A stretch of DNA of 37,111 bases from a virus, in IMG/VR virus record IMGVR_UViG_3300037540_000328, positions 1 through 37,111 of that record; one strand, written 5' to 3'. Made by a program: the position numbers and the translations under genes. Positions 1-37,111 of this stretch are shown in pieces. Each line of letters starts with the position of its first letter. The first letter of the stretch is position 1. The notes below the pieces were generated by a model, which saw nothing but the letters and a program-made list of their open reading frames with translations, was not told the origin of the DNA and did no database searches.

Positions 1-2
1 CT

Positions 3-215
3 ATAAATGAAATAATTGATAAGTATTTATCTGAAAGAAAATGGAAGAAATCAGATAATGAATATGTCCTACAAGATAAAAATACTTCTGGTACTGTAGT
101 AATAAAACAAAGAGGGAAAGATTGGGTTATTTATGTAAATGGAAAGCCAAAATCCAAATCACCTTCTTTACCAGATGCTAAAGATGATGCTGAATTATAT
201 ATCCATGAAATTTAG
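3..215 (+). CDS. Small leader-bearing virion-type protein, 5' end cut by window edge
   Basis: An open frame enters from the left edge and ends at TAG 213-215, giving 70 residues. It begins INEIIDKYLSE, the same leader (IDKYL-x-E) seen at the N-termini of many small proteins later in the window. A lysine-rich segment follows, then a short beta-type domain ending DAELYIHEI. The gene at 15594 has a comparable plan: the same leader and a tail with a similar helical ending. Function is not recognised. By leader homology I infer a head-interior protein. The start codon lies outside the window. Confidence 0.7.
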   Translation: MNEIIDKYLSERKWKKSDNEYVLQDKNTSGTVVIKQRGKDWVIYVNGKPKSKSPSLPDAKDDAELYIHEI

Positions 216-234
216 GAGAGGTAACTAAAGGAAA

Positions 235-513
235 ATGAATAAAACAGATTTAATTAACTATGTATCGGATAAAACTATGACTACTGAAGAAGATGTTTCT
301 CAAATTGTAAATGTTTTATTCAAGGGGATAAGAATCGGATTGGAAAACAATGAAAGAGTGACTATTAATAATTTTGGTTCTTTTTTTCTTTTGGATAGGA
401 AAGAAAGGAAAGCTTTAGACCCAAGAAATCAAGAAGTTATAGATGTTCCTGCAAAAATCGTTATTAAATTTAAACCAAGCAAGAAAATCATTGACATGGT
501 TAATGTAAAGTGA
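235..513 (+). CDS. HU/IHF-family DNA-binding protein
   Basis: This 92-residue protein has the full length and plan of the bacterial histone-like HU/IHF family. Two N-terminal helices (MNKTDLINYVSDKTMTTEED) are followed by the conserved NNFGSFFL turn near residue 45 and the DNA-clasping beta arm with RKERKALDPRNQEV, including the arm-tip proline motif. It ends in a short helix. Such proteins bend and compact DNA as dimers. In phages they may help replication, recombination or packaging. The start ATG follows an AAAGGA ribosome site. It lies 19 bp after the upstream leader-bearing gene and just before tRNA-Pro. Confidence 0.93.
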   Translation: MNKTDLINYVSDKTMTTEEDVSQIVNVLFKGIRIGLENNERVTINNFGSFFLLDRKERKALDPRNQEVIDVPAKIVIKFKPSKKIIDMVNVK

Positions 514-529
514 TATAGGTTTAGATAAT

Positions 530-605
530 AGTGGTGAAGTGTTGATGGTAACACGGAGCTTTTGGGAAGCTCAGATTATTGGTTCGACTCCAATCACTGC
601 TACCA
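530..605 (+). tRNA. tRNA-Pro(UGG)
   Basis: A complete cloverleaf folds by eye. The acceptor is AGTGGTG/CACTGCT (two G-U pairs), the D stem GTGT/ACAC with GG in its loop, and the anticodon stem GAGCT/AGCTC with loop TTTGGGA giving anticodon UGG. The variable loop has 5 nt, and the T arm is ATTGG-TTCGACT-CCAAT. The discriminator is A, and CCA is encoded at 603-605. An apparent open frame running in from 562 starts inside this tRNA and should be trimmed. Confidence 0.93.
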
Positions 606-618
606 CCTACCCAATCCA

Positions 619-837
619 ATGTATTTAAAACAAGATTACAGAGATGCAATTAAATTTGCTCTAAATTACCCACCTGCTGTTGATTTTGTATCATATGATG
701 AAGATAAGGACATATATAGAGTATATGTGTTTGATGATGGATGGTATGATTTCAATTTACATGGCTGTTATGTTAGAAGCTGTTTAAAATGGAAAGGGAA
801 AAAGGCATGGAAGGAGAAAGAAAATGATAAAAGGTGA
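619..837 (+). CDS. Hypothetical protein, 72 aa, downstream of tRNA-Pro
   Basis: I start this frame at ATG 619 because the open frame further upstream lies inside tRNA-Pro. The protein has acidic, tyrosine-rich beta-type sequence (DEDKDIYRVYVFDDGWYDFN), one CYVRSC Cys pair and a very basic C-terminus (KWKGKKAWKEKENDKR). There is no Shine-Dalgarno. If the tRNA is matured, the mRNA 5' end would lie only 13 nt before the ATG. The stop overlaps the next gene by 14 bp. Function is not recognised. Confidence 0.6.
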   Translation: MYLKQDYRDAIKFALNYPPAVDFVSYDEDKDIYRVYVFDDGWYDFNLHGCYVRSCLKWKGKKAWKEKENDKR

Positions 838-1012
838 TATGATACGTCTATTTGATCATGTAATGAAAGTGCAATTGAGAAAAGAAAGTTTGGATTTGGT
901 ACGATATGATCTTATATGTACGTGTTGTTCATATCCAAGAAATCTTGTAATGGAAGTTACTGAAGAAACTTTAGAGTTGATGAGTGTTTTAAATGGATTC
1001 AATGAAAAATGA
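824..1012 (+). CDS. Hypothetical protein, 62 aa, with CxCC motif
   Basis: A small protein with a strong AAGGAG ribosome site just upstream of ATG 824. A mixed helix/strand N-terminus leads to ICTCCSYP near residue 30, a compact Cys cluster that could bind metal, and then an amphipathic helix. It overlaps the preceding gene by 14 bp and the following one by ATGA, so translation is probably coupled. I do not recognise the family. Confidence 0.6.
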   Translation: MIKGDMIRLFDHVMKVQLRKESLDLVRYDLICTCCSYPRNLVMEVTEETLELMSVLNGFNEK

Positions 1013-1302
1013 GTAATCCTTTTTTTGGTACTGGCTATAAGAAAAAACCTGCACAATCTGCTCCCGAAAAACAATCTGCTCCTGAAAACACCTTACTTTC
1101 CTCTACAAATGTAGCTGTAAATGTCATGGGAGACCTTTATCAAGGCAAAGATGAAATTAAAATCCTTGAAGGGAATATCATGGTTGATGGTTTCAAGAGG
1201 GGAGAAATGCCTATTACTAGTGGAACATGGATAAAAATCCTAAAAGGAAAAAAAATTAAAAATAATATATTAACAATTTTAAGAAGTCATGTTATTATCT
1301 AA
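1009..1302 (+). CDS. Hypothetical protein, 97 aa
   Basis: The start overlaps the previous stop (ATGA), typical of coupled phage genes. The N-terminus MSNPFFGTGYKKKPAQSAPEKQSAPE has a repeated SAPE(K/N) low-complexity linker. It leads to a small beta-rich domain (residues 35-97) with a basic C-terminus. An early-type promoter (1270-1298) is embedded in its last 11 codons, so the gene end doubles as a regulatory region. No function is assigned. Confidence 0.6.
   Translation: MSNPFFGTGYKKKPAQSAPEKQSAPENTLLSSTNVAVNVMGDLYQGKDEIKILEGNIMVDGFKRGEMPITSGTWIKILKGKKIKNNILTILRSHVII
1270..1298 (+). promoter_or_regulatory. Early (sigma70-like) promoter
   Basis: The -35 box is TTAACA at 1270-1275, followed by a 17 bp spacer, an extended TG at 1290-1291 and the -10 box TATTAT at 1293-1298. 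The TCATGTTATTAT block and its distance from TTAACA match the minus-strand promoter at 26121-26149 exactly, and the gene 32 promoter closely. Transcription should start near 1305 and serve the genes from 1364 onward. Confidence 0.7.
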
Positions 1303-1363
1303 TTGAGTCAAAAATGATACTAAGGTATCGGAAGGAGTAAAATATGAGTGGGAGATAAACAGA

Positions 1364-1648
1364 ATGCCGAAGTGTGTAAAATGTCTAGAGATGTTCCCCC
1401 CTAATTATGTTGAAATTATTGAGGGAAGTAAACCTGAAGTAGATGGGGAATATCCGAAAGAATGTATTTTTTGTAAGTTAGAAATAGACAAAGTTGAAAG
1501 AGAGACAGAGAAGAATTCGGGAAAATTTCAGGATTACACTAAAGCAGAGTGTTTATCTGATTACAAAAAATTTCTCAGAAGGCTTAAAGATAATCAAAAT
1601 GTAAAAGAGATTTTGAAGAAAGCTGAATCTTCAAGGATTATAAATTGA
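1364..1648 (+). CDS. Zinc-finger-like phage protein, 94 aa
   Basis: The N-terminal half has a two-knuckle metal site: MPKCVKCLEMFPPNYV (Cys 4 and 7) and ECIFCKLE (CxxC near residue 35). A charged helical C-terminal half follows. The same general plan occurs in conserved phage proteins of unknown role. A mini-ORF of four codons (MSGR, 1342-1356) with its own GAAGGAG site precedes it and may tune translation. It is the first full gene after the early promoter at 1270. Its TGA overlaps the next gene's TTG start. Confidence 0.75.
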   Translation: MPKCVKCLEMFPPNYVEIIEGSKPEVDGEYPKECIFCKLEIDKVERETEKNSGKFQDYTKAECLSDYKKFLRRLKDNQNVKEILKKAESSRIIN

Positions 1649-2751
1649 AGAAGAAAGCTACTTTAAAGTCTTTGAAAAAACCTGCTAAATTAGGTTTTCT
1701 TGGATATATTGGGGATACTCAAGGTTGTGGAACAATACGAGTAATATATCCATATTTTCTACTCAATCATTTCAGAAATAAACAAGTACAAGTTCATTCA
1801 ACGTACATGATGAATTATATTTCTGATATTGAGTGGTATAAACCTTTTACTTTTGTCCAATTTCAAAGAAGTGCTACTGAAGGACATTTAAATCTTCTGA
1901 AGCATTTTAAGAATACTATACAGCAGAGGTATCCTATTCCTATTGTCTATGAGATAGATGATATGCTGTTTGGTATCCCTAAATGGAATTATGCTTCTCT
2001 TTACTATAACGATAATGAATCTATAGTAAAATCAATAATGTCTGAATGTGATGCAATGGTTTCTTCTACTGCAAAGCTCAAAGAGATGTATTCTCCATAT
2101 TGTGAAAAAATATCTGTTATTCCAAATCATCTACCTAAATTTGTTTGGGGAGATAGATATCCTGCTCATGAGTATCACGATAAAAGTAAAAAAATCAAGG
2201 TGTTATGGGCAGGTAGTCAAAATCATTTTGCAATGAAAAAAGTTACGGGTGAAGAAGTTACAGGTGGTGATTTTGGAAAGAAGCTATTAGAGTTTATTCG
2301 AAAGACAATTGAAGATTATGATTGGCATCTTATGGGAGCAATACCTGAAGAACTACATGATATAAAATCTAAAATCAACTTCCATCCTTGGGAAAATGTA
2401 TTTGAATATCCTAAAGCTATAAAAGATATTGAACCTGATATTGCAATTGCACCATTGGTTGATAATGAGTTTAATTCATGTAAGAGTAATATAAAATGCC
2501 TTGAGTACACTGCTATTGGTGCTGTTGGGGTTTATTCGGATGTTACTCCTTATAAGTTCCAGACATTGAGAGCAAAGACTGATGAGGAAATGATAGCTCA
2601 TATTGAGAAACTTGCAGGGGATATTGATTATCGGGCTAGGATATATAAAAAGGATTATCAAAGAGTTAGGTCTCAACTATGGTGGGAGAAAAATGATAAT
2701 ATAAGGAAGTATATTGAAACTTATCTTAACCTTTTTGGTCAATGTTTATAA
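1645..2751 (+). CDS. Glycosyltransferase, GT-B type
   Basis: This 368-residue protein has a Rossmann-like N-terminal half (LGFLGYIGDTQGCGTIRVIYP) with VYEIDDMLFGIP and an MVSSTAKLKEMY segment. The C-terminal half has KVLWAGSQNHF, DWHLMGAIPEEL, then DIAIAPLVDNEFNSCKSNIKCLEYTAIGA. That last stretch is the usual GT4/GT1 donor-sugar site (EyxAxG-type). The start is TTG 1645, preceded by AAGGA at a 7 nt spacing, and the TTG overlaps the previous stop. It probably transfers a nucleotide-activated sugar; the acceptor is unknown. It lies apart from the main sugar operon at 5-14 kb but may work with it. Confidence 0.8.
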   Translation: MKKKATLKSLKKPAKLGFLGYIGDTQGCGTIRVIYPYFLLNHFRNKQVQVHSTYMMNYISDIEWYKPFTFVQFQRSATEGHLNLLKHFKNTIQQRYPIPIVYEIDDMLFGIPKWNYASLYYNDNESIVKSIMSECDAMVSSTAKLKEMYSPYCEKISVIPNHLPKFVWGDRYPAHEYHDKSKKIKVLWAGSQNHFAMKKVTGEEVTGGDFGKKLLEFIRKTIEDYDWHLMGAIPEELHDIKSKINFHPWENVFEYPKAIKDIEPDIAIAPLVDNEFNSCKSNIKCLEYTAIGAVGVYSDVTPYKFQTLRAKTDEEMIAHIEKLAGDIDYRARIYKKDYQRVRSQLWWEKNDNIRKYIETYLNLFGQCL

Positions 2752-2911
2752 ATATCTTAAATATTTATTTGAAAAAAAGTCTCCATGTCATAACTGGTTT
2801 GAAGTGATATGGTGTAGACTTAAAGGGCATCCAAAGGGAGTAATTTGGTATAATGTTGGTAGGATAGAACCTGATATGACTTGTAGAGGATGTGGAGATG
2901 ATTTGGGATAA
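2714..2911 (+). CDS. Small CxxC protein, DUF1660-like
   Basis: This 65-residue protein starts at TTG 2714, with AAGGA six bases upstream, inside the end of the glycosyltransferase gene. A short hydrophobic N-terminus leads to a C-terminal module CRLKGHPKGVIWYN, then CRGCGDDLG. That Cys/His spacing resembles small DUF1660-type prophage proteins and suggests one bound zinc. The role is unknown. Its last base overlaps the next start. Confidence 0.6.
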   Translation: MKLILTFLVNVYKYLKYLFEKKSPCHNWFEVIWCRLKGHPKGVIWYNVGRIEPDMTCRGCGDDLG

Positions 2912-3531
2912 TGCCTGTAACTCCTGAACATATTGAGAAAATTTATTTTCATTTCAGAAAAGCTCAAGCTGATCATTTTAGCAGAGGGTTTAGAATGCCG
3001 AAAGATTTTGAGAAGCATTTTGATACCAAATTTGCAGAGCAGAATAAAAAAGCATTAATAAAAATTACCGGATGGTTTCTTACTAAATGGCAAAATATTG
3101 ATCCATATGATTATTTTAGATGTGGGTTTGAACTTCATGATAAGAATTTTTCATATATGAAGTTCTTTCATGAAAAAATTTTAATGCTCTATAAAACAAG
3201 AGATCAGAATAAAAAAAGAAAAGTTAAAATAACAAAACAAGGGTTGGTTAATTCTGCAAAATTTGTTAAGAAGTATATGAACGATCATTCCATAAGTTCT
3301 TTATATGATTATATTGGAACGAGTGAAGGTAGTCAGAAAATAGCTGTTGATCATTATTTAGCAAATTTGATTGATTCTTCATTTTTTGTTTTTCTGTTGA
3401 ACAAAGGATTGAGATTAACAGACCATGAACGGGGTCTTGTTCCATACATTGGAACAAATTATAGAAGGATTATAATAGAGTTAAAAGAGATGAAAGAATT
3501 TGTTAAAAAATTGGAGGTGAAATTACTATGA
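2911..3531 (+). CDS. Possible gp59-like helicase loader
   Basis: A mostly helical protein of 206 residues with RGFRMPKDFEKHF, a WFLTKWQNIDPYDYFRCGFE block, a basic RDQNKKRKVKITKQG stretch and a C-terminal helical region with SSFFVFLLNKG. Length (T4 gp59 is 217 aa), all-helical character and position near gene 32 match T4, where 59 and 33 lie upstream of 32. I see no diagnostic motif, so the assignment rests on synteny and general resemblance. If right, it loads the gp41-type helicase (26186) on gp32-coated DNA. The alternative is a conserved phage protein of other function. Confidence 0.45.
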   Translation: MPVTPEHIEKIYFHFRKAQADHFSRGFRMPKDFEKHFDTKFAEQNKKALIKITGWFLTKWQNIDPYDYFRCGFELHDKNFSYMKFFHEKILMLYKTRDQNKKRKVKITKQGLVNSAKFVKKYMNDHSISSLYDYIGTSEGSQKIAVDHYLANLIDSSFFVFLLNKGLRLTDHERGLVPYIGTNYRRIIIELKEMKEFVKKLEVKLL

Positions 3532-3725
3532 GCACGAAACACAAAGGAAATATGATTAGAGATATACCTCAAGGTGGTGATATGCTGAAAGATAAATTAC
3601 CTGAAGGTGAACTGCTTGTGTCTGAAGCTCCAAAAGGTGATCCTCTTTGGAAGAAAAAGAAGAAGCTGAATGAAAATGGGGATGAAGATATGAGTCTTAA
3701 TGAAACTTATTGTGCTTTCAAATAA
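3528..3725 (+). CDS. Hypothetical protein, 65 aa
   Basis: A small charged protein with a good GGAGGT ribosome site. The middle is acidic with PKGD repeats (QGGDML, PEGELL, PKGDPL) followed by a lysine run. It overlaps the preceding gene by 4 bp and sits where T4 has gene 33, but it is shorter and has no visible clamp-binding tail, so I do not call it gp33. Function unknown. Confidence 0.5.
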   Translation: MSTKHKGNMIRDIPQGGDMLKDKLPEGELLVSEAPKGDPLWKKKKKLNENGDEDMSLNETYCAFK

Positions 3726-3754
3726 ACCCTAAAAGAGGAAAGGAGTAAAGAGTG

Positions 3755-3805
3755 ATGGTGATTTGTATTAGTAATAGTAATAGAGGTGATTATAACGATC
3801 CATAG
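3755..3805 (+). CDS. Possible 16-aa leader peptide
   Basis: A very short frame (MVICISNSNRGDYNDP) stands behind an unusually good ribosome site, AAAGGAG with 9 nt spacing, between the previous gene and the terminator at 3834. It may be a translated peptide or a remnant. Nothing else supports coding. Confidence 0.22.
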   Translation: MVICISNSNRGDYNDP

Positions 3806-3833
3806 AATGCGATAAATTCATAATAGGATATGA

Positions 3834-3871
3834 AAAAATGGTAGGAAAGTACTTCCTGCCATTTTTTTTTT
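3834..3871 (+). terminator. Rho-independent terminator before gene 32
   Basis: The arms AATGGTAGGAA and TTCCTGCCATT pair with one G-U around a 5 nt loop, and the 3' arm runs into ten T residues. It ends the upstream operon just before the gene 32 promoter. The gap 3726-3951 holds this hairpin, a possible leader peptide and the promoter. Confidence 0.88.
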
Positions 3872-3890
3872 GTTTTTTGAAAATAAAACA

Positions 3891-3919
3891 TTAACAAATT
3901 CGAAAACTCATGTTAAAAT
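3891..3919 (+). promoter_or_regulatory. Early (sigma70-like) promoter of gene 32
   Basis: The -35 box TTAACA (3891-3896), a 17 bp spacer, an extended TG and the -10 box TAAAAT (3914-3919) lie upstream of ATG 3952. Its TTAACAAATT and CTCATGTTA blocks recur at the uvsY promoter (26121-26149) at the same spacing. The leader of about 25 nt carries a strong AAAGGAGGG ribosome site. Confidence 0.8.
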
Positions 3920-3951
3920 TCTATAAAAACTATTAAAGGAGGGTTTTCGTC

Positions 3952-5010
3952 ATGAGTAAATGGATTAATAAAGATTTGTTCAATGATTTCAAAAAGGAGA
4001 AAATAGAAGAAAAGGATACTTCAGGTGGTTTCATAAGGTCAAATTTATTGTGGGAAACTCCTGATAAAGGAACGGTTGAACAACCAAAGATGTATGAAGG
4101 TAGGTTTGTTCCAGACCCAAAGGGAAAATTTTATAAGAAATACTATTATCATTTTTGGCAATCAGGGGAGTCTTGGACTTTTGTTTTATGTCCAAAGACA
4201 GGTGAAGCTTCTGATTTTAAAAACTTTTGTCCTTTTTGTGCTGCTACTTCTAAACTCTACAATGGTACTTCTCAAGATAAATCACATGCTTATCAATTAA
4301 AGAGGAAAGAGAGACACGTTTCTAATTTTTGGGTAAGTAAAGACCCTAGAGATGAAGATCGTGATCCAGAAAAGAAAGTTGTAGGTAAAATTAAAATCTA
4401 TGAATTTCCTTCACAAGTCGAAAAGAAATTGAAAAATGAAATTACTGATTCTAATGAAGGATATGGATTTCAGATTTTTGATCCATCTGAAGACGGTAGA
4501 AATTTTATTCTTAAAGTTTTATCAACAAAGAAACAGGAAGATGGTAGACAATGGCCTGATTATTCAAGCTCAACATTTTCAAGAAGTCAAGGTGCTTTAG
4601 GAAATGATGAAGAAATTGAAGCTCTTATGAAGACATGTACAGACCTACAAGAATACATTAATTCAATGGAGACTCCGAAAGAAAAACAGGTTGAGATATT
4701 GAAAAATGAATTTTTATGGGAACTTGTAGAAAATGAATGTTTGAAAAATGATTACAAAGATTTAGAAGTTGATGGAGAGAAAAAACCGAAAGAGGAAAAG
4801 GAAAAATCGAAAAAAGAGGAACCGAAAGAAAAAGAAGAAAAAGAAGATGTTCCTTGGGATACGGGTAAAAAACCGAAAGAGGAAAAGAAAGAGGAAAAGA
4901 AAGAGGAAAAGAAAGAGGAAAAGGAAAAACCGAAAGAGGAAAAGAAAGAAGAAAAACCAGAAAATGAAATACTTGATGATGATTTGCTTGCAGAGTTAGA
5001 TGCAATGTAA
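3952..5010 (+). CDS. 32: gp32-type single-stranded DNA-binding protein
   Basis: It covers ssDNA and recruits replication and recombination proteins. The zinc site matches T4 gp32: His67, then Cys80, Cys93 and Cys96 (T4 uses H64, C77, C87, C90). The first 20 residues form the basic cooperativity segment, and residues 35-230 the OB-fold core. The tail from about residue 265 is a long Glu/Lys repeat (KPKEEK, KKEEKKEE units) ending DDDLLAELDAM, which corresponds to the acidic protein-interaction arm. The tail is longer and far more lysine-rich than in T4. The gene has its own terminator-insulated early promoter and a strong ribosome site. Confidence 0.93.
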   Translation: MSKWINKDLFNDFKKEKIEEKDTSGGFIRSNLLWETPDKGTVEQPKMYEGRFVPDPKGKFYKKYYYHFWQSGESWTFVLCPKTGEASDFKNFCPFCAATSKLYNGTSQDKSHAYQLKRKERHVSNFWVSKDPRDEDRDPEKKVVGKIKIYEFPSQVEKKLKNEITDSNEGYGFQIFDPSEDGRNFILKVLSTKKQEDGRQWPDYSSSTFSRSQGALGNDEEIEALMKTCTDLQEYINSMETPKEKQVEILKNEFLWELVENECLKNDYKDLEVDGEKKPKEEKEKSKKEEPKEKEEKEDVPWDTGKKPKEEKKEEKKEEKKEEKEKPKEEKKEEKPENEILDDDLLAELDAM

Positions 5011-5026
5011 AGGGAGAAGTATTTAG

Positions 5027-7900
5027 TTGCCTAATTTAAGGAAAATGCTTCGTTCTGAAGCTGAAACTATCTTAAAAAATAAGCAAATAGGAAGAAGAAA
5101 TGATTGTACAGATTTACTGATATCGGCAAGATTTGGGGAAGATCATGTTCATCATATTTTGCCGAATCAAGCTGTAACAGATCAAATTGTAGAAGATTTA
5201 TTAGCATATACTTCAGAGGATTTTAATAAAACTTTAACTCCATCAGCAGAAAAGGAAGTTGTAATAACAGAAGAAAAAAAAGCTCCTAGTGAAGTTATTT
5301 TTCACAATAGGCAAGCTTTTGGTGATGTTCTAATGTTGACTTCAGGGGTAAGGGATTTCAAAAGTACTTATCCGAATTCAAGAATTGGTGTCCATACTAC
5401 TGCTATGCACATATGGGATAACAATCCACATATTGATCATAGCTTTAGGATGGGGTCTCTTGAAGCTAATAAAGCTACTGTTAAGGTTGGGCCGGGATTT
5501 CTTACCAATAAGTCTAATTTGTGGGATTACCATATGGCTAATTCTTTCAGATTGGATATGCAAAATAAAATGGGTCTAAAGATTAATCAGGGAGTAATCA
5601 AACCTGATATATGGTTAACTGAAGAAGAATATAACAGAAAACCTATCCTTGATGGAGCATATTGGATATTCATTTATGGTGGGGAACCCGGTTGGCCTAG
5701 TAAGCAGTATCATAGATGGCAAGAAGTAATTAATATCCTCAAAGACGATATTCAGTTTGTTCAATTGGGTGTAAAATCTCATCCATATCCGATATTAGAT
5801 AATGTCCTGAATTATGTTGGTAAGACGGAAGATAGGAATACAGGGATTAGAGACCTTTTCAATATCTTCCTTCATTCACAAGGGTCAATGGGTCTTGTAT
5901 CAATGCATATGCATCTCTCAGCAGCATTTAATAATCCATGTGTTACAGTAGCAGGTGCAAGAGAACCTGCATGGTTTACTCAATATTTTGGACACCAATA
6001 TATTCAAACGAATGGGTTTTTTGATTGTTCGGAAACTAAGTCATGTTGGGCATGTAAGCTTGAGGGATGTAGGAACCTAGTTGATTCTAAAGAAGAATAT
6101 GTTAGGACTGATCCAGTAGAAAAACAACTTTTTACTCCAAATGGGCCAATAACTAAAGGGCATAATACAAAGAAAGTTCCTAAGTGTGTTGATATAATTG
6201 ACCCTGAACAAATCGCTGATTCAGTTAGAATGTATTACAAGGGGGGAAGACTTGAATATAAAAAGAAAGTGTCTAATACATTTTTTAAAAATGTTGTAAG
6301 GGAGAAAAAGATATTTAGTATTCCTGAACCTGAAAAAATTGATAATGATCTATTAGAAAAGTTTGGGTTTAAATGGGGTGGTGGAAGTATTACTGATAGA
6401 GATTGGTTATTTCTCCTTGATATCTTTAAAACTTATAATGTCAAAACAATTTTGGAATTTGGTTGTGGTCTCTCAAGTTTACTTTTTGCAACTAAAGTTG
6501 ATAAAATTGTCACTTTCGAAACTCAACCTGGGTGGATTAAAAAAATCAAAAGTATGTGTGAAGGGGATAAGAATCATATTTTTCAATGGGATGGAAAGAA
6601 AATTGATATCAATGTTGAAGAATTTAAAGATACTAAATTTGATTTTGCTTTTGTGGATGGGCCAGCAGGTGGACAAAGTAGGGAATGGTCAACAAAATAT
6701 GCTTCTGAACTTTCTGATCTTGTAGTCATTCATGATGCAGGAAGACAATGGGAAAGAAAATGGCAAGAGAAATATCTTTCTAAAGATTTTGAAATGGTCT
6801 CTAAAGGTGGGCATCGTTGTCATTTTTGGGCAAAGAAAGAAATACATAAAGCTCAACAGAAAAAAGAAAAAGTTGAAAGACAAGTAATAATTGAAAATGA
6901 TGATAGAAAATCTTTTAGAATGATTACTACTTGTCGTGGTTTTGGTGGTTCGGAAAGATCATCTTTATTTATAATGCAAGACATGTTGAACAGAGGTTAT
7001 AGAGTTGAGTTAATTCCTACAGGTAATATTTCAGGAGAGTATCAGAAAAATATTCCACAAAATGTTATTATAAGACCTTGGAATGATATGAAAGAACCTG
7101 TTGATTTATTAACTTTCTATTGCAGTGATACTATCTGGAATTATAAAAAACCTCAATATTTAGAAGTAATGGATGATCTAAACTGTAAAAGAAAAGTGAT
7201 GATTCTGAACTATCAACTAGGTGGTGGGGGGGAAGTGACTTGGACTCAAAATTGGGATTTGTATATGTTCCTTAATTCAACTAAGAAAGCAGAGTTGTTA
7301 AAAAGGTTAAAAGATGCAAAAACTAAAGTCCTTCCCCCTCCTACTGATTTAGATGCTTTCTTTAAAGTTCAAATTGACTATCCTGATAAACATAAGTCAA
7401 CTGATAATTTGAGACTTATCAGACATAACTCACAAAAAGATGCAAAACATCCTGAATATACTAATGAGCTAATAAGTCAAATATTAGATGAGATTGATAC
7501 TTCAATTGAATTCTTTTATATGCCAGCTAGGTCTACAACATTTGATCATCCTAATGTACATAAATTCAAAGTAAATCAAATTCCTGTACCTGAATTTTTA
7601 TCTCAAGGGAATTGCTTTTGGTATCATCTCCCCCCAGGTTATCAGGATCAAGGGCCAAGAGTTATTATTGAAGCTATGGCATGTGGCTTGCCTTGTATCG
7701 GGGATAATAGCTATGGGGCAAAGGATAGGATAACAGAAGATACCGGATGGTTGTGTGATGATGTGAGTGATTATATAGAAGTTATAAAAGAGATAAATAG
7801 TGATATAGCAGTATTAAAAGAAAAAGGAAGGAATGCAAGATCAAGGGCAATGGCTGAATTTGTTCCTACCAGATGGGCAGATTGTATCATAGGAGAATGA
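5027..7900 (+). CDS. Three-domain glycosyltransferase-methyltransferase-glycosyltransferase
   Basis: A 957-residue fusion. Residues 1-85 form a helical N-terminal segment. Residues 86-400 are a GT9/heptosyltransferase-like domain: FGDVLMLTSGVRDFKSTYP, later GGEPGWPSKQYHRW and the LVSMHMHLSAAFNNPCVTVAG donor site, then a Cys cluster. Residues 440-610 are a class I SAM methyltransferase-like domain (ILEFGCGLSSLLFA, FDFAFVDGPAGG). Residues 630-957 are a GT4-like domain (FGGSERSSLFIM, then GPRVIIEAMACGLPCIG). The start is TTG 5027 with AGGGAG 10 nt upstream; ATG 5045 is the alternative. It opens the sugar operon and probably adds and caps two sugars. Confidence 0.82.
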   Translation: MPNLRKMLRSEAETILKNKQIGRRNDCTDLLISARFGEDHVHHILPNQAVTDQIVEDLLAYTSEDFNKTLTPSAEKEVVITEEKKAPSEVIFHNRQAFGDVLMLTSGVRDFKSTYPNSRIGVHTTAMHIWDNNPHIDHSFRMGSLEANKATVKVGPGFLTNKSNLWDYHMANSFRLDMQNKMGLKINQGVIKPDIWLTEEEYNRKPILDGAYWIFIYGGEPGWPSKQYHRWQEVINILKDDIQFVQLGVKSHPYPILDNVLNYVGKTEDRNTGIRDLFNIFLHSQGSMGLVSMHMHLSAAFNNPCVTVAGAREPAWFTQYFGHQYIQTNGFFDCSETKSCWACKLEGCRNLVDSKEEYVRTDPVEKQLFTPNGPITKGHNTKKVPKCVDIIDPEQIADSVRMYYKGGRLEYKKKVSNTFFKNVVREKKIFSIPEPEKIDNDLLEKFGFKWGGGSITDRDWLFLLDIFKTYNVKTILEFGCGLSSLLFATKVDKIVTFETQPGWIKKIKSMCEGDKNHIFQWDGKKIDINVEEFKDTKFDFAFVDGPAGGQSREWSTKYASELSDLVVIHDAGRQWERKWQEKYLSKDFEMVSKGGHRCHFWAKKEIHKAQQKKEKVERQVIIENDDRKSFRMITTCRGFGGSERSSLFIMQDMLNRGYRVELIPTGNISGEYQKNIPQNVIIRPWNDMKEPVDLLTFYCSDTIWNYKKPQYLEVMDDLNCKRKVMILNYQLGGGGEVTWTQNWDLYMFLNSTKKAELLKRLKDAKTKVLPPPTDLDAFFKVQIDYPDKHKSTDNLRLIRHNSQKDAKHPEYTNELISQILDEIDTSIEFFYMPARSTTFDHPNVHKFKVNQIPVPEFLSQGNCFWYHLPPGYQDQGPRVIIEAMACGLPCIGDNSYGAKDRITEDTGWLCDDVSDYIEVIKEINSDIAVLKEKGRNARSRAMAEFVPTRWADCIIGE

Positions 7901-7901
7901 A

Positions 7902-8138
7902 ATGGATGATGTTGATAAACTTATAACTATAAGTGAATGCATCCATAAATGTCCTTTTTTTGGAACTTCAATGGATGGAATGGAATGTAATAATCCTTAT
8001 TTTGATGATAAAGATGCTTATGAAAATATGATTATATCACAAGAAGATAGAGGGAGTATTCCTAAAAAATGTCCATTAAGAAAAAAAGTATATACAATTG
8101 TTTATATTGCTTCTATTGATTTCTATAATGGGGAATAA
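7902..8138 (+). CDS. Small Cys-rich protein, 78 aa
   Basis: It has a compact motif CIHKCPFF, then MECNNP, then KKCPLRK: four cysteines spaced like a zinc or Fe-S site. It lies one base after the three-domain enzyme and overlaps the following methyltransferase start, so it belongs to the sugar operon. The function is unknown; a metal-binding helper of a neighbouring enzyme is possible. Confidence 0.65.
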   Translation: MDDVDKLITISECIHKCPFFGTSMDGMECNNPYFDDKDAYENMIISQEDRGSIPKKCPLRKKVYTIVYIASIDFYNGE

Positions 8139-8722
8139 TGATGGAAGATATAAGAAGTTCCTATAAAGAAAATAATTATGGAATGGTTTTAAGAGCTTTA
8201 GTATTAGCTCATAAACCTAAATTAGTTATAGAGATAGGTGTTTTAGATGGTTATTCTACATTTTATATTGCTCATGCTTTAAGATTTAATCGTAATAGAG
8301 GGATTGTAAGTCAATTTTTTGCTTATGATCTTTGGGAAGAATATGATTATAAACATGGAAATTTTCAAGAAGTTGAAGAAATGTTGTTACTACAAGGTTT
8401 GGATAAATTTGTAAATTTAAGTAAAGGAGATGCTTTTGAGGTTGTGGAAGTATTTGATAATGGAACAATTGATTTTCTTCATATGGATATATCCAATGAT
8501 GGTGATAAACTTATTAGGACTTTAGATGTATGGGGGGATAAACTTTCTGTTGATGGAATTATTGCTTTTGAAGGTGGTTCTAAAGAAAGAGATGAGGGAT
8601 GGATAAAAGAATATAATTTCAGACCAATTAGGGATGTATTATCTACTTCTCTTATGGATAATTGGATTTTTCAAGTGTTGACTCCATTTCCTTCAATGAC
8701 TTTATTATGGAAAAAGAAATGA
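8138..8722 (+). CDS. Class I SAM-dependent methyltransferase-like protein
   Basis: This 194-residue protein has a Rossmann start LVIEIGVLDGYSTFYIAHAL (motif I), a FFAYDLWEEY strand-2 acidic position and TIDFLHMDISNDGDK at motif IV. That is the pattern of TylF/Methyltransf_24-type sugar or small-molecule O-methyltransferases. It overlaps its neighbours by one base upstream and ATGA downstream. The substrate is unknown but the context is sugar modification. Confidence 0.75.
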   Translation: MMEDIRSSYKENNYGMVLRALVLAHKPKLVIEIGVLDGYSTFYIAHALRFNRNRGIVSQFFAYDLWEEYDYKHGNFQEVEEMLLLQGLDKFVNLSKGDAFEVVEVFDNGTIDFLHMDISNDGDKLIRTLDVWGDKLSVDGIIAFEGGSKERDEGWIKEYNFRPIRDVLSTSLMDNWIFQVLTPFPSMTLLWKKK

Positions 8723-9390
8723 GAGCAATAGATGAATATCATAAATTATATGAGAAAAGCCGAATATGGGAAAAAAATACTTGGTTTGGAATTCCCATGT
8801 GGAAACTTCCCTTTGATGCTTTTGTAATTCAGGAATTGATTGTAGAGATTAGACCTCAATATATTATTGAGACAGGAACGGGGCATGGTGGTTCTGCTAT
8901 GTTTTATGCTGCTATCTGTGAGTTATTGGGGGAAGGTGGGGTAATAAGCATAGATATTGATGGAACTAAAAGAAATTCTAATAAATGGGGTAAATATGAA
9001 TGGGAAGACAGAATAACTTTTTTGCATGGTGGAAGTACTAATCCATTGATTATTGAGGAAATATATAAAGTTACCGGATGGAATGACCTTGAAAGAAGAT
9101 ATTATAACAATGGGGGATTAGTAATATTAGATTCATGGCATACGAAAGAACATGTTCTTAAAGAAATGGAATTATATTCAGAATTTGTTGATGTTGATAG
9201 TTATATGATTGTTGAAGATACTCATGTTAATGGACACCCTGTACCTTGGGAGTATGGGGAAGGGCCATATGAAGCAGTTGAAGAATGGTTAAAAATTAAT
9301 AAAGATTGGGAAGTAGATTATGAATGTGAGAAACATTTAATGTCATTTAATCCGAAAGGATATTTAAAGAGAATAGAAGGGGGAAAATAA
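8719..9390 (+). CDS. CmcI/rhamnosyl O-methyltransferase-like protein
   Basis: A protein of 223 residues with IIETGTGHGGSAMFYAAICELLG (SAM motif I), VISIDIDGTKRN, LVILDSWHTKEHVLKEMELY and YMIVEDTHVNGHPV. This order of motifs marks the cephalosporin hydroxylase/rhamnosyl O-methyltransferase family, where the DSxHT and EDTxxNGHP blocks hold the metal. An upstream start at 8662 is possible, but ATG 8719 overlaps the previous stop as ATGA and fits coupling. It probably O-methylates a sugar. Confidence 0.82.
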   Translation: MRAIDEYHKLYEKSRIWEKNTWFGIPMWKLPFDAFVIQELIVEIRPQYIIETGTGHGGSAMFYAAICELLGEGGVISIDIDGTKRNSNKWGKYEWEDRITFLHGGSTNPLIIEEIYKVTGWNDLERRYYNNGGLVILDSWHTKEHVLKEMELYSEFVDVDSYMIVEDTHVNGHPVPWEYGEGPYEAVEEWLKINKDWEVDYECEKHLMSFNPKGYLKRIEGGK

Positions 9391-9392
9391 AA

Positions 9393-9602
9393 ATGGGAAA
9401 GAGAAAATTTTCAGTAGTATTGTTTCCAAATCCAGAAAAAAAGATCATGACCTTTTCTGTATCTGCTGATACACTTGATGTTGATCCTAGAGGGAATGCA
9501 ATATTCAAAGATGATGGTAGAATAACGGGCATTGTATCTAATCCTGCATATCAAGTGATAAGAGAATTGGTGGAAATAGAGATAATTAAAAAGGACAAAT
9601 AA
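9393..9602 (+). CDS. Hypothetical protein, 69 aa, in sugar operon
   Basis: A small beta-type protein (KFSVVLFPNPEKKIMTFSVSADTLDVDPRGNAIF) with a short terminal helix. GAAGGGGGAAAA upstream is the ribosome site. Its TAA overlaps the ATG of the aminotransferase. I see no motif; it is kept as a real gene for its ribosome site and coupling. Confidence 0.65.
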   Translation: MGKRKFSVVLFPNPEKKIMTFSVSADTLDVDPRGNAIFKDDGRITGIVSNPAYQVIRELVEIEIIKKDK

Positions 9603-10699
9603 TGATACCGATGTTCAAAGTTGGTATGAATCCTGAAATTGATGATGAGTTATTAAAAGTCATTCATTCGGGGTGGATTGGACAGGGAGAAAAAGTTAAA
9701 GAACTTGAATCAAAATTGATGAAACATTTTGATCATCCAAGAGTTTTGGCTTTATCATCAGGTACACATGGTTTAACTCTAGCTCTTAGACTTTTAGGTG
9801 TGGGAGTAGGAGATGAGGTTATTTCGACTCCATTGACTTGTACGGCTACTAATATGCCTATTCTTCAGCAAAGAGCAGATATTGTTTGGGCAGATGTTGA
9901 AAGAGATTTTAATATTGATCCTATGGCAATTAAATATGCAATTACTGAAAAAACAAAGGCTATTGTAGTCGTGCATTGGGGGGGGTATCCTTGTGATATG
10001 TCGGAGATAGGTCAACTATCTCATGATTATAATATTCCTGTCATAGAAGATTGTGCTCATGTTTTTAATGCCACATATAAAGATCATCAAATTGGAGATA
10101 CTAAATGGTCTAGGTTTGCAATGTTTTCTTTTCAGGCAATCAAACATTTGACTTCTGTTGATGGTGGTGCTCTGTGTATAGAAGATTATAATGATTATAA
10201 AAGAGCAAAATTGTTAAGGTGGTATGGGATTGATAGAGAAAGTGAAAGAACTGATTTCAGGTGTGAAGAAGATATCAAGGAATGGGGATATAAGTTTCAC
10301 ATGAATGATGTGTGTGCAACAATAGGGCTGAATAATATTTCTCTTGCATATGAGAACGATAAAAAAGCTCAAAATAATGCAAGGTACTATGAAGCTCAAT
10401 TAATACCGTTTGATGGAATTGAGATACCTCAAATAGCAGAAGACAGAGAATCATCCTATTGGCTTTTTACTATGTTAGTAGAAAATAGGTCTGAATTTTG
10501 TCTTATGATGAGTAGTAAGGGAATTTCAGTTTCAAGAGTTCATGAGAGAAATGATAAACATACTTGTTTTGGAAAGTTTAAAAAAGACCTTCCGGGCTTA
10601 GAATCCATTATAGATAATATGATATGTATTCCTGTAGGGTGGTGGGTGACTAAGGAGAATCGTGAGTATATAATTGATTGTATAAAAAGGGGATGGTAA
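9602..10699 (+). CDS. DegT/DnrJ/EryC1-family sugar aminotransferase
   Basis: This PLP enzyme transfers an amino group to a nucleotide-linked keto-sugar. The protein has the usual length (365 aa). Visible are SSGTHGLTLALRLLGVGVGDEVI (phosphate-binding region, residues 52-74), the PLP-ring site VIEDCAH with Asp150, and the Schiff-base lysine in FSFQAIKHLTSVDGGAL (Lys181). The C-terminal half is slightly short. It supplies an amino sugar or a related branch for the neighbouring glycosyltransferases. Start ATG 9602 overlaps the previous stop. Confidence 0.9.
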   Translation: MIPMFKVGMNPEIDDELLKVIHSGWIGQGEKVKELESKLMKHFDHPRVLALSSGTHGLTLALRLLGVGVGDEVISTPLTCTATNMPILQQRADIVWADVERDFNIDPMAIKYAITEKTKAIVVVHWGGYPCDMSEIGQLSHDYNIPVIEDCAHVFNATYKDHQIGDTKWSRFAMFSFQAIKHLTSVDGGALCIEDYNDYKRAKLLRWYGIDRESERTDFRCEEDIKEWGYKFHMNDVCATIGLNNISLAYENDKKAQNNARYYEAQLIPFDGIEIPQIAEDRESSYWLFTMLVENRSEFCLMMSSKGISVSRVHERNDKHTCFGKFKKDLPGLESIIDNMICIPVGWWVTKENREYIIDCIKRGW

Positions 10700-10701
10700 A
10701 T

Positions 10702-11364
10702 ATGGTTATTGTAACAGGACTAGGTAGATGTGGAACAAGTATTTTAACTAAATATTTGGGGGATGTTGGGTTTGGAGTAGGTAGGAATATAAATTGGCAT
10801 AAAGAAGCAAGGGCAGGGTATGAGCTTTCTACTGCTTATTCTATCAATAGGGAAATGTGGAATAACTATTGTAAGGCAGGTAAACCGATAGATTTGGATT
10901 TTGATTATCGTGGGCCATATTGGAAGTGCAAGTATAAAGAAGCTATATTCAATGTAGATAAAGATGAGGAAAAACAAGGAAAGGTTGAAGTTATTAAAGA
11001 CCCTAGATTTACGTGGAATCCTGCACTCATTGAAGCATGGTGGACTGTTAGACAAGATTTGAAATTGATAATTTGTCATAGAGATATAAAGTCAATCTAT
11101 GATTCAAGAAAATCATTACCACCTCAATATGATGATCCGAAAAGACTTGAGTTACCTGAATATAAAACTGATTTTGCTGATTTTTATACTAAAGTATTAC
11201 AATTAGAAATTCCTTATGTGACTTTATTTTTTCCTAAATTTTTACAAAATTTTCATGATACATGGCTTGTGTTAGAAATTATTGGATTAAGTCATAATTA
11301 TGATAAAGGGAAAAAAATATGGCATGATATGATGGATAGGACGTTATTGGATGGAAGAACATAA
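10702..11364 (+). CDS. Sulfotransferase-like P-loop protein
   Basis: The N-terminus MVIVTGLGRCGTSILTKYL carries the GxxRxGTS loop that binds the 5'-phosphosulfate of PAPS in sulfotransferases. LIICHRDIKSIYDSRKSLP is the second, 3'-phosphate-binding region (HRD...S). Length is about 220 aa. I choose ATG 10702, nine bases after AAGGGGA and after the previous stop; a TTG at 10678 is a weaker option. It could sulfate a sugar in this operon. A related P-loop kinase cannot be excluded. Confidence 0.7.
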   Translation: MVIVTGLGRCGTSILTKYLGDVGFGVGRNINWHKEARAGYELSTAYSINREMWNNYCKAGKPIDLDFDYRGPYWKCKYKEAIFNVDKDEEKQGKVEVIKDPRFTWNPALIEAWWTVRQDLKLIICHRDIKSIYDSRKSLPPQYDDPKRLELPEYKTDFADFYTKVLQLEIPYVTLFFPKFLQNFHDTWLVLEIIGLSHNYDKGKKIWHDMMDRTLLDGRT

Positions 11365-11959
11365 GCAATTAAAAAATTTATACGAACAAGTTATAAGTGG
11401 AAAATTTAAATGGGATAGATGGGGCTTATTAAGTGTCTTGTCAGATTATGTTCTTTACTATACTAGTGGAGATTTAGTAGAAATTGGATGTGGTGAATCT
11501 TCAATTTACTTTTCAAAATTAGCAGAAAAATATAATAGAATATGTTTTCATTGTGAGTATTCTAGGAGTGGTGTAGAGAATATGAAGAATACCAAAGGCT
11601 ACTTTGGTAAAAATTCTAAAGTCTATACAAGCAAATCAGATGATTTTTTTAAAGATGTAAACCTACCTCCAATTGCTCTAGGTTTCATAGATGGTGATCA
11701 TACCTATGAGCAAGTCAAAAAAGATTTCCTTAATCTTTCCAATTATGTTGTGAAGAATGGATTTATTTTTCTTCATGACACCTATCCACCTGATAAATCA
11801 TGGACTATACCTTCAAAATGTGGAACTGTTTATAAATTAAGACAGGAATTAGAAACATGGGTAGGAGTTTTTGAAGTTTTCACATTTACACGTTCAGCCT
11901 TTGATGTGGGTCTCACAATAGTAAAAACTCTTTCCAGTCGAAATCAAAGAAATTTTTAG
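11351..11959 (+). CDS. Class I SAM-dependent methyltransferase
   Basis: This protein of 202 residues contains LVEIGCGESSIYFSKLAEKY (SAM motif I), an acidic strand-2 position (FHCEYSRSG) and IALGFIDGDHTYEQVKKDFLNL, the FIDGDHxYE signature of Methyltransf_24. FIFLHDTYPP follows as the metal/substrate loop. It overlaps the sulfotransferase-like gene by 14 bp. It is probably an O-methyltransferase acting on a glycan intermediate. Confidence 0.85.
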   Translation: MEEHKQLKNLYEQVISGKFKWDRWGLLSVLSDYVLYYTSGDLVEIGCGESSIYFSKLAEKYNRICFHCEYSRSGVENMKNTKGYFGKNSKVYTSKSDDFFKDVNLPPIALGFIDGDHTYEQVKKDFLNLSNYVVKNGFIFLHDTYPPDKSWTIPSKCGTVYKLRQELETWVGVFEVFTFTRSAFDVGLTIVKTLSSRNQRNF

Positions 11960-11971
11960 ATTGAGGTAAAA

Positions 11972-13021
11972 ATGGTTGTTAAGAATAAGAACTATGTTCT
12001 TAATAATCCACTGAAGGAATCAAATATTGCTATCCTTGTTACGTCATATGCTGGTCATTTGATGTTCTTGATGTATGCCTTGTCAAGGTATATGGAAACG
12101 GGAAAGTACGTTATATGCTCATATGACAGCTTTGGAAAGGCAGATATTCCTAGTAATATTTGGAAAATTCCTCATTCGTGGGTTTTTAAGCATATGACAC
12201 ATGGGGCAGGAAAGAGAAATGGATGGTTATGGGATATTCTCTATGCAGCAGGAACAATCATTCTTTTTGATGATATAGAATATATATTTACTGTTAATAG
12301 TGATTGTATTTGGGATAAACCGAAAAATGTTGATGCTATTATAAATCTTTTAGGGAATGCTGATTTAATGAGTGCATCTTCAAATGGAACTATTCATACT
12401 TGTAATGTAGTTTGGAAAAGAAGATGTTTTCTTGATTTTGTCTCTTATATCAAAAACAAATTATGGAATAATAGACCCGAATCATATTCACCTGAAGTAT
12501 TATTGAGAGATTTTATATTAGAAAATAAATATGTGAATAAGACTGCTCCTATTCAACCTATATTTCCTAAAAATCATTTCTATGAAGGTAGGGTAGATCA
12601 TTATAGCTCATACAATCAGGATTGTACTTGGAAAAATATTTTAGGCTATAGAAATCTTGGTGCTGAACATAAAGCATCTTGTCTTGAGCACTTAGAACCT
12701 GTTCCAAAAAAATATATTGATATAAGAAATAAGGGGCAGTTTTTTAGTCAACATGAGAGAAATACATTATACTTTTATTATGTAGGGGGAGATAGAAGAT
12801 ATTTGTATAAATATTGGGCAGAGGGAGAAGATTCTTATTGGAATAGAAGATATTATCCTATTGAATATTACGGTCAAAAGATTTTATCTGATGATTCTCA
12901 AAGAAAACAGTTAGGGCCACCTAGTGAAAGATTAGGTCATTTTGACAGATGGAAGTATAATTCATTTATTTTGAAAGATGATGAATATGATTCTAAATGG
13001 AAAGCAGTAATTGATAGATAA
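11972..13021 (+). CDS. GT-A-type glycosyltransferase-like protein (paralogue 1)
   Basis: A protein of 349 residues with a nucleotide-sugar-type N-terminus (IAILVTSYAGHLMFLMYALSRY), a DxD-like site IFTVNSDCIWDKPKN near residue 110 and GNADLMSASS. The C-terminal block has ILGYRNLGAEHK. The same sequence of blocks occurs in the next gene, so the pair arose by duplication. I infer a glycosyltransferase of the sugar operon; donor and acceptor are unknown. GAGGTAAAA upstream is the ribosome site. Confidence 0.68.
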   Translation: MVVKNKNYVLNNPLKESNIAILVTSYAGHLMFLMYALSRYMETGKYVICSYDSFGKADIPSNIWKIPHSWVFKHMTHGAGKRNGWLWDILYAAGTIILFDDIEYIFTVNSDCIWDKPKNVDAIINLLGNADLMSASSNGTIHTCNVVWKRRCFLDFVSYIKNKLWNNRPESYSPEVLLRDFILENKYVNKTAPIQPIFPKNHFYEGRVDHYSSYNQDCTWKNILGYRNLGAEHKASCLEHLEPVPKKYIDIRNKGQFFSQHERNTLYFYYVGGDRRYLYKYWAEGEDSYWNRRYYPIEYYGQKILSDDSQRKQLGPPSERLGHFDRWKYNSFILKDDEYDSKWKAVIDR

Positions 13022-13033
13022 GGAGAATTTGTT

Positions 13034-13975
13034 ATGACTATTACAAGAAAATTTGTAAATGATTTAAAAAAAGGGTCACAAAAAAATCACTATGCATATA
13101 TCCTAAGAGATATGATGGCAAATGATGAATGGGCAATGAATGCTTTTAAAGATGTGGGAGTCTTATTGACTTCTCATCCAGGAAATCGACCCTTTCTTAA
13201 AGCTTCCTTAGAGTCTCATAAAAAGTTAGGATTTTGGACTACAGTTGTATATGATAATTATTTTGATCCTAAAAATAAGTCAATATCCTATAAGCAAGTA
13301 ATGCCTGAAAGAGATGTGTTTGATATGGCAGATACATTTATGATACCTCATCATCAGACATGGGGGGGAGTTCTTTATCCTTATTTTTGGTGTTTGTATT
13401 TTGGACTTCATACAATGGGATCATTTAAATATGTGTTTTGTAGTAATGGGGATTGTGTTCTTGAAAAACCTGAAGGATTTCCTAAGATCATGGAGATGTT
13501 AGGAGATGCTGATATTATGGGATGTGGTTATGAAGAAAATAATGGAAGACAACTTTTCAATACTACGTCTTTTATTGCTAAGACAAAGGCTATTCAAGCT
13601 ATAATGGTTCATTTTAGAAATCATTTAATTGGGATAGATACTTATGAAAAATATGCTGAAAGACTAGGGAATACTGAAGGCAGATTTGCAATAGCAATTA
13701 AAGAATTGGGTTTGAAAGTCAAGAAAGTTCCGGTTAATCCAGTGAATACACAAATAGCTGCACCTGGGGGTACATGGTATGATATTCTTGGATTTAGACA
13801 TATTCATGCTGAATGGAATACAGCTCATAGAAGGAAAAAAATTCCACCTGAAGCAAAGTATATTGATGATAGATATATGAGAGGGAAAGTGGAGCTAGTT
13901 AAGAAGTATTATAATGAAACGGATGAAGTAAAAAAACATCAAATTTTAAAAAAATGGTGGGGAGTTAGGCAATAA
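13034..13975 (+). CDS. GT-A-type glycosyltransferase-like protein (paralogue 2)
   Basis: A protein of 313 residues. VGVLLTSHPGNRPFLKASLESHKKLG opens a GT-A-like fold. YVFCSNGDCVLEKPEGFPK and MLGDADIMG match the NSDCIW/GNADLM blocks of the preceding protein, and ILGFRHIHAEWN matches ILGYRNLGAEHK. It is the last gene of the sugar operon. A late promoter follows at 13998. AAGGAGAA is its ribosome site. Confidence 0.68.
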   Translation: MTITRKFVNDLKKGSQKNHYAYILRDMMANDEWAMNAFKDVGVLLTSHPGNRPFLKASLESHKKLGFWTTVVYDNYFDPKNKSISYKQVMPERDVFDMADTFMIPHHQTWGGVLYPYFWCLYFGLHTMGSFKYVFCSNGDCVLEKPEGFPKIMEMLGDADIMGCGYEENNGRQLFNTTSFIAKTKAIQAIMVHFRNHLIGIDTYEKYAERLGNTEGRFAIAIKELGLKVKKVPVNPVNTQIAAPGGTWYDILGFRHIHAEWNTAHRRKKIPPEAKYIDDRYMRGKVELVKKYYNETDEVKKHQILKKWWGVRQ

Positions 13976-13997
13976 CTATTCAAATTGTTAAAAATTT

Positions 13998-14005
13998 TAT
14001 AAATA
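13998..14005 (+). promoter_or_regulatory. T4-like late promoter
   Basis: TATAAATA stands alone in the short gap between the sugar operon and the leader-bearing gene cluster, 33 bp before ATG 14038. This is the T4 late-promoter box read by the gp55 sigma factor. The box also occurs by chance inside genes of this AT-rich genome (for example at 12805), so position is part of the evidence. Confidence 0.6.
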
Positions 14006-14037
14006 TAGATGAATAATAATATATTAGGGAGATCATT

Positions 14038-14532
14038 ATGGAACTTAAAATAAATGAATCAAAACTACTTGAATTTAATGCAGTTATTGAAGGTGGGAAA
14101 GCTGATGATCTTTCAGGAACATTTAGAATAAATATTGATAATATTGAGTATGGATTTCCTGTAAGCTTAGAAGATAAGAAAATTAAAGTCAAAATTCCCC
14201 CTTTAAAAGATTATGTTAAAGAAGAAAATTTAAGAAATGTCAAAAGCTCTTTTGTTAGGTTGGATATTGTAGCAAAGGGAAAGGCATTTACTCCTTGGAA
14301 AGAAGATATCAATATAGAAATTCCTCTTGAAGTCAAAGCAGAAATGACAGACATAAAAGGATTTCTTGAAGAAGCTGATAATATTATAAAGATTTCTAAA
14401 GTAACTGAAGATAAAGCTGTTGAAAAAGAAGCTAAAGCTAAAGAAATTTTTATCAAAGATGATAAAAGAAAATCTAAATTTTCCATTATGCTAGAACAGG
14501 ATAAAGAATGTCCTAAAGGACAAAAATTCTGA
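14038..14532 (+). CDS. Virion-type beta-domain protein with in-frame TGA
   Basis: The first 100 residues share a domain with the protein at 22330: both start MEL, have a GTF(R/I) strand, V(K/T)IPPLK and a (T/I)PW motif, then a beta-rich end. A helical linker follows with GFLEEADNI and MLEQDKECPKGQKF, then TGA at 14530-14532. The frame continues past the TGA for 20 codons (PVKKKCVP and so on) to TAA 14593-14595. That TAA overlaps the next ATG. The gene at 14879 has the same Cys motif without a stop. It may be a 164-aa protein, a 185-aa readthrough product or a recent nonsense mutant. It is the first gene after the late promoter. Confidence 0.75.
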   Translation: MELKINESKLLEFNAVIEGGKADDLSGTFRINIDNIEYGFPVSLEDKKIKVKIPPLKDYVKEENLRNVKSSFVRLDIVAKGKAFTPWKEDINIEIPLEVKAEMTDIKGFLEEADNIIKISKVTEDKAVEKEAKAKEIFIKDDKRKSKFSIMLEQDKECPKGQKF

Positions 14533-14595
14533 CCTGTTAAAAAGAAATGTGTTCCAGTTGGAACCGGAAAAAAAGAAAGAAAGGGGGATGAATAA
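14533..14595 (+). other. Readthrough extension of the 14038 gene
   Basis: Codons after the TGA read PVKKKCVPVGTGKKERKGDE and end in TAA forming TAATG with the next start. The segment restores the second half of the ECPKGQ-x5-KKxCVP motif seen uninterrupted in the gene at 14879. Confidence 0.6.
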
Positions 14596-14876
14596 TGTCT
14601 GTTACGGATAAAATTGATAGGATTTTTGAAGCATCAAGAACTTCAAGATTTAAAGATATGAAGGCACTTAAATCTGCTTTAGATGAGTTGGATGAATTAC
14701 GTGATGCTTTAAAAATGGAAATAGATGCTAGGAGTACATTTACTGATATGGAACGTCTTACTTTTCTTGAACATTATACAGTTAGAGCTATGAGAAATGT
14801 AAAAGCTTTAGAACCTAAGTTAAAAGCTTTTCAAAGTTCATTAAAAGCAAAAATAGATTTTATAAAGAAGGGGTAA
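14595..14876 (+). CDS. Leader-bearing helical protein, 93 aa
   Basis: It begins MSVTDKIDRIFEASR, a member of the shared leader family with a possible cut after IFE. The rest is a charged coiled-coil-like helix (ALDELDELRDALKMEIDA) with a basic end. ATG 14595 overlaps the preceding TAA. I infer a head-interior or core protein; no family is recognised. Confidence 0.7.
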   Translation: MSVTDKIDRIFEASRTSRFKDMKALKSALDELDELRDALKMEIDARSTFTDMERLTFLEHYTVRAMRNVKALEPKLKAFQSSLKAKIDFIKKG

Positions 14877-14878
14877 CA

Positions 14879-15259
14879 ATGGATTTAATAAAGAAAATAG
14901 ATTTTATTCTACAGGATGAAATGAGTGGAGCAACTACTTCAGGTAATGTAGCTACTAATACTGCCAAAGGAAGCATAGATGTTATTGGTGGTGAATGTCC
15001 TAAAGGTCAAGTCTATGATAAAGTCAAGAAAGTTTGTGTTCCTTCTAAGAAGAATGAATCTTCTGTATCCGGTATGGTCGTAGGTTCTGGTCAAACTAGA
15101 ATATGGGGAGTTAAGAGAAATTTAATGCCTGATTTAAATAGGAAAGAACCTGTAGAAGTAGAAATGGACGATCCATCAGATGAAAATATTATAGGAAGAA
15201 AAGCATTGAGATTCAATAAATTAACGGGTGCTTATACTCCTTCTTTGTGGAGAGAATAA
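14879..15259 (+). CDS. Leader-bearing protein with Cys-pair motif, 126 aa
   Basis: It starts MDLIKKIDFILQDE, the shared leader. Next come a Gly/Thr/Ala linker and ECPKGQVYDKVKKVCVPSKK, a Cys pair separated by 14 residues that also occurs, interrupted by TGA, in the gene at 14038. The C-terminal 60 residues look compact and end in a SLWRE tail. RBS AAGGGG precedes the ATG. It is probably a virion component from the late operon. Confidence 0.72.
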   Translation: MDLIKKIDFILQDEMSGATTSGNVATNTAKGSIDVIGGECPKGQVYDKVKKVCVPSKKNESSVSGMVVGSGQTRIWGVKRNLMPDLNRKEPVEVEMDDPSDENIIGRKALRFNKLTGAYTPSLWRE

Positions 15260-15591
15260 TGGATAAAGTAGATAAATATCTGAATGAAGAAAAGAGTAGT
15301 ATGGATATCTTGGACAAGATAGAAATTGAAACTCTTATTTGTGAGACCAAAGAATTTCTTGATGATGATGAGCTAAATGAAAAAGCAATTGAAGCAGCAG
15401 GTTGGGGAAAATCTTCAGTTGAGAAATTTGGTGAAACTATAGGTCATAGTCCAAACAAACATGGATTTTTTGATGCATGTGTAAGTAGGATGAAAGGTAA
15501 ATCTGGTTGGGATAAGGAGAAAGCTGAAGGTTTTTGTGCAAGACTCATTGATACTGCAAAAGGGACTACTAAATGGAGAGAAAAAGATTAG
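15259..15591 (+). CDS. Leader-bearing protein with GFFDACVSRMKGK domain
   Basis: I start it at ATG 15259, overlapping the previous TAA; a GTG at 15247 is possible. It opens MDKVDKYLNEEK, the clearest leader copy, with a likely cut after LNE. A second leader-like segment (MDILDKIEIETLICE) follows. The C-terminal half has HGFFDACVSRMKGKSGWDKEKAEGFCARLIDTAKGTTKWR, a domain I know from conserved phage proteins without assigned activity. Confidence 0.75.
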   Translation: MDKVDKYLNEEKSSMDILDKIEIETLICETKEFLDDDELNEKAIEAAGWGKSSVEKFGETIGHSPNKHGFFDACVSRMKGKSGWDKEKAEGFCARLIDTAKGTTKWREKD

Positions 15592-15593
15592 AT

Positions 15594-15881
15594 ATGGATT
15601 TAGTAGACAAATATTTGAATGAAGCTACTTTTACAAAGTTAAGACTAAAAAGGGATTATCCGGGTAGTTACTCTGCTGTTATAGGACGAATACGTGTTAG
15701 TGTCTATCAAGCCGAAAACAAACAATATTGGTCTTCAACAGTAGAGATAGGTACATATGGTGATGATGATTATAGTGAGGAAATATTACAAGGTTCGACA
15801 AAAGCAGAAGTTGTGAAAGATATAGAAAAGTACATAAAAGAGAATTTAAATGCAATTAATCGAAAACCTAAGAGATATTAA
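15594..15881 (+). CDS. Leader-bearing protein, 95 aa
   Basis: I choose ATG 15594 so the product begins MDLVDKYLNEAT, matching the preceding protein's leader; a start at 15573 would overlap it. The body is a small beta domain (YSAVIGRIRVSVYQAENKQYWSSTVEIG) ending in a helix and a basic tail. The fold pattern resembles the truncated protein at the left edge. It is probably packaged in the head. Confidence 0.72.
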   Translation: MDLVDKYLNEATFTKLRLKRDYPGSYSAVIGRIRVSVYQAENKQYWSSTVEIGTYGDDDYSEEILQGSTKAEVVKDIEKYIKENLNAINRKPKRY

Positions 15882-16412
15882 ATGAAAAAAAGGAAAGGAA
15901 GACTAAATCTATTGGAAGCTCTTTTGTTTTTGGAAGCTACTGTTAGTAGAGGATATCCCAATGATGGTACAGGTGTAGCAGGTGATGATGATAGACCACC
16001 TGGGAATATTGTCTATGGAGAGAAGTACAAAAAAGTTCCTTTTTTTAATAAATTAACAGATTATCAAAAAAGGTGGGGTGTTGATTTAAGTGATTGGACA
16101 TGGGATGAGTTTGAAAATTCGGGGGGAATGGAGGATTTTGAAAACTACAGTAATACTTTGGATAGCATGAGAGATTTATTTCCAAAGGAGACATGGGATA
16201 GAGTTTGGAATAGAATGAAAAATGTTCCAGATGCTTTGGTTACGAAAAGATTTAAGCAAGCAGGGCAACCTTGGAGAAAAGGTGGTGAAGATCAATTAGG
16301 TATTGATAAAGAGACTCATGTGGATGTGGATGTTGATAAGGGGGGTTCTTTCAAAGATGCTGATGTAAAAGATGAGTCTTTGTTAGCTAAAATTGACAAT
16401 ATTATTTTGTAA
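15882..16412 (+). CDS. Leader-bearing protein, 176 aa
   Basis: A basic start (MKKRKGRLNLLEALLFLEAT) has the hydrophobic helix and L-x-E end of the shared leader. A Gly/Asp-rich segment (PNDGTGVAGDDDRPPGN) follows, then a Trp-rich domain (RWGVDLSDWTWDEFE) and a C-terminus DESLLAKIDNIIL that repeats the leader-like AKID pattern. The function is not recognised. It starts immediately after the previous stop. Confidence 0.7.
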   Translation: MKKRKGRLNLLEALLFLEATVSRGYPNDGTGVAGDDDRPPGNIVYGEKYKKVPFFNKLTDYQKRWGVDLSDWTWDEFENSGGMEDFENYSNTLDSMRDLFPKETWDRVWNRMKNVPDALVTKRFKQAGQPWRKGGEDQLGIDKETHVDVDVDKGGSFKDADVKDESLLAKIDNIIL

Positions 16413-16437
16413 GAGATGTAGCAGGTATTATGAAGAT

Positions 16438-16566
16438 ATGAAGTATTGTACTGAATGGAAAATTTTAACTTTTACACCTGAATTCGAACATATTGATATA
16501 GTTAAGGAAAAATGTTTTAGGGATAAGAACCTTCTCATAAGGGAGAAAAAATGTCAAATCAATTAG
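16438..16566 (+). CDS. Possible 42-aa Cys-containing protein
   Basis: A small frame fills the 138-bp gap between two genes and overlaps the next start. Upstream in the same frame sit CKRC and TILF, so the protein could start at TTG 16393 and form a zinc ribbon (CKRC...YCTEW...KC). There is no good ribosome site for either start. Confidence 0.3.
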   Translation: MKYCTEWKILTFTPEFEHIDIVKEKCFRDKNLLIREKKCQIN

Positions 16567-16916
16567 AAGTATTTAGAATGAGATTGGAAGAATTAAAAGA
16601 ACAAGGGGTAGATATTGATCCACAGAAAATAACAGAAGAAATATTAAATCCACCGATACCTGAAGATTTAGGGAAAAAAGAAAAAGAACAAAAATTATTT
16701 GACTTGGCATTAAGTAAAGTAATTGAACTTATAACTGATTTTAATGAGCATTATAGACCAAAAGGAAGAAAGCTGAAAGTTATAATTAGGATTGAGAAAG
16801 AAAATTCTGCTGATGGTTATGGTGAAAAATTTGTTTATACTGAAGATATGGAAGTAATTTCTATGATAGAAATTGGAACAAAAGGAAAATATGAAAAGGT
16901 GATAGAAGAACAATGA
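16551..16916 (+). CDS. Hypothetical protein, 121 aa
   Basis: A helical N-terminus (LEVFRMRLEELKEQGVDIDPQKITEEIL) leads to a small beta segment (KLKVIIRIEKENSADGYGEKFVYTEDMEVISMIEI). The ribosome site is AAGGGAG. The stop overlaps the next gene by 4 bp. It is probably expressed with the 16913 gene; no family is recognised. Confidence 0.65.
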   Translation: MSNQLEVFRMRLEELKEQGVDIDPQKITEEILNPPIPEDLGKKEKEQKLFDLALSKVIELITDFNEHYRPKGRKLKVIIRIEKENSADGYGEKFVYTEDMEVISMIEIGTKGKYEKVIEEQ

Positions 16917-17362
16917 TTGAAATTGTTGGACATTGGGAAATTGATTTTATAGCTCCAATAAATGAACATTATTTTTGGGTATGGCCTTTAAGGGATTTTG
17001 AGGTAAAAACTTTATGGATGAATCCAATATCAGGAATACGAAATTCTGAAGAAAAAAATATATCTTTATATGAGAGACATTCATATAAAGATATATTTAA
17101 TGAAATAAATCCTGAATTGGAAAGAGTTTTTGTTGAACCAAGAACAAAACATCAAAATCTTGATACAATTTGGCTACATGAATTCGAACATCCAAAAGAT
17201 TGTGTTTATATTTTTGGTTCAAATCACTATAATCCGACTTTGAGTAATAGAAGGGAACAAGATAAAATTATATCAATAAAAACAATGCAAGATAAAGGAG
17301 TAGTGTGGGCAAATCAATGTATGGTTATAGTACTTTATGATAGGATGATTAAATGGCATTAA
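16913..17362 (+). CDS. Hypothetical protein, possibly SPOUT-like
   Basis: This 149-residue protein has a mixed alpha/beta sequence: FEHPKDCVYIFGSNHYNP, then DKIISIKTMQDKGVVWANQCMVIVLYDR. The strand-GS turn followed by a strand and loop resembles the cofactor knot of SPOUT/TrmH-type RNA methyltransferases, but I see no certain motif, so this is a weak guess. It overlaps its neighbours by 4 and 10 bp. Confidence 0.5.
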   Translation: MIEIVGHWEIDFIAPINEHYFWVWPLRDFEVKTLWMNPISGIRNSEEKNISLYERHSYKDIFNEINPELERVFVEPRTKHQNLDTIWLHEFEHPKDCVYIFGSNHYNPTLSNRREQDKIISIKTMQDKGVVWANQCMVIVLYDRMIKWH

Positions 17363-19011
17363 GAATAAGAGATAGACGAATAATAGTAACTGAAGCTGAA
17401 GATGAAACTGTTGGTTGGACACCCGGTAGTTATGGAACAACTAATACTGATGTGGCTGAACAAGCAAATGCTGTAGCTGAATCTATTGCAATTGGGGATG
17501 CAGCATCATATTTTACACTAGCAGCAGGAAGTGTAGATTTATCAAATACATTGGTTTATGTTTATACATTTAACAATGCACTTCAAAATCCGTGGGATAA
17601 TACTATACCTCCACAGGCTTTATTATTAGGTGATGGAACTAATAGAATTGCTTTTCATATGGCAGGTGGTAATAGGAGAGTTTTTAATCATCTTGAGGGG
17701 CCGACTGCTTGGCAGAACTTAGTTTTAGATGGTTCACAAGCAGCAAATATGGATTCAGCAGGAAATTCATATGCTGATGCAGGGAGTTTTGCATCATTAG
17801 ACCTTACTACAATAACAAATTTCGGTAATTATTTTGAAACATTATCAAAGGCTCTTGGTGGTGGTTATAATGTTGCTACTGATATTATAAGATATGGGAA
17901 TTTGGGTCTTTATGTGGTTGGTGGAACTATAAATGATAGAGGAACATTTTCTGAACTTGCAAGTTCTGATAGAAGAATTTTAGATCAAACGGCTCATGGT
18001 ATTTTTAGAGCTTATACTACTATTGCTTTTGGTGTTCAGGGGCCATTGACATTTGGTTATGGTCAAGGTGGTGGTGGTGCAATAGACTCCTATTTTGAAG
18101 ATTCAGGTGTTGTTGTTGTATTTGAAGATAGAAATATTTCAGATGATAAATATTTTTTCAAATTAGAAGGGCATTCAACTACTATAACTTCTTTTATCCT
18201 ATCAGACTCAACAATATCAACTGCTGTTCAAGCAGTTATAGTATCAGCAGGGCCAGATATAGATGTTTTGGATTTAAGTGGTATTTCATTTGTTGGTTTA
18301 AAGAGACCCATAATTTTTCCTGATGATTCAGCAAGCTATTCACATTTCTTGGATGGATGTTCTTTTATTGATTGTGGGTATGTATATCCGGGAACTGTAC
18401 CTATTGTGGGTTGTACGTTTTCAAATGCAGTAAGTGGTTTGTGGGTCACTCAATCTGATAGTGCTTCAGGTTATTATCCTTCTTTATTGTGGCATAGTAG
18501 TATAGCAATCACAGGTTCTTCATTCACAGATAATGTTGGGCCTAGTTCAAGTGCTATCCTTCATCCTAATTCAGGAACATATAATTATAATGATTTGATA
18601 TTTAATGGAAATACATATGATATAATATTCTTAGGTACAGGTTTATTAACTATAAATAATTTGGGGTCAAGTAATTCATCAACTTATCTTGCTCCTAATG
18701 GTGGAACAGTACAAATAAATCAAGCTGTTAAGTGGACATTTACGGGTATTGTTTCAGGTTCAGAAGTAAGAATTCAAGAAGCAAGAGGGGCAAATCCATC
18801 AGGAGCAGAATTATATCATGTGGAAACAACAGATGGTGGAAATGTTGAATGGACATTTAATTTTACTGATTTTGGGGAAGGATATAAGGTCGATATTATT
18901 ATACATAATGTCTATTACGAGTATTTAGCAATTCTTAATGTTGACCTTCCTGATGCTAATGCAACATTACCTATACAACAAAAACTTGATAGATGGTATT
19001 CGAATCCATAG
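17353..19011 (+). CDS. Virion fibre protein, probably beta-helix
   Basis: A protein of 552 residues, rich in Gly, Ser, Thr and Asn with few charges, typical of tail fibre or spike proteins. From about residue 250, turns such as LEGHSTTITSFILSDSTIS and SIAITGSSFTDN recur as in right-handed parallel beta-helix enzymes and spikes. It ends ...LDRWYSNP, the same terminal motif as the next protein. No catalytic residues are identifiable by eye. It likely contacts the host surface. Confidence 0.65.
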   Translation: MALRIRDRRIIVTEAEDETVGWTPGSYGTTNTDVAEQANAVAESIAIGDAASYFTLAAGSVDLSNTLVYVYTFNNALQNPWDNTIPPQALLLGDGTNRIAFHMAGGNRRVFNHLEGPTAWQNLVLDGSQAANMDSAGNSYADAGSFASLDLTTITNFGNYFETLSKALGGGYNVATDIIRYGNLGLYVVGGTINDRGTFSELASSDRRILDQTAHGIFRAYTTIAFGVQGPLTFGYGQGGGGAIDSYFEDSGVVVVFEDRNISDDKYFFKLEGHSTTITSFILSDSTISTAVQAVIVSAGPDIDVLDLSGISFVGLKRPIIFPDDSASYSHFLDGCSFIDCGYVYPGTVPIVGCTFSNAVSGLWVTQSDSASGYYPSLLWHSSIAITGSSFTDNVGPSSSAILHPNSGTYNYNDLIFNGNTYDIIFLGTGLLTINNLGSSNSSTYLAPNGGTVQINQAVKWTFTGIVSGSEVRIQEARGANPSGAELYHVETTDGGNVEWTFNFTDFGEGYKVDIIIHNVYYEYLAILNVDLPDANATLPIQQKLDRWYSNP

Positions 19012-19090
19012 GAGTAAGTGAACTAAAACCCCTAAAATGTTGATTTAAGATCATTTGTGTAAAAAAAGGGAAAATTAAATTAAAAATAAA

Positions 19091-19098
19091 TATAAATA
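19091..19098 (+). promoter_or_regulatory. T4-like late promoter
   Basis: TATAAATA in a 122 bp gene-free gap, 35 bp before ATG 19134, which has an AGGAGG ribosome site. Confidence 0.65.
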
Positions 19099-19133
19099 GA
19101 TTTAGACGTTTGTATTTATAGGAGGATTAAAAA

Positions 19134-20522
19134 ATGGCTAAAATAGTTGACCCTGATGATCTTAACCAAGGGGTAGAAGTTACAATTACACCGGGGGCAA
19201 GTGGTACTATCACACTAAATCCGGGGTCTGGTAATCTAATCTATGCAGATGGGGCTACTGGACAGGCAGTATATTCATTTATGAAAGAGGAATGGAAAAC
19301 GGATGCTAATTTAATCAAATTTCCATTTCCACTTATTGCTATTACTGAAGAACAGTTTGAATTGATTGATGCATGGAATTGGGGAGATCAAACTACCAAA
19401 AATGCTATTAGAGATGCAGGATGGGCTTTAAAGAATGCAGCAGGTGTGAGTAGAGAAGAATATATGAATGTTACTACACTTGGGGCATTTCAAGATTCGG
19501 GTGCAGATTTAGCATATTATGTTCAGGCTACTCCTGCTTCTGCTGCAACTCCTACAGACATGGTTTTTGTGGGTGAAGTCAATCAAGCAGTTAAGATTTT
19601 CGGTAATTCAGCTTATGGAAATTTTGATTATCGTGATCTTTTTATCATTTATCTTAGAGAAGAAGCAAAAATTTATTCCAGTTATGATCTTTTGACTGAA
19701 CAGAATTTGACAGCTTTAACTTATAAGAAATATGCTATGCCTTTGGCAAATGCACTTGATATTAAGGTTACTCATACTGATGCTCAAGTTGCTTCAGGTG
19801 CAAATTATCAAAATGTTGATGTTTCGTATTACTATTCACAGCAAGGAAGATTGATTGGTGATACGACTTATTATTTTCATGTTATTATTGATGGTGATGA
19901 TAAGAGTGCTGAAATAATCTATGAGAAGATTCAGTATTTACTAAGACAAACGGGTAATATTAATTCTAATGCTCTTACTTCTGCTGCATCACCTATAAGA
20001 GGTGACATTGCTGATGAGCTATTGCTTTTCATTGGTGATACTTTACGGACTAGTTTTGTTGCAGGATGGGGTGGTGTTTATATTGATAATTTTGACTTAC
20101 AAGATATCAATAGATTGGAATTTACTGATGATACGGAAACCATCAGGACATTTCCATTTACTGCTACAGGTACATTAGAATTTAACTCTTATCTTGTAGA
20201 TGATCCTGCTGCTGAATATTGGATGTTTTTTACTAGTATTGGAGCAAGTGCTTATGGTACATCAGATGCTATTCTTGTAGAGGATGCTGATTCTAATACC
20301 ATTTCAGGTTTTGCTTCTGCTGCTAGTATAGCATGGTCATTTGACTATGATGGTAATGTTCAAGGTGGAAGAACAGAAAAGACTGATGCACCTGTAACTG
20401 TAGTTGCCATTGGTCTGATTACAGCACAATATGTTAGAACCACTTCACTAATCACAAGGAATACAGGGCAAGCTATTTCATTGGTTGCTGCTCTTGAAAG
20501 AAACTATAGTAATCCCTTATGA
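19134..20522 (+). CDS. Virion structural (fibre-type) protein
   Basis: A protein of 462 residues with the composition of a phage structural protein. The N-terminus carries TITPGASGTITLNPGSGNLIYADGATGQAVYSFMKEEW, a segment like those that attach proteins to the baseplate or fibre. A mixed middle region and a beta-rich C-terminus follow, ending AALERNYSNPL. That ending mirrors the preceding fibre protein (DRWYSNP). It has its own late promoter and a good ribosome site and is followed by a hairpin terminator. Confidence 0.7.
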   Translation: MAKIVDPDDLNQGVEVTITPGASGTITLNPGSGNLIYADGATGQAVYSFMKEEWKTDANLIKFPFPLIAITEEQFELIDAWNWGDQTTKNAIRDAGWALKNAAGVSREEYMNVTTLGAFQDSGADLAYYVQATPASAATPTDMVFVGEVNQAVKIFGNSAYGNFDYRDLFIIYLREEAKIYSSYDLLTEQNLTALTYKKYAMPLANALDIKVTHTDAQVASGANYQNVDVSYYYSQQGRLIGDTTYYFHVIIDGDDKSAEIIYEKIQYLLRQTGNINSNALTSAASPIRGDIADELLLFIGDTLRTSFVAGWGGVYIDNFDLQDINRLEFTDDTETIRTFPFTATGTLEFNSYLVDDPAAEYWMFFTSIGASAYGTSDAILVEDADSNTISGFASAASIAWSFDYDGNVQGGRTEKTDAPVTVVAIGLITAQYVRTTSLITRNTGQAISLVAALERNYSNPL

Positions 20523-20573
20523 TTGATTACTTATAGAAAATAGGTGTTGTGGAATGTGGTTAATGATTCAAAT

Positions 20574-20620
20574 AAAAAGTTTCATCATTAGGATAGGAAT
20601 ATTCTTTTGATGAAACTTTT
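20574..20620 (+). terminator. Hairpin, probable terminator
   Basis: A perfect 13-bp stem AAAAGTTTCATCA/TGATGAAACTTTT encloses a 20 nt loop and the 3' arm ends in TTTT. It follows the fibre gene and precedes the next late promoter. The long loop and short T-run leave an RNA-processing hairpin as an alternative. Confidence 0.65.
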
Positions 20621-20653
20621 CCCTCCATTTCATCTATTTTTGACCCATTTATA

Positions 20654-20661
20654 TATAAATA
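20654..20661 (+). promoter_or_regulatory. T4-like late promoter
   Basis: TATAAATA lies 41 bp before ATG 20702, after the hairpin at 20574-20620. The ribosome site is GAGG. Confidence 0.6.
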
Positions 20662-20701
20662 TAAGTAATAAAAAACTAAGGATTACTAAAGAGGATTACT
20701 A

Positions 20702-21247
20702 ATGGCAGAAAAAGTAACCTTTGATGGGCCAAATAAAATAATCAACGTCAATTATGGAATTACAGAATTAGATGCTCAAGGAGATATTTATTCTGCATGG
20801 AAAAGATGGATAACAACTCCCCCTTCAGCATCAGATGTTCCGGTTAATGCAGGATACTTGGAAGCATTAAGGACTGTTGGTGGAGACTCTATAGGTGGTG
20901 GTCAATTTGTTTCTGCTTATTTCTTTTTGATGAATGGATGGAGATTACGTTCATGGTCAGGAAATCATTTTCTGCAAATATTTGGAAATTTATATGTTGA
21001 TGAAGGGGGGAGTCCTGTAGTCCCTACTTTTGGAGATTATCAGATTGTAGTTGCTTTTGTTGTTTCCCCTCAATCTATTACTACTACTTCCCCGACAGTT
21101 ACAGCAGGAATTATCACGACTGAAGATAAGAAAGATATTACTCAAGGAGTATGGACTGAACCTGCAAGTGCAGGTGGAACTGATTCAATGGGTGAATTGC
21201 AGAGAGATATTAAAACGGATACTTCATTGATTCCAGGAACAGTATAG
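20702..21247 (+). CDS. Virion structural protein, YSAWK type
   Basis: This 181-residue protein belongs to a recognisable phage virion family: VTFDGPNKIINVNYGITELDAQGDIYSAWKRW, then GGDSIGGG, FFLMNGWRL and GNLYVDEGG. Members are found in baseplate and fibre regions of diverse tailed phages. The first gene of its late operon. It precedes the Gly-rich linker protein and the beta domain protein. Confidence 0.72.
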   Translation: MAEKVTFDGPNKIINVNYGITELDAQGDIYSAWKRWITTPPSASDVPVNAGYLEALRTVGGDSIGGGQFVSAYFFLMNGWRLRSWSGNHFLQIFGNLYVDEGGSPVVPTFGDYQIVVAFVVSPQSITTTSPTVTAGIITTEDKKDITQGVWTEPASAGGTDSMGELQRDIKTDTSLIPGTV

Positions 21248-21249
21248 TA

Positions 21250-21612
21250 ATGGGAGTAATAGTAACAAGACAGACAACGGGTAGTGGTTCTGGTTCAGCT
21301 AGTGGTGGAGCATATACCTTATTAGAAAAACTTTCTATGGAAATGGAAATGGAGTTTAAAGCTGTTAAACTCTATGGATATAAAGAACTTAGTTATAATG
21401 TTCAAAAACAATTAATTGATTTAGATATTTGGGAAAATGAATTAAAATTAACAAGATTATTTCATAAAGATTTTTCTTATAATCCTCAAAAGCAATTAAC
21501 AAGGACATACCTTAAAAGGTATACTGATGGGGAAACATTAACAAGACTATTTATTTATAATGCACAAAAACAGTTAATATCAATTGCAACAAGTGGAAGT
21601 GGGCCTTACTAA
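21250..21612 (+). CDS. Small repeat protein with YNxQKQL motif
   Basis: A protein of 120 residues. The N-terminus is a Ser/Gly linker (TTGSGSGSASGGAY). Three copies of YN-x-QKQL follow at residues 49-55, 77-83 and 103-109, with LTRLF repeated between, and the end is SGSGPY. A virion linker or fibre adaptor is likely. It is translated between the preceding and next structural genes with 2 bp or no gap. Confidence 0.65.
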   Translation: MGVIVTRQTTGSGSGSASGGAYTLLEKLSMEMEMEFKAVKLYGYKELSYNVQKQLIDLDIWENELKLTRLFHKDFSYNPQKQLTRTYLKRYTDGETLTRLFIYNAQKQLISIATSGSGPY

Positions 21613-22137
21613 ATGTATATAACAGCATTCTTTACAAATCAAGGTGCTCCTGCTACAGGATTGACACCTACCATTAGAATAAGAGATGTATCCGATAATT
21701 CTCTAGTGGTTACTGATGCTTCAATGTCTGAAGTGGGAGATGGTAATTATAAGTATGATTTTACTACCTATGATTTACATAAGGATTATGCTATTAGATG
21801 TGATGGTGGTATAATATTACCTATAAATGAAAGATATACTTTTGGTGGTAATGAGAACTATATTGAAGATATCGAAACAACTACATTAGCAATTTCAGCA
21901 GGGGTAAAAGAAAATTCTGATGATCTAAAAAGAATTCTTGGATTAGTTCATGAAAATATATTCATAGATAATCCATCCTATGATGGAGATGGAAATATGA
22001 CTTCAGCAAGATTAAGGATTTATTCAAATCCTGCTTCAGTGGGTACGGGAAGTGATGTAATCGGGACATATCAAATAACTGCTCCCTCTACTGCCCCTGG
22101 GGAATTTACCTCATGGAGACAAGTAAGGACAAGCTAA
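21613..22137 (+). CDS. Virion-associated beta-domain protein
   Basis: A protein of 174 residues. The first 80 form an Ig-like beta domain (FTNQGAPATGLTPTIRIRDVSDNSLVV). After a helical linker, the second domain has NPSYDGDGNMTSARLRIYSNPASVGT, a block common in phage structural proteins. It starts one base after the previous stop. It is probably a baseplate or fibre component. Confidence 0.7.
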   Translation: MYITAFFTNQGAPATGLTPTIRIRDVSDNSLVVTDASMSEVGDGNYKYDFTTYDLHKDYAIRCDGGIILPINERYTFGGNENYIEDIETTTLAISAGVKENSDDLKRILGLVHENIFIDNPSYDGDGNMTSARLRIYSNPASVGTGSDVIGTYQITAPSTAPGEFTSWRQVRTS

Positions 22138-22138
22138 G

Positions 22139-22339
22139 ATGAGTGTTGCAATTGCCACAATGGGAAAATTTATACCTAGAGTAGCAGGAGGTGGTGGTGA
22201 TATTATAGTTGAGGAAGGTGGTGGTGGTGGTTCGTCTTATGGTTGGGAAAGAAAAAAACCTCAAATCATTGTAAATAGTGTCTATGATGAAGAAGATGAT
22301 TTTAGAATAAAAATTACAAAGGTTACGGAATGGAGTTAA
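22139..22339 (+). CDS. Small Gly-rich virion-type protein, 66 aa
   Basis: A short protein with glycine runs (GGGGD and GGGGGS) between basic and acidic parts. It starts two bases after the preceding stop and overlaps the 22330 gene. It is probably a structural linker; function unknown. Confidence 0.55.
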   Translation: MSVAIATMGKFIPRVAGGGGDIIVEEGGGGGSSYGWERKKPQIIVNSVYDEEDDFRIKITKVTEWS

Positions 22340-22698
22340 ATGTATCAAAACCAAAAAAAATTGTGTTTAAGATATCTATAGCTAATGTAGATGTAACCAA
22401 TGTAAAAGGAACATTTATTTTATTTCTTACTGATTCATTATTTATAGGTGTTTCAACAATTGTTGAAAATGGAAGATTGTCTGTTACTATTCCACCATTG
22501 AAGAAATTTGGTTTTAAAGAAGGAAAAGAATATAAAGTTGAATTGAGAGTAGTTGCTAACAGAGATTACTATACTATTCCTTGGACTGATAAAGTCATAA
22601 TAAAAAAATCAATTAATGTGAATGCTTCTGTTAAAAGTATATCCGAAGAAGGAGAACCATATATATTAGTAACTAAACCTATTGTAATAAAGATTTAA
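22330..22698 (+). CDS. Beta-domain protein, paralogue of 14038
   Basis: A protein of 122 residues. The shared blocks are MEL at the start, KGTFILFLTD, VTIPPLKKF, RVVANRDYYTIPW and a terminal beta region. The 14038 protein has the same blocks plus a C-terminal helical extension and Cys motif that this one lacks. It is a stand-alone copy of the domain. Virion role inferred from late-gene context. Confidence 0.72.
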   Translation: MELNVSKPKKIVFKISIANVDVTNVKGTFILFLTDSLFIGVSTIVENGRLSVTIPPLKKFGFKEGKEYKVELRVVANRDYYTIPWTDKVIIKKSINVNASVKSISEEGEPYILVTKPIVIKI

Positions 22699-22710
22699 GG
22701 GAATGATATA

Positions 22711-23151
22711 ATGAGACTTGTAAATTATTTAACTGAATTACTAAAAACCGATATAGATTTGAAAGTTATTAAAAAAGGTTCTGATAAATTTGAAGCTGGA
22801 TTTAATGTTGATGATAAAAAATTTGTATTTAAAGGTGAATTAGAATTAAAACCTTCCCATTGGCAAGTGGATTTTGTGAGAATAACAGACAAAGGAACAT
22901 CTATTGAGTTGATGAAAGATTTAGGATTGAAAGGTGCTTTAAAAGTTTTTTCTGCTGTAAGTAGTGCATTACAAGAGTTTATAAAAAACTATAAGCCTGA
23001 TATATTTTACTTTACAGCAAAAGAACCAAGTAGAGTTAAACTCTATAGAATGATGAGTAAAAAAATATCCAAAATGCCGGGTTATACATTTACAGGAGAA
23101 TTTTGGGATGAAGGAGACAATTTTATGGAATTTGAATTTAAAAAGGGATAA
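22711..23151 (+). CDS. Leader-like start plus acetyltransferase-like phage domain
   Basis: The N-terminus MRLVNYLTELL resembles the shared leader, with LTE as a possible cut. The main domain (residues 27-146) runs FEAGFNVDDKKFVFKGEL to DIFYFTAKEPSRVKLYRMMSKKI and EFWDEGDNFMEFEF. Phage proteins of this kind look like degenerate GNAT folds, but the acetyl-CoA loop is not visible. The role is unknown; AAGGGA is the ribosome site. Confidence 0.62.
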   Translation: MRLVNYLTELLKTDIDLKVIKKGSDKFEAGFNVDDKKFVFKGELELKPSHWQVDFVRITDKGTSIELMKDLGLKGALKVFSAVSSALQEFIKNYKPDIFYFTAKEPSRVKLYRMMSKKISKMPGYTFTGEFWDEGDNFMEFEFKKG

Positions 23152-23163
23152 GCCTGTAATCTT

Positions 23164-23436
23164 ATGGAAATTATACTGGCAAAAGACCCATTTGAATATA
23201 GAATTTTTAAACATATTTTAAAATTTGATCAAGAAAAATTAGATAATAATGATGCAAAAATGTTGGGTATGAGAATATGTAAACAGTTGAATGAAATAAC
23301 AAAAATGAGATGGATGGTAAGGACATGTGTTGGTGGAAAATGTACTATTGCTACTTCTATGATACCGAATAAAAAAAAGAGACAGAAATGGAAGGGGGAA
23401 AAGGTAGTTCTTAATGATGTGCCTTTTATTTCTTAG
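23164..23436 (+). CDS. Hypothetical protein, 90 aa
   Basis: A helical N-terminal half (DPFEYRIFKHILKFDQEKLDNNDAKMLGMRICKQLN) leads to a basic, Cys-containing C-terminus (RTCVGGKCTIATS, then NKKKRQKWKG). It could bind nucleic acid. It sits between virion-type genes; the ribosome site is weak. Confidence 0.5.
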   Translation: MEIILAKDPFEYRIFKHILKFDQEKLDNNDAKMLGMRICKQLNEITKMRWMVRTCVGGKCTIATSMIPNKKKRQKWKGEKVVLNDVPFIS

Positions 23437-23444
23437 GGGGATAT

Positions 23445-23771
23445 ATGAAAAAAAAGCTGTTTTTAGTATTAATTTTATTATTTATTGTTTTTGTTTCTAA
23501 TAGTATAGCACAAGAAGGTAGTACAGTTGAAAAGAAGATTTATATTATTGGTGATGCTTCGGTATTATCAGGATTAAATATTTATGAAAAAGATACAGGA
23601 AAACTTATATGTCATGCAGAAGTAGGTGATGATGGGAATTTTTCCTGTACATTAAATGCAGATTCTATTTTATCTGAAGAAGAAATTTTTAAGATAGTAG
23701 CAGAAGTCATAGTCAAGATTTTAAAAGATATAAATATACAAGCAGAACCAGTATGGACAAAAGTGGAATGA
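23445..23771 (+). CDS. Exported protein with signal peptide, 108 aa
   Basis: Residues 1-22 form a classic signal peptide: MKKK, a leucine/valine-rich core and SNSIAQ as the cleavage region. The mature 85 residues are beta-type (KKIYIIGDASVLSGLNIYEKDTG) with one Cys pair. A phage protein sent to the periplasm or cell surface could affect envelope properties or superinfection. The function is unknown. RBS TAGGGGGA precedes the start. Confidence 0.65.
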   Translation: MKKKLFLVLILLFIVFVSNSIAQEGSTVEKKIYIIGDASVLSGLNIYEKDTGKLICHAEVGDDGNFSCTLNADSILSEEEIFKIVAEVIVKILKDINIQAEPVWTKVE

Positions 23772-23823
23772 GTGAAATCTAATCACCAGTTGATGAAAGA
23801 AAAATTTATAGAAGAACTTAAAA

Positions 23824-24261
23824 ATGAAATTCAAAGATTTTGATGAAAAAACATTTATTGTAAAGAAATTAAGACCTCATAAAGTTAAGGATTTGAATCC
23901 TAAAACTCTTAGGATGAAAACTTTTAAGAGAGTTGATTATATACAGACTGATGTTCCTATGGAGAAAAGGACTTTAGGTAATATACCTAGATATGCTGAT
24001 AAAAAGCCTAAAGTTCATTTCAAAGATTGGATTGGAATTAAAGGACAAAAGATTCACTCTGATCATTCTGCTCAATCATTTGGGAAGGCTGAAGCAGATG
24101 GTAAATGGTATGGTTGGAGTCATAGAGCTATCTATGGATTTGGTGTAGGTGATTGTGTAGAACCTGATACTTGTGGTAATAGTTCAGGCAAGGAATATGT
24201 GATTAAAACGGATGATCAAGCTAAAGATACTGCAATAGCATTTGCCAAGGATGTTTCTTGA
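23824..24261 (+). CDS. Virion-type protein with KWYGWSHRA domain
   Basis: A protein of 145 residues. The N-terminal half is basic. The C-terminal half has GKAEADGKWYGWSHRAIYGFGVGDCVEPDTCGNSSGKEYVIK, a domain found in conserved phage proteins of unknown activity. It is convergent with uvsW and overlaps its 3' end by 46 bp. The 60 bp before it hold only a small frame starting GTG 23769, which I do not call. Confidence 0.65.
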   Translation: MKFKDFDEKTFIVKKLRPHKVKDLNPKTLRMKTFKRVDYIQTDVPMEKRTLGNIPRYADKKPKVHFKDWIGIKGQKIHSDHSAQSFGKAEADGKWYGWSHRAIYGFGVGDCVEPDTCGNSSGKEYVIKTDDQAKDTAIAFAKDVS

Positions 24262-25679
24262 TTTTGATCAAAATGGAATTTTTTGATATCGAATCTTTCT
24301 GATTCATAATATTGGAGTCTTTTTTCTCCATGTTTATGTAAGAACTTTACTTCATCTACAATGTCAAATATAATTGCTCCATCTTCTTTATTCTCATGGG
24401 TTCTTAAAGTTCTTCCTATACTTTGTAGAGTTCTTATTTTACTTTTAGTTGGGGAAGCTAGTACGGCATATTTTAGATTTGGTATATTTATACCTTGCTG
24501 GAATATACCGTAAGTTGCAATAAGGGCAATATTATTGCTTTCCATCATTTTTTTTCTCCATTCTTCCCTTATATCAACCTTATCCTTTCCCGAAAGAAAT
24601 ACTATCTCTTTTCTTGTGTGTCTATTTAATAATTTCATCAATTTATCCCCTTCATTTATTTTTGACACAAGAAGAAGGACATTATCATTTAAATGATGAA
24701 CTAATAAAGATATGACTCCTAATCTATATTTGTGATTAAATATTTCTTCTTTAATTTCATTATAAGAGTCTGATTCAACTCCAAAGGGATAGTTTATTTT
24801 AAATATTTTAACATTGCATTTTGCAATATATCCCTGTTCTGCAAGAAGACCTGAAGGATATTCTTTTATAATCGGGCCTAAGTATGATTTTATATTATAA
24901 AGTTCTGTTTGGTCATTTGGAAGTGTTCCAGTGAATCCAAGTCTATACCTTGCTTTTGATTTAGAAAATATCTTTTTGAGTTCATGTGCCTTTACCTGAT
25001 GGCACTCATCCCCAATCATACAATCATATAATTCTATTTTTTTATGATTATTTTTTAGGGTTTGCCATGTAGATATAACAATTGCATTATCCCATTCTTT
25101 ATATCCGGTATATACCCTACCGATATATTGGCTAGGTATACCATATTCTATCATATCATCTCTGAATTGCTCCACAAGTTGAACTGATGGAACTATAATC
25201 AATCCTCTATGTACTTTAGTGATTGGTCGATTATCTAGTAGGGTTTTGATTATATAAGATATTGCAAGAGATTTTCCTGAAGCTGTAGCTGATCTTATTA
25301 TACCTTTTGTATATTTTAGAGTAGTTTCAATAGATTCTTTTTGATATGGTCTTGGATATAAAGACAAGTCATACTTGATATCTAAAGGGACTCCCTTAAA
25401 TAGACTTTTGACATTATCATCAGGTTCTAATTTTATATCTGGAAATAGTCTTTTATGTGTTCTTAAAAAATCAAGTAAAAGTCCAAATGGCATTAAAGAT
25501 GCTTCAGTGATGAAGTGAACTTTTCCATCCCATAATCCTGATTTGTACTTTCCAGACCAAAAATAATTTTTCACATGAAGGGAGAATTCATTTTTCATTA
25601 TCTTCATGTAATCATAGTGATTTGTTTTTATTCTAATTTTATAGTTATTGCCTAAATTTAACTCTACTTTATATGCCAT
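24216..25679 (-). CDS. uvsW: UvsW-type superfamily 2 helicase
   Basis: This SF2 helicase unwinds and anneals branched DNA in T4-type recombination-dependent replication. Length 487 aa (T4 UvsW is 503). The N-terminal domain has the KSGLWDGKV block; helicase motifs then follow in order: RPYQ (110-113), Walker A ATASGKS (131-137), STWQT (203-207), DECH (224-227), FTGT (249-252) and the arginine motif IGRTLR (421-426). All are intact. It overlaps uvsY by 11 bp and shares its early promoter. The 3' end overlaps the plus-strand gene 23824. Confidence 0.93.
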   Translation of the reverse strand: MAYKVELNLGNNYKIRIKTNHYDYMKIMKNEFSLHVKNYFWSGKYKSGLWDGKVHFITEASLMPFGLLLDFLRTHKRLFPDIKLEPDDNVKSLFKGVPLDIKYDLSLYPRPYQKESIETTLKYTKGIIRSATASGKSLAISYIIKTLLDNRPITKVHRGLIIVPSVQLVEQFRDDMIEYGIPSQYIGRVYTGYKEWDNAIVISTWQTLKNNHKKIELYDCMIGDECHQVKAHELKKIFSKSKARYRLGFTGTLPNDQTELYNIKSYLGPIIKEYPSGLLAEQGYIAKCNVKIFKINYPFGVESDSYNEIKEEIFNHKYRLGVISLLVHHLNDNVLLLVSKINEGDKLMKLLNRHTRKEIVFLSGKDKVDIREEWRKKMMESNNIALIATYGIFQQGINIPNLKYAVLASPTKSKIRTLQSIGRTLRTHENKEDGAIIFDIVDEVKFLHKHGEKRLQYYESERFDIKKFHFDQNQETSLANAIAVSLA

Positions 25680-26091
25680 GTCTCTCTCTATCAGTAAATG
25701 TCTTCATGCTCCATCCCATTGAATTGAATGCTCTCCAACACATATCAAAGAATCTTACTCTAACCTGTTGTTTTGCCATTATTTTTTTCATTTTTATGAT
25801 TTTTTCATCAGATGGCAAGCAGTATTCTTCTATTTCTTTTTTTGCCCATTCCTCATCTGCATGAAATTTATAATGTTTATATCTTATTCCTTTCAAAGCA
25901 TCCATTTTTCTTTCTAAAACTTCATATTTTTCAAGCTCTGCATAGTAGAATTCTTTGTATCTAATGACCATCATTTCATTTTTTTGTAGTTTTTCTGCTA
26001 TATCAAGGTCTGAAAAAGTTGCCAGTAGTTCAATATTATGATTACTTCTTAATTCGTCAAATATTTGTTTTAATTCGTCAAGTTCATCCAT
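25669..26091 (-). CDS. uvsY: UvsY-type recombination mediator
   Basis: A short helical protein of 140 residues, the size of T4 UvsY (137). The acidic N-terminus MDELDELKQIFDEL leads to a long charged helix and a C-terminus RFFDMCWRAFNSMGWSMKTF, the pattern at the end of UvsY where a helix packs for ring formation. It loads UvsX recombinase on gp32-covered ssDNA. I start at 26091 (AAAGGG, 9 nt spacing); a longer frame to 26130 has no ribosome site and crosses the promoter. It is adjacent to uvsW as in T4. Confidence 0.82.
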   Translation of the reverse strand: MDELDELKQIFDELRSNHNIELLATFSDLDIAEKLQKNEMMVIRYKEFYYAELEKYEVLERKMDALKGIRYKHYKFHADEEWAKKEIEEYCLPSDEKIIKMKKIMAKQQVRVRFFDMCWRAFNSMGWSMKTFTDRERHGI

Positions 26092-26120
26092 TTCATTTAT
26101 CCCTTTATTTATAATTATAA

Positions 26121-26149
26121 ATAATAACATGAGAAGTGAAATTTGTTAA
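26121..26149 (-). promoter_or_regulatory. Early promoter of uvsY-uvsW
   Basis: On the minus strand: -35 TTAACA (26149-26144), 17 bp spacer, extended TG, -10 TATTAT (26126-26121). The CTCATGTTA block is identical to that of the gene 32 promoter at the same distance. Transcription should start near 26114, leaving about 23 nt before ATG 26091. Confidence 0.75.
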
Positions 26150-26160
26150 TTAACAAATTT
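26139..26160 (+). repeat. 22-bp perfect palindrome at divergent promoters
   Basis: AAATTTGTTAA is followed directly by its exact inverse, TTAACAAATTT. The two TTAACA -35 boxes meet at its centre, one for each direction. It could also be an operator. Confidence 0.9.
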
Positions 26161-26178
26161 AAAAAAGTGGTGTAAAAT
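26150..26178 (+). promoter_or_regulatory. Early promoter of helicase operon
   Basis: The -35 TTAACA (26150-26155), 17 bp spacer and -10 TAAAAT (26173-26178) predict a start near 26185, one base before the helicase ATG 26186. Confidence 0.75.
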
Positions 26179-26185
26179 ATTATTA

Positions 26186-27583
26186 ATGGAAAAATTAAAT
26201 TCAAATTTTTTAGAGAAGATCATACTCAAAGGTATTTTGTCCAATAGGGATTTTCTTATTTTAACTTCATCTGTCTTTGAACCAGAATATTTTGATGATC
26301 CTAATATTAGCTATGCTTTTAAATTTTGTAAGGATTATGTTGATGAATTTAATGGGATACCGTCAAATGATACTGTAATCAATTCTTCTGAAACTCCTGA
26401 TGAAATTAGGTCTATTATAGAGCAAGCTGTTTCAACAGATTTTAGTATAACAGAAAGTTATGAGTTTTTATTATCTCAATCTAATGATTATTTGAAAGAG
26501 AAAGCACTCAAGCTTGCTATTATAGAATCTGTTGATGAAGTTGAAGACCCTGAAAAAAGAAATTTGATTCAACAGAGAATCGAACAGGCTTTAACCAAGG
26601 ATATTAAAATTGATTTGGGTCTGAAGTATTTTGAGGAAATGGGAGATAGGCTTAAAAGGATATTTACTACTTCAGAAAATAGAGTTCCAACATATTTCCA
26701 TGCTTTTGATGAGCTAATAAATGGTGGATTTCCCCCTTATACTTTTAATGTATTTACAGCAAAGATTCATGGGGGGAAGTCAAATACAATGGCTAATTTT
26801 GCTGCAAGACAAGTTTTAAATGGCAAGAATGCTGTTGTTATTTCTTTGGAAATGTCTCAAGATGCTTTTGCTCAAAGATTTGACGGTATTTATTCAGGTT
26901 TTGATGTTAATAGGATGTATTTAACTGGTACATATAGAACAAGATTAGCCAGAAAATTAAGAGGTGTTAGAGAAAATGAGAGTAGAGGTGAACTATTCAT
27001 AAAACAATATCCAACAGGGGATGCATCAGTATTAGATTTTCGAATATATCTAAGGGAATTAACTCTTAGGGATATTAAGATTGATATTATATATGTTGAT
27101 TATATAAATTTGATGAAGACAGCATATAAGACTGATAAGAATATGTATACTGTAGTAAAAAGGGTATCGGAAGAACTTAGATCGTTATCTTTTGAATTTG
27201 AATGTCCTATAGTATCAGTTTCACAGTTAAATAGAGAAGGATTTTTTGTAGCATTTAGTGAATTAGATTTTAATTATGTGGCTGAATCAATGGGAGTTCC
27301 TGCTACTGCTGATTTTATGGCTATTTTGGGAATTGATGAAGAACAAATGATATATGAATCTGAAATTCTTTATAAAATCACAAAGTCAAGAATTGGTGGT
27401 AGAGTTGGTCATATGGATAGGTTTTATCTTGACAAAAGAAGCTTAAAGATGTATGACAGCATTGAATTGGATGAATGGATTGAAGATGCTACAATTTCAG
27501 GGGATGATAGAGGGCAGATTGATCAAGAAGAATTAGCAGAAAGAGCAAGAAGAAGAAGGGGGAGAAGAAGGAATAATAATTAA
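26186..27583 (+). CDS. 41: gp41-type DnaB-family replicative helicase
   Basis: This is the hexameric 5'-3' helicase of the replication fork. Length 465 aa (T4 gp41 475). The N-terminal helical domain starts EKIILKGILS; the RecA-like core has Walker A AKIHGGKS (192-199), LEMSQDAFAQR (221-231), Walker B IIYVDY (301-306) and SVSQLNREG (345-352). The C-terminal tail is very basic (ARRRRGRRRNNN). There is no ribosome site and the predicted transcript begins at the ATG. It heads an operon with UDG, tRNA-Leu genes and DNA polymerase. Confidence 0.92.
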   Translation: MEKLNSNFLEKIILKGILSNRDFLILTSSVFEPEYFDDPNISYAFKFCKDYVDEFNGIPSNDTVINSSETPDEIRSIIEQAVSTDFSITESYEFLLSQSNDYLKEKALKLAIIESVDEVEDPEKRNLIQQRIEQALTKDIKIDLGLKYFEEMGDRLKRIFTTSENRVPTYFHAFDELINGGFPPYTFNVFTAKIHGGKSNTMANFAARQVLNGKNAVVISLEMSQDAFAQRFDGIYSGFDVNRMYLTGTYRTRLARKLRGVRENESRGELFIKQYPTGDASVLDFRIYLRELTLRDIKIDIIYVDYINLMKTAYKTDKNMYTVVKRVSEELRSLSFEFECPIVSVSQLNREGFFVAFSELDFNYVAESMGVPATADFMAILGIDEEQMIYESEILYKITKSRIGGRVGHMDRFYLDKRSLKMYDSIELDEWIEDATISGDDRGQIDQEELAERARRRRGRRRNNN

Positions 27584-28213
27584 ATGCTTTCCAATAAAAA
27601 AATAAGAATGCTTGAATTGCTGGATAAACAAGTGGGAACATGTCAGAAATGTTCATTAAGTCCTAATGGTACAGCTATTCCACATTGGAGTCCTGCATCT
27701 AAATATGTGATAATCGGTGAAGCTCCGGGGTATAATGAAGTTAGAAATAAAACTCCTTTTGTTGGTGCTGCTGGAAAAATATTAACTGATTTATTAGGAG
27801 AAGTTGGTTTTAAGAAAAATGAGTTTCTTATAATAAATTCGGTACAGTGTAGACCTGTAGAAGGCAATAAAAATGGTAAACCTAATCTAACTCAACTTGC
27901 AGTATGTCAAAATTATATACGAAAGTATATAACTGTTATAAATCCTGAAAAAATACTTTGTTTGGGAAATTATGCAAAGTATATTTTTACAGAGGATATT
28001 ACTGGAATTTTAAGGCAAAGGGGAGTATTTAAAACTTTATCATTAAGAGAAAAAGAATATCCTGTTTTGTTTACAATTCATCCTGCTTATTGCATTTATA
28101 ATGAAGAAGATGGAGTTCCAATGTTACGAGAAGATATTAAACTTTTTAAAGATACAGAATTTGAAAAGGAAAATGAGTGGTTATTTACAGAAGATGAGTT
28201 TAAAATTTATTAA
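27584..28213 (+). CDS. Family 4 uracil-DNA glycosylase-like protein
   Basis: It removes uracil from DNA, starting base-excision repair. The protein of 209 residues has the family 4 features: GEAPGYNEV with PFVGAAG (motif 1 region, residues 45-64), HPAY (166-169) and four cysteines (20, 23, 89, 108) placed as in the [4Fe-4S]-binding UDGs. It begins directly after the helicase stop and ends one base before tRNA-Leu(UAG). In a phage it may protect the genome or act on host uracil-DNA. Confidence 0.9.
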   Translation: MLSNKKIRMLELLDKQVGTCQKCSLSPNGTAIPHWSPASKYVIIGEAPGYNEVRNKTPFVGAAGKILTDLLGEVGFKKNEFLIINSVQCRPVEGNKNGKPNLTQLAVCQNYIRKYITVINPEKILCLGNYAKYIFTEDITGILRQRGVFKTLSLREKEYPVLFTIHPAYCIYNEEDGVPMLREDIKLFKDTEFEKENEWLFTEDEFKIY

Positions 28214-28291
28214 GGGAGTATAGCCGAATTTGGTATAGGCATATGATTTAGGATCATAAATTTGTAGGTTCGATTCCTACTACTCCCACCA
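28214..28291 (+). tRNA. tRNA-Leu(UAG), short variable loop
   Basis: Acceptor GGGAGTA/TACTCCC, D stem GCC/GGC with GG in its loop, anticodon stem TATGA/TCATA with loop TTTAGGA (anticodon UAG), T arm GTAGG-TTCGATT-CCTAC, discriminator A and encoded CCA. Only 5 nt (AATTT) lie between the anticodon and T stems; bacterial tRNA-Leu normally has a long arm there. It starts one base after the UDG stop. Confidence 0.92.
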
Positions 28292-28295
28292 AAAA

Positions 28296-28472
28296 ATGAA
28301 AAAGCAGAAAAGAAGACAAAGAACTGTTTATAAATGTCCAATATGTAAAGGGCCAGTTATATTACAATTAATAAATCCACATACGATGTTTGTTTGTTGT
28401 GAGTCATGCAATGCAGTTTATGATTATTATGATCCATTTGATGAGAAAGAAAGTTATAATTATGATATATGA
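28296..28472 (+). CDS. Zinc-ribbon protein between tRNA genes, 58 aa
   Basis: A very basic start (MKKQKRRQRTVYKCPICKG) and CCESCNAVYDYYD give a CxxC...CxxC zinc ribbon, then an acidic Tyr-rich tail. It starts five bases after tRNA-Leu(UAG) and its TGA overlaps the first two bases of tRNA-Leu(UAA). No ribosome site is seen. The intact ribbon and exact fit between tRNAs support coding. Function unknown; a nucleic-acid-binding role is possible. Confidence 0.65.
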   Translation: MKKQKRRQRTVYKCPICKGPVILQLINPHTMFVCCESCNAVYDYYDPFDEKESYNYDI

Positions 28473-28548
28473 GGGTGTAGCCGAACTAGGTATAGGCAAG
28501 AGACTTAAAATCTCTAATTTGGTGGTTCGAATCCACTCATCCTCACCA
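28471..28548 (+). tRNA. tRNA-Leu(UAA), short variable loop
   Basis: Acceptor GAGGGTG/CATCCTC (one G-U), D stem GCC/GGC, anticodon stem AGAGA/TCTCT with loop CTTAAAA (UAA), variable loop AATTT, T arm GGTGG-TTCGAAT-CCACT with a terminal G-U, discriminator A and encoded CCA. Same short-variable architecture as its neighbours. Confidence 0.92.
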
Positions 28549-28549
28549 A

Positions 28550-28627
28550 GGGAATGTAGCCGAATTAGGTATAGGCATTGGATTCAAAATCCAAAATTTG
28601 AAGGTTCGACTCCTTTCATTCCCACCA
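28550..28627 (+). tRNA. tRNA-Leu(CAA), short variable loop
   Basis: Acceptor GGGAATG/CATTCCC, D stem GCC/GGC, anticodon stem TTGGA/TCCAA with loop TTCAAAA (CAA), variable loop AATTT, T arm GAAGG-TTCGACT-CCTTT, discriminator A and CCA. One base after tRNA-Leu(UAA). Confidence 0.92.
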
Positions 28628-28642
28628 ATTCCCACCAATTCC
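28618..28642 (+). repeat. Duplicated tRNA 3' end
   Basis: The last ten bases of tRNA-Leu(CAA), ATTCCCACCA, are repeated once directly and followed by ATTCC. It looks like a slipped duplication or the trace of a lost tRNA copy, just upstream of the polymerase ribosome site. Confidence 0.85.
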
Positions 28643-28656
28643 TATAAGGAGAAAGG

Positions 28657-31326
28657 ATGTTTAAAAATATATGGTATAATACAAAAAAATCACAAATCCA
28701 TCTATGGGAGCAAATCAATGGTGAAGATTTATATACTGAAATTCCTTGGACACCATATGTTTTCTTGCCTTCCAAAAAAAAGAATGCTGATGCTAAAACC
28801 ATTTTTGGTGGTTTAGTTAAGAAGCAAACTTTTCCTACCTACTATGCATATCATAATTTTTTAGAAGAAAAAAATAATCATAATGTTTTTGAAAATAGAG
28901 CTAGAAGTGAAATTCAATATCTTGCAGAAAGATACTATGATATACCGGATGATGAGCTATATGTACCCAATCTGAAAATCTATTATATAGATATTGAAGT
29001 AATTACGGGAGAAGGATTTCCAGATTTTAAAGACCCTAAAGACCCTGTAGTACTTGCATCAATTAGAAATGGATTAACAGGAGAAACTATTACATTTGGA
29101 TATGATGTTTATGGATTAAAAAATTATGAAGGGAATATGCAAAATTTAAAATATTATGCATGTAATAGTGAAGAAGATTTAATGAGATATTTTTTTAATT
29201 ACTTAAACAAATATCCTTGTGATGTGATGAGTGGTTATAATATATGGGCTTTTGACTTGCCTTATATGGTTAATAGGGCAAAGGTTTTATGGGGGGAAGA
29301 AAAAGGCAAAGACATTTATAGTAGAATGTCACCTATTAATGTAGTTAGTATATGGAAACAAAATTTGTCTGAATCTCTCAATATTGATATGGGGGGAGTG
29401 ACAATTTTAGATTATTATAATGTCTACAAATGGTATGGAAAAAATCTTGAAAGGTATACTCTTGAGTATGTTAGTCAAGTAGAACTAAAGAAAGGAAAAT
29501 TGGAAAATCCATATAATTCTCTTAATGAATTGGCTGAAAAGGATTGGGATAAGTTTGTTGACTATAATGTGATAGATTGTGAACGGGTAAATGATCTTGA
29601 AAAACAGCTTGGATATATTAGGATGATTCAGGCAGTAAGTCTTTTATGTAAATCACCAATGAAAAATTATAATGCTCAAACCCAATTAATTGAAGGGTTA
29701 ATGTTGACATATTTTAGGAGGAATAATCTATGTGCTCCCCATTTTGCAGGTGGAAACAAAGAAGAATTTAAAGCTGCATGGGTCAAAGAACCTGATAAGG
29801 GATTGCATGAGTGGATTGTAGATGTGGATATAACATCAAGCTATCCATCTCATATTATTACAATGAATATGTCAAATGAAACTTTTAAGGGTAAGATTAT
29901 CAGACTTCAAGAAGAAGAAATCATTTCTTGTACAAGAAACAGGAAGTTTCCATCATTCGAAATGATGAAGGAAGTTAATGGTGATGATGATTGGAAAACG
30001 GTTAAATTTGATGAATCTAATCTTGATAAGTTTAACCTTGCTCTGAAAAAAGGGTTGATAGCTATATCTCCAAATGGTTCTGTTTTTTCGACTAAAAAAG
30101 AAGGAGTGGTTGCTAAAGTTGAAAAGAATGTATTTTTCAAAAGAAAAGAGGTTAAAGACAAAAGGTATGAATATGGGATGAAAGCTGATGCATGTGAAGA
30201 TGGTTCAGATGAGCAAAAGAAATATAAAGAACGGGAAAAAGAACTTAATTCTTTGCAGTTAGCTCTTAAGGTTATGATGAATGCTTTTTTCGGTATCCTT
30301 TCAGTTCCTTATTCAAGGTACTTTAACGTGTACATTGCTGAAGCTATTACAGCAGGGGGAAGGCATACCATCAAATCAGGGGAAATGTTCTGTAATGAGC
30401 TTCTGAATAGCCCTAATAAGGCATTATTAGATATATTGACTGATCTAATGGCAGATCAAATTCCATCAAAAAATAAAGATTATGTGAAGTATATTGATAC
30501 AGATTCTCTTTTTGTTGGGTTGGGGGAATGGATAAAGGACAGTGGTGCTTCTGTATGGGATGAGTTGGATGATAATGAAAAAATTGATATCATCAAAGAT
30601 ATTTCTGGTATTATGGAAAAATATATTGATGATCGGATTTATAATGAAATCCAGTTAGGAGATTATAATTCACAAGTTCATGATTTTAAGATAGGATTCA
30701 AACAGGAAATTATTGCTAAGACTGCTCTTTTCGTTAAGAAGAAAAAATATGCTTATTGGTTGTTAGATAAAGAGGGAGTACCAAAAAATGATATAAAAGT
30801 TACTGGTCTTGAAATTGTTAGGTCTGAATCTGCTGAAGCTATAAGACCTAGATTAAAAGAAATCATGGAAATGATCATGAAGCAAAAGGATGATAATGAA
30901 CTTTCTAAGAGTATTAGAAAATTTAAAAAGGAGTTGATTATACTAAAACCTGAAGAATTAGCTGCAAATATTGGTATTAATAACATCAAAAAGTATTTAA
31001 ATAGTGGTTTACCAAAAAAAGGTACACCTTGGCATGTAAAAGGAGTCTATGGGTATAGACTCCTTTTAGGTGAACTTGGGTTAAAGGATAAATATGAGGA
31101 TATCAAAGAAGGTCTTAAAGCCAAAGTAGTTTACATCAAAAAGAATCCTTATAATGTCGAAACAATTTCATTTTACGATTGGCCTGAAGAATTCAATACT
31201 TTAATACAATTTGATCCAAGTATTATGGTTGATAAGTTTTTCATCAAGAAAGTACGATTATTACTTGAACCGATTGGTAAGGAACAACTAATTGATGTAG
31301 ATAATGCTTTTAAAAGTTTCTTTTAA
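28657..31326 (+). CDS. 43: gp43-type family B DNA polymerase
   Basis: The replicative polymerase with 3'-5' proofreading. Length 889 aa (T4 gp43 898). Exonuclease motifs: Exo I YYIDIEV (Asp112, Glu114), Exo II GYNIWAFDLPY (193-203), Exo III Tyr303-x3-Asp307. Polymerase motifs: A DITSSYPS (391-398), B LKVMMNAFFG (537-546), C YIDTDS (612-617). All catalytic residues are present. A strong AAGGAG site precedes ATG 28657. Its 3' end overlaps a minus-strand gene by 4 bp. A perfect 13-bp hairpin lies inside the reading frame at 31038-31067. Confidence 0.97.
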   Translation: MFKNIWYNTKKSQIHLWEQINGEDLYTEIPWTPYVFLPSKKKNADAKTIFGGLVKKQTFPTYYAYHNFLEEKNNHNVFENRARSEIQYLAERYYDIPDDELYVPNLKIYYIDIEVITGEGFPDFKDPKDPVVLASIRNGLTGETITFGYDVYGLKNYEGNMQNLKYYACNSEEDLMRYFFNYLNKYPCDVMSGYNIWAFDLPYMVNRAKVLWGEEKGKDIYSRMSPINVVSIWKQNLSESLNIDMGGVTILDYYNVYKWYGKNLERYTLEYVSQVELKKGKLENPYNSLNELAEKDWDKFVDYNVIDCERVNDLEKQLGYIRMIQAVSLLCKSPMKNYNAQTQLIEGLMLTYFRRNNLCAPHFAGGNKEEFKAAWVKEPDKGLHEWIVDVDITSSYPSHIITMNMSNETFKGKIIRLQEEEIISCTRNRKFPSFEMMKEVNGDDDWKTVKFDESNLDKFNLALKKGLIAISPNGSVFSTKKEGVVAKVEKNVFFKRKEVKDKRYEYGMKADACEDGSDEQKKYKEREKELNSLQLALKVMMNAFFGILSVPYSRYFNVYIAEAITAGGRHTIKSGEMFCNELLNSPNKALLDILTDLMADQIPSKNKDYVKYIDTDSLFVGLGEWIKDSGASVWDELDDNEKIDIIKDISGIMEKYIDDRIYNEIQLGDYNSQVHDFKIGFKQEIIAKTALFVKKKKYAYWLLDKEGVPKNDIKVTGLEIVRSESAEAIRPRLKEIMEMIMKQKDDNELSKSIRKFKKELIILKPEELAANIGINNIKKYLNSGLPKKGTPWHVKGVYGYRLLLGELGLKDKYEDIKEGLKAKVVYIKKNPYNVETISFYDWPEEFNTLIQFDPSIMVDKFFIKKVRLLLEPIGKEQLIDVDNAFKSFF
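31038..31067 (+). other. Perfect 13-bp hairpin within polymerase gene
   Basis: AAAAGGAGTCTAT, loop GGGT, then its exact complement ending TTTT. It lies within codons for KGVYGYRLLL, about 260 nt before the stop. It looks like a terminator without a full U-run and may be an mRNA structure. Confidence 0.75.
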
Positions 31327-31784
31327 CTCCTACGATTATCATCATCTCTACCCGGTGCTGTAGTTGTTGGGTCTTCAAGAAGGCCAAATACTCTCCTATA
31401 TCCAATTGCTTTAGTGCTATCAGTTACATACCAAGCAACCTTTCCTCTAATATTTGGTGTTTTAGTATTAGGTACAGTTTCTTGATTTACAAATGTTCCC
31501 CCACCTTTAGATGTATTTGCATATCCTTCACTTTTATTTGCTCCCCCTACTGGACTAATTTTATTTCTAGTTACTGTAGGATTTAGTGTTCTTGCCTTTT
31601 GTCTTTGTACACCTTTTTTGTATGTATTTTCATCGGTGTTTGCTGCTCTTGGATTTCCCATAGTTCCATCTTGAAAAATCTTAGTTTCATTCAGTAACCA
31701 TGCATCTCCATCTGATCCGTTTGCTGCTACTGCTGCTACTGCTGTATCGTAATTGGTTAATGCTGCAAATGTTGAGTAATTCAT
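31323..31784 (-). CDS. Hypothetical protein, 153 aa, possible head or virion protein
   Basis: A low-complexity, Ala/Asn/Thr-rich sequence (LTNYDTAVAAVAANGSDGDAW) leads to a basic middle and an AWYVTDSTKAIGYRRVFGLLEDP C-terminus. It begins MNYSTFAALT, somewhat like the adjacent MKYYEFLLNE leader but with no L-x-E. AAAGGAGA is the ribosome site. It is the last gene of the minus-strand late cluster. Function unknown. Confidence 0.6.
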   Translation of the reverse strand: MNYSTFAALTNYDTAVAAVAANGSDGDAWLLNETKIFQDGTMGNPRAANTDENTYKKGVQRQKARTLNPTVTRNKISPVGGANKSEGYANTSKGGGTFVNQETVPNTKTPNIRGKVAWYVTDSTKAIGYRRVFGLLEDPTTTAPGRDDDNRRS

Positions 31785-31811
31785 AATTTTTCTCCTTTGT
31801 TGCTTTGGTTG

Positions 31812-32204
31812 TTAAATAATTTCTCCACCTAAAAATCTTTTGAGTTTACCTTCTTGTGGCTGTTCTTGTGGTTTTTTTTCAGGTGGTGGTTGCTGTTGCT
31901 GTTGGTCTTGGTCTTCGGGTGGTGGTTCTTCTCCTTGATCCGGTGGAGGTTCAGTTATAGTCTTTTTTGGTTTAGTTTCTTGATCTACATTTTTCCACTT
32001 CTTTTTCTTATCTCTTAAATCTTCAACTATAGCATCATTAGCTTCATTTTCTTCTTTTTTTTGCATTGTAGATAATGCTGCATCAATTATTTTAATATAT
32101 CTTTGTACTTTTTCAGATGGATATGATTGACCAACTTTAGGTTCACCTAAACCAAGAGCTTTTGAAACGGCATCTTCATTTAATAAAAATTCATAATATT
32201 TCAT
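31812..32204 (-). CDS. Leader-bearing acidic/proline-rich protein
   Basis: I start at 32204 because the ribosome site AGGAG directly abuts the ATG at 32210 but sits six bases from this one. The product begins MKYYEFLLNEDAV, which closely resembles the MKTYQEF-type capsid-targeting leader of T4 internal proteins. A helical region follows, then a long acidic/proline/glutamine tail with repeated EEPPPE and QQQQQ, and a basic end (KLKRFLGG). The gene at 35682 has a similar EEEPPP linker. Probably packaged in the head. Confidence 0.75.
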   Translation of the reverse strand: MKYYEFLLNEDAVSKALGLGEPKVGQSYPSEKVQRYIKIIDAALSTMQKKEENEANDAIVEDLRDKKKKWKNVDQETKPKKTITEPPPDQGEEPPPEDQDQQQQQPPPEKKPQEQPQEGKLKRFLGGEII

Positions 32205-32213
32205 ATTCATCTC

Positions 32214-32375
32214 CTATGCAGGTTCAGTATCATATGACCCACACTTAGGGCATTTTACTTCAAACGTATTTCTACCTATTACTTTTTTAAATCTTCTCCC
32301 ACATTCAATACATTCCATTTGTGTAGATGGAGTTTTGCTTTTAGCTTCTTCTAAATATTTTTCTACTAAGTCCAT
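32214..32375 (-). CDS. Leader-bearing zinc-ribbon protein, 53 aa
   Basis: A short gene in an otherwise empty gap. It starts MDLVEKYLEEAK, a shared-leader copy, and continues to a zinc ribbon MECIECGRRF then VKCPKCGSYD (CxxC...CxxC). Leader and ribbon in one small protein suggest a head-packaged nucleic-acid-binding factor. It lies between the holin-like gene and the 31812 gene, all on the minus strand. Confidence 0.78.
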   Translation of the reverse strand: MDLVEKYLEEAKSKTPSTQMECIECGRRFKKVIGRNTFEVKCPKCGSYDTEPA

Positions 32376-32377
32376 TG

Positions 32378-32791
32378 CTAACACTCCTTTATCTTATTTT
32401 GCTTTATAAAATATACTGTTTCTTCAATTTTTGAATCTATAAAATCATCAAAATTATTTACACTTTTCTTTAAAATAATTCCAGTAGATTTTGGTATTTG
32501 GGTTTTAATGTTATTAAATACAAGTTTTTTTATCTTTATTGCTTCTTCTGATGTAATTTTACCATCTGATGCAAATTCTTTTATTGCTTGCTCTGCTCTT
32601 ACTACTGCTCCCTTTGTAATTTTATCAAATTGGTTAAATGCAGTGTCAATTGTTTGATTATCTGTTTTACTTTTTGTCCACTTTCTTAATTCATTTAATA
32701 GCCAAGTTGCTATGACTCCAATTGCAGTTATTAACATTGGAACTATTAATGCCATTGCTTGAGTCACTATTTGACTTGTAATTTCATTCAT
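32378..32791 (-). CDS. Holin-like membrane protein (LLH-type)
   Basis: A protein of 137 residues with one N-terminal hydrophobic helix (ALIVPMLITAIGVIATWLL, about residues 13-31), then a charged helical body with AEQAIKEFASDGKITSEEAIKIKKLV. This matches the small phage holins of the LLH type, with a GKIT..EA turn. A holin would form lesions for lysis. AAGGA is its ribosome site. It follows the amidase-like gene in the same transcript. Confidence 0.6.
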   Translation of the reverse strand: MNEITSQIVTQAMALIVPMLITAIGVIATWLLNELRKWTKSKTDNQTIDTAFNQFDKITKGAVVRAEQAIKEFASDGKITSEEAIKIKKLVFNNIKTQIPKSTGIILKKSVNNFDDFIDSKIEETVYFIKQNKIKEC

Positions 32792-32801
32792 GATTTTATC
32801 C

Positions 32802-33347
32802 TTAGTATATTTTTATTCTTGGTTTATATATTCCAAGATTGTCGAATTCCCCCGGTTTTAATGCTTTACCTTGTTTTTTTAGTATACCGGACTCTTGTAA
32901 TACCCATTGAGCAAATTCAGAGCAGAAGCTATGTTTTTCAACGTCTACACTAACTTTTCTATACATTTGTCTGAATAATGATAGATAGTCATATCTTAAT
33001 TCATCTGTTCTTCCTTCAGCTAAGAGACAAATACATGCTACTTCATCCCTGAATTCATTGAATTCATCTTTTAAAGAGTACCAATATGCTGATCCTTTGT
33101 AGTTTTTTAATCTAGTTGATAGTAGATTCAGTTCGATTCCTGCATTTAGAGCTTCCATAATGAATCTTCTATCTTTAATATTTTTGAATTCATCGACACA
33201 CCATAAAAGAGCAGTATGATTAACGTCTTTTTTTGTGAAAAAACGAATCATTTTCCCTATTACTGAAAAGGTAGAAAACTCTATTAGGTCTCCATTGTCC
33301 ATCAAATGACGATATATCAAATATTGATCTAATTTTATTTTATCCAT
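32802..33347 (-). CDS. Permuted papain-fold amidase-like protein (YiiX/NlpC type)
   Basis: A protein of 181 residues with NGDLIEFST (residues 18-26), DVNHTALLW with His44, and HSFCSEFAQWVLQESGI with Cys142. The order His-then-Cys is that of the permuted YiiX-like branch of NlpC/P60 papain-fold enzymes. It could cut peptidoglycan cross-links or amide bonds. It overlaps the lipoprotein by 13 bp and precedes the holin-like gene. It is probably part of a lysis cassette, though a host-modifying hydrolase is possible. Confidence 0.68.
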   Translation of the reverse strand: MDKIKLDQYLIYRHLMDNGDLIEFSTFSVIGKMIRFFTKKDVNHTALLWCVDEFKNIKDRRFIMEALNAGIELNLLSTRLKNYKGSAYWYSLKDEFNEFRDEVACICLLAEGRTDELRYDYLSLFRQMYRKVSVDVEKHSFCSEFAQWVLQESGILKKQGKALKPGEFDNLGIYKPRIKIY

Positions 33348-33859
33348 ATGTCTAGCCTTTTGACTTCTTGTACAAGATCATCAATGCTTGATAATACCAG
33401 TATTGTATCATCTTGATCAATTATTTCATTTTGTGGAAGCTGTACTATCATATTACCTAATAAAAGGATTTGTGCTCCTACCATTTTATTTATTTTGGTG
33501 AATTGTTCTAAAGCAATGCTTTGGAGTATACCAAATGTTATTCCTGCTTTAACACGGTCTCTTACATAATTTGCCCATGCTTCAAATTCTTCGAATGTAT
33601 ATCCTTCCAATACTAAGCCTTCTTGGGAGACTACTTCTAATCCTCTGTGTAATACACATGGATCAAGTTGATACTCTTTTTCTAAATTACAAATATAACT
33701 TGTTCTACCTGCTTGTCTGCTTTCATTGCAAAATTGAGATAGCTCAATTTTTGAACCATCTGGCTTATCAACAATACATGGAGTCATTTTTGTTTTTATT
33801 GCTGCACATGACAGTAAAACTAAGAGTACTATTATTAACATTATACTTTTTCTTTTCAT
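33335..33859 (-). CDS. Lipoprotein, probable lysis-cassette member
   Basis: I start at ATG 33859, which has AGGAGAAAAA before it; the longer frame to 33898 would lack this. MKRKSIMLIIVLLVLLSC gives a lipoprotein signal with lipobox LLSC and Cys18. The mature part contains several Cys (CIVDKPDGSK, QFCNESR, CNLEKEYQLDPC) and helical segments. It heads the amidase/holin transcript. A spanin-like or envelope role is possible but unproven. Confidence 0.62.
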   Translation of the reverse strand: MKRKSIMLIIVLLVLLSCAAIKTKMTPCIVDKPDGSKIELSQFCNESRQAGRTSYICNLEKEYQLDPCVLHRGLEVVSQEGLVLEGYTFEEFEAWANYVRDRVKAGITFGILQSIALEQFTKINKMVGAQILLLGNMIVQLPQNEIIDQDDTILVLSSIDDLVQEVKRLDIWIK

Positions 33860-33879
33860 TCTTTTTCTCCTTTTATTAA

Positions 33880-33887
33880 TATTTATA
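33880..33887 (-). promoter_or_regulatory. T4-like late promoter, minus strand
   Basis: TATAAATA on the minus strand, 20 bp upstream of the lipoprotein start 33859. It would drive the minus-strand operon 33859-31323. It is divergent from the plus-strand boxes at 33924-33937. Confidence 0.65.
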
Positions 33888-33923
33888 AAATTTTTCAAAT
33901 TTTTCAGAAAAGCTCAAAATAAA

Positions 33924-33937
33924 TATAAATATAAATA
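33924..33937 (+). promoter_or_regulatory. Tandem overlapping late promoters
   Basis: Two TATAAATA boxes (33924-33931 and 33930-33937) overlap by two bases. They give two starts about 6 bp apart upstream of the REC-PAS gene. Confidence 0.7.
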
Positions 33938-33977
33938 GTAAAGAATATTTAATTATGTGAAGAAAAAGGTGGAGAAA

Positions 33978-34904
33978 ATGATAATTCCTGAAAAAATTAA
34001 TGTGTTGTATATAGAAGATGATGAACAAAATGCTGAATTAATATATTCATTTCTATCTACTTCAAAAATCACTAAGTTTAATGTAATTCATAAAAATACA
34101 TTAGAAAAAGGTCTAAATTACCTTAAAAAAGAGTGTAGAATAGAAGAATTAATGCATAAGTGTGAAACAGACGTTATTCTTCTTGATTTAGTACTTCCTG
34201 ATAGTACATCAGGATTAGACACTTTTAAGTTAGTTTTAGCTCAATGTAATTGTATTCCTATTGTTGTAGTATCTGGTTATGAAGAAATAGCATGTCAATG
34301 TGTTAAACTAGGAGCACAAGATTATCTTTATAAACCTGAATTTAATGCTGGAACTCTTGTTAGATCATTAAAATATGCCATTGAAAGACGTAAACTAATG
34401 TCCAATTTAGAAGAAAGTGAAAAAAGATTTAAATTACTATCTGAAGCATCATTTGAAGGGGTAGTGATATCTAAAGGTGGTGTAATAGTTGATATTAATA
34501 AACAATTTGCAGATATAATTCAATGTTCACAGGAAGATTTAATCGGACAAAAAGTATGGAAATATGTTGCTCAAAAAGATATTGATTTAGTTAAAGATAA
34601 TGTAAAAGCAAATTATGAAGAAGTATATGAGCACACTGCAATAAAAAAAGATGGTACTGAATTTCCGGTAGAGATTCATGGAAAGACATTACCTAATGGC
34701 TTAAGACTGACAGCAGTAAGGGATATGTCAAGATATAAAGAAGCAGAGGAAAATTTAAGGAAAAAAGAAGAAATTATATTTAATGAGCTTGAAATCAAAA
34801 TACATCAGTGGAAAAGTGAAATAACGGGAAGGGAATATGAAAAACTAGAAATGATAGATAACCAGATATCATCTCTTTCCAATGAAGTACATGGAGCAGA
34901 TTAG
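33978..34904 (+). CDS. Receiver-PAS signalling protein
   Basis: This 308-residue protein has a response-regulator receiver domain (residues 7-135) with its full catalytic set: acidic pair Asp14/Asp15, phospho-acceptor Asp70 in ILLDLVLPD, Ser99 and Lys119 (YLYKP). A PAS domain follows (about 145-260, ending in a VRDMSRYKEAE segment typical of PAC regions), then a 40-residue coiled coil. There is no kinase or DNA-binding output. I choose ATG 33978 with GGTGGAGAAA; GTG 33957 is a weaker start. Phosphorylation and ligand binding should be possible. Its target is unknown. Confidence 0.88.
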   Translation: MIIPEKINVLYIEDDEQNAELIYSFLSTSKITKFNVIHKNTLEKGLNYLKKECRIEELMHKCETDVILLDLVLPDSTSGLDTFKLVLAQCNCIPIVVVSGYEEIACQCVKLGAQDYLYKPEFNAGTLVRSLKYAIERRKLMSNLEESEKRFKLLSEASFEGVVISKGGVIVDINKQFADIIQCSQEDLIGQKVWKYVAQKDIDLVKDNVKANYEEVYEHTAIKKDGTEFPVEIHGKTLPNGLRLTAVRDMSRYKEAEENLRKKEEIIFNELEIKIHQWKSEITGREYEKLEMIDNQISSLSNEVHGAD

Positions 34905-34906
34905 AT

Positions 34907-35437
34907 ATGGATAATGTTGAATTGATGGTCAAGCTATTTGAGACATTAAAAGAGTCTTCAGACAAGAGTGAGTCTACTTTAAGAAAATTAATAGAACAGC
35001 AACATTCTTTAATTAGTTTGATTGAATATATGCCAGTTAAAGAATTACATGAAGCTTTGAAAGATCATAGCAAAGTTTCATCTATTGAAATAGGTACATG
35101 TACTGATACCGTAAATTTAACATCGGATTCTATACTTGAAAAAGTTAAGATAATTGAAAATAAAATAGGAAAAATGATTCTTGTGGTAGTAGTAGCCTTT
35201 GCTGTTCTTTCTATGGGATACTTAATAGGAAGAATGACATTGGAAAAAAGTGTAATGGAACAACAAGGTAGTGCAGCAGGGCATCAGGAAATAATTGATT
35301 CAGTCGAAGAATTAAATGCTGCTCTTAAAAGATCAATAGAAAAAGAATTTAGTAACATAAGAAAAGAAATGGCTATACATCATAAAGAATCTGATGAAAC
35401 AATAAGAAAAGAAATCAAAAAAGTAAATCCAAATTAA
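34907..35437 (+). CDS. Membrane protein with coiled coils, 176 aa
   Basis: It has a soluble helical N-terminus, one transmembrane segment around residues 90-108 (MILVVVVAFAVLSMGYLIG) and a C-terminal coiled coil (SVEELNAALKRSIEKEF). It follows the REC-PAS gene by two bases, so co-transcription is likely. It could be a membrane partner of that protein, or a virion membrane-interacting protein. No family is recognised. Confidence 0.65.
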   Translation: MDNVELMVKLFETLKESSDKSESTLRKLIEQQHSLISLIEYMPVKELHEALKDHSKVSSIEIGTCTDTVNLTSDSILEKVKIIENKIGKMILVVVVAFAVLSMGYLIGRMTLEKSVMEQQGSAAGHQEIIDSVEELNAALKRSIEKEFSNIRKEMAIHHKESDETIRKEIKKVNPN

Positions 35438-35446
35438 TTAAATTTA

Positions 35447-35454
35447 TATAAATA
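35447..35454 (+). promoter_or_regulatory. T4-like late promoter
   Basis: TATAAATA lies only nine bases before ATG 35463, predicting an almost leaderless mRNA for the leader-bearing gene. Confidence 0.55.
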
Positions 35455-35462
35455 TTAATGAT

Positions 35463-35669
35463 ATGAGACAACTTATAAATAGAATAGATAAATACTTGTC
35501 GATACAAGAAAAAAATGAAGCAATTTCTCTGTCTTTAAAATCCAATAGTGATCTAAAGGATATTATTGAAATAGTTAGAAATTCTGATGATAGAGATAAG
35601 ACCCTTTCTATGTTTAATGAAGAAGTAAAAGAACAGATTCATAAATTAATTGATGGGGGAATATTGTAA
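35463..35669 (+). CDS. Leader-bearing protein, 68 aa
   Basis: It starts MRQLINRIDKYLSIQEK, a shared-leader copy, and continues as a helical, acidic protein. No Shine-Dalgarno is visible. It is the first gene of the right-hand leader-bearing cluster. Head-interior role inferred. Confidence 0.65.
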   Translation: MRQLINRIDKYLSIQEKNEAISLSLKSNSDLKDIIEIVRNSDDRDKTLSMFNEEVKEQIHKLIDGGIL

Positions 35670-35681
35670 AGGGAGTTAATT

Positions 35682-36152
35682 ATGGGACTCAAAGAAGTTT
35701 TACTTGAAGAAAAGAAAGATAAAAAGAAAAATGGCAAGAACGAGAAAAAGAATGGAAAAAAAATGCTCAATCAACTTCATTCTCTTGATGATCAAATAGA
35801 AGAATTTATTGATGGTTTAGAGGATAAAATTATGGAAGTTGATGATAATCCTGTTTTTGTTAAGAAAGCTCAACAGCTTTTAGCAGATATGTCAAAGGAG
35901 TATTCAGAATTTATTATGGCATTAAGAGCAGTTGTGAATTCAGTGGATAGGAAAGGGCAAATGTTACCTAGTGTTGATAAAGTTGAGTCTAAAGTTAGGG
36001 ATGTTAATGCAAATGTAGGAAATGAAGAAGAACCTCCACCTGAAGAAGAACCTCCACCTGAAGAAGAAGAAGGGGATGATGAATTCGTAATTGCCAAGAA
36101 AGGTAAAAAGAGTAAAAGTGGTGTTAAGGAAGCATTAGAAAAGGTTACTTAA
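35682..36152 (+). CDS. Leader-bearing core-type protein, 156 aa
   Basis: It starts MGLKEVLLEEKK (L-x-E leader end), then a lysine/asparagine run (KKNGKNEKKNGKK), a helical middle and an acidic/proline linker of repeated EEEPPPEEE. The end is basic (KKGKKSKSG). The linker is encoded by an 18-bp direct repeat. It resembles the 31812 protein in its leader and linker. Ribosome site GGGAG. Probable head-core or internal protein. Confidence 0.7.
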   Translation: MGLKEVLLEEKKDKKKNGKNEKKNGKKMLNQLHSLDDQIEEFIDGLEDKIMEVDDNPVFVKKAQQLLADMSKEYSEFIMALRAVVNSVDRKGQMLPSVDKVESKVRDVNANVGNEEEPPPEEEPPPEEEEGDDEFVIAKKGKKSKSGVKEALEKVT

Positions 36153-36616
36153 TGGAATTACTAGAAACTATTGATGATATTCTTGAACAGGAAGACCATA
36201 TTTTACCTAAAGGCAGTACTAAGGTGAATACTGAATTTTCTTTTGATGAATTGCTATTTAATAAAATGGCTAATTTTATCATTAATTTAGACCCTGATAG
36301 TCTTAGTGATGATCAACTTCAAGAAATTATAGACATGATCGAAGAACTTGAAGTAGAGTTTGATGAAGAAGGCATTGAGGAAGTCAAAACACCCAAACTT
36401 GCTAAAAGGGCTACTGCTAGTAAGAATCAATATTCTAAAAAATGGTATAGGACGAATAAGAATTCTATAAAAAGAAGAAAAGCTAAAATGGCAAGGAGTT
36501 CACAAGGTAGGAAAAGGGCAAAAATTAAGGGACGAATGGCACAAATGGGTAAGACTGCTACGGGTAGACGAAAAGTTAGATATCATAGAAGGAAACGGTC
36601 ACAGGAGGAAAAATGA
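36152..36616 (+). CDS. Leader-bearing protein with histone-like tail, 154 aa
   Basis: The leader MELLETIDDILEQED is followed by an acidic helical domain (NKMANFIINLDPDSLSDDQLQEIIDMIEELEVEFDEE). A 55-residue Arg/Lys-rich tail follows (KRRKAKMARSSQGRKRAKIKG and more), of histone-tail character. The acidic domain is a paralogue of that in the next-but-one gene (36906). The tail should bind DNA. ATG overlaps the previous stop. Confidence 0.75.
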   Translation: MELLETIDDILEQEDHILPKGSTKVNTEFSFDELLFNKMANFIINLDPDSLSDDQLQEIIDMIEELEVEFDEEGIEEVKTPKLAKRATASKNQYSKKWYRTNKNSIKRRKAKMARSSQGRKRAKIKGRMAQMGKTATGRRKVRYHRRKRSQEEK

Positions 36617-36894
36617 AGATTTTAGAAAAGATAGATGGTTGGCTAGGTGATCTTGATGAAAAAGTTCAGCTAAATGAATTGATTGCAATTCATGAAGCTA
36701 AAGTTGGTGGTAAAGAATATGATGATTTTTTTAAGGAGATGCTTAAAAAATATAAAGTAAAGAGCTATAAAGACCTTCCGAAAGATAAACAAACCAAGTT
36801 TTTTGATGATGTTGATAAAAGTTGGGATACTAAGGTTGAAAAAGGTCAAACGAGTAAGAAGTACAGAAAAGGTCAGAGTTCAATGGCAGATTAA
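36613..36894 (+). CDS. Leader-bearing phage protein with YKVKS domain, 93 aa
   Basis: It starts MKILEKIDGWLGDLDEK, then a domain FFKEMLKKYKVKSYKDLPKDKQTKFFDDVDKSW known from conserved phage proteins of structural clusters, and a basic end. It overlaps the previous stop as ATGA. Probable head-interior protein. Confidence 0.72.
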   Translation: MKILEKIDGWLGDLDEKVQLNELIAIHEAKVGGKEYDDFFKEMLKKYKVKSYKDLPKDKQTKFFDDVDKSWDTKVEKGQTSKKYRKGQSSMAD

Positions 36895-36905
36895 AGGAGT
36901 TTAAA

Positions 36906-37111
36906 ATGAGTGATATTGAAAAAAAACTAGAGAATTATCTGAATGATGATGAAGATAATGATGAATATTTTCCTGATGAAGATACTAAAATGATGGATAA
37001 GATGATGGACTTCATTATGAATCTTAATACTGAAAGTCTGTCTGAAGATCAAATTGATGAAGTAACTGGAATCATTGATGATATAGCTGATGATGATATG
37101 GATGAAGCTTT
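36906..37111 (+). CDS. Leader-bearing acidic protein, cut by window edge
   Basis: ATG 36906 has AAAGGAG upstream. The frame starts MSDIEKKLENYLNDDED, then MMDFIMNLNTESLSEDQIDEVTGIIDDI, a clear paralogue of the acidic domain of the 36152 protein. It runs off the right end at residue 68. Confidence 0.75.
   Translation, partial: MSDIEKKLENYLNDDEDNDEYFPDEDTKMMDKMMDFIMNLNTESLSEDQIDEVTGIIDDIADDDMDEA

Follow-up and report, generated by a model that had tools for sequence, protein, structure and literature searches.

What does a phage do with a response-regulator receiver (REC) that is joined to a PAS domain and encoded among its late genes? The locus that raises this question lies in an IMG/VR virus record, analysed here as one stretch of 37.1 kb (37,111 nucleotides; the window), which its gene content identifies as a fragment of a T4-like phage. 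The T4-type markers include a gp43-type polymerase (28657-31326), a DnaB-like helicase, and homologues of UvsW and UvsY. The polymerase is only ~28% identical to those of named phages; its 51 relatives with 47-100% identity are all uncultivated. That the locus arose as an assembly artefact is ruled out by an independent record (L003), which is 99.985% identical to the window over 6.7 kb. A further record, L002, has the same gene order and encodes a REC-PAS protein 85% identical to that of the window. Elsewhere in the window, three tRNA-Leu genes (28212-28628; anticodons TAG, TAA and CAA) lie between gene 27584 and the polymerase, and the ORF that overlies them (28390-28647) is probably spurious; a tRNA-Pro gene is found at 530-605.

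Our answer, to which we would give a probability of about one half, is that REC-PAS and the membrane protein encoded directly behind it constitute one late, two-protein signalling unit that acts on an envelope process. Below, we describe the two proteins, their expression and their surroundings, and weigh this proposal against its alternatives.

The REC-PAS protein

The gene begins at ATG 33978, with GGAG just 5' of it; both the start codon and the Shine-Dalgarno sequence are kept in L002, and an alternative upstream GTG (33957) falls outside the conserved stretch. The parts of the protein are as follows.

33978-34904, plus strand: REC-PAS gene, 308 amino acids, defined by its Pfam domains and conservation
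33978-34343, plus strand: receiver domain, residues 1-122 (PF00072; D14, D15, D70, S99, K119)
34344-34451, plus strand: linker helix continuing receiver alpha5, residues 123-158 (conserved motif RSLKYAIER; helical in the model)
34452-34721, plus strand: PAS domain, residues 159-248, the variable part of REC-PAS (PAS_9; 12-19% identity between lineages)
34722-34901, plus strand: conserved C-terminal helical tail, residues 249-308, the proposed docking part

Both domains score above the curated Pfam cut-off (Response_reg, PF00072, E 7e-11, residues 9-127; PAS_9, E 7.6e-9, residues 161-249), which bears out the description of a receiver fused to a PAS domain in an earlier note on this DNA. That note also called the receiver intact on the basis of Asp70, Ser99 and Lys119. 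These residues are indeed present, and with the acidic E13, D14 and D15 beside D70 the active site has all of its catalytic residues. The third statement, that there is no output domain, is correct in that scans of REC-PAS against Pfam and NCBIfam found no DNA-binding, kinase or cyclase domain behind the receiver; nor was a cofactor motif recognised in the PAS domain. It overlooked, however, the conserved C-terminal tail, with its invariant W278 and D294-I297 region, and the constant membrane partner. The protein might better be read as one whose output runs through the tail and this partner.

Comparison of the window with L002 gives a dN/dS of 0.34 for REC-PAS, indicating purifying selection. 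The L002 gene, conserved in other respects, is interrupted in its PAS part by a single in-frame TAA (6538-6540, codon 184), and dN/dS downstream of this codon is still 0.23. The TAA may reflect a recent loss, a sequence error or a truncated receiver product.

An AlphaFold2 model with five sequences as input has a mean pLDDT of 70 (75-90 in most of REC, 50-76 in PAS and tail); a single-sequence model, with a mean pLDDT of 41, was discarded. In the five-sequence model an uninterrupted helix (124-158) leads into the PAS domain, and two tail helices (250-280 and 286-304) are predicted with low to middling confidence. The top PDB matches found by Foldseek were 6oap (a REC-GAF dual-sensor kinase) and 6zxb (the diguanylate cyclase DgcR), for which whole-chain TM-scores of 0.36-0.38 mean that the match is sound for the REC-helix part alone. 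REC-PAS resembles both in that REC alpha5 extends as a long coiled helix toward the next domain, and differs from them in having no kinase or cyclase domain. Foldseek matches in a viral structure library were to phage and giant-virus receivers and kinases.

A constant membrane partner

The gene that follows REC-PAS encodes, as the earlier note stated, a membrane protein, which crosses the membrane once.

34907-35437, plus strand: partner membrane protein, 176 amino acids, following REC-PAS in seven phages
35171-35236, plus strand: membrane span of the partner, approximately residues 89-110 (hydropathy peak at residues 90-108)

The predicted topology comprises a coil-like cytoplasmic N-terminal half, the single span and a periplasmic C-terminal part; the charges weakly favour an N-terminus inside. 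An Rz-like spanin would have an N-terminal span with a periplasmic coil and would match a spanin family. The window protein has a weak PHROG match to spanins (E 0.0048), which was not repeated in L065, L069 or L075, and so large a cytoplasmic half is not typical of spanins; we no longer favour the Rz-like reading.

When 32 related records were searched for receivers, one more full-length REC-PAS homologue (29% identical) came to light, and the gene behind it encodes a protein homologous to the 34907 membrane protein (34% identical). Further scans added the pairs of L067, L068, L069 and L075. The order REC-PAS then membrane protein holds in seven of seven phages (the window, L002, L065, L067, L068, L069 and L075). 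The spacing of the two genes, from an 8-nt overlap to a 3-nt gap, suggests that they are translationally coupled. The module is missing in many relatives and is thus accessory.

The case of L075 bears on how the pair is inherited. Its polymerase is 25% identical to that of the window, its protein has the arrangement REC-PAS-PAS, and no gene other than the pair is shared with the window in 12.5 kb around it. Nevertheless, its REC is 61% and the cytoplasmic N-terminal half of its partner 64% identical to the window's, so that the L075 pair is nearer to that of the window than is the L065 pair, although the L065 polymerase is 57% identical. This argues that the pair moves as a unit, and transfer between distant phage lineages would be the simplest reading of these comparisons.

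Conservation within the pair is uneven. When compared with the window, the close L002 being left out, identity is 37-61% in REC, 33-42% in the linker helix, 23-54% in the C-terminal tail and 25-64% in the N-terminal half of the partner; it is 12-19% in PAS and 10-21% in the C-terminal part of the partner. This looks like an exchangeable sensor flanked by a receiver and a tail that are fixed, and the fixed contact may be the docking of the tail on the cytoplasmic coil of the partner.

Late expression of the pair

33924-33937, plus strand: two overlapping T4-type late boxes, TATAAATATAAATA, conserved in L002
35447-35454, plus strand: late box belonging to the following, separate unit (gene 35463 onward) and marking the boundary of the pair

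The tandem late promoters that had been described are real: the doubled box starts 54 and 48 nt 5' of the REC-PAS ATG (33924 and 33930), and is also present in L002 (58 and 52 nt from the start). T4 late genes are recognised by a TATAAATA box approximately 40-60 nt before the gene or unit, a spacing found in the window, L002, L065 and L067-L069; in the last four the box starts 40-42 nt before a HAD-family gene that heads the unit. The chance of a late box at such a spacing is ~0.01 or less for a random position. In L075, which belongs to a different lineage, the nearest late box is 214 nt away and there is none at the usual distance.

The idea of a late operon extending beyond the pair survives only in part. 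Expression from late boxes stands, but the genes from 35463 onward carry their own, and the REC-PAS pair is therefore probably a separate unit; we prefer a two-gene unit to a single long operon headed by REC-PAS. The box of gene 35463 lies 16 nt before its ATG and is conserved, as TATAAATATTAGTGATATG or near it, in nine phages (window 35447-35465; also L002, L008, L010, L013, L014, L016 and L038). With a T4-like start point the mRNA leader would be ~3 nt, which would make this late transcript a conserved, near-leaderless one.

Possible phosphorylation of the receiver

A workable receiver active site is kept in the window, L002, L069 and L075. In L065, L067 and L068, E-G-S replaces E-D-D and proline replaces K119, with D70 and S99 remaining; conventional phosphorylation of these three receivers is improbable. 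HATPase_c was found in none of 14 related phage records, several of which are fragments (a control was positive in 14/14 genomes), and no phage record was found to have more than one receiver. With no phage kinase found, any phosphate for the receiver would be host-derived. The earlier proposal that the phage taps a host kinase is consistent with the intact receiver and with these 14 records; the host-kinase step itself is one that we infer.

The neighbouring genes

On the other side of the late boxes, the window pair is divergent from genes for a lipoprotein-like protein, a possible peptidase and a holin-family protein, which have a late box of their own.

33880-33887, minus strand: divergent late box of the neighbouring minus-strand genes, by box match
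33335-33859, minus strand: conserved lipoprotein-like neighbour (signal peptide and LLSC lipobox by eye)
32802-33347, minus strand: conserved neighbour, PHROG 1128 by match, possibly a permuted NlpC/P60-type peptidase
32378-32791, minus strand: holin-family neighbour (phrog_36209 holin, E 9.4e-9)

In the cousin phages L008, L010, L013 and L014, the corresponding locus holds, on the opposite strand, a different late pair, consisting of a coil-TM protein and a PAS-only protein.

Minus strand, cousin locus: coil-TM and PAS-only pair at L008 8658-9584, L010 15065-16155, L013 14136-15071 and L014 15313-16241

Homologues of the lipoprotein, peptidase and holin lie behind this pair in L008 and L014. 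The genes behind it in L013 encode a DUF5675 protein and a membrane protein that matches holins only marginally (E 0.047). The coil-TM and PAS-only pair was not found in named phages. Remote-homology profiles, which were shallow, detected no homology between it and the REC-PAS pair, and it is thus a parallel or analogue, not proof.

L065 and L067-L069 have a different arrangement, in which HAD, REC-PAS, partner and glycosyltransferase genes follow one another behind one late box; methyltransferase and aminotransferase genes come further after the glycosyltransferase in L065 and L069. The window also contains a glycosyltransferase, methyltransferase and DegT aminotransferase cluster (5027-13975), within a T4-like phage, and this cluster is homologous to the genes directly behind the REC-PAS pair in L065 and L069.

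A proposed mechanism and its alternatives

In the mechanism that we favour, the membrane protein, with its N-terminus inside, would anchor REC-PAS at the inner membrane through its cytoplasmic coil, which would bind the conserved tail at the C-terminus of REC-PAS. One input would be a ligand or redox state at the exchangeable PAS domain; the other, in lineages with an intact receiver (including the window), would be phosphoryl groups supplied by a histidine kinase of the host. Dimerisation or a rotation of helices could then be passed from REC alpha5 through the linker and PAS to the tail, where the signal would change the state of the membrane partner, and the partner would act on a late envelope process, with lysis timing the likeliest target. 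The physical complex, the direction of the signal and the host kinase are all parts that we infer. Evidence for a signalling unit includes the constant order of the pair, its transfer as a unit, the conservation of REC, linker, tail and the N-terminal half of the partner, and the presence, in each of the six T4-like members, of a late box 40-58 nt 5' of the unit. Set against it are the three orthologues whose receiver is probably not phosphorylated, the lack of a late box at the usual distance in L075, and the accessory nature of a module that many relatives lack.

Lysis timing is the leading reading of what the pair targets, but a speculative one. It is suggested by the holin-family gene as divergent neighbour and by the analogous late pair of the cousins beside lysis-like genes; on the other hand, a glycosyltransferase, not lysis genes, lies behind the pair in L065 and L067-L069, and the pair of the cousins is not detectably homologous. 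Neither REC-PAS nor its partner has a Pfam or PHROG match to the antiholins RI or RIII. More tentative still is the fuller picture of a transferable sensor that reads the host two-component and metabolic state and influences lysis timing via its partner. The main rival to lysis control, which we consider unlikely, is control of surface glycans or superinfection, with the pair sensing or regulating late modification of the host surface together with phage glycan genes. This would account for the glycosyltransferase under the late box of the pair in L065 and L067-L069, and the methyltransferase and aminotransferase genes next to it in two of them, but the homologous genes of the window are ~20 kb away and L075 shares none of the glycan genes near the pair.

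The receiver could also be a phosphate sink or decoy, as the earlier note suggested, draining a host kinase and so silencing a host two-component response late in infection; the PAS domain and partner would merely position it at the membrane near the kinases. The four intact receivers and the failure to find a phage kinase agree with this. However, L065, L067 and L068 have lost D14, D15 and K119 yet keep every other part of the module, which speaks against a sink as its common function. Nor would a sink need a conserved tail and partner; we think this reading decidedly unlikely. A recent capture from bacteria, decaying and without function in the phage, might be read from the nonsense codon in L002 and the patchy distribution, yet it is very improbable given the dN/dS values on both the whole gene and the part past the L002 stop codon, the retention of the pair in seven divergent phages, and the outcome of pattern scans of contigs from 84,980 cellular species genomes, in which no close relative of the two proteins was found (such scans need short conserved peptides, and distant relatives could be missed). 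Least probable of all is that REC-PAS, made late and encoded just upstream of the head-type genes p35463-p36906, is packaged in the virion and acts in the next cell, as the earlier note also proposed. Those genes are preceded by a late box of their own; in L065 and L067-L069 the pair lies on the strand opposite to genes of the p35463-p36906 type; and REC-PAS is coupled to a membrane protein.

Relation to known systems

In a tblastn search with REC-PAS, named phages yielded no match at 1e-5; at looser limits the matches were to generic receivers only, many of them in bacterial-looking contigs. Among the open-access papers searched, none was found that describes a phage REC-PAS accompanied by a constant membrane partner. 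REC-PAS regulators are common in archaea; those without an output domain are known mainly from methanogens, where they are expected to act by dimerisation and protein-protein contacts with partners described as unknown (PMC5847659). Like the phage protein, they carry one or two PAS domains behind REC and lack a classical output (PMC5847659); the phage protein differs in being phage-borne and late, in its conserved C-terminal tail and in the membrane partner gene that constantly accompanies it. Phage-encoded receivers are also known, such as the CheY-like CDS-30 of the Alteromonas phage V22 (PMC7289586), which is likewise a receiver domain in a myophage genome but for which no PAS, tail or membrane partner is described. 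PIT4 of the Pseudomonas phage LSL4 is, similarly, a phage protein acting on host two-component systems (PMC10714779); it is the product of an early gene that affects host systems, whereas REC-PAS is late and is itself a receiver. In T4 lysis inhibition, the antiholins RI (periplasmic) and RIII (cytoplasmic) (PMC8385771, PMC11413866) offer an analogy only, with phage proteins on both sides of the membrane relaying a late signal to the holin; no sequence relation was found, and the T4 proteins have neither REC nor PAS. What appears to be new here is the constant membrane partner of a phage REC-PAS, archaeal REC-PAS regulators and phage receivers being already known.

With its constant partner gene, the phage version offers a small system in which one could trace the output of a REC-PAS protein. 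The pair looks like a signalling link between the state of the infected cell and the envelope. If this is true, the phage would be connecting a receiver of its own to the kinases of its host late in infection, and some of its relatives would have dropped the phosphate chemistry yet kept the unit.
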